64,000 nt of DNA from Rhodobacteraceae bacterium DSL-40. GTDB taxonomy: Bacteria; Pseudomonadota; Alphaproteobacteria; Rhodobacterales; Rhodobacteraceae. Positions 1 to 64,000 of the stretch are shown piece after piece; positions within the stretch are counted from its first letter, which is position 1; each line of letters begins with the position of its first letter. Both the position numbers and the translations under genes were made by a program. The stretch is from NCBI GenBank assembly GCA_003258405.1, contig QKPN01000009.1:1-64000 (forward strand), written 5' to 3'. Below the pieces are notes generated by a model. The model was not told where the DNA came from. It ran no database searches and saw only the letters and a list, made by a program, of their open reading frames with translations.

Positions 1-40
1 GCCACAGAGAATTACCGTGACAGTGCCGCCGTCCCCACGC

Positions 41-781
41 TCAGGCGGGCTGGTTCGAATACACCAGGGCCTCGCTTTCGGCAGCGTCCTCGGCGAAGCA
101 ATAGCCGTCGCCATGAACCGTCACGATCCAGCGCGGATTCTTGGGGTCCGGCTCGATCCGCTTTCGCAATCGGGCGACGAGGACGTCGATCGCCCGATCC
201 TCGTAGGACCAGTCGCGCCCGAAAACCCCCGGCGTCAGGCGCTTGCGCTCCAGCACCTGGCCGGCGTGGGTCAGGAAGATCGCCAGGAGTCTGGTCTCCG
301 ATGGGCTGAGGCGCTGTGTCCCGCTGGCGGTCTGCAACTGCCGTGTCGCCGGCCGCAAGCAGAAGGGGCCGTGCTGGATCGGGCTGCCCATCGCCGCCTG
401 CAGCACCCGCCGGTCGGTGACCAGAAGGTTGCGGATCCGCACACGGATCTCGTTGGCGTTGAATGGTTTCGAGATGTAGTCCACCGCGCCGAGGCCCAGA
501 CCCAGCATGCGGTCGTGCTCGTCGCCCATCACCGACAGCACGATGATAGGGCAGTCGCAGCTTTCCTGGATGCGCCGGATCAGCACGAGGCCGTCGCCGT
601 CCGGCAACCGCCGGTCCAGCAGCACCAGATCCCACCAGGCATTGCGCAGCGCCGCCTTGGCCTCGTCCGAGGACCGGGCCTCGCCGACCTGGTGGCCGGC
701 CTCGGTTAGCAGGCCCCGCAGCATCGCACGGGTCACGGCGTCATCGTCGACGATCAGGATGCGGTTGCGCTCGCGGGTCAT
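41..781 (-). CDS. OmpR/TorR-family response regulator of the ddh-type locus
   Basis: Predicted DNA-binding regulator of 246 aa. The N-terminal receiver domain has an acidic pocket (DDD at 12-14), phosphoacceptor Asp56 in DLVLLD and the conserved Lys105 in SKPF. A C-terminal winged-helix domain follows, with the OmpR-type ending IVTVHGDGYCF. The ATG at 781 is chosen because it overlaps the stop of the upstream kinase gene as ATGA, and the reading frame before it gives no receiver sequence. It is translationally coupled to the hybrid kinase and divergent from the molybdoenzyme operon at 3369, so it most likely controls that operon. The pairing resembles the TorS/TorR and DorS/DorR systems of other DMSO-reductase-family enzymes. 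The inducer cannot be read from the sequence. Confidence 0.9.
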   Translation of the reverse strand: MTRERNRILIVDDDAVTRAMLRGLLTEAGHQVGEARSSDEAKAALRNAWWDLVLLDRRLPDGDGLVLIRRIQESCDCPIIVLSVMGDEHDRMLGLGLGAVDYISKPFNANEIRVRIRNLLVTDRRVLQAAMGSPIQHGPFCLRPATRQLQTASGTQRLSPSETRLLAIFLTHAGQVLERKRLTPGVFGRDWSYEDRAIDVLVARLRKRIEPDPKNPRWIVTVHGDGYCFAEDAAESEALVYSNQPA

Positions 782-3114
782 GGCAGCGCCTGCGTCTCGG
801 CGAGCCGCAGCGCCCGCGCGGGTGCTGCGGCCAGTATCGGCATCAGCCGGTGCTGCCACAGCGTGAATTCGGGCGGCTGCAGGCCGCAGCGGCAGCTGGC
901 TTCGAACCCCTTCAGCGCCTCGGCGATATCGGCAAAGCCCAGAGCGGCGCAGCTGCCGGCCAGTCGGTGCGCGATCTGGGCGGCTTCGGCTGGATTGCGC
1001 GCGTCGAGCGCGGCAACGAAGGCGGAATGGTCGCTATCCCACTGATTTTCAAAGGCGTCGACCATGGCCCTGACGATGCCGGGAGATACCCCCTCGAGCC
1101 AGGGACCCGGCGGCGCGCCTGCCTTGGCATTCTCTTCGCGCAACGCCTTGCGCAGTGCATCGGCATTGGCCGGCTTGGCGATGATAGCGTCAAACTGTGC
1201 AACGCCGCCGCCTTGCGCGGCGATCAGCTCGGCATTGGCGGTGAGCGCGACGGCGCGCGTGCCGCTGTGGATCTTGCCGCGGCGACGCAATTCGGCCAGC
1301 AGGTCCACCCCGTCGCCATCGGAGAGGTGGTAGTCGAGGACGAAGAGGTCGAAGTCCTGCCGGTCAGCCAGCGCCAGCGCCGCCCGCATGGTGCCGGCCT
1401 GGCTTGCCTCGATGCCCAGCCGGCGCAGATGTTCGAGCGTGACGAAGAGGCTGACCGTGTCGTCGTCGACGGCGAGGCAGCGCAGCGCGCCCGGTGTTTC
1501 GGCCTGCGCGAGGCTGGAGGCAGGAAGGCGAGCGGTTGGGCTGGGCGCCTTTGCCACGGCCAACGGCAGCTCGACCCAGAAGGTGGCTCCGCCCCTGTGG
1601 CCGGCCATGCCGATGCTGCCGCCCATCGCCGTGACCAACCGGCGCGAGATGGCAAGGCCGAGGCCAGATCCCGACGTGGCGCCGCGGCCAGGCGTGACGG
1701 CGCCGAAGGGTTCGAACAGTGTTTTGGCGACTTCCGGGGCGACGCCCGGACCATCGTCGGCCACCTCGAAGCGCAGCAGGGCGGGGGGGCCGGCCCGCCT
1801 GCCGACTGTCAGCGTCACGGCGCCGCGGCTGTAGCGCACCGCGTTGGAGACCAGATTGGTGAGGACCTGCTGGGTCATCTCCCAATCAATCTCGACCCCC
1901 TTTGGCAGCCGTGCCGAGCGTTTCAGGTGAAAGTCGACCCCGGCATTCTGTGCCAGGGTGGCGGCAAAGCCCCGGTAGTCGCTGAGCGCCGCATGCAGAT
2001 TGATCGGCCGGGTCGTCGGCGTGGGCGGGCGGGCTTCGAGGCGCGAATAGTCCAGAACCTTGTTCAGGGTCTGTAGGAGGTGCCGGCCGGCGACTTCGAT
2101 GGCATCGAGATAGCCGTCAAATTCGTCCGGCCCGGCGTCGTGCAGCAATTCGGTGGCGCCGAGGACCCCGTGCAGGGGGGTCCGGATCTCGTGGCTCATG
2201 GTGGCCAGAAACTGCGACATCGCCCGCTGCGCCCGCTGCGCCTCGTCGGTGGCGCGCCGGTGTTCGGTCACGTCGTGCAGGATCGCGACATAGCCCAGGC
2301 GCATGTTCTCGACCGAATCGTGCAGCTGCCGGACACGCAGATCGAAACAAAGGCGGCCAAGGCGGGTGTCGAGCCAGAGTGCGTCCACCCCCTCGGGTCG
2401 GTCGGGGTTCCAGAGGTCGAGACCGCTCAGCGCCTCTTCCAGCGGGAGGCGGCGCGTCCGCATGGCGCTGAGATAGACGATCTCGCCGGCTGCCGCCTCG
2501 CCCACGAAAAGCTCGGCCGCCGCCTGGTTGCCGGTGATCAGCCGACGCTCCCGGTCCAGGAGGAAAGCCGGATCGCGCAGGCTTTCGAACACCGAGAAAT
2601 AGCGGTCCTTTTCCAGCGTCACGGCGCGGTTGCGGGCCTGCAGGTCGCGCAGGCGCACGTCGGCGCTGACGTCCGCCCAGGCGGCAGCGATGCTGAGCTC
2701 GGCCAGATCGAAGAAGCCGCGCACCTGGTCTCGGGCCAGCGCCTTGTCGGCATCGCCGCCGGCCGGGCCAAGCACTTCGAGATAGAGCTCGCGAAAGTGC
2801 TTCAAGAAACCCAGGTAGAGCTGCAGTGTCGCGCCGTAGCCGCGGTGCCGCTCGGCCACCTCGCGCATCCGGACGAAGCGGGGATCGGCCGCGTAGTTGA
2901 CCTGCGCCTTCGGTTCCGCCGAAGCAGTCTCGGCGCGAGGCAGGTATTCGGCCAGCCCCTCGTTGACCGAGGCGACGGCCTCGACCCAGGCCGCGCGGAT
3001 CGTCGTGGTGTAGCGCGCGTAGCCGGTGGCCTTGGCGCAGGCGATCGCAGCATCAACGAGGGCGCTGCTGCGCCGCTCGAAAAATTGCGAGACGTCCTCC
3101 CGTCCGTGCATCAT
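778..3114 (-). CDS. Hybrid sensor histidine kinase without membrane segments
   Basis: A 778-aa phosphorelay kinase. Domains in order are an N-terminal helical region, a PAS-like region (about 170-285), HisKA with the H-box SHEIRTPLHG (His near 308), a HATPase domain (DDGPG and GSGLGLAI motifs), a receiver (DYHLSDGDG) and a C-terminal HPt domain (AHRLAGS). I see no signal peptide or membrane-spanning segment, so sensing is probably cytoplasmic or through a partner, unlike periplasmic-loop TorS. I chose the ATG pair at 3114/3111; the frame extends to a TTG at 3195 without a convincing ribosome site. It overlaps the response regulator gene by 4 bp and is divergent from ddhA, with about 250 bp between them. 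Confidence 0.88.
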   Translation of the reverse strand: MMHGREDVSQFFERRSSALVDAAIACAKATGYARYTTTIRAAWVEAVASVNEGLAEYLPRAETASAEPKAQVNYAADPRFVRMREVAERHRGYGATLQLYLGFLKHFRELYLEVLGPAGGDADKALARDQVRGFFDLAELSIAAAWADVSADVRLRDLQARNRAVTLEKDRYFSVFESLRDPAFLLDRERRLITGNQAAAELFVGEAAAGEIVYLSAMRTRRLPLEEALSGLDLWNPDRPEGVDALWLDTRLGRLCFDLRVRQLHDSVENMRLGYVAILHDVTEHRRATDEAQRAQRAMSQFLATMSHEIRTPLHGVLGATELLHDAGPDEFDGYLDAIEVAGRHLLQTLNKVLDYSRLEARPPTPTTRPINLHAALSDYRGFAATLAQNAGVDFHLKRSARLPKGVEIDWEMTQQVLTNLVSNAVRYSRGAVTLTVGRRAGPPALLRFEVADDGPGVAPEVAKTLFEPFGAVTPGRGATSGSGLGLAISRRLVTAMGGSIGMAGHRGGATFWVELPLAVAKAPSPTARLPASSLAQAETPGALRCLAVDDDTVSLFVTLEHLRRLGIEASQAGTMRAALALADRQDFDLFVLDYHLSDGDGVDLLAELRRRGKIHSGTRAVALTANAELIAAQGGGVAQFDAIIAKPANADALRKALREENAKAGAPPGPWLEGVSPGIVRAMVDAFENQWDSDHSAFVAALDARNPAEAAQIAHRLAGSCAALGFADIAEALKGFEASCRCGLQPPEFTLWQHRLMPILAAAPARALRLAETQALP

Positions 3115-3210
3115 TTTTTTCCCGGCCGGCAACGACAGCCAAGCTCCAAGGCTCCTTTTGTCCTGACGATAGGCGTTGAGCAGGCGGCGCGGCAAGCGCG
3201 CAGGGCAAAA

Positions 3211-3250
3211 CTGTTACAAACCGCCTACAAACTAATACATCACCTCAAAC
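3211..3250 (+). promoter_or_regulatory. Candidate regulator-binding direct repeats upstream of ddhA
   Basis: TACAAAC occurs at 3215-3221 and again at 3226-3232, exactly 11 bp apart, and a weaker copy CTCAAAC lies at 3244-3250. Tandem heptamers one helical turn apart are the usual form of OmpR-family binding sites. The region lies between the kinase/regulator pair and the molybdoenzyme operon. That the adjacent regulator binds here is an inference. I cannot assign a definite -10/-35 promoter. Confidence 0.4.
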
Positions 3251-3368
3251 ACCGGGGCCCTTCCGCCGTTCTAGGCTGCCTGAAGACTAAACAACAGGCC
3301 GCGGCAGCGCCGGCAGGACCATCCCGCCCGAGGATGAAACCGGCGATGCACGCGGCGAGGGAGGGAAC

Positions 3369-6101
3369 ATGCTTCGTTGGACACGCCGTGAACTCATGAA
3401 GCGTGCGTCGCTGGCAGGAGCCGGCCTTTTCGCCGCGAACCGCGGCTGGGCGCTGAACAGGCTGGAGCCGATCGGCGAAACGCTGACGGAAGAGTATCCC
3501 TACCGCGACTGGGAGGATCTCTACCGCAACGAATTCACCTGGGACAAGATCGGCAAGGCGGCCCATTGCATCAACTGCCTCGGTAACTGCGCCTTCGACA
3601 TCTATGTCAAGGACGGCATCGTCATCCGCGAAGAGCAGCTGGCGAAGTATCCGCAGATCAACTCGGCGATACCGGATGCCAACCCGCGCGGCTGCCAGAA
3701 GGGCTCGGTCCATTCCACCTCGATGTACGAGGCTGACCGCCTGCGCTACCCGATGAAGCGCGCCGGCGAGCGTGGCGAGGGCAAGTGGCAGCGGATCAGC
3801 TGGGATCAGGCAACCGAGGAGATCGCCGACAAGGTCATCGACATCTACGAGAAATACGGTCCCGGCAAGCTGATGACGCATACCGGCTCGGGCAACCAGT
3901 CGATGGTTCGGCTGGCAGCGCCCTACCGCTTCGCCTCGCTGGTCGGCGGCGTGCAGCTCGATATCTTCACCGATGTGGGTGACCTCAATACCGGCGCGCA
4001 TCTGGCCTATGGCAACGCGCTGGAAAGCTTCACCTCGGACGCCTGGTTCGGCGCCGACTACATCATGATGCTACTGTTCAATCCGAACGTCACGCGTATC
4101 CCGGACGCCCATTTCATCTGGGAAGCCAAGTGGAACGGCGCGCGGGTGGTCTCGGTGGCGCCAGATTACAATCCCTCGTCGATTCACGCCGATCTGTGGC
4201 TGCCGGTCAAGCAGGGCGCCGATCCGTTCCTGGCCATGTCGATGGTGAACGTCATCATCGAGGGCAAGCTCTACAACGAAGCCTTCATGAAGGAGCAGAC
4301 CGACCTGCCGATCCTGGTCCGCACCGATACCGGCATGCTGCTACGCGAGGCCGATGTCGAGGAGGACGGCTCGGCCGAGGTGTTCTACCACTGGGATGCA
4401 AAGACCGGGAAGCCGGTCAAGGTGAAGGGCTCGATGGGGTCGGAGGACAAGACCCTCAAGCTTGGCGAGGTCGATCCTGCCCTCGAAGGCACCTTCATGG
4501 TCGGCGAGATCCCCGTCACCACCGTCTTCGAGATGGTGAAGGCCGAAGCGGCAAAGTTCCCGCCCGAGGAGACCGCCTCGGTCACCGGCGTCGGCGCCAA
4601 GGTGGTCCGCGCCGAAGCCGAGACCTTCGCGAAGGCCAAGAAGGCGCTGTTGATGACCGGCTTCAACGTCGGGCGCTATTCGAATGGCATCTACACCAGC
4701 TGGGCGCTGACCCTGATGCTGGCGCTGACCGGGCACGGTGGCAAGACCGGCGGCCTCGACACCTCGTGGATCGAGTGGAATCAGCCGAAATGGCTGGAGC
4801 TGGCGCTGGCCGACTTCAAGAAGTTCCCGCGGCTGGAGGCGGGCGGTTTGGGCGAGTTCGTTCGCGGCGGGATGATGGAGCAATCCCGGGCGCATTACGA
4901 CAATGCGAAGCTCAAGGCCCGCACCGGCTTCGACCTCGACGAATTGCAGGAGATGATCGACGAGTCGATCAACGAGGGCTGGATGCCCTACTTCGGTGAC
5001 ATGAAGGGACTGATCTCGATCGCCGACAACAAGTTCCGCCGCAACAAGGGCGCAGAAGCCTACCGCGAGAGGATCCTCGCCGAGGTCGAGGAACTGTTCG
5101 TCGACATCAACATCCGCATGGACTCGACCGCGCAATGGGCGGACTACCTTCTGCCGGCGGCGTCCCATTACGAGGCCTGGGACCTGCGCTCCGTCGCCTT
5201 CCACCGTTTCGTCAACGTGTTCTCCAGACCCGTGGAGCCGATCGGCGAGGCGAAATCGGACTGGGAGATCATGGAGCTTCTGACCCTGAAGATCCAGGAA
5301 CGCGCCAAGGCGCGCGGCATCAGCAAGTACCAGGACGGCGACGTCACACGCGACTTCGACACCATCCATGACGACTACACCATGGGCGGCACGCTGATGA
5401 CCGACTACGATGCCACCAAATGGCTCGTCGAGAATGGCCCCGAGTTCAACGGAGCCACGCTGGAGGAAGGGGTCGAGCGCGGCTTCTTCGTGATGGGCGA
5501 GGCCGCGGGGCCAACCCATCCGCTGAAGCCGGACGAGCCTTACCATGCCTTCGTCGGCCAGACCGAGGGCAAGGAGCCTTACAAGACGATGACAGGGCGG
5601 ATCACGTTCTTCGTCGATCACCCCCGCTTCGTGAAACTGGGCGCCACGGTGCCGACCGCGCGCCACCATGCCGGCAGGGATGCATCGAACTATCCGCTGC
5701 AGTTCTTCTCGCCGCATACCCGCTGGGGTATCCATTCGAACTGGCGCAGCAACAAGTTCATGATGCGCCTGCAACGGGGCGAGCCAAATATCTACATCAA
5801 CCCCAATCTGGCGGCGGCCAAGGGCATCAAGGACGGCGCGCAGGTTCGGGTCTTCAACGAGATCAGCGACTTCTACGCGCAGGCCAAGTTCTATCCCAGC
5901 CTGCCCGGCGACACGATCATGATGGAGCATGGCTGGGAACCGCACCAGTTCCCGAACTGGCGCCCGATGAATGCCTGCATGGCGACCCTGCTGCAGCCGC
6001 TCGAGCTGGTCGGGGGCTGGGGGCACCTGAATTTCGCGCTCTGGCACTGGAACGCCAACCAGCTTGCACACGAGAACAGCGTCGACATCGAAGCCGTGTG
6101 A
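3369..6101 (+). CDS. ddhA: Type II DMSO-reductase-family molybdoenzyme alpha subunit, probable dimethylsulfide dehydrogenase DdhA
   Basis: Catalytic subunit of 910 aa carrying a bis-molybdopterin guanine dinucleotide cofactor and one [4Fe-4S] cluster, acting in the periplasm. The N-terminus is a twin-arginine signal (TRRELMKRA then a hydrophobic stretch). The FS0 cluster ligands fit the type II pattern of one His and three Cys (His66, Cys70, Cys74, Cys109). Asp224 in SDAW lies where type II enzymes place the Asp ligand of Mo. AGGGAGGG precedes the ATG. The A-B-D-C gene order is shared by the ddh, ser and clr operons. From memory, the lengths match Rhodovulum DdhA (910) and DdhB (325). Selenate, chlorate or hydrocarbon substrates remain possible, but DMS oxidation fits best with a cytochrome c2 gene nearby and this type of organism. 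Confidence 0.82.
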   Translation: MLRWTRRELMKRASLAGAGLFAANRGWALNRLEPIGETLTEEYPYRDWEDLYRNEFTWDKIGKAAHCINCLGNCAFDIYVKDGIVIREEQLAKYPQINSAIPDANPRGCQKGSVHSTSMYEADRLRYPMKRAGERGEGKWQRISWDQATEEIADKVIDIYEKYGPGKLMTHTGSGNQSMVRLAAPYRFASLVGGVQLDIFTDVGDLNTGAHLAYGNALESFTSDAWFGADYIMMLLFNPNVTRIPDAHFIWEAKWNGARVVSVAPDYNPSSIHADLWLPVKQGADPFLAMSMVNVIIEGKLYNEAFMKEQTDLPILVRTDTGMLLREADVEEDGSAEVFYHWDAKTGKPVKVKGSMGSEDKTLKLGEVDPALEGTFMVGEIPVTTVFEMVKAEAAKFPPEETASVTGVGAKVVRAEAETFAKAKKALLMTGFNVGRYSNGIYTSWALTLMLALTGHGGKTGGLDTSWIEWNQPKWLELALADFKKFPRLEAGGLGEFVRGGMMEQSRAHYDNAKLKARTGFDLDELQEMIDESINEGWMPYFGDMKGLISIADNKFRRNKGAEAYRERILAEVEELFVDINIRMDSTAQWADYLLPAASHYEAWDLRSVAFHRFVNVFSRPVEPIGEAKSDWEIMELLTLKIQERAKARGISKYQDGDVTRDFDTIHDDYTMGGTLMTDYDATKWLVENGPEFNGATLEEGVERGFFVMGEAAGPTHPLKPDEPYHAFVGQTEGKEPYKTMTGRITFFVDHPRFVKLGATVPTARHHAGRDASNYPLQFFSPHTRWGIHSNWRSNKFMMRLQRGEPNIYINPNLAAAKGIKDGAQVRVFNEISDFYAQAKFYPSLPGDTIMMEHGWEPHQFPNWRPMNACMATLLQPLELVGGWGHLNFALWHWNANQLAHENSVDIEAV

Positions 6102-6129
6102 GCCGGCGACAGGAATTGGGAGACCTCCA

Positions 6130-7107
6130 ATGGTCAAACGTCAACTCAGCATGGTCCTCGACCTGAACAAGTGCATCGGCTGCCAGACCTGCACCTCGGC
6201 CTGCAAGCTCATGTGGACCAACCGCAACGGCCGCGAATACATGTACTGGAACAACGTCGAGACGCATCCGGGACAGGGCTATCCGCGAAACTACCAGAAT
6301 TCGGGGGGCGGCTTCGACGAGGACGGGGCGCTGAAGATCGGCATCACGCCCTCGGCCGAGGACTACGGCATCCCCTGGGAATACAACTACGATCAGGCGC
6401 TGATGACCGGGACGGACCCCTGGCTGCGGCCCAACGTCAAGCCCACCTGGGGTGCCAACTGGGACGAGGACGAGGGCCGGGGCGAATATCCCAACAGCTA
6501 CTATTTCTACCTGCCGCGCCTCTGCAACCACTGCGCCAACCCGGCCTGCCTTGCCGCCTGCTCGCGCAACGCCATCTACAAGCGGCAGGAGGATGGCATC
6601 GTCCTGATCGACCAGGAACGCTGCCGCGGTTATCGCTACTGCGTCACCGCCTGCCCCTACAAGAAGGTCTATTTCAACGAGCAGATCTCGAAATCCGAGA
6701 AATGCATCTTCTGCTATCCGCGGATCGAGAAGGGCCTGCCGACGGCCTGTGCCAAGCAATGCGTCGGCCGGATCCGCTGGATCGGCTACCGCGACGACGA
6801 GGCCGGGCCGATCCACCTTCTGGTCGAGAAATACAAGGTGGCGATCCCGCTGCATCCAGAATTCGGCACCCAGCCGAACGTCTTCTACGTGCCGCCGATG
6901 GCACCACCGCGGATCGACAGCGAGGGCGAGCCAACCGAGGAAACCCGGGTGCCGCTGGACTACCTGAAAAGCCTCTTCGGCGAGGCGGTCGTCGGGTCAC
7001 TGGCGACGCTCAAGACGGAACGCGCCAAGAAGCAGGCCGGCACCGACAGCGAGCTGATGGATACCCTGATCGGCTATCGCCACGCCGAAATGTTCAAGCT
7101 GAGCTAG
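6130..7107 (+). CDS. ddhB: Iron-sulfur beta subunit DdhB (four Fe-S clusters)
   Basis: A 325-aa NarH-type electron-transfer subunit that carries electrons from the alpha subunit to the haem subunit. Four Cys groups are visible: CIGCQTCTSAC (Cys15, 18, 21, 25), CNHCANPACLAAC, CRGYRYCVTACPYKK and CIFCYPRIEKGLPTAC. In the third group a Tyr sits where a fourth Cys would be, as with the Trp of NarH, so one cluster is probably [3Fe-4S]. It has no signal peptide, in line with co-export on the Tat signal of the alpha subunit. The ATG at 6130 follows GGGAG, 28 bp after the ddhA stop. The upstream in-frame ATG at 6064 lies inside ddhA. Confidence 0.88.
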   Translation: MVKRQLSMVLDLNKCIGCQTCTSACKLMWTNRNGREYMYWNNVETHPGQGYPRNYQNSGGGFDEDGALKIGITPSAEDYGIPWEYNYDQALMTGTDPWLRPNVKPTWGANWDEDEGRGEYPNSYYFYLPRLCNHCANPACLAACSRNAIYKRQEDGIVLIDQERCRGYRYCVTACPYKKVYFNEQISKSEKCIFCYPRIEKGLPTACAKQCVGRIRWIGYRDDEAGPIHLLVEKYKVAIPLHPEFGTQPNVFYVPPMAPPRIDSEGEPTEETRVPLDYLKSLFGEAVVGSLATLKTERAKKQAGTDSELMDTLIGYRHAEMFKLS

Positions 7108-7110
7108 GCG

Positions 7111-7863
7111 ATGTCAGTTCTCACCCGCCCCCCGCTGCCGCATGGCGAAAGCGCCGAAAGGGCGCAGGCCAAGGAGTCGCTCTGGCGCCTCGCCGCCCTG
7201 GCCTTCGGCCACCCGATCGAGCCGTTCCAGGACGCGCTCGTGGATGGCAGCTTCCACGCCGCCTTCGATACCGCCTGGACCCAGCTCACCGGCCGACCCT
7301 GGCCGCGCGAGGCGCCATCCGAAAGCTTCGCCGCGCTGGAGGCTGGCTACATCGCGGCCTTCGAGCATGGCCCCGGCGGCAAGCGCCTGACCTCTCTTCT
7401 GGCTGGCGAGCACGAGGAGATCCTGGGCGGTCTGGCCCGCCCCACCTTCATGCTGAACACCGCCGCCTTCTACCGCCATTTCGGTCTGCAACAGGCCACC
7501 GGTGACGAAGGCAAGGTGGACGAGCCCGACCACCTCGCCTGCCTTCTCGAGTTCATGGCCGTCCTCGCCCATCTCGAAGCCCGGGCAATTGCCGAGGCCC
7601 GGGACCCCGCCCCGCTGCGCCGGGCGCAGCGGGATTTCCTCGCCCGCTACATCGAGCCGCTGCTGGCGCTGGTCGGCGCCGCGATCCACAGGCCCGCCGG
7701 CCGGGTGCTCGATGCCACGCTCGCCCGCCTGATCCGCGACCTGCACGAGCTGGCGCGCGTCCAGATCGCCGAGCTTGAAGCCCGCGTTGGCCCCTACCGC
7801 TCGGCCACGGACCGCGAGCAGAGCTCCGTCCCGCAAGCGGCCAACACAAATCTCTGGGGTTAG
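7111..7863 (+). CDS. ddhD: TorD/NarJ-family assembly chaperone DdhD
   Basis: A 250-aa all-helical cytoplasmic protein of the molybdoenzyme chaperone type. It would hold the alpha subunit during cofactor insertion and before Tat export, and would not be part of the mature enzyme. Its central segment EPDHLACLLEFMAVLAHLEA is the characteristic helix of the family. It starts 3 bp after the ddhB stop (TAG GCG ATG), so it is translated from the same mRNA. Its place between the B and C genes is that of SerD, ClrD and DdhD. Confidence 0.85.
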   Translation: MSVLTRPPLPHGESAERAQAKESLWRLAALAFGHPIEPFQDALVDGSFHAAFDTAWTQLTGRPWPREAPSESFAALEAGYIAAFEHGPGGKRLTSLLAGEHEEILGGLARPTFMLNTAAFYRHFGLQQATGDEGKVDEPDHLACLLEFMAVLAHLEARAIAEARDPAPLRRAQRDFLARYIEPLLALVGAAIHRPAGRVLDATLARLIRDLHELARVQIAELEARVGPYRSATDREQSSVPQAANTNLWG

Positions 7864-7872
7864 GAGGAGACC

Positions 7873-8658
7873 ATGCCCGGACTTAGGATTTCCGTGATCG
7901 CCGCAGCGCTTCTGGCGGCCCAGCCTCTCGCCGCCCAGAGCTTGAACGAAGGTAATATCAAGCTGATCGAGCCCGGCGACACGGTGCCCGTCACCAAGAT
8001 CCCCGACAAGATCTTCCTGCGCACCATCAACGATCCCGACGACATCATCTGGATGCGGGTGCCGGAATACCGCGTCGACATGGCGCTGGCGCCGCCGGTC
8101 CATCCCTCGGTCGAGATCCGCTACAGCGAAGACTATCCGCAACAGAACCTGGTCTTCCAGCTCGCCCGGACCTCGGACCGCTTCTACGTCCGCCTCCGCT
8201 GGGCCGATCCGACCAAGAACATCTCGACCGAGCGCGACAAGTTCCGTGACGGCGCGGCCATCGAGTTCTCGGACAATGACGAGTACACGTCCTACATGAT
8301 GGGGGACTCTCCGGAAAGCGCGGTCAACATCTGGTATTGGCACCCCGACGACAACCATGTGGAATCGCTCGCCGCCGGCGGCCCGGGCAGCATCACCCGG
8401 CTCGATGAGCAGCCCGTCACCGGGGGCAGCGCCTATACCACCGGCTCCAACCCCGACGACAGCGAATGGATCGTGGTGATGTCGCGGCCCCTGAAGGACG
8501 AGGGTCAGTATCAGGTCAGCTTCGACCGCGACACGATCCCGGTGGCCTTCGCCATCTGGCAGGGCGCCGACAAGCAGCGCGACGGGCTGAAGCTGGTCTC
8601 GGCGGACTGGATCATCGCCGACATGAAGCCCCCGGCGCCGCCGGCGGTGGGGAACTGA
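7873..8658 (+). CDS. ddhC: Haem b gamma subunit DdhC, periplasmic
   Basis: A 261-aa subunit of the ethylbenzene dehydrogenase/DMS dehydrogenase gamma family. It holds one haem b and passes electrons to a soluble cytochrome. A Sec-type signal peptide ends near AAQPLAAQS. The rest is a beta-rich domain with family features such as FYVRLRWADPT and the segment MMGDSPESAVNIWYWHP. Family members ligate haem through Met and Lys; several of each are present and I cannot assign them. A strong AGGAGGAG ribosome site precedes the ATG at 7873, 9 bp after the ddhD stop. Confidence 0.85.
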   Translation: MPGLRISVIAAALLAAQPLAAQSLNEGNIKLIEPGDTVPVTKIPDKIFLRTINDPDDIIWMRVPEYRVDMALAPPVHPSVEIRYSEDYPQQNLVFQLARTSDRFYVRLRWADPTKNISTERDKFRDGAAIEFSDNDEYTSYMMGDSPESAVNIWYWHPDDNHVESLAAGGPGSITRLDEQPVTGGSAYTTGSNPDDSEWIVVMSRPLKDEGQYQVSFDRDTIPVAFAIWQGADKQRDGLKLVSADWIIADMKPPAPPAVGN

Positions 8659-8659
8659 C

Positions 8660-9772
8660 ATGGCGCATCCGAACCTGAAGCTGCCGGACGAAGAGGGCGA
8701 GGACTGCGGCCTCGGCCATGCCTGCGGGTTCTGCCCGCAGGAGCAGACCTGCAAGCTGAACAAGCGCAGCCACAACCAAAAGCTGGTCGAAGCGCGGCTG
8801 AGCCATATCGACCAGATCATCCTGGTGCTGGCGAACAAGGGCGGGGTGGGCAAGAGCACCGTCGCCGCCAACCTCGCCGCCGGCCTTGCCGCCCAGGGCT
8901 TCCGCACCGGCATGGCGGACGCCGACATCCACGGCCCGAACCAGAGCCGGTTCTTCGGCTTTGCAGGCGCCCATGTCAGGGTCGACAGGCACGGCCTTGA
9001 AACCAAGGACTTCTCCGACCCGGCGCTGACCTATCCGGTCAAGGTCGGCTCGCTCGCCTTCCTCCTGCAAAGCGACGAGTCGCCGGTGGTCTGGCGTGAC
9101 GCCTTCAAGCACGATTTCATCCACCACCTGGTGGGATCCTTCGACTGGGGCCAGCTCGACTTCCTGATCATCGACATGCCGCCCGGCACCGGCAACGAGC
9201 TCATCACGCTGACGGACCTCCTCGAAGGCTGCAACACCTCGGCTCTTCTGGTCACCACCCCGCAGGCGGTCGCCCAGATGGACAGCCTCAAAGCCGCCCG
9301 TTTCTGCGCCGAACGCGGCCTGCCGGTGATCGGCTGCGTCGAGAACATGGCCGGCGTAACCTGCCCGCATTGCCAGGGCGCCTTTCATATCTTCCCCGAT
9401 GCGGGCCTTGCTGGCCGTCTCGCCGAGCTCGGGATCGCCAGCCTCGCCCAACTGCCGCTCGACCCGGCGCTTGCCGCCGGCTCCGATCATGGCCGGCCGG
9501 TGGTGCTGGACGGCAGCGTCCCTGTCGCCGACGCTTTTGGCCCTGTCATCGATGCCTGCGCGGCGCTCGGCCGGCGCGACTTCGGCGGCACGGTTGCCCG
9601 GGGCCTCGACGAGGTCTTCGAGAAGAACCTTGCAGACGAGGAGATGGAGCGCGCCCTTGCCGCGATCGGCGGGCAGGACCGCGAGGTGGTGAGCCGGGAG
9701 TTGGCCCGGATGCTGGAGGGCGAGAGCCGCCGTCTGCACAGTGCGGCCGAAGCGGCGGAGGGCAAGCGGTGA
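8660..9772 (+). CDS. Mrp/ApbC/Nbp35-like P-loop ATPase with N-terminal four-Cys motif
   Basis: A 370-aa predicted Fe-S cluster carrier of the cytoplasm. The deviant Walker A is NKGGVGKST at 59-67, and IIDMPPGTGNE around 170-180 is typical of the Mrp family. Cys235 and Cys238 form the CPHC pair that bridges a [4Fe-4S] cluster in Mrp/ApbC dimers. The N-terminus adds Cys16, Cys22, Cys25 and Cys31 (CGLGHACGFCPQEQTC), a ferredoxin-like motif more typical of eukaryotic and archaeal Nbp35 than of bacterial Mrp. It begins 1 bp after the ddhC stop, so it is probably part of the operon. An inferred role is loading clusters into DdhA and DdhB before export. Confidence 0.82.
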   Translation: MAHPNLKLPDEEGEDCGLGHACGFCPQEQTCKLNKRSHNQKLVEARLSHIDQIILVLANKGGVGKSTVAANLAAGLAAQGFRTGMADADIHGPNQSRFFGFAGAHVRVDRHGLETKDFSDPALTYPVKVGSLAFLLQSDESPVVWRDAFKHDFIHHLVGSFDWGQLDFLIIDMPPGTGNELITLTDLLEGCNTSALLVTTPQAVAQMDSLKAARFCAERGLPVIGCVENMAGVTCPHCQGAFHIFPDAGLAGRLAELGIASLAQLPLDPALAAGSDHGRPVVLDGSVPVADAFGPVIDACAALGRRDFGGTVARGLDEVFEKNLADEEMERALAAIGGQDREVVSRELARMLEGESRRLHSAAEAAEGKR

Positions 9773-11592
9773 GCGAAGCGACGACGATTTCCCGCCGCGG
9801 CCTCCTGCGCGGCAAGGCCGCCGCCAGCCCGCCAATCACCGGCTGGCAAGCGCTGGAAGGTGCCCCGACCCAGCCCGGCGACGTTTTCTGGGCGGTCCAT
9901 TCATGCCCGCACGGCCAGTTCGTCGGCGGCGACGACGGGATCGTCCTGCGCCTCAATGGCGCGGCCTGGAGCCGGACGCAACTGAGCACCCGCACGCCGG
10001 TCCACGCCTTCGCCAGCGATGCCGCCGGCCAGCTGGTCGCGGTCGGCTGGATGGGGGCGATCTGGCGTTTCGACGGCACGGACTGGACGCTGGAACGCGG
10101 CTGCCTTGAGGGCGCGGACGGCAGATATGCCGCCGATGCCGAAAACACGCCACTCTTCGGCGTCGCCAGCGATGCCGAGGGCCGGTTCTGGGCGGTTGGC
10201 GACAACGGCGTCATCCTCAGCGACGTCGGCGAGGGCTGGCTGCCCGAGGACTCGGGCACCTCGTTCCACCTGCGCGCCGTCACCGCGCTGGGCGATGGCC
10301 GCGTGCTGGCGGCGGGTGCCAACGGGACCGTGCTGATCCGCGACCGCGACGGCCGCTGGTCGCCGCAATCCTGCCCGGTCGCCACCACGGTCCAGTCGGC
10401 GCTGGCGCTGGCGCCGGATCATGTGCTCCTCGCCGGCGGGCGGTATTTCATCGGGGCCGGCGGCTTCCGCGGCGACCTTTTGCGCTGGGATGGCGAGGCG
10501 TTCCACAAGCTCGACCCCGGCCCCGGCGCGCCCCGCCTCCGTACCCTGCGCGCGCTGGGCAGCGGCGCTCTGGCGGTGGGCGACCGCGGCTTCAGCGCCG
10601 CAATTCGCGGCGATACCGTCACCCCGCTCGCCGCTGCCACCCTGCACGACCTCCTCGGGCTCGATGTCAGCGCCACGGGCGAGGTCCTTGCCGTCGGCGA
10701 CTTCGCCACGCTCCTCGCCGGTGGTACCAAGGCCACAGCCGCCCCTGTCGTACAAGCCGCACCGGCACCGATCTGGGACAGAATGCAGACCGGCACCGAC
10801 CGCCAGCTCTGGGGCGTCTGGCAGCACCCCGAAACAGGCGCCGCCTATGCCTGCGGCGAAGAAGGCACCGTCCTCATCCAGAACGGTGCGGGCTGGGAGA
10901 GGCTGCCGCCCGCCGGCACCCTTGGCCTGCATGCGCTGGCCGCGGCGGATGACGGCGGGATTCTGGCCGCCGGGCAACTGGGCGAGATCCACCACTTCGA
11001 CGGCACGCACTGGCGCATGCATTTCGACCTCAAGCTCGACGTCACCATCATGGCGCTGTGGAGCGACGGCGCCGGCACTGTCATCGCCGCGGGGGACGAG
11101 GGGCTGATCCTGCGCTGGGACGGGCAGGACTGGACGCGGATGGTCTCGGGCACCCGCTCGGCCCTCTACGGCCTCTGGGGGCTCGACCGCGACCACCTGC
11201 TGGCAGTGGGCGACTATGGTCTGGTGCTGCGCTGGAACGGCACCGCCTGGCAGGAATTCAGCTCAGGCACCGAGAATTTCCTCTTCGACGTCTGCGGCAC
11301 GGCGCTGGACGATATCTTCGTCGTCGGTCTCTCGGGCACGATCTGCCATTTCGACGGGCGAAGCTGGCAGCCGACACCTGCGCGCGCGCGCCACGACCTT
11401 CTCGCCATCGACGGCAACGGCGCGACGACCGTCGCGGTCGGCACCGCCGGGTCCGCGATGGTCTTCGACGGCCGCCACTGGCAGGCAGACCGCACGGGCT
11501 TCGAGGGCGGCCTGCGCGCCGTCAGCGCCGCCGGGCCGCGTGTCCTGGCGGCGGGCGACCGGGGCACAGTGCTGTGCCGGCGGCAATCCTAG
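9769..11592 (+). CDS. Beta-propeller repeat protein with SRRGLLRG N-terminus
   Basis: A 607-aa protein of unknown function starting at a GTG that overlaps the stop of the Mrp-like gene (GTGA), with GGAGGG just upstream. The body is a series of about 40-50 residue blocks in which AVGD-G-ILRWDG--W- recurs (for example AVGDYGLVLRWNGTAW), the pattern of WD40/YCF48-like propellers. The first residues contain SRRGLLRG, which looks like a twin-arginine motif or the NapF N-terminus, but no hydrophobic segment follows, so export is doubtful. Operon position suggests an assembly or scaffold role for the molybdoenzyme. This is an inference from context alone. Confidence 0.75.
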   Translation: MSEATTISRRGLLRGKAAASPPITGWQALEGAPTQPGDVFWAVHSCPHGQFVGGDDGIVLRLNGAAWSRTQLSTRTPVHAFASDAAGQLVAVGWMGAIWRFDGTDWTLERGCLEGADGRYAADAENTPLFGVASDAEGRFWAVGDNGVILSDVGEGWLPEDSGTSFHLRAVTALGDGRVLAAGANGTVLIRDRDGRWSPQSCPVATTVQSALALAPDHVLLAGGRYFIGAGGFRGDLLRWDGEAFHKLDPGPGAPRLRTLRALGSGALAVGDRGFSAAIRGDTVTPLAAATLHDLLGLDVSATGEVLAVGDFATLLAGGTKATAAPVVQAAPAPIWDRMQTGTDRQLWGVWQHPETGAAYACGEEGTVLIQNGAGWERLPPAGTLGLHALAAADDGGILAAGQLGEIHHFDGTHWRMHFDLKLDVTIMALWSDGAGTVIAAGDEGLILRWDGQDWTRMVSGTRSALYGLWGLDRDHLLAVGDYGLVLRWNGTAWQEFSSGTENFLFDVCGTALDDIFVVGLSGTICHFDGRSWQPTPARARHDLLAIDGNGATTVAVGTAGSAMVFDGRHWQADRTGFEGGLRAVSAAGPRVLAAGDRGTVLCRRQS

Positions 11593-11617
11593 ACCCTCAA
11601 CCTGAAAAGGCACCTTC

Positions 11618-12001
11618 ATGCGCACCGTCCTGATCCTCGCGGCCGTCACCGTCGGCCTCTCTTCGCTCGCCGCCAGCGCCGATGGCGATCCTGCCCAGGG
11701 CGAGAAGGTCTTCCGCAAGTGCAAGGCCTGTCACGACATCGGCGAAGGCGCCAAGAACAAGGTCGGCCCCGAGCTGAATGGCGTCGTCGGCGCCCCGATT
11801 GCCGGCCGCGATGACGGGTTCGCCTATTCGGACGCACTCAAGGCCAAGGGAGCGGACGGGGCGGTCTGGACCGACGAGAACCTCACCGCCTGGCTGCACA
11901 ACCCCAAGGAGTTTGCCAAGGGCACCAAGATGACCTTCGCCGGCCTGAAGAAGGACGACGAGATCGCCGACGTGATCGCCTATCTTCAGCAGAATCCCTG
12001 A
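11618..12001 (+). CDS. Cytochrome c2-like class I c-type cytochrome
   Basis: A 127-aa periplasmic electron carrier. A signal peptide is followed by the haem-binding site CKACH (Cys35, Cys38, His39), the cytochrome c2 segment [10 protein letters not shown] and axial Met105 in GTKMTFAG. It lies 25 bp after the propeller gene on the same strand. In Rhodovulum, DMS dehydrogenase donates electrons to cytochrome c2, so this protein is the natural acceptor for the A-B-C complex, feeding the photosynthetic reaction centre or an oxidase. It could also be a general cytochrome c2. Confidence 0.88.
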
Positions 12002-12015
12002 CCCGGAGGGCAGGG

Positions 12016-12567
12016 ATGGAGATCGGCTATGTCATGGCGGGATCGGGCGGCGAGACCGATGCCCTGCTGGCCCGCACGGCCCGGACCCTGGCAGCGCGGG
12101 GCGCCCGCCTTGCCGGCGCCGTTCAGACCAATACGACCCGTCCCGGGGCAAGCAAGTGCGACATGGACATCCGCATCCTACCGGAAGGCGCGGTGATCCG
12201 CATTTCCCAGAACCTCGGTGCGGGCGCCCGCGGTTGCAGGCTGGACATGGCGGCGCTCGAACAGGCGGTCGGGCTGGTCGCGTCCGCGCTTGCGGCTGGC
12301 GCCGACCTGCTGATCCTGAACAAGTTCGGCAAGCACGAGGCCGCCGGTCGCGGGTTTCGCCCGGTCATCGCCGAGGCCGTCGCGCGCGGGATCCCGGTCC
12401 TGACCGGGCTGAACGCCCTCAACCGGCCTGCCTTCCTGACCTTCACCGGAGGCGCGGGCTGCCGTCTGGGCGCGACCGAGGAGGCTCTCCTTGCCTGGAC
12501 CTCGCGCGTGGAACGCTCCGCCGGGCGATGTCAGAGCAACTTGGGCTGTGTCGACGCAGTGGGGTAG
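12016..12567 (+). CDS. DUF2478 family protein, possible molybdenum-related
   Basis: A 183-aa cytoplasmic protein of the DUF2478 family. Recognisable parts are IGYVMAGSGGETDALL at the N-terminus, the middle segment LILNKFGKHEAAGRGFRPVI and FTGGAGCRL near the C-terminus. From memory, relatives sit beside molybdate transport genes; the biochemical role is not established. It starts 14 bp after the cytochrome gene, with GGAGGGCAGGG ahead of the ATG, and closes the ddh run. The last 20 or so residues (SRVERSAGRCQSN onward) are not obviously family sequence and abut a block of decayed phage DNA, so the tail may be altered by the junction. Confidence 0.75.
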   Translation: MEIGYVMAGSGGETDALLARTARTLAARGARLAGAVQTNTTRPGASKCDMDIRILPEGAVIRISQNLGAGARGCRLDMAALEQAVGLVASALAAGADLLILNKFGKHEAAGRGFRPVIAEAVARGIPVLTGLNALNRPAFLTFTGGAGCRLGATEEALLAWTSRVERSAGRCQSNLGCVDAVG

Positions 12568-12604
12568 GTGGCGTCCCTGTATGAAGAAGCATGACGGGGC
12601 GGCT

Positions 12605-12905
12605 GACGGAGGGCCGGCGTATGCCGGGATACCGAGATCAGCGTGGCGGAGCTCCCGTGCGCAACCTCGTGCGCGAAGATCCGCACCCGTCCAAGGCCTT
12701 GCGATGCTGGTCAATAACACCATCAGCATTGGCATCGTGCCGGCACCGAGAGCGGCGACGACAGGCTGGGCCGCAAGGTCCACGCACTCTTCTAATGTTG
12801 GACGGCGGAGCGCAATGCGGGCGGCCAGCTCCACTTCTACGGTCTGCAGACACTGATCTTCCGCGAGATGGTCGAGGCGGGCGAAGTCTTGATGCGCCGC
12901 CGCCT
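12605..12905 (+). pseudogene. Relic of a lambda-type phage portal protein gene
   Basis: Three reading frames in succession spell a recognisable portal (gpB/PF05136-like) sequence: RNLVREDPHPSKAL in one frame, AMLVNNTISIGIVPA in the next, and GQLHFYGLQTLIFREMVEAG plus EVLMRRRLR after a further shift. Intact relatives read like VRNNPYARRAL-x-LVNNTVGTGI and -F-GLQ-L-R-VVEAGE-RRR. The fragment covers roughly the first quarter of a portal gene. There is no start codon, and frameshifts and stops interrupt it, so it is non-functional debris from a prophage. Confidence 0.6.
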
Positions 12906-13347
12906 GCGTCGTCCAGCCAGGATTTCAACTGCTCGAGCTGCTTGTGATAGACGGGTGCCGTCGCGTCCCAAGCCAAGGCCGAGTCACGATCGGCCTTCCT
13001 GGTCCAGAGCGTGCTGAAACGCACGCCCCCGAAGTCATAGGTGCAGATCATGTCGTCGCGGCGGACACACTCAGGTCCTTGAGATAGGGGGTGGCGCTAA
13101 GCAAGCCTTCGATGGACGGATCGTCCCAGACTTCGTGATTGTCGATAGCCGGGAAATATCGGCCATTCACACCCGCCTCGGTCACCGCGCTGTCTGGGGC
13201 AGGCTGGCACGACAGCGGCATGTCGTTCATGCGCTGCCAGTAGGGGCGTCCTCCAGGGTTTTGCCTTGATAGCCCCACGATACCATCTCCCAGAGCGACT
13301 GATTTCGTTTGGTATCCACCGGCTTCAGATACAGCGCCGGGTGGCAC
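12900..13347 (-). pseudogene. Relic of a calcineurin-like metallophosphoesterase
   Basis: On the minus strand one frame reads NGRYFPAIDNHEVWDDPSIE and then GLLSATPYLKDL. It stops near 13048, and the next frame continues with MICTYDFGGVRFSTLW and YHKQLEQLKSWLDDA. This is the NHE motif, the Y-F-FGGVRF strand and the Q-WL helix of metallophosphoesterases. The conserved GNHE is altered to DNHE, there is a frameshift, and both ends are missing, so it is a broken gene. Its 3' end runs into the phage portal relic. Confidence 0.55.
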
Positions 13348-13374
13348 GCTCGCGGTGCCACCCGTTTTCCTGCC

Positions 13375-14982
13375 TTACTCCACCAGTTCGATTTCGCTGA
13401 TCCGCCAGCTCTTGTCGAAGAAGGGCTCGAGCGGGCTGTAGAGGCGCAGGCCCACGAACCAGCCTTTCTCCGGATCGGTCTGGATCCAGTTGCCCCGGCC
13501 GACGCCCTCCGGCTGGGCGGGGGAGAACCAGATCGTGGTCGAGCCGTCGGCATCGGCTTCCGCCGCGGGCGAGGGGTAGCTCTGGCTGCCCGCCCGCGGA
13601 TAGCGCTGCGGCGTCGCCAGCATCGAGCGGGTCTGGTTGTCGTAGACCGTCAGCGACCAGAAGTTCGCCTCCGGGATCCCCTTCGGCAGCGTAACCTTGT
13701 AGGTCCTGGCCCCGTCGAAGTAGTTCCTGTCAGCATCTCGCGCGGTCAGGAGGTATTGCGAGCCCACCCCGGTCAGCCGCATCGCCATCGCCGGCGTGAT
13801 CCCGGTAATGCCGTAGAAGAAGGCCGTGCGGGCGTCCATCTGCCGGTAGCCGGTCGGCGGGAACGGCTTCGCGCCTTCCGACGTGATCTCCGGGATTGGT
13901 GTCTCGAACTCGTAGCCGCTCTCGAAGAGCATGTTGAACCACGACGAGTCCGGATAATAGAACCAGTCGGGGTCCCGCGGGTTCAGAAAGAGGTTGCGCG
14001 ACGCGGCATTCGCCACCGCCACGGCGTCCGTCATGATTCCCTTCATGCGCGCGTCCGGCGCGAAGGGCTGCCCCTTGACGATGCCGAGGGCGGCGAGCGG
14101 GCCCATCAGCTCGACGTCGAGCGAGGTCGCGGGCTCGTCCTGCACCACCTCGTTCAGCATCTCGAAGTAGCTCCAGTCGTTCGGCGGCAACGTGTTCATC
14201 ACCTTGCCGCTGCCCTCGTGGAAGACGGTCGCCGGTGGCTCGGCGATCCTTCCGAGCGTGGCGTCACCGGCGAGGAACTCGGCGATCGAAGTGCCGAAAC
14301 CGCCCGGCTTGTAGGGATAGACCTTCGTGTGCGCCTTGATCATGTCGACGGAAGGCCGCGGGTCACTGCCGTCCTTCAGGAAGGAGCGGCCGAACCAGAG
14401 AATCCCGGTGGTCCCGGCATGGGCGACGAAGTAGCCACCCTCCGGAAGCTTGCCTTCGTAGCCCGGCGGCACGATCAGGTACTTGCCGCCGAGACCGCGG
14501 TCGGGGCCGGGGTTGCCCATGTCGGTCACCCAGTGGAACCAGGCGTCCTGCACGATGCCGAGGAACTCGGGCGGCGATTCGATCACCACCGGGCCGTCAC
14601 TGAGGTCGAGCCAGCCCATGACGTAGATCGTGTCGGCGTTCGGGGTGAGGAACAGGGAGTTCGCATCCATCAACTCGGAGAACACCATCACCTCGTTCTC
14701 CTTGACGCCGGCCTCCTCCATGCCGCGGCGGAGGGCGCGGATGCTGACCCCGCGCAGGGTGTCCATGAAGGCGCGATAGGCAAAGGTGAAGTCGTGCTGG
14801 TCATAAAGCGCCCGAGCCGTCTCGTCGGTCGGAACGCCGTCCCTGAACTCGAATGCACCGCGTGAGGTCTCGACCAGATCAGGAGTGAACACCGACGGCG
14901 GGATTTCAGCCTCGCTCTGCGCGTGTAGCGGTGCCGCTAGGGCACAGACCGCCACGACAATGATCGGCCATTGTTTTAGCAT
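13375..14982 (-). CDS. Secreted DUF1254/DUF1214 protein (copy 1)
   Basis: A 535-aa exported protein with an N-terminal signal (MLKQWPIIVVAVCALAAPLHAQ), a DUF1254 domain over roughly the first half and a C-terminal DUF1214 domain. The latter ends with the typical GNWIQTDPEKGWFVGLRLY and a conserved SWR-EIELV terminus. The ATG at 14982 is chosen for the signal peptide; the open frame extends further upstream but lacks sense there. The family's activity is unknown. It is divergent from the AraC-type gene at 15134, which probably controls it. A second member lies at 17232 on the same strand. Confidence 0.85.
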   Translation of the reverse strand: MLKQWPIIVVAVCALAAPLHAQSEAEIPPSVFTPDLVETSRGAFEFRDGVPTDETARALYDQHDFTFAYRAFMDTLRGVSIRALRRGMEEAGVKENEVMVFSELMDANSLFLTPNADTIYVMGWLDLSDGPVVIESPPEFLGIVQDAWFHWVTDMGNPGPDRGLGGKYLIVPPGYEGKLPEGGYFVAHAGTTGILWFGRSFLKDGSDPRPSVDMIKAHTKVYPYKPGGFGTSIAEFLAGDATLGRIAEPPATVFHEGSGKVMNTLPPNDWSYFEMLNEVVQDEPATSLDVELMGPLAALGIVKGQPFAPDARMKGIMTDAVAVANAASRNLFLNPRDPDWFYYPDSSWFNMLFESGYEFETPIPEITSEGAKPFPPTGYRQMDARTAFFYGITGITPAMAMRLTGVGSQYLLTARDADRNYFDGARTYKVTLPKGIPEANFWSLTVYDNQTRSMLATPQRYPRAGSQSYPSPAAEADADGSTTIWFSPAQPEGVGRGNWIQTDPEKGWFVGLRLYSPLEPFFDKSWRISEIELVE

Positions 14983-15133
14983 AGGGTTCGTTCTCCGGTA
15001 TCTGCTGTCCGCGCGATAACGGACCGTGCATGGCGGCTTGCAACTCGCCGACGCACAAACAATTCTAAAGAGCCAGCGCCCCCCCCCGAACGGAAGCTCT
15101 GACGTCCGCTGCAAGTTTGTGAAGGTGCAGTCC

Positions 15134-16240
15134 GTGAATGGTCCCGCCACTCATTTTACGCCAGTCGCCGAAAAAACGTTCTCGCGGGGCTTCAGAGCAA
15201 GACCTGCGCCGGTCGTCTCCGTCGCGGTGATGGCGGGCATTCCGGCACTCGTTCGACACACGTTTGGCGACAAGGTCCTGAGGCAGGCGAACCGCGCGGC
15301 GATGCTCGATATCGAGTCGATCGAAGGCCAGGACTGCTTCATCCCACACGCGACGATGACCGGCTTTCTGGATGAGGTCGAAAGGCGGACGGGCGAGGCC
15401 AACCTTGGGCTGCTGATGGCGCCGCATCTCTCGATTGACCGTTATGGCCTCTGGGGCGACTATGTGCTGGCCGCCGAGACACTGCGTGACGCCCTCGCAC
15501 GGGCGATTTCCACCTTGGGTTATCACAGCCGGGGCGATCGGATGGAGGTCTCGGTCGAAGGAGGCTTGGCGCGAGCAAGCTACATCAACGCTGGCCGGGA
15601 AAACCCCGGCTACGCTCACGTTGCCAACGGCACCGCCGGCGTCCTGCTGAACCTGCTTCGAACCTTTCTGCCTGTCGACTGGAAGCCCCTCCTGCTGGAA
15701 TTGGACATTCCGCGGCCTCGCCGTGCGGCGGCGGTCTTTGAAGACGTCTTTGCCTGCCCGGTCGCATTCGACGCGGCGGCCATCTCCATCAGCTTCGACG
15801 CCCGTATGATGGATCGGCCAGCGGTGCGGCGACCGAAGGCGCAACTGATTACGTTCGAGGACCTGGCCCGCGCCCGATTTCAACCTGCGAGCCTCGAGGA
15901 TTTCCGGGGGGTCGTCCGAGCGCAGATCTGGGCACAGGTCCTGTCGGGCGAAGTCTCGATCGACAGTACGGCCCGGGCGCTCGGCACCAGCGTCCGATCG
16001 CTGCAACGCAGTCTTGATCGCGATGGATTGGAGTTCCGCGAAATGGTGAACTCCATCCGTGTCGAGCGCGCCAAGGAGCTCCTGTCTGGAACGAGAGTGT
16101 CGATAACGGAAATCTCGACCGAACTCGGCTACTCGGCCCCGGCGAATTTCGCGCGGGCGTTCCGCAAGGCGACCGGTCTGGCTCCGAAAGATTTTCGCCG
16201 CAACCTCGAAGGGGTTCTGCAGCGGCGCGACGGCAAATGA
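15134..16240 (+). CDS. AraC-family transcriptional regulator (OruR/Arabinose_bd-like)
   Basis: A 368-aa DNA-binding protein. The N-terminal region resembles the long ligand-binding domain of the ArgR/OruR-type AraC group, and the last 100 residues hold two helix-turn-helix units, including ISTELGYSAPANFARAFRKA followed by TGLAPKDFR. I chose the GTG at 15134 because GAAGGTG lies 7 bp upstream; an ATG at 15230 would lose conserved N-terminal sequence, and one at 15026 has no ribosome site. It is divergent from the first DUF1254 gene, so it may regulate both. The ligand is unknown. Confidence 0.82.
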   Translation: MNGPATHFTPVAEKTFSRGFRARPAPVVSVAVMAGIPALVRHTFGDKVLRQANRAAMLDIESIEGQDCFIPHATMTGFLDEVERRTGEANLGLLMAPHLSIDRYGLWGDYVLAAETLRDALARAISTLGYHSRGDRMEVSVEGGLARASYINAGRENPGYAHVANGTAGVLLNLLRTFLPVDWKPLLLELDIPRPRRAAAVFEDVFACPVAFDAAAISISFDARMMDRPAVRRPKAQLITFEDLARARFQPASLEDFRGVVRAQIWAQVLSGEVSIDSTARALGTSVRSLQRSLDRDGLEFREMVNSIRVERAKELLSGTRVSITEISTELGYSAPANFARAFRKATGLAPKDFRRNLEGVLQRRDGK

Positions 16241-16405
16241 GCACATCAGCTTCAGCGCGGCCCGGTCGATCCGATGGCCACACCTTTCAGTCGCAACCGC
16301 CCGGTTCCACAACCGCATTCCAGCCGGCAGGAGGCTTGGGCTGATGACATGTCTGACCAAAAATAAATAATATATTACGCTTACTTATATCTCAGAAAGG
16401 GCTGG

Positions 16406-16429
16406 AGGTCAGGCCCGTTCCCTCCGCCA
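16406..16429 (+). repeat. tRNA-3'-end-like repeat, left copy
   Basis: The 24-base segment ends in TTCCCTCCGCCA, like the acceptor end of a tRNA, and matches 19 of 24 positions of the segment at 27029-27052. It is followed 24 bp later by an intrinsic terminator, as after a real tRNA gene, but no T-arm or remaining tRNA body is visible. It may be an attachment-site remnant. Confidence 0.35.
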
Positions 16430-16452
16430 TATTCAGACATCGAATCTGTCGG

Positions 16453-16476
16453 AAGGCCCCGAGTTGGGCCTTTTTT
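16453..16476 (+). terminator. Rho-independent terminator
   Basis: AAGGCCC at 16453-16459 pairs with GGGCCTT at 16466-16472 around a six-base loop and runs into a T tract. It would end transcription from the AraC gene, or from a lost tRNA gene whose 3' end may be the repeat just upstream. Confidence 0.8.
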
Positions 16477-17231
16477 GCTTAAAAGGCATCGGCGAACCTA
16501 TCTATCCTTCGGAGGCTGGGGACCGACGAGGATTGGGCCTCCATACGGCCCGCTTCTCTCTTCGAGCGCGCCTCGATAGTCACAGAACGGCGAGAAACAA
16601 CCGCGAAAATACAAGAGGTTGCTGCGTTCGTGGCATCGTCTTTTTCGCGAGAAGATCCGGCAGCGCAGAACGACACGACGGCTCAGGGCGGTCGGGAGAA
16701 TGGTGCAGTGGCGGCCGGTCCCCAAGCCGTTGCGGGCGCGCGCAAGATCAGCGACCCCAGCGCATACCCTTCCGGAAATCTCGGATGACAAACAGACTTC
16801 GTGCCCGTAGCCCGGTGCAATGTCGAACGGGCACTGGACGGATCGGGGAACGATCTGATTGTCGCGCGTTCCTTCGCGATGCTGGCCGACGACATCTCCG
16901 GAGCTACCAAGGCCCATTCCTGCCGCCATATCCTCATGGCCCCGACTGGGCAACATGACAACGCCGCTGCGAGGGGCGTATGTGATGAAGCCCTTGAGCG
17001 TGCGGCATCGGATGCCGTGGCGCGGTGGCAGCCGATTGCCCGGGATGGCGGTGGCGGTGCTCGGAGACGCCGGCTTGCCAGCGCTTTGCGCTGAGGCCTT
17101 CGCGCCGGCCGGGCCGATCAGAAGCGGGACCGAGCACCACGTCGCAACTAGGGCGTGCCTTTCTCCTTTCATATCTCCGCTTCAGGCGTGCATGAGGTCG
17201 CTACCATGGCCTGCCAGCGGAAGATCCCTGT

Positions 17232-18734
17232 TCAATTCGTTACCAGACTGATCTCGCCCGGCCGCCATGTCTGGTCGAACCAGGTCTCCAAGGGGCCGTA
17301 GAGGCGCAGGATCATGAACCAGCCCTTGCCGGGGATGGTCTGGACCCAGTTGTTCTCCATGCCGTCTGGCGCCGCTGGCCCGAAGTAGACGTCGACGGAC
17401 CCGTCGTCGTTGACCTTGACGTCCTTGTTCTGGCTGCTGACGCTCGGGAACCGCTGATCGGTCTGCAGCATCGACCGGGTCTGGGTGTCGTAGACGATGG
17501 CCGACCAGAACCGCTTGGCCGGGATGTCCTTCGGCAGATGCAGCCTGTAGGTCTTGCCCCCGTCGAAGGGGTTGCCGTCGGCATCGAGCGCGGTCCAGGG
17601 ATATTGCGAACCTTCGCCCACCATCTTCTCGGCCATCGCGGGCGTGACGCCGGTGGCGAGGAAGTAGAAGAACGCAGCGCCGTCCAGATTGGCGACGCCC
17701 GGCGACACTTCGAACTTGTAGCCGCCGAAGAACGGCTTGCGCCAGTTGCCGTCCGGATAGATGTAACCGTCCCGCTCACGCATCCGGTAGCCGAGGGCGC
17801 GGGCCGTCGTCGCCCCCACGTTCGCGGCGTCGGCAAGGATCTTCTTCATCCGCGCGTCCGGCGCGAAGGGCTTGCCCTTCTCGATGCCGAGCGAGGCGAA
17901 GAGGCCCAGCGTCGTCGGATCGGACCCGGTCGACGGTTCCTCCTGGATCGCCTCGTTCAGAAGTTCCCAGAACGAGTAGTCCTGCGGCGCGACGAAATTC
18001 GACGGCTCGCCCGAGAGGTTCACGTATTTCATCTCCGGAGGGCTGTCCGCCTCGCCGAGGCGATAGATCTTCAGCGTCTCCTTGACCTTCTCCACCCCCG
18101 GCTTGGGATCGCCCTCCGCGTTCAGGAAGGACCGGAACGGCATCCAGTTACCATAAGTGGTGGGGCGGACGACGAAATAACCGTCGGGCACGTCGCCGGT
18201 ATGGCCGGGTGGCAGGAGCAGGTACTTCCCGCCCTTGCCCTTGTCCGCGCCGGTGATGCCCACGTCGGCCACCCAGCGATACCACATGTCATCGATCAGC
18301 CCGAGCACGTCCGGCGGGGTCTCGACCACCAGCGGCCCGTCGGTCGTGTCGAGCCAGATGAAGCTGTAGACGACGTTGTCGTTGGCGGTCAGTTCGATGG
18401 TCTTTGAATCCACCAGGTCTTCCCAGATCACGTCGGTCGTGTTCAGGGGGCCGTATTCCTTCAGCGTATTCCGCATCGAGACCTGGTTCACGATGGGGAT
18501 GGCCAGCAGATAGGCCTGAAGCGCCCGCGACCGGTCGAGATTGTCGTAGATCTTGTCGGTCGACCAATCCGTCGGAACGCCGTCCTCCAGCCGCAGCAGG
18601 CCGATCGACGTCTCGAGGAGCTCAGGGCTCGCGACGCCTGGGGCTACATCCGTCGTCATCTTGTAGTTTTCGGCCGCTGCGGATGTCACGAGCAGCGCGA
18701 CAGCCGAGACGGCACCGAGAAATCTAACCTTCAT
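17232..18734 (-). CDS. Secreted DUF1254/DUF1214 protein (copy 2)
   Basis: A 500-aa paralogue of the protein at 13375. A signal peptide (MKVRFLGAVSAVALLVTSAAA) is followed by DUF1254, and DUF1214 ends with NNWVQTIPGKGWFMILRLYG and a TWRPGEISLV terminus. The shared blocks TPPDVLGLIDDMW, PFAPDARMKKIL and GSQYPWTALDADGNPFDGGK show the relationship, but the two have clearly diverged, so this is not a recent duplication. In-frame ATGs at 18740 and 18755 are alternative starts. The function is unknown. Confidence 0.85.
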   Translation of the reverse strand: MKVRFLGAVSAVALLVTSAAAENYKMTTDVAPGVASPELLETSIGLLRLEDGVPTDWSTDKIYDNLDRSRALQAYLLAIPIVNQVSMRNTLKEYGPLNTTDVIWEDLVDSKTIELTANDNVVYSFIWLDTTDGPLVVETPPDVLGLIDDMWYRWVADVGITGADKGKGGKYLLLPPGHTGDVPDGYFVVRPTTYGNWMPFRSFLNAEGDPKPGVEKVKETLKIYRLGEADSPPEMKYVNLSGEPSNFVAPQDYSFWELLNEAIQEEPSTGSDPTTLGLFASLGIEKGKPFAPDARMKKILADAANVGATTARALGYRMRERDGYIYPDGNWRKPFFGGYKFEVSPGVANLDGAAFFYFLATGVTPAMAEKMVGEGSQYPWTALDADGNPFDGGKTYRLHLPKDIPAKRFWSAIVYDTQTRSMLQTDQRFPSVSSQNKDVKVNDDGSVDVYFGPAAPDGMENNWVQTIPGKGWFMILRLYGPLETWFDQTWRPGEISLVTN

Positions 18735-19411
18735 GAGCATAGTCCCAGTCTCCATTTCTTGGGAGCCACGTCCGACGCTAGGCGGGATCGCGCTGGCGGA
18801 ACATGTGTCAGATCAAGCATTCGAACCGGCGATGCGCATCCGTTGGCAGCGAGCACGCCGGCTGCGGATTTCGAGGCCGGACGGGAGCGTCGCGACAGCG
18901 ACAGGGTGGAAATCTTCATGGGCAATCTCCCGAGTCTCTTTGGCAGTCTCCGGCCCGAATCCGAAGGCTCGCGCAGAACATACAGCCGTAGGCTTTGCGG
19001 CACTTGTTTCTGGGGGACATCCTTTGCAATGCGCGCACGTGCCGCACCTCTCCAGCCTCGGGCCACCGTTCTCGCCCGGTTGCCACCGCTGCTGCGCCCT
19101 TGACGCGCGCGTCGGAGGGCAGGGCGATCGACCCGGACGATCGGTCTCCGGGCGCCCATGTGTCCCAAACCGGGATGTTTGCCCGGCTTGACCGCGCCGC
19201 GGGAGGCTCCGGTCGGCGCCGCTTCCCGCCCGTTGCCGGCCAGCCGCTCGCCGCGCTCGCTCCGGCTGGGCCGCTCCTGTGGAATGCGTGCAGGGGCTTG
19301 GGGGGGCGCCATGGATCAGGACGGTGTCCATCCCGGTTTCCACACGCGACACCCTGCACGCGCCATGACGGGCCCGGTTCCGCGGATCAAGTTTTCCTGA
19401 ACGGCAATTGG
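18735..19411. other. Intergenic stretch with no recognisable gene
   Basis: About 680 bp between the second DUF1254 gene and the fasciclin promoter. Open frames exist on both strands but are short, Arg/Pro/Ser-rich and match nothing I recognise, as expected by chance in high-GC DNA. Confidence 0.5.
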
Positions 19412-19438
19412 TGATCCGATGGTCACCAGCCTCCGTAA
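19412..19438 (+). promoter_or_regulatory. Sigma-E (RpoE/ChrR type) promoter for the fasciclin gene
   Basis: TGATCC at 19412-19417, 18 bases, then TAA at 19436. The form is the same as at the three other sites near rpoE. TGATC(C/T) is the -35 element known for Rhodobacter RpoE. The predicted start is near 19445, 60 bp before the fasciclin ATG. Confidence 0.65.
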
Positions 19439-19506
19439 CCTGATGGAAGGGCAGCGGACGACCGCCCTTTTCATAAGACCTCGGATTGAAACAAGGGAGA
19501 ATTGAA

Positions 19507-19992
19507 ATGTTGCGCAAGGTCATGATGGCGACGGCAGCGTCGGTCCTGATGGCGGGCTCGGCCCTCGCTCAGGACGCATCCACCGATATCGTCGATACGG
19601 CTGTGGCGGCCGGCGATTTCTCGACGCTGGTTGCCGCCGTTGAGGCGGCCGGGCTGGTGGAGACCCTGAAGGGCGACGGCCCGTTTACTGTCTTTGCGCC
19701 GACGGATGAGGCCTTCGCCGCGCTTCCCGAAGGCACGGTCGACACGCTGTTGATGCCCGAGAACAAGGATCAGCTGGTGTCTATCCTGACCTATCACGTT
19801 GTCCCGGGGGCGGTCATGTCCTCGGACCTGACCGAGGGCATGAGTGCAGCCACCGTTCAGGGCGCCGATGTCACGTTTTCGCTGGACGGCGGGCCCAAGG
19901 TCAATGACGCCAATATCACCGGCCCCGACATCGCGGCGTCGAACGGTGTCATCCACGTCATCGACAAGGTGATCATGCCTCCGGCAAACTGA
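19507..19992 (+). CDS. Secreted fasciclin (FAS1) domain protein
   Basis: A 161-aa exported protein made of a signal peptide ending ALAQ and one FAS1 domain. The H1 motif region is [19 protein letters not shown], followed by YHVVPGAV, and the H2 end is [19 protein letters not shown]1 proteins act in adhesion or at the cell surface; relatives are often stress-induced in alphaproteobacteria. AGGGAGA lies about 8 bp before the ATG at 19507. The upstream TGATCC-N18-TAA promoter places it in the singlet-oxygen regulon, which is an inference. Confidence 0.9.
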
Positions 19993-20017
19993 TCGCGGCC
20001 GGGCGACCACGGCCAAA

Positions 20018-20040
20018 GCCCCGGGCATCAAGCCCGGGGC
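20018..20040 (+). terminator. Hairpin between fasciclin and tspO genes
   Basis: GCCCCGGGC at 20018-20026 and GCCCGGGGC at 20032-20040 form a perfect 9-bp stem with a 5-base loop between two convergent genes. It has no long T run, so it is probably a bidirectional terminator of moderate strength. Confidence 0.6.
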
Positions 20041-20064
20041 CTTCCGGGCGGGATGCGGCCGGGT

Positions 20065-20778
20065 TCAGACCGCTTTCTTCCGCGCGGACAGTACGAAGTT
20101 CATGCCAACAAGCACCGCGATTCCCAGCACGCACAGGCCGACGATCAACCGATCCCCCGCAACGACATTGGCGGCGATCACCCCGATCAGCGCCCAGACC
20201 ACCCCGGCGCGATAGGTCCAGACGCGCGGCCGGGCCGCCGCAACCGCGACCGAGACAACCATCACCAGCAATATCAGCAGGATTGCCGCAACGCGCGGCG
20301 GCAGGATCCCGTACCCCGTGAGAACCACCGAAACGGCTACACCAGAGGCCGCCGTGAGCCAGCCGGCATAGAGGCCAAGAGACCCCCATTCCCGCCAGCC
20401 GCTCCCCACGCGGTACATGGCCAGCACAGCTCCCGCCGCCATGGGCAGGATCATGGCCGTCGCCAGCACCGGAGAATTCATCGCGGCATCGATCCAGAAG
20501 ACGCCGATGAACAGGCTGAGGCCAAGGGGCCATAGCGTGTGCTTCCATGCCGGCATCGTCGCGGGCCGCCACAGCGCCCAGGCCGCGGAGGCGATCAGGC
20601 CGATATAGATCACCCCCCAGATCGAAAACGCCCAGCCCGCAGGCTGGGCGGGCCAGCGGTCGACCTGTACCGGGAAGCTCTCGGGATAGAAGCCACCAAA
20701 GCCGTTTGACAGGAACGGTGATACGGCAAAGGCGATCGTCAGCGCCAGAATAGCCAGACGGGCGGATCGGTCATTCAT
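20065..20778 (-). CDS. TspO/MBR-related tryptophan-rich membrane protein
   Basis: A 237-aa integral membrane protein with about seven hydrophobic helices. The aromatic-rich block PAGWAFSIWGVIYIGL resembles the start of the TspO/tryptophan-rich sensory protein fold, although the chain is longer than the 160-aa TspO of Rhodobacter. Possible ligands are tetrapyrroles. It lies downstream of the CFA methyltransferase operon on the same strand, separated by a photolyase relic, and may once have been cotranscribed with it. Confidence 0.72.
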   Translation of the reverse strand: MNDRSARLAILALTIAFAVSPFLSNGFGGFYPESFPVQVDRWPAQPAGWAFSIWGVIYIGLIASAAWALWRPATMPAWKHTLWPLGLSLFIGVFWIDAAMNSPVLATAMILPMAAGAVLAMYRVGSGWREWGSLGLYAGWLTAASGVAVSVVLTGYGILPPRVAAILLILLVMVVSVAVAAARPRVWTYRAGVVWALIGVIAANVVAGDRLIVGLCVLGIAVLVGMNFVLSARKKAV

Positions 20779-20842
20779 CTCAAGATATCCATTGTCGTGA
20801 TGTGGGCGTGTTCAGGTGCAGCAAAGGCGCGCGTCTGACCTC

Positions 20843-21101
20843 TCAGAAGGACCGGATGTTCTCAACCCCTGCCTGCGCCTCTGTGCTGGGGCTGCAGGCG
20901 AACCCGTCCAGCCATCGCCGGCAACAATCTCCATCCGGGTCGCAACCTTCCGCGAGAAGCTCCGGGATGAAGAGGTCGAAACAGATCGCCCGCGCCCCGC
21001 AACGCGCGACCGCCGCGAAACTTCACGTCCCGCATGGCCGGCGCGGGATTGCCGCACTGCGGGAAATCGCGCGTCAGCCACAGGGTGCTGGGCGCCGCCA
21101 T
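20843..21101 (-). pseudogene. Relic of a deoxyribodipyrimidine photolyase gene
   Basis: The ATG at 21101 directly follows the CFA gene stop (TGAATG). The first frame reads STLWLTRDFPQCGNPAP, which resembles photolyase N-termini such as ILWLRRDLRL-DNPAL. A different frame then reads FIPELLAEGCDPDGDCCRRW, matching the photolyase C-terminal block -FDPDGDYVRRWLPEL. Some 400 residues are missing between them and the frame changes, so this looks like the two ends of phr joined by a large deletion. A photolyase gene is a known member of the Rhodobacter RpoE regulon, which fits the operon position. The assignment rests on two short matches. Confidence 0.45.
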
Positions 21102-22268
21102 TCAGGCGGCCTCACCGAGATGCGCCAGTTCCACCTGCACCACATCGCAGCGCCCGGTGGCAAAGGCCGCGGCGCAGCCGTCGAGGTAGAACTGCCAGCC
21201 GCGCAGGAAAGCCTCTCCATGGCCCAGCCGGGCGATGCGCTCGCGCTCTGCATGCATCCGTTCGGACCAGATACGGCAGGTGCGGGCGTAATCCTGCCCG
21301 AAGGCATGGCTGCCCACCACCCGCAGCCCGGCCTTCTGCGCCTGATGCGCGATCGCCGCGTCACAGGGCAGCATTCCGCCCGGAAACACATGCTGGCGGA
21401 TGAAATCCGAGCGGCGGCGATAGACCGAGAATTCGGCATCAGGCACCGTGATCGCCTGCAACACCGCCCGTCCACCCGGCGCCAGCCGGGACTTGAGGGT
21501 GGCGAAATAGGCGGGCCAGTAGCGTTCGCCCACGGCCTCGACCATCTCGATGGAGACAATATTGTCGAAACGCCCGGTGACATCCCGGTAGTCCTGCAGC
21601 CGCACCTCGGCGCGACCGTCAAGGCGGGCATCGGCATAGCCCTTCTGCGAGGGCGACAGGGTGATGGCGGTCACGCGATGACCACGCTCGGCTGCGGCCT
21701 CGGCAAAGCCGCCCCAGCCGCAGCCGATTTCCAGCAGGCTTTCGCCCTGAGACAGCCTCGACAGGATGCGCTGGTTCTTGCGCGCCTGGGCGCGTTCCAG
21801 ATCGTCGCCGGGGGCGAACAGGGCCGAGGAATAGGTCATGCCCGGATCGAGCCAGAGGTGGTAGAATTCGTTGCCGACATCGTAATGGCTCCGGATGTTG
21901 CGCGCCGCTCCACGCCGGCTGTTCATCCGCACCAGCCGGTCCACGAGCCGCATCCGCCAGGCCTGCAACCGCCCCGGCTCGCCCCAGCCGGCAAACCTGC
22001 CAAGGTTGCGCAAGGCAATGGACAGCACGCCTTCCAGCGTCTCGCTGTGCCAGTCCCCGGCAATCCAGGCCTCGCCAAGACCGACGTCGCCCCGCAGCGC
22101 AAGGCGTTGCAACAGACGCCAGTCACGGATCTGGAGGTCGACCTGCGGGCCATGCTGGCCAAAGCTGTGCCGCGTTCCTTCCGGCGTTGTCAGGAGGAGC
22201 CGACCCCCAGCGATGCCTTCCAGGGCGGAGAAGAAGCGGGGTCGAAGCGTGGCTGTCGCGAGGCTCAT
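21102..22268 (-). CDS. Cyclopropane-fatty-acid-synthase-type SAM methyltransferase
   Basis: A 388-aa enzyme that transfers a methyl or methylene group from S-adenosylmethionine to unsaturated acyl chains of membrane phospholipids. The SAM-binding loop is LLEIGCGWGGFAE, preceded by the family block HYDVGNEFYHLWLDPGMTYS; the later IEMVEAVGERYWPAYF and RRRSDFIRQHVFPGG are also typical. It overlaps the DUF1365 gene by 4 bp. This gene trio resembles sigma-E-linked loci that Rhodobacter studies connect with cyclopropane, methylated or furan fatty acids, which scavenge singlet oxygen. I cannot tell which product is made here. Confidence 0.88.
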   Translation of the reverse strand: MSLATATLRPRFFSALEGIAGGRLLLTTPEGTRHSFGQHGPQVDLQIRDWRLLQRLALRGDVGLGEAWIAGDWHSETLEGVLSIALRNLGRFAGWGEPGRLQAWRMRLVDRLVRMNSRRGAARNIRSHYDVGNEFYHLWLDPGMTYSSALFAPGDDLERAQARKNQRILSRLSQGESLLEIGCGWGGFAEAAAERGHRVTAITLSPSQKGYADARLDGRAEVRLQDYRDVTGRFDNIVSIEMVEAVGERYWPAYFATLKSRLAPGGRAVLQAITVPDAEFSVYRRRSDFIRQHVFPGGMLPCDAAIAHQAQKAGLRVVGSHAFGQDYARTCRIWSERMHAERERIARLGHGEAFLRGWQFYLDGCAAAFATGRCDVVQVELAHLGEAA

Positions 22269-23044
22269 AGGCTGATTTCCTGATCGGGTGGGGCGGGAGG
22301 ACGACGATAGGACGCGCCCTTGAGCTTGAGCCGCAGCGCATGCCAGTAGATCTGCGCGATCACCCGCAGCGCGCCACCGGGACGGCGAAATGCACTGGAG
22401 AAGATCTCCTGGCGGGTCAGCGGCAACAGGGCGCCGCTCATCGCAGTGTCTATGCCGTCCGCACCATGGCTATGGCCGATGCGGATGGCGATACGCTCGG
22501 CGCTGAGGGCAAAGCTGAAACGGTATTCGCCCGCCACGTCCTGGTAGGGCGAGACGTGAAAGACCTTCTGCGCGGTCAGCCGGCTTTCGGCCGTGATGGG
22601 CTTCAGATCCTGGCGGGCCAGCAGATAGCTGTGACGCTCCCCGAAGGTGTTGTTGACCTCGGCAATCACGGCGATCAGCGCATCGCCCTCGAGGATGAGC
22701 CAGAAACTGACCGGATTGAACCAGAATCCCATGAAACGGGGCTGCGTCAGCAGCGCCAGCACGCGCCCTGGCCGAGGCTCGATGCCCGCCGTGGCAAATT
22801 GCGCCCAAGCCCATGCGGCCCCCAGGCCCGCGCCACGCGGGCCGCCGTGGTCGGCATCGTGAAAGGCGATCAGGCTGAAGCGATTATGCCCCATCAGCCG
22901 GGGCGGGCGAAAGGTCTCGGGGGCCAGCAGCACATGATCGGCATGGGTGGCAAAGGCGTGCCGCAGGTCACCGCGCCGGGCATGGGTGATCCGTGCCCGC
23001 ATCGCCAGCACCTCGCCACGCGCCAGCCGCGACGCCAGTGTCAT
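22265..23044 (-). CDS. DUF1365 family protein
   Basis: A 259-aa protein of the DUF1365 family, which almost always travels with a FAD amine-oxidase-like gene and a CFA synthase gene, as here. Signature segments are TQPRFMGFWFNPVSFWLI and the middle block VHNTFGE-like EVNNTFGERHSYLL, followed by FHVSPYQDVAGEYRF. It overlaps its neighbours by 4 bp on each side, so translation is coupled. The role is in modified fatty acid synthesis by association; no catalytic residues are established. Confidence 0.87.
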   Translation of the reverse strand: MTLASRLARGEVLAMRARITHARRGDLRHAFATHADHVLLAPETFRPPRLMGHNRFSLIAFHDADHGGPRGAGLGAAWAWAQFATAGIEPRPGRVLALLTQPRFMGFWFNPVSFWLILEGDALIAVIAEVNNTFGERHSYLLARQDLKPITAESRLTAQKVFHVSPYQDVAGEYRFSFALSAERIAIRIGHSHGADGIDTAMSGALLPLTRQEIFSSAFRRPGGALRVIAQIYWHALRLKLKGASYRRPPAPPDQEISL

Positions 23045-24324
23045 GGCAGCACCTGCATGGGCAGGAGGCGCCGCGCGATGCGCACGGCACTGGCAAATCC
23101 GTCCTCATGGAAACCGTTGCGCAGCCAGGCTCCGGCAAACCAGGTGTTGCGATTGCCCTGCATCGCCCCGATCCGCGCTTGCGCGTCCAGCGCCGCCTGA
23201 TCGAAGACCGGATGGCGGAACGTCACCTCGTCATAGACGAGCCTTGGATCTATCCGCTCGCCGGGGTTCAGGCTGACGAAAAGCGGATCGGCCTCGGGGA
23301 TGTTCTGGAGCCGGTTCATCCAGTAGCTCACGCCGACGCCCGCTCCCCCCGCATCGCCGCGGCTGACCCAGGAACTCCAGCAGCGGCGGCGGCGGGGCAT
23401 CACGGATGCATCGGCATGCAGGACCGTGCGGTTCGGCTGAAACCGGATCGCCGAGAGGGCGGCATGCTCTTCGCCATCGGCATCGGCGAGCAGTGCCAGC
23501 GCCTGATCGGCATGCGTGGCAAGGATGACCTGGTCGAACACTTCGCCTTCGGCCCCCTCGGCACGCAGGGTGACGCCGCCGTCCCGGCGCGTGATCGCCC
23601 GCACCCCTGTAGCCGGCCGCAGATCGACCCCGGACCGGACAAGGGCTGCCACCAAACGCTCGACATAGGCCATCGACCCGCCGTCGACCGTCCACCACTG
23701 GTGATGCTGAGCCCGTGACATAAGCCCGTGGTTGCGCATGAAGCGTACCAGCGCGAGCGCCGGAAACGCGCCGATGTCCTGGTCTGGTGTCGACCAGATC
23801 GCGCCGCAAAAGGGATAGAGGTAATGGTCCCGAAACCTTGCCCCGAGCCGCATCGCCTCGATCAGGTCCGCAATCGTCAGGCCGGGTGCAGCCGCGACCT
23901 GGGCTTCGGCCCCGTCGTTGAAGCGCAGGATATCGAGGATCATGCGGTGGAACCGCGGGTCGATGAGGTTGCGCCGCTGCCCGAACAGCGCATCTGCGGA
24001 CCGCAGCGCATATTCCACCCGCCCGCCCTCGAGCGAGACGCCGAAGCTCATGTCGCTCCTGGTCACCGGCACGTCGAGATCGCGGAACATCGCCGTCAGA
24101 TGCGGGTAATTCACATAATTGAAGACGATGAAGCCGGTATCAACCGGCTGGTCGCCGTTCTTTCCGGCAATGACGGTGCGGGCGTGCCCGCCAAGCCGGG
24201 GCGAGGCCTCGTACAAGGTCACCTGGTGCTGGCGGGACAACAGCCTCGCGGCGGCCAGACCGGAGATTCCGCCGCCGACAATGGCAACTCTCTGAGGGGC
24301 ACCTTTGAGCTGATCGAAGGGCAT
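23041..24324 (-). CDS. FAD-dependent oxidoreductase (amine oxidase/desaturase-like)
   Basis: A 427-aa flavoprotein with an N-terminal dinucleotide-binding motif VAIVGGGISGLAAARLL and the NAD(P)-binding_8/amine-oxidase fold. The gene heads the operon FAD protein-DUF1365-CFA methyltransferase. Homologues in Rhodobacter are sigma-E targets implicated in furan or modified fatty acid synthesis, perhaps as an acyl desaturase. The ATG at 24324 follows GGAG by about 8 bp and lies downstream of a TGATCC-N18-TAG promoter. The longer frame to 24378 would start inside that promoter and is rejected. Confidence 0.87.
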   Translation of the reverse strand: MPFDQLKGAPQRVAIVGGGISGLAAARLLSRQHQVTLYEASPRLGGHARTVIAGKNGDQPVDTGFIVFNYVNYPHLTAMFRDLDVPVTRSDMSFGVSLEGGRVEYALRSADALFGQRRNLIDPRFHRMILDILRFNDGAEAQVAAAPGLTIADLIEAMRLGARFRDHYLYPFCGAIWSTPDQDIGAFPALALVRFMRNHGLMSRAQHHQWWTVDGGSMAYVERLVAALVRSGVDLRPATGVRAITRRDGGVTLRAEGAEGEVFDQVILATHADQALALLADADGEEHAALSAIRFQPNRTVLHADASVMPRRRRCWSSWVSRGDAGGAGVGVSYWMNRLQNIPEADPLFVSLNPGERIDPRLVYDEVTFRHPVFDQAALDAQARIGAMQGNRNTWFAGAWLRNGFHEDGFASAVRIARRLLPMQVLP

Positions 24325-24350
24325 GAATTCTCCACGCTTGTTGTCAGTTC

Positions 24351-24377
24351 CTACGCAGGTCTGCCGCCTCTGGATCA
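24351..24377 (-). promoter_or_regulatory. Sigma-E promoter for the FAD/DUF1365/CFA operon
   Basis: On the minus strand TGATCC (24377-24372) is followed by 18 bases and TAG (24353-24351). The spacing equals that of the divergent rpoE promoter 28 bp away. The start codon is at 24324. Confidence 0.7.
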
Positions 24378-24405
24378 TTCACGGCGAAATATTTTCCACC
24401 CACAG

Positions 24406-24432
24406 TGATCCGCCGGGCAGGTCACGACGTAG
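24406..24432 (+). promoter_or_regulatory. Sigma-E autoregulatory promoter of rpoE-chrR
   Basis: TGATCC at 24406-24411, an 18-base spacer, then TAG at 24430-24432. It matches the Rhodobacter RpoE-dependent rpoE promoter. The predicted transcript start is near 24438, which leaves about 100 bp before the ATG at 24539 and argues against starts further upstream. Confidence 0.72.
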
Positions 24433-24538
24433 CTCGGTTATGGACACCTCGATTGCGCTCGTCGGGCAACAGCCCCATAAAAAGCCGATGCCGCCGGCCG
24501 CGCCAGTGGGCCCTGGCTGGATGGGAGGGCCGCGACTG

Positions 24539-25102
24539 ATGACTGAGCCGGTGCCAGAGGCGCTGTCCGAGTTGACCCGCGACCTGCTTGAGGTCCGCGA
24601 CCGCCGGAACCGCGAAGCGTTCGGCCGGCTTTTCGACCATTTCGCGCCCCGGCTGAAGGCGATGATGCTGCGCGGCGGACTGCGGGATGGGACCGCTGAG
24701 GATGTCGTGCAGGACGTGATGCTGGCGGTCTGGCACAAGGCCTGGCAGTTCGATCCGCACCGCGCCGATGCCGCAGGCTGGGTCTATGCCATCGCCCGCA
24801 ACCGCCGCATCGATATGGCCCGCCGCCGTCCTCTCGCGCAACCCGAGGAAATGCCCGAGCTCGAAAGCCTCGAACCCGACGCGGCGCAGATCCTCGCGCT
24901 CCGGCAGGAGGCCGGACATCTTGCCGAGGCGCTGTCTCGTCTTGCACCCGATCAGGCCGAAGCGCTCCGCGCCGCCTATTTTGACGACCTCCCCCACAGC
25001 CGCATCAGCGAGATGACGGGTCTGCCCCTGGGCACGATCAAGTCCCGCATCCGCCTCGGCCTTGACCGGCTGAGGCACGAGCTGAGGAAGATTGCCCCGT
25101 GA
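24539..25102 (+). CDS. rpoE: ECF sigma factor RpoE (singlet-oxygen response)
   Basis: A 187-aa ECF sigma factor. The sigma-2 region includes EDVVQDVMLAVWHKAWQFDP and the -10-binding helix GWVYAIARNRRIDMARR; the sigma-4 helix-turn-helix is SRISEMTGLPLGTIKSRIRL. The following gene encodes a ChrR-type zinc anti-sigma factor, so this is the Rhodobacter-type sigma-E released by singlet oxygen. The ATG at 24539 is preceded by GGGAGGGC; in-frame ATGs at 24440 and 24488 sit too close to the promoter. The stop overlaps the chrR GTG. Confidence 0.92.
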   Translation: MTEPVPEALSELTRDLLEVRDRRNREAFGRLFDHFAPRLKAMMLRGGLRDGTAEDVVQDVMLAVWHKAWQFDPHRADAAGWVYAIARNRRIDMARRRPLAQPEEMPELESLEPDAAQILALRQEAGHLAEALSRLAPDQAEALRAAYFDDLPHSRISEMTGLPLGTIKSRIRLGLDRLRHELRKIAP

Positions 25103-25731
25103 CCGAGATCAATCACCATATCCCCGACGACGTGCTCGACACCTATCGTGCGGGCACGCTGCCCCATGCCTTCGCGGTGGTTGTGGCCGCGCATCTGTCG
25201 CTCTGCGATGAGTGCCGGGCGCGGATCGAGGCGGCGGACATGATCGGCGGCGTGCTTTTGAACGGCGCTGAGGGCGTGGCGCTCCGCGCAGGCGCCCGGG
25301 ATCGGATGATGGCCGCCCTTGATGCACCGCCCCCGCCGCCGCTTCCGCGCGGATCCGGCGTTTTTCCCGCGCCCGTGATGGCGGAGCTTGGCGGGCAGCC
25401 GCCGAAATGGCGGATGCTGGGCGGGGGCATCCGTCAGCAGATCCTGTCGGCCGACCGCGAAGGGTCTCTTCGCCTGCTCTATATCCCGCCGGGGCGGGCG
25501 GTTCCCGAACACGGGCACCGTGGGATGGAACTGACGCTGGTGCTCCAAGGCAGCTTTTCCGACAGCGAAGGCGCCTTTCATCGGGGCGATGTCGAGGCCG
25601 CGCATGACGCGATCGACCATCAGCCCATCGCCGGCGCCGGTGCGCCCTGCATCTGCCTGGCCGCCACCGACGCGCCTCTGCGCTTCCATGCCCTGGTGCC
25701 GCGCCTTCTGCAGCCGATCTTCCGGATCTGA
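25099..25731 (+). CDS. chrR: Zinc-dependent anti-sigma factor ChrR
   Basis: A 210-aa cytoplasmic anti-sigma factor that binds RpoE until singlet oxygen or organic peroxide triggers release. The N-terminal ZAS domain has His6/His7, His32, Cys36 and Cys39 (AHLSLCDEC). The C-terminal cupin domain has His138, His140, Glu144 and His174, each shifted by three from the residues described in Rhodobacter ChrR, and Cys184/Cys186 match the Cys pair there. The GTG start at 25099 overlaps the rpoE stop (GTGA), giving coupled translation. Confidence 0.93.
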   Translation: MTEINHHIPDDVLDTYRAGTLPHAFAVVVAAHLSLCDECRARIEAADMIGGVLLNGAEGVALRAGARDRMMAALDAPPPPPLPRGSGVFPAPVMAELGGQPPKWRMLGGGIRQQILSADREGSLRLLYIPPGRAVPEHGHRGMELTLVLQGSFSDSEGAFHRGDVEAAHDAIDHQPIAGAGAPCICLAATDAPLRFHALVPRLLQPIFRI

Positions 25732-25734
25732 GAG

Positions 25735-26469
25735 ATGGAGTTCGCGGGCAGCCGTATCTGGATCATCGGTGCCAGCGCCGGGATCGGCGCGGCGCTCGCC
25801 CGCGCCCTGGCCGGGCGCGGCGCGCAGCTCATCCTGTCGGCGCGCGACGGTGATGCCCTGGCATCCCTGGCGGCAGACTGCGCCGGTGCGCGGGTCGAAC
25901 CGCTGGATCTCGCGCAACCGGGCGCACTGGCGGCCCTGACCGCCCGTCTGGCGGAAGAGACGCCGCTCGATGCGGTGATCTGCACCGCCGCACTCTATGA
26001 GCCCGGCAGGGTCGAGGATATCGACCCGGTGCAGGTGGAAGAGATCGTGCGGGTCAATGTCCTGGGCGCGTTTGACGTCGCGCGCCTCTGTCCGGCCATT
26101 CTGCGCGATGGCGGGCAACTGGTGTTGTTCGGATCGGTGGCGGGCTATCTTGGCCTTCCGGGCGGACAGCCCTACTCGGCGACCAAGGCGGCCGTGAACA
26201 ATCTGGCCGAAACCCTGGTGGTCGAACTGGCACCCCGCGTCCATGTGCGGCTTGTCTGCCCGGGCTTCGTTCGCACGCGCCTGACAGAGAAGAACCGCTT
26301 TGCCATGCCGGCAATCATCACCCCCGACGAGGCGGCAGAGGCCGTTCTGCGCGGCATGGGGCGGCACGGTTTCGAGATCCACTTCCCACGACGCTTCACG
26401 CTGGCGATGAAACTCTTGCGTATCCTGCCCTATGGCCTGTCGCTGCGCCTGACGCGGCGTCTGGGCTGA
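25735..26469 (+). CDS. Short-chain dehydrogenase/reductase
   Basis: A 244-aa NAD(P)-dependent SDR. The N-terminal cofactor loop is GASAGIGAALA, and the catalytic region shows FGSVAGYLGLPGGQPYSATK with Ser, Tyr and Lys in the usual spacing. The gene follows chrR by 3 bp and is therefore in the rpoE transcript. An SDR gene is also part of the Rhodobacter RpoE regulon. The substrate is unknown; membrane lipid or aldehyde reduction is possible. Confidence 0.88.
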   Translation: MEFAGSRIWIIGASAGIGAALARALAGRGAQLILSARDGDALASLAADCAGARVEPLDLAQPGALAALTARLAEETPLDAVICTAALYEPGRVEDIDPVQVEEIVRVNVLGAFDVARLCPAILRDGGQLVLFGSVAGYLGLPGGQPYSATKAAVNNLAETLVVELAPRVHVRLVCPGFVRTRLTEKNRFAMPAIITPDEAAEAVLRGMGRHGFEIHFPRRFTLAMKLLRILPYGLSLRLTRRLG

Positions 26470-26472
26470 GAC

Positions 26473-26877
26473 TCAGGCCAGACGCCCCGACATCACGGCG
26501 ACCCCGGCCCAGGCTGAAAAGCCGGTCAGCACCGTGCCCCAGATCGAATCCACGATCACCTGTTCCCAGGACCAGGCTGCAAGGGTGGCATAGTTGGTCA
26601 TCTCGTAGGTGCCATAGCAGAGAAGGCCCAGCACCATGCCCCCTATAAGGGCCTGCATGGGATCAGCGGCCTTGAGCGCGGGCCAGGACACCATCCACAA
26701 CAGGCCCGCGACATAGACGAGATAGAACAGCGCCGCAGGACCCAGCCGCAAGGGCTCGGCCAGCAGATCGCCGACATGGCGCTCGAATATCGGCCGAATG
26801 AGAAACTTGATGCCCAGAAAGTCGAGGCCGAGGAACACCCCTGCCGTGAGAAGATAAAGGGTTCCCGCTTGCATCAT
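26473..26877 (-). CDS. DUF2177 membrane protein
   Basis: A 134-aa integral membrane protein of the DUF2177 family with four hydrophobic helices. Typical segments are FLGLDFLGIKFLIRPIFER and the later GLLCYGTYEMTNYATL. The adjacent ATGs at 26877 and 26874 are equivalent starts; GGAGCG lies about 10 bp upstream. It converges on the SDR gene with 3 bp between stops and has its own TGATCT-N18-TAT promoter. DUF2177 genes recur in ChrR-RpoE islands; the function is not known. Confidence 0.85.
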   Translation of the reverse strand: MMQAGTLYLLTAGVFLGLDFLGIKFLIRPIFERHVGDLLAEPLRLGPAALFYLVYVAGLLWMVSWPALKAADPMQALIGGMVLGLLCYGTYEMTNYATLAAWSWEQVIVDSIWGTVLTGFSAWAGVAVMSGRLA

Positions 26878-26920
26878 CGCACGCCGCTCCAGTCTCGTCA
26901 GAAATCTCTCTCTGCCCTCC

Positions 26921-26947
26921 ATACGGCGGCAAACGGGCGTCAGATCA
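26921..26947 (-). promoter_or_regulatory. Sigma-E promoter of the DUF2177 gene
   Basis: The minus strand carries TGATCT (26947-26942), 18 bases, then TAT (26923-26921). The predicted start is near 26913, about 36 bp before the ATG. T at the sixth -35 position is accepted in the Rhodobacter RpoE consensus. Confidence 0.6.
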
Positions 26948-27752
26948 CTCGCGCCCGCAGAAAAGGCATCATGACGTTCCGGCTGCCGCCACCCCACGCC
27001 GCACCTCTCCCGGCCTGAAGACGTTCGGATATCAGACCCATTCCCTCCGCTAAGTGCCCTCGCGAAGGCGCTCCCCCGCTGTGGAGGTATCCCGAATTTT
27101 CCTTTGCTGTCTAAGGGTGCCGGGATGGGGTGAGCACTGGTCGCCGCGCCAAAGGGGGCTGAAGCGAGCTCCAGGGCGGATATTCTCCGGACCTCTCGAC
27201 AGCGTGGAGTCGTAGTGGCTTTTCTCGCTGGATCGAGCACAAGCGGCGGCACCTTGCACCTGTCACTGGCGAGCTCGGGCTTCATGACCGCCTCGACGCG
27301 CAGGACGTTCAGCCAGCGCAGGTCCAGATGCGCCCGGTCTGGCACCACGTCGATCTGCGTGGTTGGCTTCGAAGGTGGCGGAGCCTTACCACCTGCACCG
27401 GTCCCGGAGATCGGGAGCGGCACGGGGCCTCGCCGAGGACCTTGAGATCACGGAGAAGGCCAATGATCTCCGACGCCAGATGTTGGGACCGGCCACTCGC
27501 CGCCCTCACGCTCGCAACGAGCTTGCTGAGCGGCGGCGCGACGGGGGCCCTGATGGCAGCGGGCCGGGGCAGGTCCGCCGGTCGGCGGGCACAGCCGGCG
27601 TTACAGGGCGTGGGCGGCGGCAGCGCCGGTTTGTTGCCGCAGAACGCCGCGATTGTGGAAATGCTCGCCGACCATGCGGTGACGCGGGCACCGCGGCGAA
27701 ACACCTTGTCATCCCGCTGAGGCTCGTCTCGTGGGGCTTGGATGCGTCCGGA
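26948..27752. other. Intergenic stretch without a convincing gene
   Basis: About 800 bp past the sigma-E island. It contains the right-hand tRNA-end-like repeat at 27029-27052. Overlapping frames on both strands are Arg/Ala/Pro-rich with no family match; one plus-strand frame (27328-27720) has a hydrophobic patch but no ribosome site. This may be decayed insertion DNA. Confidence 0.45.
27029..27052 (+). repeat. tRNA-3'-end-like repeat, right copy
   Basis: It matches 19 of 24 bases with 16406-16429; the shared core is TCAG-CCC-TTCCCTCCGC. The two copies are in the same orientation and bracket the segment with the second DUF1254 gene and the whole sigma-E island. An attachment-site origin is possible but not proven. 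Confidence 0.35.
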
Positions 27753-28433
27753 TCAGAAGAGAGCCAGACGCACCGCCTGGCGGAGTTCGGGATGCAGTAT
27801 CCAGTAGCCCGCATCTTCCTCCTTTGCTTTCGCTCCCCGGAAACCAAGGAGGGCGGTGCCTTCCGAAGCGCCTGGAGTGTCGCCAGCCTGAACATCACCT
27901 GAAAGATACTCGGCGATCAGCAAGCCCGTCGCCATGAAGGATCTGTTGGCCGAAGCCTCGGACTTGTACCCGGCGGCGCTTGCCATGCGGGCGTCCGTCA
28001 GCCCGTCCTCGCCCGCCAGCGACAGGGCTGTGAGCATCGCATATTGCGGGCCGGACAGGGTGACCTGACGGATCGCTTCAACATATTCCTCGACGCTCGG
28101 AACGCCGATGCCTGTCTGCTGATCCCCGCGCCGTTCTCCCGTCCTGCGATGTTCGCGCGCGTCGATGACGTTGTGCAACGCGGCGATAGCTTCCTCTTCC
28201 GTCGCGCCCGTTGCCTCGGCGATCATGCCGCGGGCCTTCGCTGGAGGCTTCGGAAACGCCCGTGCGACGAAGGTTCCCGCAAGCCAGCCCGACTTGATCT
28301 GGTATCGGCCGTGCGCTCCCACGAGAATGGCGGGCGACGCACTCGGCTTGGCAGTCTTCTTCTGCTTCTTTGTCATATCTTTGAACAGCTTATGGTCTGT
28401 GTCGACGAGGCTTGCCGAATTCGATTGTGCCAT
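27753..28433 (-). CDS. Hypothetical protein, accessory
   Basis: A 226-aa cytoplasmic protein I cannot assign. A Lys-rich start (KDMTKKQKKTAK) is followed by a first domain with AHGRYQIKSGWLAGTFVARA and a helical middle (GATEEEAIAALHNVIDARE). The second half, EAIRQVTLSGPQYAMLTALS to NRSFMATGLLIAEYL, could be a winged-helix fold. GAGAGGA precedes the ATG. It lies in an eroded accessory stretch. A structural or DNA-binding role is a guess. Confidence 0.65.
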   Translation of the reverse strand: MAQSNSASLVDTDHKLFKDMTKKQKKTAKPSASPAILVGAHGRYQIKSGWLAGTFVARAFPKPPAKARGMIAEATGATEEEAIAALHNVIDAREHRRTGERRGDQQTGIGVPSVEEYVEAIRQVTLSGPQYAMLTALSLAGEDGLTDARMASAAGYKSEASANRSFMATGLLIAEYLSGDVQAGDTPGASEGTALLGFRGAKAKEEDAGYWILHPELRQAVRLALF

Positions 28434-28460
28434 TGGGGATCCTCTCCTGAATGTTCTGTA

Positions 28461-29260
28461 TCATGCTCGGCGGAGTTCGGAACCCGTTGCGAGCCGTCGG
28501 GCTTCGGCGAATGAAATGAGGCTTCGGCTGCGTTCATCCCGCAGGGCGAGCCGCGCGCACCGCAGATATTCCCCAAGCGTCAGCCGCCGGGCCTCGGCGA
28601 GGATTTCTTCATCGCGTAGAACCTCCGGCGGACGGTAGAATGGAATTCGGCTGGCAAGGTAATGGCGTGGTGCCCGCCGATGTTTGCCGTGATCCAGCCG
28701 AGACCCGACGCCCGGTCGCGACGCAATGCGCCGTGGAGGGCGGCGTCCCGCACTGACCAGTCGGCGTCGCGGTGCCAGGATGTCTCTTCGATCTGGTGCT
28801 GGACATGGAACGGCGACAAGCCGGTCGAGGCTGTCAGCAGCATCATGGAAAGATGAACGAACAACAGGACCGCCACATCGGTTCGCAACGCGCGTGGCCA
28901 CGATCGCCAGCCGGACCGCGGGAGTACACCGCCCTGCGTCATGGGGCGTCAGCGTCATAATGCCGATGATGCGGCGCGCCGGGTCATTCCGGCGCGTGTC
29001 GCGGCAGAACGATGCGTGCCCGCCATCGTGCGCGATCATGCAGGGGCGCACGAGGAATACCGCGTTCGCCGGCAGGGCAGGACCGAGATCTGAAGGCTGA
29101 TGGCCAATGCCATCCATGACCCTGTGATCAGCGCGGCAAAGGGACTGGAGGTTGCCGCCAAGTCGAAGCGACTTCGCGTCAGGGGTGGAGTTCGGCAGGC
29201 CGCACAGCAGTGCTCCCGCCGAGCCTTGATGTCCCGCGACGCAGCCGGAATGGGTTCGGA
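28461..29260 (-). pseudogene. Relic of a fatty acid desaturase gene
   Basis: Successive minus-strand frames give a desaturase in order: TRSRFDLAATSSPFAALITG then SWMALAISLQISVL (N-terminal helix), FLVRPCMIAHDGGHASFCRD (first His box), RIIGIMTLTPHD, QHQIEETSWHRDADWSVRDA, NIGGHHAITLP (degraded last His box) and SRIPFYRPPEVLRD-EEILAE near the C-terminus. At least four frame changes separate these blocks and the HxxHH boxes are damaged, so the enzyme is dead. It would have been a membrane diiron acyl desaturase. Confidence 0.7.
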
Positions 29261-29295
29261 CGGATTGCGCATGCGGTTGGTCTGAGCAACCGGGT

Positions 29296-29318
29296 CCGGG
29301 TGCCAGTGAGGCACCCGG
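29296..29318 (-). terminator. Hairpin downstream of the cold-shock gene
   Basis: CCGGGTGCC (29296-29304) and GGCACCCGG (29310-29318) form a perfect 9-bp stem with a 5-base loop 12 bp after the csp stop on the minus strand. No clear T run follows. Confidence 0.55.
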
Positions 29319-29329
29319 CACAGGGCAGG

Positions 29330-29536
29330 TCAGGCGAGCACGAGATTGGTCGCGCTTTCGCGACCGTCACGGCCCCGCTCGACGTCGAAGGTCACCTTCT
29401 GCGCGTCGGAAAGGCCAGCCAGACCGGCACGTTCGACGGCGGAGATGTGGACGAACACGTCCTTGCCGCCCGTCTCAGTTTCGATGAAGCCGAAGCCCTT
29501 TTGGGCATTGAAAAATTTCACGGTGCCATTGGCCAT
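29330..29536 (-). CDS. Cold-shock protein, CspA family
   Basis: A 68-aa single-domain nucleic-acid chaperone. RNP1 is KGFGFIE and RNP2 is DVFVHISAV; the start MANGTVKFFNAQKGFGFI is typical of alphaproteobacterial Csp. The ATG at 29536 follows AGGAGA by about 9 bp; longer frames upstream are not family-like. It is divergent from the RNA helicase gene at 29990, and the two are often coinduced by cold in bacteria. It would melt RNA secondary structure and prevent premature termination. Confidence 0.93.
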   Translation of the reverse strand: MANGTVKFFNAQKGFGFIETETGGKDVFVHISAVERAGLAGLSDAQKVTFDVERGRDGRESATNLVLA

Positions 29537-29989
29537 ATCCGTGGTCTCCTGTTCAAATGCTGCCCACGTGATGCGGCAGCCCGGCAAAGTCAGACTGAAT
29601 CGATCAACTGAAAGCCGGATGAACGGAAGCAGCGGTTCGAAGCGAACAACGATGGCACGACAGACATGCGCCTTCTGGGGCCGACATACAAGGGCTGTTG
29701 CGCCATATCGTGAAATTCCTCTCTCGGCGATGGTTGGCGATCCTGCGTCATTGACAAGCCCCCGACGCCTCCCCATGTACAGAACGCGTTATCGCTCTGC
29801 CGCGTGAGCAGGCGGGATTACATCCGCCCCCGGCCGTGACGCATCGTTTTCCCACATCACGAAGGGGGGAGGCCGCCCAAGGCGGCTCCGGGCACAATAC
29901 GGTGCCGGAGTGCTCGTCCCGGGTGCACCCCGACTTAACGGGCGCGTTGCTTCGACGGGAGCGGACGCCAGGCCCGGCCAAGGATTGAC
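29537..29989. promoter_or_regulatory. Long divergent leader region of csp and rhlE
   Basis: About 450 bp separate the divergent cold-shock and helicase genes, enough for long 5' leaders on both transcripts. Cold-shock mRNAs of this family usually carry long, temperature-sensitive leaders. I see no gene here and cannot place the promoters firmly. Confidence 0.4.
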
Positions 29990-31195
29990 ATGACGTTCAC
30001 TGAACTCGGGCTGAACGCCCGGATGGTCTCGCGGCTCGATGCCCTGGGGCTCACAGAGCCGACCCCTATCCAGGAGCAGGCCATCCCGCACGCGCTGCAA
30101 GGCCGCGACATCCTGGGGATCGCCCAGACCGGAACCGGCAAGACCGCCGCCTTCGGCATTCCACTGATCGTCTCCCTGTCGAAACGGCAGGACCGCCCCG
30201 TGCCGCACTCGGCCCGCGGTTTGGTGCTCGCACCCACGCGGGAACTGGCGGGCCAGATCGTCCGGAGCCTGCAGGGATTGACGGCAGATCTCCGCATCAC
30301 GCTCGTGGTCGGCGGCAAGTCGATCAAGGCGCAGGCCGATAGGCTTGCGCGCGGCACCGACATCCTCGTGGCGACGCCGGGCCGGCTGATCGACCTGATG
30401 GAGCGCCGGGCCATCGACCTCGGCATGACACGGTTCCTGGTCCTCGACGAGGCCGACCAGATGCTCGACATCGGCTTTGCCCCTGCACTGCGCCGTATCG
30501 CACTGATGCTGGCCAAGGACAGACAGACCATGATGTTCTCGGCCACGATGCCGAAGGCGATGACGGAATTGTCCCGCCACTATCTCGACAAGCCCATCCG
30601 CGTCGAGGTTTCGCCGCCGGGCAAGGTCGCCGACAAGGTGGCTCACAGCGTCCATTTCGTCGCGAATGAGCAGAAGCAGGATCTTCTGATCGCATTGCTG
30701 AACGGGCACCGCGACGACCGCGCGCTCGTCTTTTCGCGCACCAAGACCGGTGCCGAGCGGCTGATGAAGCAGCTCGATCGCGCCGGATTCGCGACCACGT
30801 CGATCCACGGCAACAAGAGCCAGGGGCAACGGGATCGGGCCATTGCGGCCTTCAGGGCCGGATCGGTGCGCGTGCTGGTCGCGACGGATGTCGCGGCCCG
30901 CGGCATCGACATCCCCGGTGTCGGCCATGTCTACAACTACGACCTGCCGAACGTGCCAGAAAACTACGTGCACCGGATCGGGCGGACGGCCCGCGCCGGC
31001 CAGAGCGGTCGCGCGATTGCGTTCTGCGCCGCCGATGAAGTGGCAGAGTTCAAGGCCATCGAAAAGGTGCTCGGCGCCCGCGTCGAGATCGCCGGCGGCC
31101 GTCCCTGGGATGCGATGAACGGCGCGTCGACACCGCAGAAGAAGCGACGGCCGCGCCGGCGCCCGGCGGGACGTTCGGACCGGATGGCGGCGTGA
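29990..31195 (+). CDS. rhlE: DEAD-box RNA helicase, RhlE type
   Basis: A 401-aa ATP-dependent RNA helicase. Q-motif region PTPIQEQAIP, motif I AQTGTGKT at 45-52, PTRELA, motif II DEAD, SAT in MMFSATMPKAM, and C-terminal VLVATDVAARGIDIPGVGHV and HRIGRTARAG complete the two RecA-like domains. A short basic tail (KKRRPRRRPAGR) replaces long extensions, as in RhlE. AAGGA lies just before the ATG. It probably remodels ribosome-assembly intermediates and structured RNA during cold growth. Confidence 0.93.
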   Translation: MTFTELGLNARMVSRLDALGLTEPTPIQEQAIPHALQGRDILGIAQTGTGKTAAFGIPLIVSLSKRQDRPVPHSARGLVLAPTRELAGQIVRSLQGLTADLRITLVVGGKSIKAQADRLARGTDILVATPGRLIDLMERRAIDLGMTRFLVLDEADQMLDIGFAPALRRIALMLAKDRQTMMFSATMPKAMTELSRHYLDKPIRVEVSPPGKVADKVAHSVHFVANEQKQDLLIALLNGHRDDRALVFSRTKTGAERLMKQLDRAGFATTSIHGNKSQGQRDRAIAAFRAGSVRVLVATDVAARGIDIPGVGHVYNYDLPNVPENYVHRIGRTARAGQSGRAIAFCAADEVAEFKAIEKVLGARVEIAGGRPWDAMNGASTPQKKRRPRRRPAGRSDRMAA

Positions 31196-31302
31196 CCGCA
31201 GCCTGCGGCAATCCGGGGCCGGAGGACAGAGCGCGCGCTGCACCGGCGACCCGGACAAGCTTTCGCAGCGTGGCGGCGCTGTCTCCGCAGGAGGATAGGC
31301 GA

Positions 31303-31509
31303 ATGAACAGTCCCGAATGGCGCAAGCCCGGCATCCATGGTGCCCTGACGGGCGCCGATTTTCGCGGCCGCGTGGGCTTCACCGGGGGCGGCCCGGCGAC
31401 TGGGCCGGGCGCCGAGGCGCCGGACCGAGACATCGCGCAGGCGTGCCTGGCGTCGCTGGACGGCGTCATGCCACGCCGGCTCCCCGAAGCCGCGGCGGAC
31501 AAGGGATGA
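31303..31509 (+). CDS. Small hypothetical protein (68 aa)
   Basis: Starts with MNSPEWRKPGIHGALTGADF after a good GGAGG ribosome site, and its stop overlaps the ATG of the Cys-rich gene as ATGA. The protein is Gly/Pro/Ala-rich, without a signal peptide or membrane segment. I do not recognise it. The ribosome site and the coupled overlap are the main reasons to believe it is a real gene. Confidence 0.55.
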   Translation: MNSPEWRKPGIHGALTGADFRGRVGFTGGGPATGPGAEAPDRDIAQACLASLDGVMPRRLPEAAADKG

Positions 31510-32315
31510 GCAGGTTCATCGCGACAGTCAGAGAGCTGCGCTCGAGGCCGAGCCTAGGCAGACTGGTGATCGCGGCTGGCGGCCTGCTCGCCGTCCTGGC
31601 GTTTCCGGTCCTCGCGCAGAACGGCACTGGCCCGGTGCCGGACCACGCCGAAGCACGGAACTATGGCGGGGGTTGGGACTGCGCGCTCGGGTTCCGTGTG
31701 AAGGGTGGGGAGTGCGTCGCCGTCGAAATCCCGGAGAATGCCTATGCAACGGGGCGGTCCTACGGTTCGGGTTGGGAATGCCAGCGCGGATACGAAGAAG
31801 CAGGAGACACGTCCTGCAAGGCAATCCCGGTGCCCGAGCATGCCTTCCTGCAATCCTCCGGCTACGACTGGCAGTGCGAACGCGGATACTGGCAGGATCG
31901 CGAGACATGCGTTCCCATCGTTCTGCCGGACAATGCCTATCTCACGGACGACACCGCAGGCTCCGGCTGGGCCTGCGCGCGCGGTTTCACCGCCATGGCC
32001 GGCACCTGCGAGCCGATTGCGGTTCCCGAGAACGGCTATCTCACCAATGCGGACTACGGCGACAAATGGGCTTGCGAGCGGGGCTTCTTCGAAATCGATG
32101 GACGCTGCGACCCTGTGGCGCTTCCCGAGAACGCGTATCTCGACCCGGCATCCTACGGGCCGGGTTGGCGCTGCGAGCGCGGATTTGAACCCATCGACAA
32201 TGCCTGCATCCGGATCGAGCTTCCGGCAAACGCGCATCTCGATCAATCCGGAAACCGTTGGCGCTGCGATCCCAGCTTTCAACTCGCGAACGGGGAGTGC
32301 AGTCCTGAACGATAG
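31506..32315 (+). CDS. Exported protein of seven Cys-pair repeats
   Basis: A 269-aa protein with an N-terminal hydrophobic segment (RLVIAAGGLLAVLAFPVLAQ) that acts as a signal peptide or anchor, then seven tandem repeats of 31-34 residues. Each reads roughly [VL]P[ED]NAYL--YG-GW-C-RGF----G-C--I and has two Cys, 14 in total, probably one disulfide per repeat. Similar VPENAYL repeats occur in secreted proteins of other alphaproteobacteria, without a known function. Coupled to the small gene upstream and close to a transglutaminase gene, it may be an envelope or extracellular structural protein. Confidence 0.75.
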   Translation: MSRFIATVRELRSRPSLGRLVIAAGGLLAVLAFPVLAQNGTGPVPDHAEARNYGGGWDCALGFRVKGGECVAVEIPENAYATGRSYGSGWECQRGYEEAGDTSCKAIPVPEHAFLQSSGYDWQCERGYWQDRETCVPIVLPDNAYLTDDTAGSGWACARGFTAMAGTCEPIAVPENGYLTNADYGDKWACERGFFEIDGRCDPVALPENAYLDPASYGPGWRCERGFEPIDNACIRIELPANAHLDQSGNRWRCDPSFQLANGECSPER

Positions 32316-32534
32316 GGCACCACGATCAGACCACGGCGACGCGCTTGCAGCCGAATGCGGATCGCATTCCGCCTGCCACAGCCGACGCCACTCCTCGCCA
32401 TGCTGAACGGGCTCCACTCGCACGTCAGCAATCCGGAGGGTGCACGCGGCTGGTGGCGCCGACAGAAGACTTCACCTTGTCCTCCCATGGGATCCCCCTC
32501 CATTACGCTCGACCGGATAGGGGGGAGGCGCCCA

Positions 32535-32753
32535 ATGCCGCGGCAGGCAGTCGAGGATCTGCCCCTCGAGCGGCCGGACGAAAAGGGGGCTGTCGATGCT
32601 GCGCGGACCCGGATCGCGGTCGTGGAGAAGAGGAGGTTTCTTCTCGATCGTTGCGCGGCGGCGCCCGAGGCCGGGGATGAACGCCTTCAGAAATTCATCA
32701 GGCGTGCCCTCGGCGGCATGGACCGACTGAGAGAACGCGGGGAGCGGAAATGA
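32535..32753 (+). CDS. Small charged hypothetical protein (72 aa)
   Basis: Starts MPRQAVEDLPLERPDEKG after GGGGGGAGGCG and ends in an ATGA overlap with the zinc-ribbon gene. It is Arg/Glu-rich and helical, with no Cys pair or signal. The open frame extends back to 32355, but only the ATG at 32535 has a ribosome site. No family is recognised. It may work with the small zinc protein it is coupled to. Confidence 0.5.
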   Translation: MPRQAVEDLPLERPDEKGAVDAARTRIAVVEKRRFLLDRCAAAPEAGDERLQKFIRRALGGMDRLRERGERK

Positions 32754-32962
32754 CGATCAAGTCTGTGGACATCGAATTCGGGCCAATCAGGGCGACGGCC
32801 GACATTGCCGCCGAGCGCTTCTGCCTGAGATGCCGATCGACCTTCTGGAGCGAAGGGTTCGGCGAGCGGATATGTTCCCGCTGCAAGGGGACAGCGGCCT
32901 GGCGCTCGGCTGTCTCCGAGAGCAGCGGACACGGCTCGCGTCGCGCCGGCGGACGGTCATAA
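32750..32962 (+). CDS. Small zinc-ribbon protein (70 aa)
   Basis: Two CxxC knuckles, CLRC and CSRC, stand 14 residues apart (RFCLRCRSTFWSEGFGER then ICSRCKG), the spacing of a small treble-clef or ribbon zinc fold. The tail is Arg/Ser/Gly-rich. The ATG overlaps the previous stop (ATGA), and the transglutaminase gene follows after 12 bp, so the three are probably one transcript. The role is unknown, perhaps a nucleic-acid or protein-binding adaptor. Confidence 0.6.
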   Translation: MTIKSVDIEFGPIRATADIAAERFCLRCRSTFWSEGFGERICSRCKGTAAWRSAVSESSGHGSRRAGGRS

Positions 32963-32974
32963 GAGGTTTTCCCG

Positions 32975-33841
32975 ATGCCATCCGTCACGATCATCCACGA
33001 GACCGACTATCATTATCGAACCGCGGTTGCACTTGGGCCGCACCGGCTGATGCTGCGTCCGCGGGAAACGCGGGACCTCAGCCTGACGTCCTTCAACCTC
33101 GAGATCAGTCCCGAGCCCCGCATCGACTGGTCGCATGACGTTGCCGGCAACGCGATCGCGACGGCACAGTTCGACACGAGGACGGAGCTGCTTTCGATCC
33201 GGTCGCGCACATGTGTGGATCTGCGCGCACCGGCTTGGCCCGTCTTCCCGATCGCCGCCGCCGCCGCATCCTACCCGTTCGTGTACACCCCCGACGACTG
33301 GACCGATCTCGGCGCCCTGGCCATACCACAATATGCGGATGATGCGGGGCGGCTGTCGCAGTGGGTCGAACGGTTTGTCATGGTACGGCCGACGGACACG
33401 CTCTCCTTGCTGAAGGACATCAGCAACGGGATAACCGCCAGGATCTCCTATCAGAGCCGGGAGACCGAGGGCACACAGGGGCCGCTCGAGACCCTAGACC
33501 GGGGTTGGGGGTCCTGCCGCGACTTCGCCGTGTTGTTCGCCGAGGCCGCCCGGACGCTTGGCTTCGGCGCGCGACTGGTCTCGGGCTACCTCTTCGATCC
33601 GGAAGGCGAGAGGACAGGTTCGGCGGCGACCGGCTCCACCCATGCCTGGGTCGAGATCTTCATCCCCGGCGCAGGCTGGATCGCCTTCGACCCGACCAAC
33701 CGCGCCATGGGCTCGGCCAACCTGATCCCGGTTGCTGTGGCCCGGCGTATGGCTCAGGTCTCGCCGGTGAGCGGCAGCTTTCACGGAATGCCGTCGGACC
33801 TGCTGGCGCTCGATGTCCGGGTCACCGTCTCTCAAGCCTGA
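32975..33841 (+). CDS. Transglutaminase-like protein with N-terminal Bact_transglu_N domain
   Basis: A 288-aa cytoplasmic protein. The N-terminal beta domain (residues 1-95, YHYRTAVALGPHRLMLRPRE) is the bacterial transglutaminase N domain, and the core holds the catalytic triad Cys181 (GSCRDFA), His223 (STHAWVEIF) and Asp239 (FDPTN). Proteins of this type are often cysteine peptidases or ligation enzymes rather than true transglutaminases. Its neighbours are small zinc and Cys-rich proteins, which may be substrates or partners, but it has no export signal while the repeat protein does. Confidence 0.85.
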   Translation: MPSVTIIHETDYHYRTAVALGPHRLMLRPRETRDLSLTSFNLEISPEPRIDWSHDVAGNAIATAQFDTRTELLSIRSRTCVDLRAPAWPVFPIAAAAASYPFVYTPDDWTDLGALAIPQYADDAGRLSQWVERFVMVRPTDTLSLLKDISNGITARISYQSRETEGTQGPLETLDRGWGSCRDFAVLFAEAARTLGFGARLVSGYLFDPEGERTGSAATGSTHAWVEIFIPGAGWIAFDPTNRAMGSANLIPVAVARRMAQVSPVSGSFHGMPSDLLALDVRVTVSQA

Positions 33842-34062
33842 GCTTCGGAACATGGGGCCGGGTCCTGTCACGCCGCCTTTGGGGCACGGATTGCCCCCCC
33901 CGGATCCTCCAGGCAACGCGCCACTTCGCAAGACCTGACGAGACCTGACGCGCAAGCGTCCGCGGATGGCCGATGGCGCCTCTTTCAGGCCTGCGATACG
34001 TTGGACAGACCGGAAAAACCCCGATAAGCGATGCAACAACTCGGATTCATACGTTTGACCCC

Positions 34063-35136
34063 ATGACCGGTATACGAGACGAGATCGGCCTGATGTGGCG
34101 GGTCAGCCCCGACATGATGTGCATCCTCGACCACGAGGGGCGCTTCAGTTCGGTCAATCCGGCCTGGCAGACGACGCTGGGCTGGTCCGAGGCAGAGATG
34201 GTGGGGCAGTCCTACTGGACGTTCGTCCACCCCGATGACGTCGCGCGTTCGGCCGAGGCCTTCGAGATCCTCGTCGCGGGCCAGCCGGTCCTCAGCTTCG
34301 AAAACCGCTACAGGACGGCAGACGGCAGCTATCGCTGGCTGTCCTGGAACGCCGTGCCTGACCGTGACCTCTTCTTCTGCACGGTGAGAGATGTGACCGA
34401 TGCCAAGGGCAACGTGGACATCATCGCCGCCCAGGACAGCGAAGCCGCGTTGCGGGATGAGTTCTTGGCGGTGCTGGGGCACGACCTGCGCAATCCGGTC
34501 ACTGCATTCGGCGCCGGCCTGAGGTTGCTGCGCCGTCAGGACAGCTCTCACGCGACCAGTGAAATCTTGCGCCAGATGCAGGGCAGCGTCGCGCGCATGT
34601 CCGAGCTCATCGAGAACCTGATGGATCTGGCCCGTGTGCGTCTGGGCGACGGCCTGAAACTGGAAGCGACATCCACCGGCGGCCTTGCCAGCGAGCTTGC
34701 GCAGGTCGTCGAGGAAATGCAGGTCATCGCACCCGAGACCGAGTTCGTCCTCGAGGCCGCGCTGGACTGCGAGGTGCACTGCGATACCGCGCGAATCAAG
34801 CAGGTCCTGTCGAACCTGATGGGCAACGCCCTGATCCACGGTGCGCGGGGCGAACCGGTGCGGATCTCGGCGTGCACCAGTGAAGAGCGGCTCATGATCT
34901 CCGTCACCAATGGCGGCGCGGCCATCCCCGAGGCAAATATGGAGCGGTTGTTCCAGCCGTTCTACCGCGGCGAGGCGCATCAGAGCCCCCAGGGGCTCGG
35001 TCTCGGCCTCTACATTGCGCACCAGATCGCCGAGGCGCACGGGGGCGTCATCAAGGTCACCTCCGAGCCGGGCCGGACCTGCTTCACGCTCGACATCCCG
35101 CTGGTGCCGGACCGGGCGGCTTCGGAACAGCCCTGA
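34063..35136 (+). CDS. PAS-domain sensor histidine kinase
   Basis: A 357-aa cytoplasmic kinase. One PAS domain (VSPDMMCILDHEGRFSSVNP to FFCTVRDVTD) is followed by HisKA with the H-box FLAVLGHDLRNPV, and a HATPase domain with NLMGNALIHGA and GLGLGLYIAHQIAEAHGG. The PAS core could bind a small molecule or flavin, but the LOV motif NCRFLQ is absent. No response regulator is adjacent, so it is an orphan. I chose the ATG at 34063; an in-frame ATG at 33973 has no better ribosome site. Confidence 0.82.
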   Translation: MTGIRDEIGLMWRVSPDMMCILDHEGRFSSVNPAWQTTLGWSEAEMVGQSYWTFVHPDDVARSAEAFEILVAGQPVLSFENRYRTADGSYRWLSWNAVPDRDLFFCTVRDVTDAKGNVDIIAAQDSEAALRDEFLAVLGHDLRNPVTAFGAGLRLLRRQDSSHATSEILRQMQGSVARMSELIENLMDLARVRLGDGLKLEATSTGGLASELAQVVEEMQVIAPETEFVLEAALDCEVHCDTARIKQVLSNLMGNALIHGARGEPVRISACTSEERLMISVTNGGAAIPEANMERLFQPFYRGEAHQSPQGLGLGLYIAHQIAEAHGGVIKVTSEPGRTCFTLDIPLVPDRAASEQP

Positions 35137-35288
35137 CAGCGATCCCTCTCCGACCCTCCATCTGTCCGGCGGGTTTGGGGCGGGGCGGCGCCCTCCCGGT
35201 GCGCGACAAACGCCCGCGCTGTCGGAAACGGCCCTGCTTGTGGCGCTGTGGCCGCAGAAGCATTGTGCCGATCCCGGCAAAGGCTCAC

Positions 35289-36593
35289 ATGGTAGGATCA
35301 GACCAGCGTCGGAAGGGGCGGATTGTGGGCGGTATACTGTTGGGAGTCTGGGCGCTGCTGCTCGGCATCGTCCTGATCATGCTGGGCAACGGCATGCATT
35401 TCACCCTGATCGGCCTGCGCGGCGGGCTGGAGGGGTTTTCCTCCGCCGAGCTCGCCATCGTCACCTCCGGCTATTTCATGGGCTTCCTGTCGGGGGCGCG
35501 CTACGCGCCGGTCCTGATCCGGCGCGTCGGCCATGTCCGCGTCTTCGCCGCGCTGGGCAGCTTCATGTCGGCCGCGCTGATCTCCTTTCCGCTGCTGACC
35601 GATCCGATCGCCTGGACCCTCCTGCGGCTGCTCATCGGCTTCTGCATGTCGGGGATCTACGTCACCGCCGAGAGCTGGCTGAATGCGGCATCGACCAACG
35701 AGACCCGCGGCAAGGTCCTGTCGGCCTACATGATTGCCCAGACCGTCGGGATCATCGGCGCCCAGGGGCTGCTCACCCTCGGCGATGCCGGCACCTCCGT
35801 CCTCTTCATCGGCGCCTCGATCCTCGTCTCGATCTCCTTCGCGCCGATCCTTCTCTCCGCGAGCCCGACGCCCGTGACCGAGATCGCCCGCCCGATGACG
35901 CTGCGCCGCCTGTTCGCGAGCTCGCCGCTCGCCACGGTGGGGATCTTCCTGCTCGGCAGCATCTTCGCGACACAGTCGGGCATGGGCGCGGTCTTCGGCA
36001 CGCAGATCGGCATGTCGGCGGACCGCGTCGCGCTCTTTGTCGCGACGCTCTTTGCCGGCGCGCTCGTGCTGCAATACCCGATCGGCTGGCTCTCGGACCG
36101 GATGGACCGGCGCAAGCTGATCTTCGGGGCCGCCGTCGTCGGGGCGGGGGCCTGCGCGCTCGGCTTTGCGGGCGGCGGCCGCCTGGAGTTCATGCTGGTC
36201 TCCGCCTTCGTCGCAGGCGGGGTCGCAACGCCGCTCTACGCCCTGTTCCTCGCCTACACCAATGACTTCCTCACCTTCGAGGAAATGCCCGCCGCATCCG
36301 GCGGGCTCGTCTTCACCTTCGGCCTCGGAGCGATCACCGGTCCGCTGGTGACCGGCTGGGTCATGGAGCACTTCGGGCCCTTTGCCTTCTGGCTGGTGCT
36401 CTGCGTCACCTTCATCGCCATCGCGCTCTACGCCCTCTACCGGATGACACAGCGCTCCGGCGCGCCGGTGGAATCGACCGAAAGCTATCTCGGCGTCCTG
36501 CCGACGGCCTCGCCGGTCGCGGTCGAAGCCGCCGGCACATGGTCCGCCGAAGAAGCCGAGGCCAACAGGCAGGAGGCCGAAGCCGACATCTGA
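35289..36593 (+). CDS. MFS transporter, YcaD-like
   Basis: A 434-aa inner-membrane transporter with about twelve hydrophobic helices. The loop between helices 2 and 3 has GYFMGFLSGARYAPVLIRRVGH, and the second half has PIGWLSDRMDRRKLIF, both typical of the major facilitator superfamily; IYVTAESWLNAASTNETRGK is characteristic of the YcaD subgroup. The C-terminus is an acidic cytoplasmic tail rich in Ala and Glu. The start at 35289 gives a first helix at the N-terminus. The substrate is unknown. Confidence 0.85.
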   Translation: MVGSDQRRKGRIVGGILLGVWALLLGIVLIMLGNGMHFTLIGLRGGLEGFSSAELAIVTSGYFMGFLSGARYAPVLIRRVGHVRVFAALGSFMSAALISFPLLTDPIAWTLLRLLIGFCMSGIYVTAESWLNAASTNETRGKVLSAYMIAQTVGIIGAQGLLTLGDAGTSVLFIGASILVSISFAPILLSASPTPVTEIARPMTLRRLFASSPLATVGIFLLGSIFATQSGMGAVFGTQIGMSADRVALFVATLFAGALVLQYPIGWLSDRMDRRKLIFGAAVVGAGACALGFAGGGRLEFMLVSAFVAGGVATPLYALFLAYTNDFLTFEEMPAASGGLVFTFGLGAITGPLVTGWVMEHFGPFAFWLVLCVTFIAIALYALYRMTQRSGAPVESTESYLGVLPTASPVAVEAAGTWSAEEAEANRQEAEADI

Positions 36594-37352
36594 GGCGAGA
36601 GGCCGGCCCGCCATCTGCCGGCGGTCTCTCGCGCTCCGTCAGGTGTCTCACCCGGTTGGCATGCCAGCCGTGGCAGGGCCACGAGCGGCGCGCAGAGCGG
36701 CCCGCCGACGGTCGGATCTGCTTGCCGGGATCCCCCGAGCGCTGATGTCTCTGGGCCCTGTCACGGGGGCACAGGACCCTGCGAGGGTGACACCCCGCAA
36801 ATGCTCGAGAAGCCGCGACATGTCGACCGGCCCGGCGCCGAATTTGATACAGGGCTGGAAGCAGTCATCGGCCGCTTGGCCATGTTTCAGGGCTCCCTTC
36901 TGATCGGTCGCGAAACGAACGACCCGCACCATGGTGCGCCCGCCATTTCCCTTCCTGATCGCCATGGGGGCTGGACTCGGCGGCGCAGTCGTGGCGTCGC
37001 GCTTGTCGGCAAGCGGCTGCGTTCCCGCAAAGGATGGGGCAGGGGGCGGCCGGAATGAACCATGCCGCCTTCGTCACCTCGTGCTGATCGGCAACGTCGC
37101 CATGCCCGATGGCGCTGGCCCGACGCCGCATGAAGCTCTGCGCGGTGCGGCGGCGTCAGGAAAGGCCTGGCTGAAGTCCGGGCCGGCCTTGCCCGAGGCG
37201 TTTACCGGCCAGGCCGGTGGATCAGGCGCGTTGCGCGGGAGGGCGACAGCATGTGGCACCTCCGGCGGCGCGGATGTCTCCGCCCGGACCGGCCCGCCGC
37301 AGATCCTGCATATGGCTTGTGCATACGATGTGCATGCGTTGTGCATCGGGCC
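36594..37352. other. Intergenic stretch, no recognisable gene
   Basis: About 760 bp. Several short frames on both strands, none with a ribosome site and family match. A minus-strand frame near 36648-36930 (with FATDQKGALKHGQAADD) might be a decayed coding segment, but I cannot name it. Confidence 0.4.
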
Positions 37353-37847
37353 TCAGCCCCAAGCGAAGCCGATCTTGGTGAGGGCCGCGCCGCCGATCCG
37401 CGTCGTCGAACGCGCGACCTCCCGCCCGCCGAGGGCCCGGTAGAACCGGCAGCCGAGCTCGTTCGTCGCCAGCGACCAGACCATCAGCCGTGTGAGCCCG
37501 CGAGCCACAAGCTTCCGTCTCGCCTCGACAAAAAGGTGCTCGCCGAGACCCGCGCCATGGAATTCCGGCGAAAGGTAGAGCTCGTAGATTTCTCCCGTCG
37601 CCTTCCAGCTCCGCGGTCGCAACGGCCCGAGCCGCGCATAGCCCGCAATGCGCCCGTCAAGCTCCAGAAGGAGCACCGAAGCCCCCCGCCGATGGATATG
37701 CCGCCACCACCGCGGCCCCCGACTCCCGATCATCCGCTCCAGCGCCCGGCCCGGAATGATCCCGGCATAGGCATACCGCCAGGCCTCGCGGTGCAGTGCG
37801 GCGAGTGCGCTCGCATCCTCGGCAGTGGACCAGCGTGTGGTGATCAT
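37353..37847 (-). CDS. GNAT-family N-acetyltransferase
   Basis: A 164-aa acyl-CoA-dependent transferase. The N-terminal helix pair DASALAALHREAWRYAYAGI, the central strand with IYELYLSPEFHGAGLGEHLF (acetyl-CoA-binding loop GAGLG) and the C-terminal FYRALGGREVARS define the fold. GAGGGGAGA precedes the ATG. It is divergent from clpS. The acceptor substrate cannot be told. Confidence 0.85.
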   Translation of the reverse strand: MITTRWSTAEDASALAALHREAWRYAYAGIIPGRALERMIGSRGPRWWRHIHRRGASVLLLELDGRIAGYARLGPLRPRSWKATGEIYELYLSPEFHGAGLGEHLFVEARRKLVARGLTRLMVWSLATNELGCRFYRALGGREVARSTTRIGGAALTKIGFAWG

Positions 37848-38082
37848 GGCGGGGTCTCCCCTCGGAAGCAGCCGTATCCCGCCAATGGTAGCGCAGATTG
37901 CCCGCCGTGTCGCTCGGCCATTTGGCCTGGTTCTGGGCGCGCTTTCGCCGATCCTGTCTGCCCCCTCGCGCAGGACTTTCGGATGGTTGACAGATATGCA
38001 AATATAACACACCTCCAGACTCAAGAAATTTTCCTTGCTGACCGTGGCATTTTCGCCACGATTGAATGAAACGGGGAGGGCA

Positions 38083-38388
38083 ATGAGCGAGATCAATACG
38101 GAGATGCGGCCCGGGATGCGCGCAAGGACGGCGCGGCCCAAGTTGCACAGGGTCATTCTGCTCAATGACGACTATACGCCGCGGGAATTCGTGGTGAGTG
38201 TGCTTGCCTCGATCTTCCGCATGACGCGTGCCCAGGCGCAGGATGTGATGCTTACGGCGCACAAGCGCGGGGTCTGCGTCGTGGGTGTCTTCACGCGCGA
38301 CGTCGCCGAGACGAAAGCGGTGCAAGGCACCGAGATGGGGCGCCGGGAGGGCTATCCGCTCACCTTCACAACCGCGCCCGAGGACTGA
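38083..38388 (+). CDS. clpS: ClpS adaptor of ClpAP protease
   Basis: A 101-aa adaptor that delivers N-degron substrates to ClpA. The fold begins at HRVILLNDDYTPREFVVSVL, which contains the conserved NDD of the substrate-binding pocket, and continues with MLTAHKRGVCVVGVFTRDVAE and the ET-KA segment. The sequence is more like the alphaproteobacterial ClpS2 type. The ATG at 38083 has a strong GGGGAGGG site. clpA is not next to it in this window. Confidence 0.88.
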   Translation: MSEINTEMRPGMRARTARPKLHRVILLNDDYTPREFVVSVLASIFRMTRAQAQDVMLTAHKRGVCVVGVFTRDVAETKAVQGTEMGRREGYPLTFTTAPED

Positions 38389-38524
38389 GCCGACAGCGGC
38401 GCCAGTAAGGGAAAGATCACATTTTCGCGGGAAACCACAGGAGGATCCTGCGGTTTTTGGTGTTTTCTCGTATGCTCTGCGCGATTTGACCAGTCCGCCG
38501 CCCTTGGCGCAAGGAAACTAGTGC

Positions 38525-39997
38525 ATGCGTTTCGTGACCCGGAGCCTCGTCGGGCTCGCCCTTTTCGTGGTGACCCTGGGGCTCCTGGGCATGGCGGTAC
38601 AGTCTGTCCGCGGCGCGCTGGCCGAGCGCGAGGCTGCGGCGGGGCAGCGCCGACCGGCGACCGAGCGGGTGTTCTCGGTCAATGTCGCCCGGCTCGGGCC
38701 GGAGACAGTGCGCCCCACGCTCGTGGCCTATGGCGATCTCCGGAGCGCCGTTCAGCTCGAGTTGCGTGCCGCCGCCGAGGGAACGCTGCTCGAACTCGCT
38801 CCGGGCTTTCGCGATGGCGGGCGGGTGCAGGCGGGCGAGACGATCTTCCGTATCGATCCCGCCGAGTTCGAGGCGGAGCTCGCGCTGGCCGAAAGCGATC
38901 TCGAGGATGCCCGTGCCGAGGAGGAGGAGGCCCGCATCGGCCTGCGGCTTGCACGCGAAGAACTCGCGGCCTCCGAGCGGCAGCAGGCCCTGCGGCAGCA
39001 GGCGCTCGACCGCGCGCAAAGCCTGCAGGGCCGGGGAGTTGGCACCGCAGCCGATATCGAGACCGCCCAGCTCGCCCTTGCGGCCTCCGATCAGATCCTC
39101 ACCGGCCTCCGGCGGGAGGTGGCCGAAGGCGAGGCCCGGATCAACCGGGCCGAGATTGCGCGCCGCCGTGCGGCCATCGCCCGCGACGAGGCGGCGCGGA
39201 TGCTCGCCAACACCCGGGCGGTAGCGCCCTTCGACGGGCTGCTTGCCGATGTCGATGCCGTGCTCGGGCGCCGGGTCTCGGTAAATGAAAAGCTCGGCCT
39301 CCTGCTCGACCCGGCGGCGCTCGAGGTGGCCTTCCGGGTCTCGAACGCCGAGTTCGCACGGATCTCGAAGCCTTCCGGCGATCTGCTGCCGCTCGATGTC
39401 GAGGCAAGCCTCCGGCTCGGTGGCGAGGAAGTGTCGGTGCCGGGGCACCTCGACCGGACCGGCGCGGCGTCGGGTTCCGGGCAAAGCGGGCGGCTCGTCT
39501 ACGCGCGGCTCTCCCCGGAAGTGCCGGGGCCCCTGCGTCCAGGTGATTTCCTGACCGTGCGGGTGTCCGAGCCGCCGCTCGCCGATGTGGCGCTGGTGCC
39601 CGCCGCGGCGCTCGATCCGGCGGGGCGCATCCTTCTCGTGGGCGAGGACGACCGGCTCGAGGTGGCGGCTGTCCGTATCCTGCGCCGCCAGGGCAATGAC
39701 GTGGTGATCGGCGGAGCGCCCTTCGGGCGGCTCTACGTCACCGCGCGCCAGCCCCAGCTCAGCTCTGGTGTCAGGGTGAAGCCGGTGATGGGCGAAGCGG
39801 CGGCGGCCCGTGCCGGGCGCGACGCTGGCGCGCTCGTGCCGCTCTCGCCGGAGATGCGTACTCGCCTGCTCGCCGCGGTCGAGCGGGATGCCGGGCTTGC
39901 CCCCGAACTCAAGGCCCAGTTTCTCTCGGTTCTTGCGGCTGAACAGGTGCCGCAGGTGATCCTGGAGCGCATCGAGGCCGGGGCGCGGGGGGGCTGA
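38525..39997 (+). CDS. RND efflux periplasmic adaptor (HlyD/MFP family)
   Basis: A 490-aa membrane-fusion protein with an N-terminal membrane anchor (LVGLALFVVTLGLLGMAV), a lipoyl-like half (QLELRAAAEGTLLELAPGFR), a long Glu/Arg/Ala-rich coiled-coil hairpin (about residues 115-220), the second lipoyl half (TRAVAPFDGLLADVDAVLGR) and a beta-barrel domain. It joins the RND pump encoded 4 bp downstream to an outer-membrane channel. It is longer than usual at the C-terminus, where a helical segment (about 440-490) is added. Confidence 0.88.
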   Translation: MRFVTRSLVGLALFVVTLGLLGMAVQSVRGALAEREAAAGQRRPATERVFSVNVARLGPETVRPTLVAYGDLRSAVQLELRAAAEGTLLELAPGFRDGGRVQAGETIFRIDPAEFEAELALAESDLEDARAEEEEARIGLRLAREELAASERQQALRQQALDRAQSLQGRGVGTAADIETAQLALAASDQILTGLRREVAEGEARINRAEIARRRAAIARDEAARMLANTRAVAPFDGLLADVDAVLGRRVSVNEKLGLLLDPAALEVAFRVSNAEFARISKPSGDLLPLDVEASLRLGGEEVSVPGHLDRTGAASGSGQSGRLVYARLSPEVPGPLRPGDFLTVRVSEPPLADVALVPAAALDPAGRILLVGEDDRLEVAAVRILRRQGNDVVIGGAPFGRLYVTARQPQLSSGVRVKPVMGEAAAARAGRDAGALVPLSPEMRTRLLAAVERDAGLAPELKAQFLSVLAAEQVPQVILERIEAGARGG

Positions 39998-40001
39998 GGC
40001 G

Positions 40002-43000
40002 ATGGCGCTCGGAACACGGGTCCGGACGGCCGGGGCAGGGCTCTTTGCCTATTTCGCCCGCCATCCGACCGCGGCGAACCTGCTCATGGTGCTCATGCTG
40101 GTCTCCGGTCTCATCGCCGGCAGCCTGATCCGCAGCCAGTTCTTTCCCGATGTGGTCATCAACACCGTCACCGTGAAGGTGAAATGGCAGGGCGCGGGCC
40201 CCGAGGACGTCGATCAAGCCATCATCGCGCTGCTCGAGCCTGCGCTCATGGCTGTGGACGGGGTGGAGAGCAGCGAGGCGTCGGCGACCGCGGGCTGGGC
40301 GACGATCGAGCTCGAGTTCGAGCCCGGCTGGGACATGAGCCAGGCTCAGGCGGATGTGGAAAGCGCCGTCGCCGGGGTCACCAACCTGCCCGAGAGCGCC
40401 GAGGATCCGCGCATCAACCGACGGCAATGGAACGACCGGGTGACGGACGTGCTGATCTGGGGGCCTGTGCCGGTGGAGCAGCTCGGCCGCTACGCTGACG
40501 AGTTCATTGCCCGGCTCTACGGGGAGGGCATGACCCGGACGGTGCTCCGCGGCCTCACCGCGCCGGTGATCCGCGTCGCGGTGCCGGAGTCAGAACTCGT
40601 GCGGCAGGGCGTGTCGCTTCGGGAGATCGCCGGCACGATCGAGAGCGCCGTCGCGGGCAGCCCGGCGGGCGAGCTCGATGCCGATGCCGCGCGGCTCCGG
40701 GCCGGCAGCGAGCGGCGCGAGGCCGAGGAGATCGGCGCGATCGTGCTCCGGCGCTCGGCCGATGGCGGCGAGGATCTTCTGGTCCGCGATGTCGCGGCGG
40801 TGACCGAGGATGGCGCCGATGCGGGCAGGGCCTATTTCCGCGATGGGCTGCCCACGGTGATGATCCGGGTGAACCGCAATGCGAAGGGCGATGCCATCGC
40901 CATGCAGCAGAAGGTGGCGGCAATCGCGGCGGATCTGGCCGAGACCCTGCCCGCGGGGGTCAAGATCGAGCTCGTCCGCACCCGCGCCGAAGAGATTACC
41001 AACCGGCTCGACCTCCTGCTTCGGAACGGCGTCCTCGGGCTTGCTCTGGTCGTGGGGCTGCTCTTCCTCTTTCTCGATGTCCGCACCGCGATCTGGGTCG
41101 CGGCAGGGATCCCGGTGGCGATGGCGGCGGCGGTCGCCATGATGTACGGGCTCGGCATCACGCTCAACATGATGTCGCTCTTCGGGCTGATCCTTTGCCT
41201 CGGGCTCGTCGTCGATGACGCGATCGTCGTGGCCGAACACGCCGACTGGCGGCACCGGCACCTGCGTGAGGCCCCCGCTGCCGCCGCCGAGAACGCGGCG
41301 CGGAGCATGGCGCTGCCGGTCTTCTCGGCCATGCTCACCACCGTCATTGCCTTCTTCGGCCTGACGACGATCGGCGGGCGGTTCGGCGAGCTCATTGCCG
41401 ACATCCCGGTGACCGTGATCGTGGTGCTGCTCGCAAGCCTCGCCGAGTGTTTCCTGATCCTGCCGCATCACCTGGCCGGCACGCTCGGGCAGGGTGCGCG
41501 CCTCGAGTGGCTGAACGGACCGAGCAGGGCCTTCAACCGCCGTCTCGACGTCTTCCGCCTCCGCATCTTCATGCCCTTCGTCGCCTGGGTGGTGCGGTTG
41601 CGCTATCCGGTCGTGGCTGCCTGTGTGCTGCTGCTCGCGCAGTCGGCGGCGATGTTCATCCGGGGTGACGTGGTCTGGCGCTTCTTCGCTCCGCCGGAGC
41701 AGGGTTCCGTCACAGGCAACATCGCCATGTTGCCCGGCACCACGCGGGAGGAGACGATGGGCATGGTGCGCGAGCTCGAGCGCGCGACCTTCGCGGTGAA
41801 CGCGCGCTTTGCCGAGGAATATGGCCGCGCGCCCGTCACCGCCGTCATCACCCAGATCGGCGGGACGACCGGGCGCGGCCTTCCGGGCGATGATGCGAAG
41901 GACCCGGACGAGCTCGGCGGCATCGACATTGAGCTCATCGATCCGGATTTCCGGCCTTATTCCGGCTCGCTCTTCCTTCAGGCGCTGGAGCAGGAGGTGC
42001 GCCGGCTGCCGATGATCGAGACGCTGAGCTTCCGCAGCTGGGGGAGCGGCCCCGAGGGCGATGCGCTCGACGTGAGCTTCTACGGTCCTGATGCCCGGGT
42101 TCTGAAGCAGGCCGCCGAGACGCTCAAGGCGGCGCTCGCACCTGCGGCGATCGTGACGGGGCTCGAGGATACGCTCTCCTACGACAAGACCGAGCTGATC
42201 CTCGAGCTTACACCGCTCGGCGAACGACTCGGCTTCTCGCTCGAGGCCATCGGGGCCGAGCTCTATGGCCGGTTGAGCGGCATCGAGGCGGCGGAGTTCG
42301 CCGCCGGGCCCCGCACGGCGACGGTGCGCGTGACGCTGCCCGAGGCGGAGCAGACCGCCGACTTCCTGAGCCGGACCCGGCTGCGGGCTCCCGATGGCGC
42401 CCAGGTGCCGCTTGAGGACATCGTCAGCGTGCGGAGCCAGCTCGGATTCTCGAGCCTCCGGCGCGAGAATGGCCAGCGGGTGGTCGAGGTGACGGGTGAC
42501 ATTGACGACAGCGACCCCGCCGCCGCGGCGGAGCTCGTGCGGCGGATTGACGGCGAGATCCTGCCGCGCATCGCCGAGCGCTTCGGGGTCGAATACCATT
42601 TCGGCGGGCTTGCCGAGCAGGAACGCAGCTTCCTGAGTGAGGCCATGGTCGGCTTCGCACTCTGCCTCGTCGGGATCTACCTCACGCTTGCCTGGATCTT
42701 CGAGAGCTGGGTGCGCCCGCTGGTCGTAGTCGCGATCATTCCCTTCGGCGTCATCGGCACCATCTGGGGGCACTGGCAATGGGGGCTCGCGCTGTCGGTC
42801 TTCACGGTGGTGGGGTTGATCGGGATGACGGGCATCATCATCAACAATGCCATCGTGCTGGTCGCGACGCTCGATGCCCATGGTGCGCGCCGGGCGACGG
42901 TCCCGGCGGTGGTGGCGGCCGCGGGGGATCGCCTGCGGCCGATCCTGCTCACGACGCTGACGACGGTTCTGGGCCTCGCACCGCTGCTTTTCGAGCGGAG

Positions 43001-43400
43001 CTCGCAGGCACTCTTCCTCAAGCCCACCGTGATCACGCTCGTCTACGGGCTCGGGATCGGCGGCGCGCTGGTGCTCATCCTCGTGCCTGCCCTTGTGGTC
43101 ATCGAACGCGACATCGCGCTCTCGCTCCATGCCCTGCGGCGCGCGTTGCGGGTCGGGCAGCGGGGAAAGCGGTTCGCCCGCGCGCTTCGCCTCGCGGCTC
43201 TCGCCGGGCTCGGCTGGCTTGCGCTCACCCTCGGGCCGCATCTTTTCGGGGGCAGAGGGCTCGGTGACCTGCTCGCGGGCGAACTGCCCTGGCTCGGCTC
43301 CGGCGCCGGGGCGCTGGCACTGCTCGTCGCGGGATTTGTGCTGGCAATCGGCCTCTTCGCGCTCTTCGCCGCACGTGGACGCCCGGGCGGCCGGACCTGA
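40002..43400 (+). CDS. RND-family efflux pump, inner-membrane transporter
   Basis: A 1132-aa AcrB/MexF-like proton antiporter with the twelve-helix RND plan: the first helix after the N-terminus, a large periplasmic loop, a helix bundle containing the proton-relay motif LGLVVDDAIVVAEH, a second large loop, and the last helix bundle with GLIGMTGIIINNAIVLVATL. It is longer than AcrB by about 80 residues owing to a C-terminal extension with two further hydrophobic segments. It starts 4 bp after the adaptor stop. No outer-membrane channel or TetR regulator is adjacent. Substrates are unknown. Confidence 0.9.
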   Translation: MALGTRVRTAGAGLFAYFARHPTAANLLMVLMLVSGLIAGSLIRSQFFPDVVINTVTVKVKWQGAGPEDVDQAIIALLEPALMAVDGVESSEASATAGWATIELEFEPGWDMSQAQADVESAVAGVTNLPESAEDPRINRRQWNDRVTDVLIWGPVPVEQLGRYADEFIARLYGEGMTRTVLRGLTAPVIRVAVPESELVRQGVSLREIAGTIESAVAGSPAGELDADAARLRAGSERREAEEIGAIVLRRSADGGEDLLVRDVAAVTEDGADAGRAYFRDGLPTVMIRVNRNAKGDAIAMQQKVAAIAADLAETLPAGVKIELVRTRAEEITNRLDLLLRNGVLGLALVVGLLFLFLDVRTAIWVAAGIPVAMAAAVAMMYGLGITLNMMSLFGLILCLGLVVDDAIVVAEHADWRHRHLREAPAAAAENAARSMALPVFSAMLTTVIAFFGLTTIGGRFGELIADIPVTVIVVLLASLAECFLILPHHLAGTLGQGARLEWLNGPSRAFNRRLDVFRLRIFMPFVAWVVRLRYPVVAACVLLLAQSAAMFIRGDVVWRFFAPPEQGSVTGNIAMLPGTTREETMGMVRELERATFAVNARFAEEYGRAPVTAVITQIGGTTGRGLPGDDAKDPDELGGIDIELIDPDFRPYSGSLFLQALEQEVRRLPMIETLSFRSWGSGPEGDALDVSFYGPDARVLKQAAETLKAALAPAAIVTGLEDTLSYDKTELILELTPLGERLGFSLEAIGAELYGRLSGIEAAEFAAGPRTATVRVTLPEAEQTADFLSRTRLRAPDGAQVPLEDIVSVRSQLGFSSLRRENGQRVVEVTGDIDDSDPAAAAELVRRIDGEILPRIAERFGVEYHFGGLAEQERSFLSEAMVGFALCLVGIYLTLAWIFESWVRPLVVVAIIPFGVIGTIWGHWQWGLALSVFTVVGLIGMTGIIINNAIVLVATLDAHGARRATVPAVVAAAGDRLRPILLTTLTTVLGLAPLLFERSSQALFLKPTVITLVYGLGIGGALVLILVPALVVIERDIALSLHALRRALRVGQRGKRFARALRLAALAGLGWLALTLGPHLFGGRGLGDLLAGELPWLGSGAGALALLVAGFVLAIGLFALFAARGRPGGRT

Positions 43401-43449
43401 GGCTCGGGAGAGTTCTTCGCCGTCGTCTGGCGTGAAAAAGGCGCAGGCC

Positions 43450-44277
43450 TCAGCCCGGCGCGACGCAGCTCGGAATGTCGATGACGCGCCGCGCGTCGAT
43501 CACCGTCAGCCGGATGGCCTTGCGGTCGATCAGCATCGCGCCGCTGTGGGCCGCATTGATGCGGGCCTCGGCGACGAGCGTACTGCCCTCGAGATGGCTC
43601 TCGGGTGGGGCGATCCAGAGGCTCGGATCGCTGCTCTCGACCAGCGTAAGCTGGCCCGCTGCGGGCGGAGCATCGAAGGTTACCGCCGCGGTCAGATCGA
43701 TGCCCGATCCATCAGGGCGGAGATGGCAATCAACCGTCTCCACTCCTGCCTCGTCCGGCGTGAGCGCCCGCGTCGCCAGCGCCGCCTCGATCATGGTCCT
43801 GCCGCTCGGCGCATCGTCAGGCGCGACGGTTGTCCGCAGGGTCTGCTCGGCGGGCAGGCAGATATCCTTGCAGATCCCGTAGAAGAGCCCGAGATCGATG
43901 TCGATCGGCTTGGAGGGATCGGTGGGTGTGATCCGCACCGGCAGCACGAGCTCACCCTCGTAGCCGAAGAACTGCATGCCGTTCGCATCGAAGATCCCGG
44001 GCTGCGGCCATTCATAGCGGACGGAGGCGATATTGCGGGATTGCGACCAGTCGAACTGCGGTGGGATGCCCGTTTCGCCGGGAATGCGCCAGTAGGTGTG
44101 CCAGCCCGGCGCAAGTCGGATCTGCACCGCGGCGATCCGCGCGCCGTCTGCCGTGCGCCAGCCTTCGATGAACCCGGCCTCGGCGATGCCGTCCGCGGTG
44201 ACGCGCGCCATCTGGGCATGGGCTGGCGCGGCAGCAAGGAGACATGTGGCGAGAAGGGCGGTGGTATGACGGGACAT
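43450..44277 (-). CDS. Periplasmic protein with DsbD N-terminal-like domain
   Basis: A 275-aa secreted protein with a signal peptide ending APAHAQ. The segment LAPGWHTYWRIPGETGIPPQ and the pair Cys-x4-Cys in YGICKDICLPAEQ match the N-terminal (DsbDalpha/ScsB-like) domain of thiol reductases. The membrane and thioredoxin domains are absent, so it is a stand-alone alpha-like domain. It may receive electrons from a CcdA-type protein encoded elsewhere. It is divergent from yqgE. Confidence 0.8.
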   Translation of the reverse strand: MSRHTTALLATCLLAAAPAHAQMARVTADGIAEAGFIEGWRTADGARIAAVQIRLAPGWHTYWRIPGETGIPPQFDWSQSRNIASVRYEWPQPGIFDANGMQFFGYEGELVLPVRITPTDPSKPIDIDLGLFYGICKDICLPAEQTLRTTVAPDDAPSGRTMIEAALATRALTPDEAGVETVDCHLRPDGSGIDLTAAVTFDAPPAAGQLTLVESSDPSLWIAPPESHLEGSTLVAEARINAAHSGAMLIDRKAIRLTVIDARRVIDIPSCVAPG

Positions 44278-44407
44278 CGACTCGGAACTGGGCAATTTCG
44301 GTTTCCCGGGAACATAAGATGTGCAGACGTTTGCAGGGGTCACAAGTAAGCGAGTGCCGGCGCGCGATTTCCTTGATCTCGCCCGGCATTGGCCTCATGT
44401 ATTGCGA

Positions 44408-44980
44408 ATGACAGGTGGTGATGAACAGTTTCTGGATGGCCAGCTCCTGATCGCGATGCCCGGCATGGGCGATCCGCGGTTCGAGCGCGCGGTCGTCTTC
44501 ATGTGCGCGCACTCGCCCGAGGGCGCGATGGGGCTCATCATCAACAAGCCCGCCCCGGAGCTGCGCTTCCACACCCTGCTCGAACAGCTCAAGATCCCGT
44601 CGATGGTCGATCTCGACGAGACGCCGGTGCATTTCGGAGGTCCGGTCGAGCATGGCCGCGGCTTCGTGCTGCATTCCTCCGACTATGCCGTCGAAGGCGG
44701 CAGCCTGCGGGTCAATCCGAGCTTCGCCATGACCGCGACCCTTGATATCCTTCAGGACATGGCCCGCGGCGCCGGCCCTCACCGCGCGCTGCTGGCGCTG
44801 GGCTATTCCGGCTGGGGGCCGGGACAGCTCGAGAGCGAGATCCAGGAAAACGGCTGGCTCATCACCTCGGCGGAACCGGATCTCGTCTTTGCGGGCCGCG
44901 ATGACTGCAAGTGGGAGGCCGCGCTGCGCACCCTCTCGATCGACCCCCGTCTCCTTTCCGTCAGCGGCGGTCGGGCCTGA
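44408..44980 (+). CDS. YqgE/AlgH family protein (UPF0301)
   Basis: A 190-aa cytoplasmic protein. The start MTGGDEQFLDGQLLIAMPGM and the segments GAMGLIINKP and VHFGGPVEHGRGFVLHS are diagnostic of UPF0301. The C-terminal GYSGWGPGQLESEIQENGWL is also conserved. The function is unclear in general; earlier AlgH reports link it to transcription of alginate genes. The ATG at 44408 is preferred to that at 44321, whose N-terminus is not family-like. Confidence 0.9.
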   Translation: MTGGDEQFLDGQLLIAMPGMGDPRFERAVVFMCAHSPEGAMGLIINKPAPELRFHTLLEQLKIPSMVDLDETPVHFGGPVEHGRGFVLHSSDYAVEGGSLRVNPSFAMTATLDILQDMARGAGPHRALLALGYSGWGPGQLESEIQENGWLITSAEPDLVFAGRDDCKWEAALRTLSIDPRLLSVSGGRA

Positions 44981-45024
44981 TCCGAACCGGGCTTTCTGAT
45001 GATGCCGCCTCTCGCCGCGCTCGC

Positions 45025-45705
45025 TCAGCGTTGCCAGCCCATCTCGAGACGGCGGATCGCGGCGATGCGCTCTGCGGTGGGCGGGTGGCTTGCGAGCCAG
45101 ACCGGCGCACGGCCGCCGGCCCCGGCCAGCCGCTCGAGCTTGGCCAGAAGGCTCACCTGCGGACCCGTACCCAGCCCTGCCTTGGTCATCAGCGCCGCGG
45201 CATAGGCATCGGCCTCGTATTCGTCCGAGCGGGAGAGATGCGCGCCGAGGAGGCTCGCGGCGAGGTTGGCGATCAGCATCCCGATGCCGGGCAGCAGGCG
45301 CCCGAGGAGGATCGCGAGCCCGGCCCGGATCGCGTTCTGGCCGCTGAAATCCACCATCCGCCGCCGGGAATGGCCGAGCGCGACATGGCCGAGCTCATGG
45401 GCGATCACACCCGCGATCTCTTCTGCGCTCACCGAACCGCGGCGGAACGCCTCGTAGAAGCCGCGGGTGATGAAGATCCGCCCGTCCGGGGCAGCGAGCC
45501 CGTTGATCGGCTCTGCCTCGAGGATCCTCACCTTGAGCCCGGGCAGATCGAGCGCGCCGGCAAGCCGGCCGAAGACCGCCTCGAGCCGAGGATCGACGAG
45601 CGGGCGCGACTGGCCGTCGAGGGCTCGTGCCGTGCGCCAGACCGAGACCTGATACATCACGAGCCCGTAGAGCACCGCGAGGAGGATCGGCGTCAGATAG
45701 ACCAT
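45025..45705 (-). CDS. M48-family zinc metalloprotease
   Basis: A 226-aa membrane-anchored protease. The N-terminal helix is VYLTPILLAVLYGLVMYQV; the zinc motif HELGH stands in GVIAHELGHVALGHSRRR, and a downstream Glu in SRSDEYEADAYAA is the likely third ligand. It is shorter than HtpX and lacks TPR repeats, resembling the LoiP/YcaL type of envelope proteases. It is the last gene of the minus-strand MoxR/VWA run, 61 bp after the DUF6653 gene. Confidence 0.85.
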   Translation of the reverse strand: MVYLTPILLAVLYGLVMYQVSVWRTARALDGQSRPLVDPRLEAVFGRLAGALDLPGLKVRILEAEPINGLAAPDGRIFITRGFYEAFRRGSVSAEEIAGVIAHELGHVALGHSRRRMVDFSGQNAIRAGLAILLGRLLPGIGMLIANLAASLLGAHLSRSDEYEADAYAAALMTKAGLGTGPQVSLLAKLERLAGAGGRAPVWLASHPPTAERIAAIRRLEMGWQR

Positions 45706-45766
45706 GCGCCAAGCCTTTCGCCGGAGCGCGCCCGCCCGGTGCCAGTTCCCGCAATCGGAGGATCGT

Positions 45767-46279
45767 TCAGCGCAGCCATGCCGCATATATGGGGTGATCG
45801 GCGCTCATTTCATCGTAGAGCCACACCATTCTGTCGAGAAACCAGAATTTCGCCACCATGCTGAGGGTGACCCCCATCACGAGCGGCCAGGCCTGCTCGG
45901 TCCAGAGGCCGATGGCGATGAAGGGCAGCCCGGCCAGCGTGAATCCGAGGATGAACGGCATGGCGCGGGTGTAGTGCTGCGGCACCGGGATGACGGCGCG
46001 GTTGAGCCAGACCCGCTCGCCCATCACGGCCTTCGACATCCAGGCCTTCGTGCTCGCGGGGCGGGCGAAGGCGCGCGGATTGACCCAGGTCCAGAGCGCA
46101 AGCGCGGCCAGCAGGGCATAGAGCCAGCCCCCGAGCCCGTCGCGCCAGTAGAGCACGGCGCAGACGAGCGGCACGACCGGCACTCGCGACCAGCCGCTCC
46201 AGGGGTTGGCATGCCGCTCCCATGTTTCGGCATCCATGCCCTGAAGCCGGGCGATCCGTGCAAGCGGTCCACTCGCCAT
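45767..46279 (-). CDS. Small membrane protein, DUF6653-like
   Basis: A 170-aa inner-membrane protein with four hydrophobic segments. The N-terminal WERHANPWSGWSRVP and the C-terminal MVAKFWFLDRMVWLYDE are recognisable family blocks that I associate with DUF6653. The ATG at 46279 lies 4 bp after the VWA gene stop. The function is unknown. Confidence 0.75.
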   Translation of the reverse strand: MASGPLARIARLQGMDAETWERHANPWSGWSRVPVVPLVCAVLYWRDGLGGWLYALLAALALWTWVNPRAFARPASTKAWMSKAVMGERVWLNRAVIPVPQHYTRAMPFILGFTLAGLPFIAIGLWTEQAWPLVMGVTLSMVAKFWFLDRMVWLYDEMSADHPIYAAWLR

Positions 46280-46283
46280 CGAC

Positions 46284-47468
46284 CTACCGCGCCAGCGCCC
46301 GGATGCCTTCCTCGAGCCCCGAGAGGGTCATCGGATACATCCGGCCTTCGAAGATCTGCGAGATGAGCCCGATCGAGGGGGTATAGTCCCAGACCTGCTC
46401 GGCGAGCGGGTTGATCCAGATCGCGTGCGGCCAGGTCTCCAACACCCGGCGCAGCCAGACCTCGCCGCTCTCGGCGTTCCAGTGCTCGTTCGCCCCGCCC
46501 GGATAGACGATCTCATAGGGCGACATCGAGGCATCACCCACGAAGATCACGCGGTAGTCGCTGCCATAGGTGTGCAGGATGTCATGGGTCGGGATCTGTG
46601 CGTTCCAGCGCCGCCGGTTGTCGCGCCAGACGCCCTCGTAGAGACAGTTGTGGAAGTAGAAATATTCAAGATGCTTGAACTCGGCGTGTGCCGCGGAGAA
46701 GAGCTCCTCCACCACGCGGATATGCGGGTCCATCGAGCCGCCCACATCGAGAAAGAGCAACACCTTTACCGCATTGCGCCGCTCGGGCCGCGTTACCACG
46801 TCCAGCCAGCCCTGCTCGGCGGTGGCGCGGATCGTCGCATTGAGGTCGAGCTCGTCCGCCGCGCCGTCGCGAGCCCATTTCCTGAGGCGGCGAAGCGCGA
46901 CCTTGATGTTGCGCGTGCCGAGCTCGACCGTGTCGTCGAGATTGCGGAACTCGCGCTTGTCCCAGACCTTCACCGCCCGCTGGTGGCGGCTCTCGTCCTG
47001 GCCGATGCGCACGCCTTCCGGGTTGTAGCCATAGGCGCCGAAGGGCGAGGTGCCGGCGGTGCCGATCCACTTGTTGCCGCCCTGATGCCGGCCCTGCTGC
47101 TCGCGCAGACGCTCGGCCAGCGTCTTCATGAGCTTGTCGAATCCGCCGAGGGCCTCGATCTGCGCGCGTTCCTCGGCGCTCAGATGTTTCTCCGCGAGCT
47201 TCTGCAGCCACTCCTTTGGCAGGTCGATGCTCTCGAGAACCGCTTCGGGAGACAGCTCGCCGAGGCCGCCGAAGATCGTGGAAAACACACGGTCGAACCG
47301 GTCGAGATGCCGCTCGTCCTTCACCAGCGCACTGCGGGCGAGATAATAGAACCCCTCGGCGTCATAGAGCACGACATCGGCCGAGAGCGCCTCGAGAAAG
47401 CTCAGGTATTCCCGGAGCGAGACCGGAACCTTGGCGGCGCGTAGCCCCTCGAAGAAGCCGGTGAACAT
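46284..47468 (-). CDS. VWA-domain protein, CoxE-like
   Basis: A 394-aa cytoplasmic protein with a helical N-terminal half and a C-terminal von Willebrand A domain. The metal-site sequence is LLFLDVGGSMDPHI, where the usual DxSxS reads DVGGS, a deviation at the third position. Such proteins pair with MoxR AAA ATPases (here at 49895) and act as metal-insertion or complex-assembly chaperones, as RavA-ViaA and CoxD-CoxE do. The substrate here is unknown. Confidence 0.85.
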   Translation of the reverse strand: MFTGFFEGLRAAKVPVSLREYLSFLEALSADVVLYDAEGFYYLARSALVKDERHLDRFDRVFSTIFGGLGELSPEAVLESIDLPKEWLQKLAEKHLSAEERAQIEALGGFDKLMKTLAERLREQQGRHQGGNKWIGTAGTSPFGAYGYNPEGVRIGQDESRHQRAVKVWDKREFRNLDDTVELGTRNIKVALRRLRKWARDGAADELDLNATIRATAEQGWLDVVTRPERRNAVKVLLFLDVGGSMDPHIRVVEELFSAAHAEFKHLEYFYFHNCLYEGVWRDNRRRWNAQIPTHDILHTYGSDYRVIFVGDASMSPYEIVYPGGANEHWNAESGEVWLRRVLETWPHAIWINPLAEQVWDYTPSIGLISQIFEGRMYPMTLSGLEEGIRALAR

Positions 47469-47472
47469 CGCT

Positions 47473-47643
47473 CTAGAGAACCCCGAGGCGCTGGAGCATC
47501 ACCACGAGCGCCAGTGTCACCAGCGCGAAGAGGATGCCGTGCACGGCGCTGTACTGGAGGCGGTCGAGGCGGTCGCCGCCCCGGAGCCGGGCCTTGCGCC
47601 AACCGAACAACGCGCCGAGAATAAATGCAATGACGATCAGCAC
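47473..47643 (-). CDS. Small two-helix membrane protein (56 aa)
   Basis: A GTG start at 47643, with GAGG 5 bp upstream, gives a protein with a hydrophobic helix (LIVIAFILGALFGW), a basic loop (RKARLRGGDRLDR) and a second helix (GILFALVTLALVVML). It lies 7 bp after the DUF2927 lipoprotein stop and 4 bp before the VWA gene, so it fills the gap in the operon exactly. Similar tiny genes are common beside MoxR/VWA pairs in Rhodobacterales. The function is unknown. Confidence 0.7.
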   Translation of the reverse strand: MLIVIAFILGALFGWRKARLRGGDRLDRLQYSAVHGILFALVTLALVVMLQRLGVL

Positions 47644-47650
47644 CAGGGCC

Positions 47651-49003
47651 TCACTTGGGTTGCGGGGTGAGCATGGCCGTGATCTGCGCCTGTTCGCGCG
47701 CGAGCTCTCCCGAGTTGTCCCCGAAGCCGTAGCGCGCCCAGCGCAGACTGTCGAGCCGGGCCTCCTCGGCTGAATCGGTCTTGCCGAGATCGGCGAGCGC
47801 CTCCGCCTTGATCGAGAGCAGCCCTGCCACGAGGATCGCGTTCTGACCCGCAATCGCGGCCGGCACGTGCCGGTCAGCCAGCTCGATCGAGAGGTCGTAT
47901 TGCTCCATGCCGAGGGCAAGGGCAGAGACATGGACCGCCGCTTGTGCGGTGCGGATGTCCATGTCGCCAAACTCCTGCTGGAAGAGCCGGTAGGCATCGG
48001 TGAAATACTGCGCCGCCGCTACCGGGTCGCGCCGCAGGCTGAGGCGGCCGAGCGTGAGCAGCGAGACGCCGAGCCGCTGGTCCGGCGGGTCCATCTCAAG
48101 CGCGATCCGTGTGGCAGAGACCGCCGAGCGCAGCCGCTCCTCGCGGCTTGCCTGCTGCGAGAGCGCGGTCTCGATCTCGCCCGCCCAGGCACGCGACTCC
48201 GGCGCGCGCTTCTGGCTCGGCAGCCCGCGCCCCTGCGGATTGACCCGGTCGAGCACCTGCTGCACCTCCGCCGCGGCTTCGGCGCGCGTCATGCCGCTGC
48301 GAAATTCCGGCTGATAGAGCGTGCGCAAGATCAGCATGTCGAAGGAGGTTGCCGAACTGTGGAAATTGTCGTCGTTCCAGATCGAGTCGGGAAGCCGGTA
48401 GAGATCGTTTGCCGGCCCGAGCGCCTGGGTGATTTCCTCATTGAGGCAGTCGCGCACATCCTGTGGCGTCGTGTCGGGCGGCAGGAAGATCACAGCATGC
48501 GTGAGGGTCTTCTGGGTCGACCAGCGCGTGCGCGCCTCCGGCCGCTGCCGCAGAAAGTCACGCCAGTTGGTCACCCCGGGCACGATGAAACAGGCCGCAT
48601 CAGGAAAGAACCGCGCGATCTGCGATTCGGGCACCGCCTCGATCACGATCTGCGCCTGCGCCGCGCTGCCGGTCTCGGCGATATCGATTCCAGCCTCGGT
48701 CCGCAGCCGGGCGAGAAGGGCGTCGAGGTCGTGCCGGTACCCCTGAAGGGCTGGGCTCTGCATGTAGACCCGGACCGGCCGTTCGTAGCGCAGCATCCCC
48801 TTTAGCGTCTCGCCGCTCTCCAGCGCAAAGGTGAGATCGAGGAAATCCTCCGCCAGATCCGCATTCGAGCGAGCCACGCCGGTGGGCCGCGATGTGTCGC
48901 CGAACCGCACGCTCGAGATCGTCCGACGCTCGCCCTCTGGCAGCGCGCAGCCCGCAAGCGCAGCAAGCGCTGCGAGGAGCGCCAGGGTACGGAGTGGGAT
49001 CAT
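47651..49003 (-). CDS. DUF2927 lipoprotein
   Basis: A 450-aa predicted lipoprotein: the signal peptide ends with the lipobox LAGC (Cys19). The DUF2927 domain follows (about 50-240, including AACFIVPGVTNWRDFL), then a helical C-terminal region with TPR-like segments (SLLTLGRLSLRRDPVAAAQY). The ATG overlaps the GNAT gene stop by 4 bp. DUF2927 proteins are widespread in Rhodobacterales and uncharacterised; some have peptidase-like His/Glu motifs, which I do not see clearly here. Confidence 0.82.
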   Translation of the reverse strand: MIPLRTLALLAALAALAGCALPEGERRTISSVRFGDTSRPTGVARSNADLAEDFLDLTFALESGETLKGMLRYERPVRVYMQSPALQGYRHDLDALLARLRTEAGIDIAETGSAAQAQIVIEAVPESQIARFFPDAACFIVPGVTNWRDFLRQRPEARTRWSTQKTLTHAVIFLPPDTTPQDVRDCLNEEITQALGPANDLYRLPDSIWNDDNFHSSATSFDMLILRTLYQPEFRSGMTRAEAAAEVQQVLDRVNPQGRGLPSQKRAPESRAWAGEIETALSQQASREERLRSAVSATRIALEMDPPDQRLGVSLLTLGRLSLRRDPVAAAQYFTDAYRLFQQEFGDMDIRTAQAAVHVSALALGMEQYDLSIELADRHVPAAIAGQNAILVAGLLSIKAEALADLGKTDSAEEARLDSLRWARYGFGDNSGELAREQAQITAMLTPQPK

Positions 49004-49446
49004 CCCGGCCGCCGCCGATACTTGATGAAGGGCGTAAGTTCGCCCACGCGATCGTAAAGCGTGCGGGCGGTGGTGTTGAACTCCTGGGTCAGCCAGTAGA
49101 CGTGCGGTGTCCCGTTGGCATCCGCCGCCCGGTAGACCGCCTCGATCAGCGCCCGGCCCGCGCCGGTGCCGCGCGCCTCGGGACCGACATAGAGATCCTG
49201 CAGATAGCAGGCATCCTCGATCTGCCAGCCGTGACGGTGGTATATGTAATGCACGAGCCCGAGGGCATGGTCACCCTGAAGGGCGAGGATGCCGTGGTAG
49301 TCGGTCACAGCCGGATCGATCAGCCGCGCGAATGTCGTGGCGTAGATCTCTTCGGGCAACGATGTCTGGTAGAAGTCGAGATAGGAATGCCAAAGCGCCC
49401 GCCATTGCGCTTTGTCGGTCGCCTCGATCGGCCTGAGGTCGATCAT
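49000..49446 (-). CDS. GNAT-family N-acetyltransferase
   Basis: A 148-aa acetyltransferase starting MIDLRPIEATDKAQWRALW. The central CoA-binding strand and loop is YLQDLYVGPEARGTGAGRAL, and the end IEAVYRAADANGTPHVYWL to NTTARTLYDRVG completes the fold. It is coupled to the DUF2927 lipoprotein gene by a 4-bp overlap. The substrate is unknown, perhaps an amine or a protein N-terminus. Confidence 0.88.
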   Translation of the reverse strand: MIDLRPIEATDKAQWRALWHSYLDFYQTSLPEEIYATTFARLIDPAVTDYHGILALQGDHALGLVHYIYHRHGWQIEDACYLQDLYVGPEARGTGAGRALIEAVYRAADANGTPHVYWLTQEFNTTARTLYDRVGELTPFIKYRRRPG

Positions 49447-49489
49447 GACACCCTTCCTCCGGCGGCAGAACGGAGAAGGGTGGATGAGG

Positions 49490-49795
49490 TCAGCCCCGCA
49501 GCTTGCGGACGTTGGAGCGGGTCTTGGCGCGGATCGGGCGCAGCGCGGCCGAGGCCACGGTGACGGGATCGCTGCCCCGCGCAACTGCAACGGCGGCACT
49601 CTCGCCGGCCGCTGCAAAGGCTGTCGCCTTCTCGAGCACCATGCCGACGGCTTCGGGCGCGGTCATGCCGCCCTGACTCATCTTGACCGTGCGGCGGGCG
49701 ATGACTTCCGCGGCCGCGAGATTCATCTGTGTGTAGTGCACAGCGAGCGTGAACCACGCATTCGCCGCCTTCAGTGACATGAATTGACCCAGCAT
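49490..49795 (-). CDS. Small phasin-like helical protein
   Basis: A 101-aa cytoplasmic protein, almost all helix and without Cys. MLGQFMSLKAANAWFTLAVH is followed by an Ala-rich amphipathic region (AAAEVIARRTVKMSQGG to KATAFAAAGESAA), and the tail is basic (RAKTRSNVRKLRG). Homologues in Rhodobacterales are annotated variously as antifreeze protein or phasin. A granule-surface or DNA-binding role is possible. The ATG at 49795 is chosen over that at 49861. Confidence 0.6.
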   Translation of the reverse strand: MLGQFMSLKAANAWFTLAVHYTQMNLAAAEVIARRTVKMSQGGMTAPEAVGMVLEKATAFAAAGESAAVAVARGSDPVTVASAALRPIRAKTRSNVRKLRG

Positions 49796-49894
49796 GCTTG
49801 TTCTCTTCTTCTTCCAGGTTATGCTGCACCGCACAATAACGTAGCGCGGGCGCGTTGTCATCCGAATTCACGTGTATGGTCTCGCGCATAGGTG

Positions 49895-50737
<843 letters not shown>

Positions 50738-50937
50738 CGTTATTCCGTTCCTTGCCCAAGCATTGCGCAGGCACACTATCAAGGCCGACCGCTTAAGCAA
50801 GTTCCCTTAAGTTACTGGTGACAATCCCCGAGATTCCCTATATCGGGTGCAGCGGAAGACAACCGGGACGAGGCATGGGTGTGGGTGCCATGCGGGGCGA
50901 AGCCCGGGGCGCCTAGTGTTCAATTGAGGTTGCAGCG

Positions 50938-51360
50938 ATGAAAGCCGAGACGTCGTTTGAAGTTGATTACAAGCCCAGCGAAGACGAGCCCTTCATGAAC
51001 CCGCGACAGCAGGAATACTTCAGAAAGAAGCTCCTTGACTGGAAAAATTCCATCCTCGCGGAAAGCCGTGGCACCATCGAGCATATGCAGGAAGGTACCC
51101 GGAACATCCCCGATATTGCCGACCGGGCGAGCGAGGAGACCGACCGGGCGCTCGAGCTGCGCACGCGCGACCGTCAGCGCAAGGTGGTTGCGAAGATCGA
51201 TGCCGCCCTCCGGCGCATCGAGGAAGGTTCCTACGGCTACTGCGAGGAGACCGGCGAGCCGATCTCGCTCAAGCGCCTCGATGCCCGTCCGATCGCGACC
51301 CTGAGCCTCGAGGCGCAGGAACGCCACGAGCGCAAGGAGCGCGTCCACCGCGACGACTAG
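50938..51360 (+). CDS. dksA: DksA-family RNA polymerase-binding regulator
   Basis: A 140-aa DksA. The coiled-coil arm ends around DIADRASEETDRALEL, carrying the functional Asp pair region, and the globular part has GSYGYCEETGEPISLKRLDA. Of the four zinc Cys of classical DksA only the first remains (CEET instead of CxxC, and LSLEAQ in place of the second pair), as in Rhodobacter DksA and other Cys-poor forms. It modulates rRNA and amino acid promoters with ppGpp. Divergent from the MoxR gene. Confidence 0.9.
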   Translation: MKAETSFEVDYKPSEDEPFMNPRQQEYFRKKLLDWKNSILAESRGTIEHMQEGTRNIPDIADRASEETDRALELRTRDRQRKVVAKIDAALRRIEEGSYGYCEETGEPISLKRLDARPIATLSLEAQERHERKERVHRDD

Positions 51361-51400
51361 GGTTCAGGCAAGGCCTGCCTTTGTCGCGTTTTCGATGATC

Positions 51401-51425
51401 GGCCCGGCCCTTGTGTCGGGCCTTT
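51401..51425 (+). terminator. Terminator after dksA
   Basis: GGCCCG (51401-51406) pairs with CGGGCC (51417-51422) around a 10-base loop, followed by TTTT. It lies 40 bp after the dksA stop and could also serve the convergent gene at 51462. Confidence 0.65.
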
Positions 51426-51461
51426 TCATTGCTCGACCAGCGCGATCGGGCGCGGGGGAGC

Positions 51462-51899
51462 TCAGCTCGTCGGCGGTTTGCAGGTCAGCGCGTGATCCGT
51501 CACCTCGCTCATCTTCTGGATCAGGGGCGTTCCATTGTCGGTGCCAGCCTCGACGATGAGGATCTCGCCATTCCGCCGGATGTGCCGGAAGCAGGCGGTT
51601 CCCTCGATATCCCAGTGGAAGCAGTAGAGTGGCGCGCTGTAGTCCCAGGTTCCCTGCATGCAGGTGCCGTCATAAAGCTGCAGCGTGACGTTGTGCGTGC
51701 CCGGATAATAGTGCTCGTAGGCCCAGAGTTCGCCCTCGATGCGGTAGACCAGCGTCCGGCCCTCGGCCATCGCGCGCCATTCCGCAGCGGGAATGTCGGC
51801 CGTCACACCATCCTCGGAGGAAACCGCGAGCGAATCCGCCAAGCCCGCGGGTGCCACGGTGAGGCAGGTTAACAGAAGCAGGGAAGAAAGCGGTTTCAT
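51462..51899 (-). CDS. Secreted protein with Cys pairs, unknown family
   Basis: A 145-aa exported protein. The signal peptide (MKPLSSLLLLTCLTVAPAGLA) is followed by a beta-rich domain with WRAMAEGRTLVYRIEGELWA, YDGTCMQGTWDY, LYCFHWDIEGTACFRHI and a final Cys in ALTCKP. The Cys residues suggest disulfides. Similar short proteins of Rhodobacterales carry no name. In-frame ATGs at 51905 and 51908 are alternatives. It is convergent with dksA and divergent from the nuclease gene. Confidence 0.7.
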   Translation of the reverse strand: MKPLSSLLLLTCLTVAPAGLADSLAVSSEDGVTADIPAAEWRAMAEGRTLVYRIEGELWAYEHYYPGTHNVTLQLYDGTCMQGTWDYSAPLYCFHWDIEGTACFRHIRRNGEILIVEAGTDNGTPLIQKMSEVTDHALTCKPPTS

Positions 51900-52018
51900 T
51901 CGCATCATCCGTCGCGCGCCCCGGAGCGGGGCAGGAACCTTGTCGGCGCGCCGGTTCGGCTCTGGCGCAGGCGCGTGGTTAACCATATGTTCGCAGTCCC
52001 CTCAGCACAACATGCGAC

Positions 52019-52720
52019 ATGGCAATCCTTTCCTTTCCCGCGCTCTCCCGTTCCGCGCGTCGTTTCGGTCTCGCCGCAGGCCTTTCGCTCGCCCTTGCCG
52101 GCGGCGTCCGTGCCGAGATTTCCGGCGCGCCGCGGCTGATGGATGGCGATACCTTCGACATCGGCCTCGTCCGCATCCGCCTCCACGGCGTCGATGCGCC
52201 GGAGATCGGCCAGCGCTGCGCCGAGGCTGGCGGCGGCACCTGGGATTGCGGCACTGCAGCGGCAAACCGCCTCGCCGCCCTCGCCGCGAAGGGTGATTTC
52301 ATCTGCACCGGTCGCGAGCGCGACCCCTATGGCCGGGTCGTCGCCTCCTGCACAGCCAATGGCGCAGATATCGGCGCTGCGCTCGTCCGCGAGGGGCTCG
52401 CCTGGGCCTATACGGAATACAGCGACGATTACGCCGAGCTCGAGGCCGAGGCCCGTGCCGCCCGACGCGGGATCTGGCAGGCCGAAACCCAGGCCGCCTG
52501 GGACTACCGCGCCGACCGCTGGCAGCGCGCGGCTGCCGTCGCGCCGCGGTTGAACTGCCCGATCAAGGGCAACATCAACGCGAAGGGCGAGCGGATCTAC
52601 CACACGCCCTGGTCGAAATACTATTCCCGCACCCGTATCGACGAGGCGGCTGGCGAGAGGTGGTTCTGCGACGAGGCCGAAGCTGAAGCTGCAGGCTGGC
52701 GCCGTGCCGCCGGGCGCTGA
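52019..52720 (+). CDS. Secreted thermonuclease-family (SNase) protein
   Basis: A 233-aa exported nuclease-like protein. The signal peptide ends near GGVRAE, and the staphylococcal nuclease fold follows: MDGDTFDIGLVRIRLHGVDAPEIGQRC, then RDPYGRVVASC and LVREGLAWAYTEYSDDY. Arg and Glu/Asp residues of the active site are present in these blocks. The C-terminal part (CPIKGNINAKGERIYHTPWS) resembles the extra domain of ExoI-like proteins. It probably cleaves extracellular DNA or acts as a periplasmic nuclease. Confidence 0.85.
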   Translation: MAILSFPALSRSARRFGLAAGLSLALAGGVRAEISGAPRLMDGDTFDIGLVRIRLHGVDAPEIGQRCAEAGGGTWDCGTAAANRLAALAAKGDFICTGRERDPYGRVVASCTANGADIGAALVREGLAWAYTEYSDDYAELEAEARAARRGIWQAETQAAWDYRADRWQRAAAVAPRLNCPIKGNINAKGERIYHTPWSKYYSRTRIDEAAGERWFCDEAEAEAAGWRRAAGR

Positions 52721-52749
52721 GATGCGGTTCGGTGTGGGCAGGGCGCCAC

Positions 52750-53740
52750 TCACCGGGCGATGCCCTGCGGCAGCCGCCCGGCGCTGATCTCGCGCGTCGG
52801 ATTGAGGAGCCGCGCCTCGTGTCGATGCGTGGACGGGGCCTCGAAGCTGTTGAGAAAGAGCCGTCGCGAGAAGCGGAAACCCAGTGCACAGCTGATCCCG
52901 GTCAAGCTCTTGAGATAGGCCAGCTCCTCGATCGCCTCCACGTCTTCGACGACGATGATCATGCCGAGCGAAGTGCCAAGCGCCTTGATCGCGCGCAGGA
53001 TGCTCTGGTGCGCGGCCCATCATGTCCGAGGATGGCCGCATGCCCGAAAGCCTGCGGGCCTGGGCGGCGAGAAGCCGGTCGCCGGCGCCGTGGCCATGGT
53101 AGTCTTTGATGTTCTCGAGGCCGTCCAGGGCCGCCGCTTTTCGTGCGGGGGCCGTTCGGGCTCGCTCGTGTGATTGAGATAGAGTGCCTTTGCCACCTGG
53201 ATGAGTTCTGCGAGGATTTCGACCTCTTCGGGCGCGGCATTCTTGCCGCCATAGATGACGTCGGTCATCTCTTCGGAATTGAACAGCCAGAACGGAAGCT
53301 TCAGGTTTTCCGCCCCGATCGTCGCCGCCTTGCTCCCGAAAACCCGGCCGTATTTCGTTCTGCACGTCAAGAAGCACGATGCGGAGATCGTCGCGGGCCT
53401 CCGATATCGCGTTGAGGATCGAGGCCGCGGCGGTGGACTTGCCGACCCCGGTAACGCCCGCGATCGAGACGTGCCTGGTGAGCAGATGATCGGTGTTCAC
53501 ATATACCGCGATCGCGGCATTCTCCGCGATACGGTCGATGCGGATCGAGTGCCGACCGCCGGAACCGAATATAAGGCTGAGCTCCTCGGGGCCGATCGCG
53601 GCATAAGTCCGCACCCCACGCCGGAACCGGAAGCCCTCCGCGCCACGCTCGATCTCTTCCATGAGTTCGACCCGGGCCAGAGCTGTTGAGCCATCCTCGC
53701 ACCCGGCCGCATTGCCACTGAGTGACACCTCGGAGATCAT
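52750..53740 (-). pseudogene. Relic of a HerA/DUF87-type P-loop ATPase
   Basis: From 53740 the minus strand reads MISEVSLSGN and then RIAENAAIAVYVNTDHLLTR and GVTGVGKSTAAASILNAI (Walker A). A frameshift near 53350 moves to KAATIGAENLKLPFWLFNSE and EILAELIQVAKALYLNH. Later frames carry DMMGRAPEH and IIVVEDVEAIEELAYLKSLT near the end. The order is that of hexameric HerA/DUF87 ATPases, which act in DNA end processing, conjugation or defence systems. At least three frame changes make it non-functional. No NurA, SIR2 or other partner is seen beside it. Confidence 0.65.
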
Positions 53741-54146
53741 CCCGACTGGCCGCGGAGCGCGAGAACTCCGCCGACAGTCGCTGCCGCGCTGCCGCACTCG
53801 GCAAGCGGTGCCATCTGGAGGCCGACATTCGCCCGCGCGCCCTGATCGGAGAAGATGTTCCCGACCTGACGGGAACCGGCTGCGACCTCCGCTTGAAACT
53901 CATCCGACACACGGCTCTCCAAACACTGCGAAGGCGGGGTCATTACTGCGCGATCCGAATTGCCATTTCGTAAAGCGGCTCGCGTGACAGGCGCGAGGCG
54001 TCGCCAAGATCTGGCGCACGACCGCGCTGGAGCCCCTGCCAGAAATCTCCGGACCCGCCGCGCGTCGCTCCACCTTCCCTGCGCTTGACAGTCGCGGCTC
54101 GCGCTCTCCATCCTTTGGGCAACGCCTTTGGGGGGGGAGCGCTCGG
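53741..54146. other. Gap between HerA relic and TPR gene
   Basis: About 400 bp without a convincing gene; short frames on both strands match nothing. The far end holds GGGGGGGAG, which serves as the ribosome site of the small frame at 54147. Confidence 0.4.
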
Positions 54147-54326
54147 TTGGCCCTGTTCGAGATTGCCACGTTCAAGGCCTTCGCGAGCGTCCTCATCGCC
54201 GCGCGCAAGCTCGGGACCGATCCGGTCTCGCTCGACGGAGCCAAGGCGCTTGCCGATCTCGCGGAAAATGGCAAAACGCTCGCTGCTGCGCTGCGCGACG
54301 CGGGTCTTGCCCCCCCTCGCGCGTGA
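54147..54326 (+). CDS. N-terminal part of the TPR protein in another frame (59 aa)
   Basis: A TTG start at 54147, preceded by GGGGGAG, encodes LALFEIATFKAFASVLIAAR and then KLGTDPVSLDGAKALADLAE, a protein-like amphipathic sequence with normal codon use. It stops at 54324-54326, right after a run of seven Cs (54310-54316). Removing one C would fuse it in frame to the TPR protein (GLAP-LARDMALAAAQ). It is therefore probably the real N-terminus of the next gene, cut by a frameshift, a sequencing error or a slippage site. Confidence 0.6.
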   Translation: MALFEIATFKAFASVLIAARKLGTDPVSLDGAKALADLAENGKTLAAALRDAGLAPPRA

Positions 54327-54327
54327 C

Positions 54328-56229
54328 ATGGCCTTGGCCGCGGCTCAGGCCGAGCGGATGACCCATCCCGGCCCGGCGCTCGAGGATGCCAAGGCGATCT
54401 TCTGGCAGGTGGCGCCCGAGGCCTTCGCCGACGCGTCCATCTTCGCGGCGGTGGCGCTCGACGCCGCCGCTGTCACCGAGGCCATGGTTCGCGCCATCAA
54501 GGCCTCGGAGCAGAAGAAGGACTTCGAGGCCCACCCCCTCGCGGAACCCTATTTCCGAGAGGTTACCCGCCTCACCCTCGGCCGGATGCTCGCCGACGCC
54601 GACTACATTGCCAGCATCACCCCCGTCCTCTGGCGCGAGAGCCTGCGACGGCAGGGCGTGGCGCTGAATCTTCTCACCCGGATCGATGAAGCGACGCGCC
54701 GAACCGAGACCAGGATCGAGGCAGTGGAGGCGCGTTATGCCGAATTGACCTCACGGCTCGAGGCCTCTGGGGCGGCGAATGCCGCACTGGAGAGCGGCGT
54801 CTCAAGGGAGGCTCTGCTTCGCCTGGTTCGTCCGATCGCGGCAGACATCGACGATATCCCGCAAGCAATGATCGAACTCACCCGCGCGGTGGACATCGCA
54901 CGGAAGGTTCAGGAAGAGGGGCGGCATGGCTCCAATCTGGGTGATTTCGTCGACGAGGTTCTTCGCAGATCCGCAGCCCTGTCGGCCAGGGGCCGGCATG
55001 AGGCCGCCATCTCGGAACTGGACGATGCACTCGAACGCGAGGAAGCGGAGTCGATGGCGCGCAAGCTCCGGCTGCTCTCGCGCTCGATCGACGAGCACCT
55101 GCTCCTACGCGATGCGGCGGGCGCCGCCCGCCAGATCGTCCGGCGCGTGACCCTGGAAACCCCTATCCCGAGGCAGGTCTTTTCTGCGCTGCGGCGTGAA
55201 AGGGAGGTTTGGTATGGACTCGGCCGCGACAAGGGGGCGCGTCTTGACATCGAAGTCGCCGCTGCGCTGGCGCGAGCTTGCGTGGAGCATGCCCTCAGCC
55301 CCGGCGAGCAGCTAATTGCGCTCAACGATCTTGGTGGCAGCTTGGCAACCTTGGGTGAACGCGAAAGCGGAGCGGTGCATCTGGAAGAGGCCCTGGGTGT
55401 GTTTCGGGCGTTGGAGGCACAGACGAAGACACTACCGCCAGCCGAACAGGCGAGGACGCAGCACAACCTCGGCATTGTGCTCGCCCTTCTCGGTACGCGT
55501 GAGACCTCCACGGCAAGGCTTAAGGACGCTCTGTCGGCCTTTTGTCTTGCGTTGAAGATGATAAGTCGGATGCGTGCGCCACGTGAATGGGCGAGGACGC
55601 TCGGCACCTTCGGAAATGTGCTCCGTACTTGGGGCGAGCGGGAGGTTGGAACGCAACGCCTTAAGAAGGCGGTGCAATCCCATCGCATGGCGTTGGTCTT
55701 GCGAGCACGGGAACGCAATCAGATGCCGCTTGATTGGGCTATGACACAGAACAATCTAGGCAATGCTCTTGCCAGCTTGGGTAAGCGCGAGCCGGGTAAT
55801 GAACATCTGGAGAAGGCCGTATTGGCCTATCGCTCAGCGCTTGAGGAATGGACGCAGGATAGCACTCCTCATGAGTGGGCATTGGCTCGAAAGAACCTCG
55901 GCAGCGCACTCGCAACCATTGGTACCCGAGAGCCCGGAACTGCGCACTTAGACGAGGCGGTGTCGGCATACGAAGATGCATTGAAAGTGTGGACTTGGAA
56001 CGAGGCCCCATTGCATCGGGCCAATGCGCTTGGAGACCAGGGTTTGGCAAAACTCAAAATCGCCGAACGCAACGATGATGTTGAACTGGCGCGTGAAGCG
56101 CTATTCCAGATGCAGGAGGCCGCACGTGCTCTCCGAGCTGGTGGCCACCTGCAATGGGCGCTGGACATTGAGAGTAATATTCCTTCCCCCCAGACCATCG
56201 TCGAAAGCCTCTCGCGCCCGCCGGCCTAG
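54328..56229 (+). CDS. Large TPR-repeat protein (frameshifted 5' end)
   Basis: A 633-aa cytoplasmic protein from the ATG at 54328. The N-terminal 200 residues are helical and Ala/Glu-rich with a coiled coil (RRTETRIEAVEARYAELTSR). The C-terminal half has TPR units of about 50 residues, such as WAMTQNNLGNALASLGKREP and WALARKNLGSALATIGTREP. Similar TPR arrays in Rhodobacterales follow effector-like N-terminal domains. The last third has noticeably lower GC than the N-terminus, which suggests a mosaic origin. Its function may be protein binding or signalling; nothing catalytic is visible. Confidence 0.75.
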   Translation: MALAAAQAERMTHPGPALEDAKAIFWQVAPEAFADASIFAAVALDAAAVTEAMVRAIKASEQKKDFEAHPLAEPYFREVTRLTLGRMLADADYIASITPVLWRESLRRQGVALNLLTRIDEATRRTETRIEAVEARYAELTSRLEASGAANAALESGVSREALLRLVRPIAADIDDIPQAMIELTRAVDIARKVQEEGRHGSNLGDFVDEVLRRSAALSARGRHEAAISELDDALEREEAESMARKLRLLSRSIDEHLLLRDAAGAARQIVRRVTLETPIPRQVFSALRREREVWYGLGRDKGARLDIEVAAALARACVEHALSPGEQLIALNDLGGSLATLGERESGAVHLEEALGVFRALEAQTKTLPPAEQARTQHNLGIVLALLGTRETSTARLKDALSAFCLALKMISRMRAPREWARTLGTFGNVLRTWGEREVGTQRLKKAVQSHRMALVLRARERNQMPLDWAMTQNNLGNALASLGKREPGNEHLEKAVLAYRSALEEWTQDSTPHEWALARKNLGSALATIGTREPGTAHLDEAVSAYEDALKVWTWNEAPLHRANALGDQGLAKLKIAERNDDVELAREALFQMQEAARALRAGGHLQWALDIESNIPSPQTIVESLSRPPA

Positions 56230-56503
56230 GCATCGCCGCCGCCCGGTCCTGCGCATCCGTTCTGCGGCGAGGGAAGCGCCCGACACTGGGCGCGCGCTTG
56301 CGCCTTCCCGGGGGCGGGGGAGAGTGTTGTCTAGGCTGGGCGCCCGGGCGCAAGAGACGCGCCGGACACGCGACAGGGTTGACAGTGCGCCGGCGAAACG
56401 GGGTGTTCCCGCCCGCTAACCGAAGGAACCCCGAAAATATCAACGGAATAACCCGCTGAGTCACAGTAAAAGCTCTGTCTTTACCGATAAAACACTCTGC
56501 CGG

Positions 56504-58504
56504 TCAGAGGTCGAGATCCTCGGCGAACCGGGCGTTTTCCTGGATGTACTGAAAGCGCAGCTCCGGCTTCTTGCCCATAAGCCGCTCCACCAGCCCGGCC
56601 GTATCGTCGCTGCCGTCCTCGTCGTCGGGCAGGTTCACGGTCACCCGGATGAGCGTCCGGCTCTTCGGGCTCATCGTGGTTTCCTTGAGCTGGGCCGGCA
56701 TCATCTCGCCGAGACCCTTGAAGCGCGACACCTCGATCTTGCCCCGCCCGCCGAGGCCCTTTTCGATGAGCGCGTCCTTCTCCGCATCGGTCTGGGCATA
56801 GACCGAGCGCGCGCCCTGGGTCAGCCGGTAGAGCGGCGGCGCGGCGAGGAAGAGGTGGCCGTGGTCGATCAGCGCCCGCATCTGGGTGAAGAAGAAGGTC
56901 ATCAGCAGCGAGGCGATATGGGCGCCGTCCACATCGGCGTCCGTCATGATGATGATCTTCTCGTAGCGCAGGTCGGCGACGTTGAAGCGCGACCCGGTTT
57001 GCACCCCCATCGCCTGGCAGAGATCCTGCAGCTCCTGGTTCGCCATCATCTTCGAAGAGGCCGCGCCCAGCACGTTGAGGATCTTGCCCCGCAGGGGCAG
57101 CACCGCCTGGGTCTTGCGATCCCGTGCCTGCTTCGCCGAGCCGCCCGCGCTGTCGCCCTCGACGAGAAAGAGCTCCGAGCCGTCCTTTGTGGCGCCCGAG
57201 CAATCCGCGAGCTTGCCAGGCAGGCGCAGTTTCTTGACTGCAGTCTTTCGCTGCGTCTCCTTCTCCGCGCGGCGTTTCGCCCGCTCCTCGGCCTTGAGCA
57301 CCAGATAGTCGAGGATGGCGCCGGCGGTCTTTGTGTCCGCCGCCAGCCAGTTGTCGAACCGGTCCCGCACCGCGCCCTCGACGAGCCGCGCGGCCTCCTG
57401 CGTCGCGAGCCGGTCCTTGGTCTGGCCGACGAATTCGGGCTCGGCGATGAAGACCGATATCATTGCCGAGCCCCCGGCCATGATGTCGTCGCGGGTGATC
57501 TGCGCCGCCTTGCGGTTGTTGGTGAGCTCCCCGTAGGCCTTGATGCCCTTCAGCAGCGCCGACCAGAAGCCCTGCTCATGCGTGCCCCCCTCGGGCGTGG
57601 GAACGGTGTTGCAGTAGGAGGAGACGAAGGCGTCGCGCTGTGGTGTCCAGTTGATTGCCCATTCGACCGATCCGACCGCACCCGCTCCGTAGCGCTCGGC
57701 AAATTCGACCTTGCCGGCGAAAGCGGTGTCGGCATAGCACTGCGCCCCCTCGAGCCGTTCGGCAAGATAGTCGGCGAGACCGCCAGGGAAATGGAAGGTC
57801 GCCTGCTCCGGCGTGTCGTCCTTCGGTCCGATGCAGGCGGGATCGCATTTCCAGCGGATCTCGACGCCCGAGAAGAGATAGGCCTTGGACCTCACCATCT
57901 TCAGGAGACGCCCCGGCTTGAAGCGGGCCTCCGTCCCGAAGATCTCGGCATCGGGATGGAAGGTCACGCTTGTACCGCGCCGGTTCGGCGTCGCCCCGAG
58001 ATTTGCGATCGGCCCCTGCGGGATGCCGCGGCTGAATTCCTGCCGATAGAGCTGCCGACCCCGCGCGACCTCGACGACCACAAGGTCCGAGAGCGCGTTC
58101 ACCACCGAGATGCCGACTCCGTGAAGGCCGCCGCTGGTCTGGTAGGCCTTGCCGGAGAACTTGCCGCCCGCATGCAGCGTGCAGAGGATCACCTCGAGCG
58201 CGGAGCGGTCCGGGAAGCGCGGATGCGGATCGACCGGTATGCCGCGGCCGTTGTCGCGGATCGTGACGCTGTAGTCCGCATGCAGCTCCACCTCGATCCG
58301 GTTCGCATGCCCGGCGACAGCCTCGTCCATCGAGTTGTCGAGAACTTCGGCCACGAGATGATGCAGCGCCCGTTCGTCGGTGCCGCCGATATACATCCCT
58401 GGCCGCTTGCGGACGGGCTCAAGCCCCTCGAGCACCTCGATGGCGGATGCGTCATAGGCCTGCGACGCGGAATCCTCGCCGAAGAGATCGGAGGCATGGA
58501 CCAT
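56504..58504 (-). CDS. parE: DNA topoisomerase IV subunit B
   Basis: A 666-aa ATPase subunit of topoisomerase IV, which decatenates daughter chromosomes with ParC. The GHKL ATPase domain has VLDNSMDEAVAGHA and GRGIPVD, and LHGVGISVVNALS closes the lid region. The transducer domain and then the TOPRIM domain follow with LFLVEGDSAGGSAKQARDRK and IIIMTDADVDGAHI, and the C-terminal GLGEMMPAQLKETTM is conserved. ParE is preferred over GyrB because it is short and lacks the long GyrB insert. The ATG at 58504 follows a GGAAAGAGGG site. Confidence 0.92.
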   Translation of the reverse strand: MVHASDLFGEDSASQAYDASAIEVLEGLEPVRKRPGMYIGGTDERALHHLVAEVLDNSMDEAVAGHANRIEVELHADYSVTIRDNGRGIPVDPHPRFPDRSALEVILCTLHAGGKFSGKAYQTSGGLHGVGISVVNALSDLVVVEVARGRQLYRQEFSRGIPQGPIANLGATPNRRGTSVTFHPDAEIFGTEARFKPGRLLKMVRSKAYLFSGVEIRWKCDPACIGPKDDTPEQATFHFPGGLADYLAERLEGAQCYADTAFAGKVEFAERYGAGAVGSVEWAINWTPQRDAFVSSYCNTVPTPEGGTHEQGFWSALLKGIKAYGELTNNRKAAQITRDDIMAGGSAMISVFIAEPEFVGQTKDRLATQEAARLVEGAVRDRFDNWLAADTKTAGAILDYLVLKAEERAKRRAEKETQRKTAVKKLRLPGKLADCSGATKDGSELFLVEGDSAGGSAKQARDRKTQAVLPLRGKILNVLGAASSKMMANQELQDLCQAMGVQTGSRFNVADLRYEKIIIMTDADVDGAHIASLLMTFFFTQMRALIDHGHLFLAAPPLYRLTQGARSVYAQTDAEKDALIEKGLGGRGKIEVSRFKGLGEMMPAQLKETTMSPKSRTLIRVTVNLPDDEDGSDDTAGLVERLMGKKPELRFQYIQENARFAEDLDL

Positions 58505-58660
58505 GCGGACCCTCTTTCCTGTGATTTTCGGGCAGCCATTGATAGCTGCGCTCTGCTCCCGCAAACCTATATCTTGTTTGGAGGCAGGCGCAAATAGCCA
58601 TGACGGCGGCAAAGGCCCCAGACCTTGCCGCCGCGCTCTCAGATCCCGGGGCAGTCCGCC

Positions 58661-59017
58661 TCAGCGGTAGACCGGCCGTCCGTACTGATCGTAGCCGACG
58701 AGAACAGGGGTATGCGTCTGGCCGTAGCCCTGTGGCTGGCGGTAGGCGTTGGGCTGGCACTCCTGCCGGGTGGCGCCGATTGCTGCGCCGAGACCCGCTC
58801 CCGCGGCCGTGGCGACATCCTTGCCGGAGCCCTTGCCGAACTGGTTCCCCGCGAGGCCGCCAATCACCGCGCCGCCGAGCACGCCTGCGCCGCAGTTGAT
58901 GTTACGTGCGCTCGGACCCTGGCTCTGACCCTGATTGTACGAGGTGCCGCCATAGGGCGAGGCCGTGCTGCAGGCGCCGAGACCCAGCGCTGCAATGATG
59001 AGTGCGGTTCGATACAT
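58661..59017 (-). CDS. Lipoprotein with glycine-zipper domain
   Basis: A 118-aa predicted outer-membrane lipoprotein. The lipobox is LGAC (Cys16), after a short signal peptide. GAGVLGGAVIGGLAGNQFGK and the following Gly-rich helix form a glycine-zipper 2TM motif, as in SlyB and rickettsial 17-kDa antigen. A Gln/Tyr/Gly-rich tail ends in GYDQYGRPVYR. GGGAGAAGG precedes the ATG at 59017. It probably stabilises the envelope. Confidence 0.85.
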   Translation of the reverse strand: MYRTALIIAALGLGACSTASPYGGTSYNQGQSQGPSARNINCGAGVLGGAVIGGLAGNQFGKGSGKDVATAAGAGLGAAIGATRQECQPNAYRQPQGYGQTHTPVLVGYDQYGRPVYR

Positions 59018-59134
59018 GTTACCTTCTCCCTTGACCCGTCGGGCCATTCCCGCCGGACAACGCGGGTCGGAGAAAAGCGTTCCGGGCTGTCCGGGCCGCG
59101 GGCGGGAACCCGCCGCGGTGCGGACAATCGGGGA

Positions 59135-61033
59135 TCAACGCATCCAGAGCCGGGCGTAGGGCGGAAGCGGGATCACGCCGCCCGCGTCGCCGACGGGCGC
59201 ATCGGAGAGCATGTCCCGGAGGTTGCGCGCGCCCTGCTGCACGGCCCAGCTCGCCGGGATTGCCGTCCAGGTTTCGGTAAAGTTGAAGACGCAGACGACA
59301 CTGCCGGTCGGGGCACGGCGGGCAAAGACGAAGAGCGCGGCATTGCCGGTCTGGAGCACTTCGGTTGCGTTGCCGGCATGGAGCTCCGGCACCGCGGCGC
59401 GGCGGGCAAAGATCCGACGCAGCCCGGCGAGCACCTGCCCGGCGGCGGCGTCCGTGCCGGCTTCGGCCCGCGCAACCCGGTCCCAGTCCATGCGCGGGCG
59501 GTGAAGCCAGCGGCTGTCATGAGCGTGATCGGGCACGGAATGGTAGCCATAATCGTTGAGGAGCGCGATCTCGTCGCCCATGTAGACGAGGGGAATACCG
59601 CCATAGCTTGCGATGAGCGCGTGCCCCATCAGGATGCGGTCGATTGCGCGCGCGATGGCGGTTGGGTCCGCTCCGGCCTCGGCCTTCTCGAGCCCCGCGA
59701 GCGAGGCGCAGGTGCCGCTGATCCGCTTGTCGCCGGTCTCGGGATTGAACTGGAACGGCTCGCCTTTGGCGAAGGATCCGGGAAAATCGCCCTCGTAGAA
59801 GTCCGAGAGGAAGGTCCGGTGCATCGGCCCGTTCAGCCCGACCGCCGCTGCGTCCTCGTCCGTCACCGCCCAGCCGATATCGTCATGGCAGCGCAGATAG
59901 GTCGCGTAGGTTGCATTGGTCAGCGTCGGCGGAAAATGCGTGCCGAGCACATGGGTCATGAGTTGGGTGTCGCGCGCCGCGAGCGCCGACCAGAACTGCA
60001 CCATCAGCGAATTGTGATAGGCGAGGTTGCCTTCCTTGCCGTCATGCTCGCCCCGGCCGAGATAGGGCAGCATCTCGGCGGGGCTCACGATCGCTTCCTC
60101 GAGATGGATCACCGCGGGGGCCACGATCCGGCAGGCCGCGCGCAGCGCCTGCAGCAGCATGTGGCATTCGGGCTCGGACTGGCAGCGGGTGCCCATCCGC
60201 TTCCAGATGAAGGCCACTGCATCGAGCCGCAGGATCTCGACACCGCGGTTGGCGAGAAACAGCATGACGCGCGTCATCTCGAGGAAGATCTGCGGGTTGG
60301 CCCAGTTGAGATCCCACTGGTGTTCGTTGAAGGTGGTCCAGACCCAGCGCTCGAAGTCCGCATACCAGGTGAAATTGCCCGGCGCGTTGTCCGGGAAGAC
60401 CTCGAGCAGGGTCTTCTCGTAGCGGCCGGGCAGGTCATGGTCCTCGAACATCAGGTAGTAGTCGCGATAAGCCGGATCGCCCGCCCGCGCCTTCTCCGCC
60501 CAGGCGTGTTCCTTGGCGGTATGGTTGATGACGAAATCGACGCAGACGCTGATGCCGCGCGCCCGACAGGCCGCGGTCACCGCCTCGAAATCGGCCATGG
60601 TGCCGTAGGCGGGGTTGATGGCGCGATAGTCCATCACCGAATAGCCGCCGTCGCTGTCGCCAGGGCGAGGCTTCAGACAGGGCATGAAATGCACATAGGT
60701 GACGCCGAGGCTCTTGAGGTAGTCGAGCCGCTCGGCCACGCCCTTGAGATTGTCCGCGAAACGGTCGATGTAGAGCGCATATCCGGTCATGCCGGGGCGC
60801 TGGAACCAGTCGGGCTCGAGATCGCGTCGGAGATCGAGGAGCTTCAGATCCGCAGGCCTCTCGCGCCAGGCCTCCCTCAGGCTATCGTCGAGGGCCACGC
60901 GAAATGTCTCGAAGTCGGGATGCGCGCCGTAGAGACGCTCCAGCATGCTCCAGAGATCGTCATGGCTCCGCGCATAGCGCAACTCGAAAAGAGTGTCGTC
61001 CGAAACCGTGCCGCAATCCGAGGCTGCTGCCAT
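59135..61033 (-). CDS. Amylosucrase-type GH13 alpha-glucan enzyme
   Basis: A 632-aa GH13 enzyme of the amylosucrase group, which transfers glucosyl units from sucrose to glucan, or hydrolyses sucrose. The TIM-barrel regions are visible: VCVDFVINHTAKEH, GVEILRLDAVAFIWKRMG with the nucleophile Asp, VIHLEEAIVSP with the acid Glu, and LRCHDDIGWAV with the third Asp. The N-terminal helical domain (residues 1-90) is typical. The ATG at 61033 has an AAGGGGGGGAAG site; an ATG at 61063 does not. It would act in storage polysaccharide or sucrose metabolism. Confidence 0.85.
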   Translation of the reverse strand: MAAASDCGTVSDDTLFELRYARSHDDLWSMLERLYGAHPDFETFRVALDDSLREAWRERPADLKLLDLRRDLEPDWFQRPGMTGYALYIDRFADNLKGVAERLDYLKSLGVTYVHFMPCLKPRPGDSDGGYSVMDYRAINPAYGTMADFEAVTAACRARGISVCVDFVINHTAKEHAWAEKARAGDPAYRDYYLMFEDHDLPGRYEKTLLEVFPDNAPGNFTWYADFERWVWTTFNEHQWDLNWANPQIFLEMTRVMLFLANRGVEILRLDAVAFIWKRMGTRCQSEPECHMLLQALRAACRIVAPAVIHLEEAIVSPAEMLPYLGRGEHDGKEGNLAYHNSLMVQFWSALAARDTQLMTHVLGTHFPPTLTNATYATYLRCHDDIGWAVTDEDAAAVGLNGPMHRTFLSDFYEGDFPGSFAKGEPFQFNPETGDKRISGTCASLAGLEKAEAGADPTAIARAIDRILMGHALIASYGGIPLVYMGDEIALLNDYGYHSVPDHAHDSRWLHRPRMDWDRVARAEAGTDAAAGQVLAGLRRIFARRAAVPELHAGNATEVLQTGNAALFVFARRAPTGSVVCVFNFTETWTAIPASWAVQQGARNLRDMLSDAPVGDAGGVIPLPPYARLWMR

Positions 61034-61194
61034 GGCGTCTTCCCCCCCTTGGTCCTGTCGCATCCGGGTCGTGCAAGGCTGCCCGGGTGTCGCAGGCCGC
61101 CGGCGGCGGCCCGCTACAGAAAGTCACATTCCGGCCCCCGGTTTCAATGGCCTTCCGCATCTCCCCGGGGCCCAATTCTCCCGGTGGCCGCACG

Positions 61195-61212
61195 GCACCC
61201 CCCGGGGGGTGC
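61195..61212. promoter_or_regulatory. Perfect 18-bp palindrome between amylosucrase and sirtuin genes
   Basis: GCACCCCCC is followed directly by GGGGGGTGC, a perfect inverted repeat in the divergent intergenic region, 162 bp from the amylosucrase start and 95 bp from the sirtuin start. It could be an operator for a dimeric regulator or only a hairpin. Confidence 0.35.
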
Positions 61213-61306
61213 GGCCTTGACGCGGCGTGTCCGCGCGCGCTCAATCCGGGCGGAGAAGAAGAAGGAGAGCTGCATGAAGGCGGCGGCATGACAGGAGGGG
61301 GCAGGC

Positions 61307-62011
61307 ATGCATGTATTCGTTCTGACGGGAGCAGGGATCTCGGCCGAAAGCGGGCTCGGCACGTTCCGCGACACCGACGGCGTCTGGGCGAAGTTCGATC
61401 CGATGAAGCTTGCGACGCCCGAGGCGTTCGCCCGCGACCCGCAGCATGTGCATGAATTCTACAACCACCGCCGCTGCGGACTGCTCGCCGCGGTCCCCAA
61501 TCCCGCCCATCAAGCGCTTGCCCGGCTCGAGCGCCAGCTTGTCGCCGAAGCGGGCGGCGTCTTTCTCTGCACCCAGAACATCGATGATCTGCACGAGCGC
61601 GCGGGCAGCCGCCATGTGCATCACATGCACGGCGAGCTGCTGAAATCGCTCTGCACCCGTTGCGGCGCGCGCGCCCCCTGCACGCACGATCTCTCGATCC
61701 TCGACACCTGCGCCTCCTGTGGCAGCCTCAACTGCCTCAGGCCCGATGTCGTCTGGTTCGGCGAAATGCCCTATGGCATGGAGGAGATCGAGGCAGCGCT
61801 CGAGGCGAGCGAGCTCTTCGTCTCGATCGGCACCTCGGGGGCGGTCTATCCAGCGGCGGGCTATGTCGAGCTCGCCCGCTCCCTCGGCATCGAGACCTTC
61901 GAGGTCAATCTCGCGCCGTCCGAGAATGCCCATGCCTTCGACCGCGCTCTCTATGGCCCCGCCACCGAGGCGGTGCCCGCCTTCGTCACGGAACTGCTCG
62001 AGGCGCGCTAG
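61307..62011 (+). CDS. cobB: NAD-dependent protein deacylase, sirtuin (CobB type)
   Basis: A 234-aa sirtuin that removes acyl groups from lysines with NAD. GAGISAESGLGTFRD is the NAD-binding start, TQNIDDLHERAG the next block and His108 (HMHGEL) the catalytic base. Zinc is held by Cys116, Cys119, Cys135 and Cys138. Tyr52 and Arg55 (YxxR) are the pair that lets class III sirtuins act on succinyl and malonyl lysines. GGAGGGGGC precedes the ATG. Confidence 0.92.
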   Translation: MHVFVLTGAGISAESGLGTFRDTDGVWAKFDPMKLATPEAFARDPQHVHEFYNHRRCGLLAAVPNPAHQALARLERQLVAEAGGVFLCTQNIDDLHERAGSRHVHHMHGELLKSLCTRCGARAPCTHDLSILDTCASCGSLNCLRPDVVWFGEMPYGMEEIEAALEASELFVSIGTSGAVYPAAGYVELARSLGIETFEVNLAPSENAHAFDRALYGPATEAVPAFVTELLEAR

Positions 62012-62108
62012 CGGCGGGCAGGGAGGGGCAGATGGCGTCTCCGATGGCATATGGTGTCCGGCAACGCGCGGAAATTACCCTCTTGCCCGGCTGCCGAAGG
62101 GGCAGGAG

Positions 62109-63308
62109 ATGACGGCGGCCGGTCGTCCCCGCGCGGTCATCGTCGCGGCACTCGGTGTCATCCAGATCTTTGCCTGGGGCAGCACCTATTACCTCATGGC
62201 GGTGATGGCAGGGCCGATGGCCGCCGACACCGGCTGGGGCACTGCCGCACTCTCGGCGGGGCTTTCGGCCGGGCTGCTGGTTGCGGGCCTCGCTGCGCCG
62301 GCCGCGGGCCGGCTCATACAGGCGACCGGCGGCCGGCCGGTGCTTGCGGGCGGCATGGTCCTGATCGCCGCGGGGCTCATGCTTCTGGCCGCTGCGCCGA
62401 ATCTTGCGGTCTATCTCGCCGCCTGGGCCGTTCTCGGCCTCGGCATGGCGGCCGGGCTCTACGATGCGGCCTTCTCGACCCTCGGCTGCCTCTTCGGCCG
62501 CGATGCCCGCGCCGCAATCACCCAGCTCACGCTCTGGGGCGGGTTCGCCAGCACGATCTGCTGGCCGATCTCGGCCTGGCTTGTCGAGGCTGCGGGGTGG
62601 CGCGGGGCGTGCCTTGCCTATGCCGCGCTCCATCTCTGTGTGACCCTGCCTGCGAGCCTCCTGCTGCTGCCGCGCCGACCGCCTGTGGCAGAGCCCGCCG
62701 CGCAGGGGCCTGAGGCTGGCAGCGGCCCGGCGCCTGACCTGGCCGGTCTTCGGGATCTGCGGTTCCTTTGCATCGTGGTTGCGGGTGTGACCCTCTCGAT
62801 GCTGGTGACGATCTGGTCGACCCATTTCGTGACGCTGCTGACCGCGGCCGGCCATTCGATCGCAGCGGCCATCGCGCTCGGCACGCTCATCGGCCCTTCA
62901 CAGGTCGCGGCCCGCGTGCTCGAGATGCTGGGGCGCGGCCGGCATCACCCGATCTGGACCATGGGGGCGGCCTCGGGTCTGGTGTTCCTGGGCTTTCTCG
63001 GGCTGAAACTGGGTATCCCGGCCTCGGCGGCCCTCGTCGCCTATGGAGCGGGCAACGGCCTTTTCTCGATTGCGCGCGGGGCGCTTCCGCTCACGCTCTT
63101 CGGGCCCGAGCGTTATGCGCAGACCATGGGCCGGCTCGCCCTGCCGATGCTGCTCGCGAGTGCCGCCGCGCCCTCGATCGGTGCCGCAGCCATTGCGCTC
63201 GTCGGTCCGGGCGGCACGCTGACCCTGCTCGCGAGCGCTGCCGCGCTCCCCTGCATTGCGACCCTCGTGCTCGCCCTCTCGCTCCGCGGCGGCGGCGAGA
63301 GGGCATGA
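62109..63308 (+). CDS. MFS transporter
   Basis: A 399-aa inner-membrane permease with twelve predicted helices. Family features are GVIQIFAWGSTYYLMAVMAG at helix 1 and SAGLSAGLLVAGLAAPAAGR in the helix 2-3 region, and GPSQVAARVLEMLGRGRHHP between helices 8 and 9. It resembles MFS proteins often found in arsenic resistance clusters (ArsJ/ArsK-like permeases), in agreement with the ArsR and permease genes that follow. The ATG at 62109 follows GGCAGGAG; earlier in-frame starts overlap the sirtuin gene. The substrate is not certain. Confidence 0.82.
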   Translation: MTAAGRPRAVIVAALGVIQIFAWGSTYYLMAVMAGPMAADTGWGTAALSAGLSAGLLVAGLAAPAAGRLIQATGGRPVLAGGMVLIAAGLMLLAAAPNLAVYLAAWAVLGLGMAAGLYDAAFSTLGCLFGRDARAAITQLTLWGGFASTICWPISAWLVEAAGWRGACLAYAALHLCVTLPASLLLLPRRPPVAEPAAQGPEAGSGPAPDLAGLRDLRFLCIVVAGVTLSMLVTIWSTHFVTLLTAAGHSIAAAIALGTLIGPSQVAARVLEMLGRGRHHPIWTMGAASGLVFLGFLGLKLGIPASAALVAYGAGNGLFSIARGALPLTLFGPERYAQTMGRLALPMLLASAAAPSIGAAAIALVGPGGTLTLLASAAALPCIATLVLALSLRGGGERA

Positions 63309-63363
63309 GCCTTCCCGGAAATGCTCGCGGGCATGATTGAGGTCAAGGCCGGCTGCGTCCGCT

Positions 63364-63381
63364 CATGCGCAGATGCGCATG
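63364..63381 (+). promoter_or_regulatory. Candidate ArsR operator
   Basis: CATGCGCA and TGCGCATG form a perfect 8-bp inverted repeat with a 2-base centre, ending 13 bp before the arsR ATG at 63395. ArsR-family repressors bind such sites beside their own genes. Binding here is an inference. Confidence 0.5.
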
Positions 63382-63394
63382 AAAGGAGCCCCCG

Positions 63395-63709
63395 ATGATT
63401 CTGCCCGTCCTGTCCGCCCTCGCCGAACCCACCCGCCTCGCGGCCATGCACATGCTCCGCGACGGGAACGAGCATTGCGTCTGCGAGCTGATGCAGGCGC
63501 TGGGCGCGACCCAGAGCCGGATGTCGCGGCACATGCAGGTGCTGCGGCAAGCGGGCCTCGTGCTCGACCGGCGGGATGCCCAATGGGTGCGCTACCGCCG
63601 CAATCCCGGTCTGCCGCCGCAGATCGCCGCGGTGCTTGATGCCGTGCTCGACACCATGCGCGACGCGGGTCCCGCCGCAGCGCCGGGCGGGGAAAGGAGT
63701 GCTGCGTGA
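63395..63709 (+). CDS. ArsR-family metalloregulator
   Basis: A 104-aa winged-helix repressor. LAEPTRLAAMHMLRDGNEHC leads to CVCELMQALG, which is the ArsR ELCVCEL metal-site helix; MSRHMQVLRQAGLVLDRRDA is the recognition helix and wing. It would repress its own transcript until arsenite or another thiophilic metalloid binds the Cys pair. AAAGGAG precedes the ATG. Its stop overlaps the GTG of the permease gene (GTGA), so the two are cotranscribed. Confidence 0.9.
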   Translation: MILPVLSALAEPTRLAAMHMLRDGNEHCVCELMQALGATQSRMSRHMQVLRQAGLVLDRRDAQWVRYRRNPGLPPQIAAVLDAVLDTMRDAGPAAAPGGERSAA

Positions 63710-64000
63710 TCACCGAGATCCATACCCTTCCGCCGCACCGCGTAACACCGCCATGGGTGTGGCACATCGCGGTTGCGACCGCCGCGCTCAGCTGGTGGTT
63801 GATCTACCGCGAGCTTCAGCCGCTCTCGGCCTAGCTCGCCACCGAGGTTCCGCTCGCGCCCGGAAGTCACGCGAGCGATGCACTCGCCTTCTTTCTCTAT
63901 GATGTGCCGAAGGTCATGATGCTGCTGGCGCTCATTGTCTTCGCCATGGCCGTGGTCCGGAGCTTCTTCAGCCCGGAAAAGACCCGGGCCGCGCTGTCGG
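63706..64000 (+). pseudogene. Permease gene (ArsP/DUF318-like) with in-frame TAG, cut by window end
   Basis: A GTG start overlaps the arsR stop. The frame reads ITEIHTLPPHRVTPPWVWHI to IYRELQPLSA, meets TAG at 63832-63834 (codon 43) and continues in the same frame with LATEVPLAPGSHASDALAFF and LYDVPKVMMLLALIVFAMAV, then VRSFFSPEKT, to the window edge. The second part is the start of a DUF318/ArsP-type organoarsenical permease. At the TAG position I would expect a Trp (TGG), so a single base change probably broke the gene. A restart at an internal ATG or suppression cannot be excluded. Confidence 0.7.

Follow-up and report, generated by a model that had tools for sequence, protein, structure and literature searches.

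The window, by which we mean the whole 64-kb stretch of DNA analysed here, carries an rpoE–chrR gene pair together with a fasciclin gene, lipid genes, further membrane-protein genes and four matches to a single promoter motif. What was observed directly is the sites, how far they are conserved, and the homologies of the proteins; the features are as follows.

19412–19437, plus strand: predicted sigma-E promoter of the fasciclin gene, TGATCC-N16-CGTA, boxes matched at 10/10 positions
19507–19992, plus strand: fasciclin (FAS1) protein with a signal-peptide-like start (Pfam PF02469, E 1.6e-41)
20065–20778, minus strand: multi-helix membrane protein of 237 aa, possible TspO-like fold (predicted structure), probably last in the FAD–DUF1365–CFA operon (gene order in relatives)
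21102–22268, minus strand: cyclopropane-fatty-acid-synthase-like (CFA) methyltransferase (Pfam CMAS, E 1.5e-75)
22265–23044, minus strand: DUF1365 protein, RSP_1090 type (Pfam PF07103)
23041–24324, minus strand: FAD-dependent amine-oxidase-like protein, RSP_1091 type, first gene of the operon (Pfam PF01593)
24377–24352, minus strand: predicted sigma-E promoter of the FAD/DUF1365/CFA operon, matching TGATCY-N16-CGTA
24406–24431, plus strand: predicted sigma-E promoter of rpoE–chrR (autoregulation), matching TGATCY-N16-CGTA
24539–25102, plus strand: rpoE, ECF11 sigma factor (PDB 2q1z, E 2.8e-43)
25099–25731, plus strand: chrR, zinc anti-sigma factor with a cupin-like domain and a GTG start (TIGR02451; PDB 2z2s)
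25735–26469, plus strand: short-chain dehydrogenase (SDR), RSP_1087 type, third gene after rpoE–chrR (Pfam PF00106)
26473–26877, minus strand: DUF2177 membrane protein (Pfam PF09945)
26947–26922, minus strand: predicted sigma-E promoter of the DUF2177 gene, TGATCT-N16-CGTA

The rpoE product matches the Pfam sigma r2 and r4_2 domains, and its best PDB match, 2q1z, is R. sphaeroides RpoE, with the next match at 3e-16; by homology it is an ECF11 RpoE. Its partner scores 192.8 bits against TIGR02451 (cut-off 124.5) and matches PDB 2z2s at E 1.6e-58, while reaching 147 of the 300 bits that the narrower NF051881 sets as its own cut-off. The zinc ligands reported for ChrR are His6, His31, Cys35 and Cys38, and His141, His143, Glu147 and His177 (PMC6852236); when read by eye, the HH, HLSLCDEC and HGHRGME segments and a late histidine of the window protein align to 2z2s. 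The family score and the ligands of both zinc sites thus identify the anti-sigma factor as ChrR. The pair is preceded by TGATCC-N16-CGTA and is predicted to be autoregulated, as in ECF11 regulons.

An earlier note on this DNA had described the four sites as TGATCY-N18-TA. All four lie where it placed them and are the only matches in the 64 kb; 100 shuffles of the window gave a mean of 0.85 and a maximum of 3, with none reaching four. That description missed a longer core common to all four sites, TGATCY-N16-CGTA, which is the published RpoE/ECF11 promoter (consensus TGATCC(N15)GCGTA and TGATCC-N16-CGTA). The motif ends 69 nt before the start codon of the fasciclin gene, 27 nt before that of the FAD gene, 44 nt before that of the DUF2177 gene, and 107 nt before that of rpoE. 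The sites had been called hard to explain by chance. The pattern as written is weak in this respect (about 1.0 expected per 64 kb; P(≥4) 0.02), and the strength lies in the CGTA core: judged by how often it occurs elsewhere in the genome, 0.15 such sites are expected per 64 kb (P(≥4) 1.8e-5) and 0.018 in 7.5 kb (P 3.9e-9).

Across the whole genome TGATCY-N16-CGTA occurs 14 times. The ten matches beyond the window's four comprise eight inside called genes and two intergenic ones, and for all ten the next called start on the same strand is more than 300 nt away (nearest 305 and 339 nt); gene starts and intergenic status come from a home-made gene caller, which makes errors. The genome scan with TGATCY-N18-TA that the earlier note had proposed does recover the four sites, but the pattern is weak: 72 matches were found, 47 of them inside called genes, and only seven counted as intergenic and had a start no more than 110 nt away, four of these being the window's own. 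We therefore rejected it as a regulon finder, as 65/72 matches lie in called genes or are not within 110 nt of a called start. The three other close intergenic matches lack CGTA; one (L051) lies 34 nt ahead of a gene labelled CcmF-like by look, another (L089) 32 nt ahead of the respiratory gene NDUS4, and the third (L057), although called intergenic, is actually inside a phage-capsid gene. The CcmF-like and NDUS4 housekeeping genes are not known to belong to the RpoE regulon. One-step variants, TSAWCC-N16-CGTA, were also rejected: they added five genome matches, 0/5 followed within 300 nt by a called gene start on the same strand. Because the patterns scanned (TGATCY-N16-CGTA and TSAWCC-N16-CGTA) revealed no other convincing sigma-E site in the genome, the regulon as far as it is visible fits into a single island of 7.5 kb.

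Conservation was assessed in a comparative set of 80 named fasciclin loci and in 61 searched genomes. Counting the window, 18 loci have a close ChrR, taken as E 1e-43 or better, and a site precedes rpoE in every one of them; 14 of the 18, again including the window, have a divergent site of at least 9/10 near that of rpoE; in a 15th, in relative G005, the site stands ahead of the FAD gene about 0.9 kb away. The first 1500 bases of these 18 loci contain 35 matches of at least 9/10 at gap 16, against 0–2 at eight other gaps. Among the 12 loci with a more distant ChrR, two have no site (L203 and L207); at one of these chrR adjoins an rpoE-like gene.

The fasciclin protein matches PDB 1w7d ('BETA-IG-H3/FASCICLIN') at E 4.8e-58, an entry that we take to be R. 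sphaeroides Fdp, and is by this measure homologous to Fdp/RSP_1409. A site of at least 9/10 at gap 16 is found at 39/80 named fasciclin loci, compared with 0–6/80 at eight other gaps. The spacing of exactly 18 bases claimed for every site is true of the four in the window, but in other species, at five of the 80 fasciclin loci, exact boxes are one base further apart. Among 35 fasciclin-bearing genomes the site is present in 11/16 with a close ChrR versus 0/19 without, at a threshold (E 1e-43) chosen after seeing the table; counting any ChrR match at E 1e-3 gives 11/26 versus 0/9 (Fisher P 0.033), and the compared genomes are related, which makes such P values optimistic. Within the same genus the figures are 3/3 versus 0/7 (window included). 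These comparisons use 64 of the 68 listed fasciclin matches, the other four (three in G032, one in G018) being fragments or extra stretches. As five of the 16 ChrR-bearing genomes lack the site, including G026, whose ChrR is closest (83%), sigma-E control of fasciclin would be common, not universal. Fasciclin, RpoE and ChrR all lie nearby at only 1/80 named loci (L169), many of which end at contig ends. The repeated link of fasciclin to rpoE–chrR is a new but modest result.

Gene order places the core lipid genes (FAD/RSP_1091, DUF1365/RSP_1090, CFA and SDR/RSP_1087) under the putative sigma-E promoters. The gene at 20065–20778 is probably the last of the FAD–DUF1365–CFA operon; in three relatives (G026, G019 and G023) its homologue shares an operon with CFA or SDR and adjoins it. 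Its product has no Pfam or NCBIfam match, no TspO profile match even at Pfam E 5, and no PDB sequence match. The predicted model (pLDDT 90, eight helices) was compared with known structures by Foldseek, in which RsTspO chains rank 1, 2, 4, 5 and 8 (probability 0.90–0.97; target TM 0.58–0.68), with a best E of 0.59 and none at E 0.001. This TspO-like gene is not a separate target, because just 2/16 TspO-like loci have a site of at least 9/10, and one of these does so at another gap as well. For DUF2177, an exact site stands ahead of the homologue in G005, and in G026 the nearest site is 0.9 kb upstream.

The R. sphaeroides RpoE–ChrR (ECF11) singlet-oxygen regulon (RSP_1087–1093 plus RSP_1409), a well-known system, has a homologous sigma/anti-sigma pair and the same promoter box, FAD/DUF1365-type genes adjoining rpoE–chrR, and SDR and fasciclin members. 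The window differs in holding the fasciclin, DUF2177 and TspO-like genes in one island and in having the SDR gene after chrR. It differs too at photolyase, rpoHII, folE2 and cfaS, which belong to the R. sphaeroides RpoE regulon (PMC7074977, Table 1): photolyase, rpoH, folE2 and a second CFA gene in the window's genome (L174–L179) have no site of at least 9/10 at gap 16, and we rejected them as visible sigma-E targets. Sites at photolyase, rpoHII and folE2 do not define the sigma/anti-sigma pair. A photosynthetic reaction-centre protein was looked for in the window's genome and not detected.

The fasciclin gene had been thought not to be a standard member of the regulon, which proved mistaken. 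Azospirillum brasilense belongs to a different alphaproteobacterial lineage. A fasciclin of its strain Sp7 is reported to be under RpoE–ChrR control and has been tied to flocculation (Dubey 2021, cited in PMC10949492). RSP_1409 (beta-Ig-H3/fasciclin) is itself listed in the R. sphaeroides RpoE regulon (PMC7074977, Table 1); its log2 change under photooxidative stress is 2.8 after 7 min and 4.5 after 45 min. Fdp, like the window protein, which is known from sequence, has a single FAS1 domain and a signal peptide. Loss of fdp is reported to lower R. sphaeroides adherence 100-fold (PMC7561615). As a point against sigma-E control, the same 2020 study found that Prr strongly represses fdp and that light had no significant effect on the wild type, against a 3-fold effect in a PrrA mutant.

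As the earlier note proposed, the four sites very probably serve as promoters for sigma-E (ECF11 RpoE) in one regulon island that includes fasciclin; the consensus match and the conservation (39/80; 11/16 versus 0/19; 18/18) carry this reading. It is improbable that the rpoE, FAD-operon and DUF2177 promoters are real and the fasciclin site a chance match. That site does lie 5 kb from the rpoE promoter within a long stretch in which no gene was called, the loose pattern is frequent genome-wide, and the relative with the closest ChrR lacks it; however, its boxes are complete, and fasciclin orthologues of other genera have the site at a similar distance, in relatives only alongside a close ChrR. 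Very improbably, a different ECF sigma factor of the cell reads the sites: relatives have several ECF sigma genes, and in six the motif precedes a chrR-like gene with no adjoining rpoE, but the motif is the box published for RpoE and stands ahead of rpoE itself at every close-ChrR locus. Least credible of all is that short boxes agree by chance in a genome rich in TGATC. The loose pattern leaves some room for this, and the genome-wide count of 14 at gap 16 is close to those at gap 18 (12) and gap 21 (13), but the CGTA core, the clustering and the position before starts, on top of the cross-genome conservation, argue against it.

We are therefore highly confident that this is a canonical ECF11 RpoE–ChrR regulon condensed into one island in an apparently non-phototrophic Rhodobacter relative. 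Relatives are the source for the signal, for the turnover of ChrR, for how far the operons extend and for activation of the four promoters. On that model ChrR, a zinc anti-sigma factor, would hold RpoE until singlet oxygen or organic peroxides, to which R. sphaeroides RpoE–ChrR also responds (PMC6852236), lead to loss of ChrR; in the window organism singlet oxygen is a putative signal. Freed RpoE would then start transcription at the four TGATCY-N16-CGTA promoters, driving its own unit rpoE–chrR–SDR, the divergent FAD/DUF1365/CFA/TspO-like operon, which would modify membrane lipids, the DUF2177 gene, and the gene for the fasciclin adhesion protein. A bolder and rather unlikely scenario is that this non-phototrophic lineage has compressed its entire sigma-E response into a self-contained, transferable island, in which lipid modification, a TspO-fold protein removing or binding porphyrin photosensitisers, and a secreted adhesion protein would jointly sense damage to the membrane, get rid of the sensitiser and make the cells clump away from light.

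The condensed canonical regulon, our preferred reading, is real but mostly ordinary, being a known regulon with fasciclin as an already recognised member; new but modest are the visible regulon in a single island, the fasciclin linkage and the TspO-fold-like gene probably in the operon. It adds one more species to those with this well-studied oxidative-stress regulon, with comparative support for the fasciclin adhesion gene as a recurrent sigma-E target. The accessible part of the 2020 fdp regulation study does not contain the word RpoE (PMC7561615), and the fdp and RpoE lines of work could therefore be joined. Sigma-E control of fasciclin would connect the stress response with cell adherence, and the TspO-like operon gene offers a concrete lead on the role of the regulon's unexplained membrane genes.

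The earlier note had placed four TGATCY-N18-TA sites within about 7.5 kb, at 19412(+), 24377(-), 24406(+) and 26947(-), ahead of the fasciclin gene, the FAD/DUF1365/CFA operon, rpoE-chrR and DUF2177, respectively. All four were found at these positions, and the motif has no other match in the 64-kb window. They share a longer core, TGATCY-N16-CGTA, which on sequence grounds is the published RpoE box: TGATCC(N15)GCGTA is reported upstream of the R. sphaeroides sRNA Pos19 (PMC5036791) and TGATCCnnnnnnnnnnnnnnnnCGTAnnnn for the RpoE homologue of Pseudomonas syringae by ChIP-seq (PMC5507510). The genome scan proposed in that note (4.37 Mb, 190 contigs) returned 72 matches to TGATCY-N18-TA and 14 to TGATCY-N16-CGTA. 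The box pair occurs 9, 14, 3, 12, 7, 1 and 13 times at gaps of 15 to 21 bases (59 in all), and thus the genome total at gap 16 is just mildly raised. The outstanding feature is clustering, with 4 of the 14 sites inside 7.5 kb (P = 3.9e-9 for a 7.5-kb stretch and 1.8e-5 for the 64-kb window, based on site density outside). Each island site lies 27-107 nt upstream of a start; for the other ten, no start is called on the same strand within 300 nt. An exact site (10/10 box bases) elsewhere in this genome (L050, 1501-1526; C46:30257) draws its TGA from the stop codon of a gene that looks cupin-like and points toward a convergent oxidoreductase-like gene; it could be a chance match or the promoter of an sRNA.

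Pfam confirms the fasciclin, CFA-like methyltransferase, DUF1365, FAD oxidoreductase, RpoE, ChrR, SDR and DUF2177 assignments. ChrR scores above the TIGR02451 cut-off, RpoE and ChrR both match the solved R. sphaeroides complex, and the zinc ligands of ChrR, as listed in PMC6852236, line up by eye with that structure. For rpoE, the most plausible start is 24539, which puts the motif about 107 nt upstream; there would be hardly any leader if translation began at the in-frame ATG further 5', at 24440. Two DUF1254/DUF1214-type proteins are encoded near the island, at 17232-18755(-) (Pfam-confirmed) and 13375-15150(-) (by the look of its translation).

Among 61 genomes, the window's included, 36 contain a ChrR match of any strength and 18 a close one (E 1e-43 or better). 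All 18 close loci carry a site of at least 9/10 upstream of rpoE, and 14 have a divergent one nearby; in a fifteenth (G005) the site upstream of the FAD gene is 0.9 kb away. The rpoE-chrR-SDR arrangement facing DUF2177 is kept in G005, with an exact site upstream of DUF2177, and in G026, where the nearest is 0.9 kb upstream. Of 12 more distant ChrR loci, three (L201, L202, L204) have both rpoE and a site, one (L209) has a site inside the rpoE match, and two (L203, L207) have no site. The other six have an exact TGATCC-N16-CGTA putative promoter directly upstream of a chrR-like gene (26-38% identity) with no rpoE match in front:

L205, in genome G014
L206, in genome G001
L208, in genome G018
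L210, in genome G007
L211, in genome G025
L212, in genome G009

The best RpoE-like sigma gene in each of these genomes (39-47%) is on another contig and lacks the motif, save one 9/10 match (L253). The arrangement suggests a sigma/anti-sigma pair whose two genes have become separated.

Fasciclin loci were scored for the best 80 of at least 585 confirmed named matches. At gap 16, 39 of these 80 reach at least 9/10 (16 exact), and control gaps of 12-15 and 17-20 give 2, 6, 0, 1, 6, 1, 0 and 1. Five of the 80 are exact at gap 17, so the spacing may vary by one base. Thirteen, whose titles name planctomycete, Bacteroidota-type, Gemmatimonadota or Anaerolineales organisms, all score 8 or below (counted by hand). 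Among relatives, a gap-16 site precedes 12 of 64 checked fasciclin matches (68 listed; 35 genomes), compared with 0-2 matches at each of eight other gaps. The 12 all come from genomes with a close ChrR: 11 of 16 such genomes have a fasciclin site versus 0 of 19 without (Fisher P = 1.0e-5; 2.3e-5 leaving out the window's genome). Fasciclin lies directly 3' of chrR with its own exact site in G019 and G023, and 1.8 kb (L169), about 11 kb (G012) and about 16 kb (G030) from rpoE-chrR elsewhere. Fasciclin is thus a recurrent and not a constant partner of the locus; in G026, which has the closest ChrR, it is on another contig and site-less.

One further gene follows CFA:

20065-20778, minus strand, 237-aa conserved membrane protein with a TspO-like predicted fold

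The protein has no match in Pfam or NCBIfam. Its predicted model (pLDDT 90, 8 helices) retrieves R. sphaeroides TspO first in a structure search (probability up to 0.97, best E 0.59), which is suggestive, not proof, of a TspO-like fold; porphyrin efflux by TspO has been discussed as a possible photooxidative-stress defence in R. capsulatus (PMC7074977). Homologues are present in 17 of 61 genomes and lie directly 3' of a CFA or SDR gene in G026, G019 and G023 (in G023 the homologue is split into two parts that are out of frame with each other). From this adjacency and its position after CFA, the gene is probably part of the sigma-E operon. A site of at least 9/10 directly upstream of it is absent in 14 of 16 loci checked. 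The gap to CFA is 323 nt in the window and merely about 70 nt in G026. Between the two genes, 20820-21095(-) contains short reading frames that are mutually out of register and may be what is left of a small gene.

The earlier observation is therefore real, correctly located and biologically sound; its claim that fasciclin is not a standard regulon member is wrong, as RSP_1409 (beta-Ig-H3/fasciclin) is among the 15 rows of the RpoE regulon in Table 1 of PMC7074977. The core regulon is described in PMC5507510 and PMC6852236, and PMC10949492 cites an A. brasilense fasciclin controlled by RpoE-ChrR. RSP1409 is also described as Fdp, an adherence factor under Prr repression, in PMC7561615, where a term count did not find the word RpoE. 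The system is of a known kind, new in small details alone. If it works as in R. sphaeroides (PMC6852236), RpoE would be bound by ChrR, singlet oxygen would lead to ChrR turnover, requiring proteins some of which make furan fatty acids, and RpoE would then boost its own expression and its targets. No Photo_RC protein was found in the DSL-40 genome; the signal may therefore come from the action of light on porphyrins or from organic peroxides. The fasciclin protein, which by eye has a signal-peptide-like start, would be exported and then promote adhesion.
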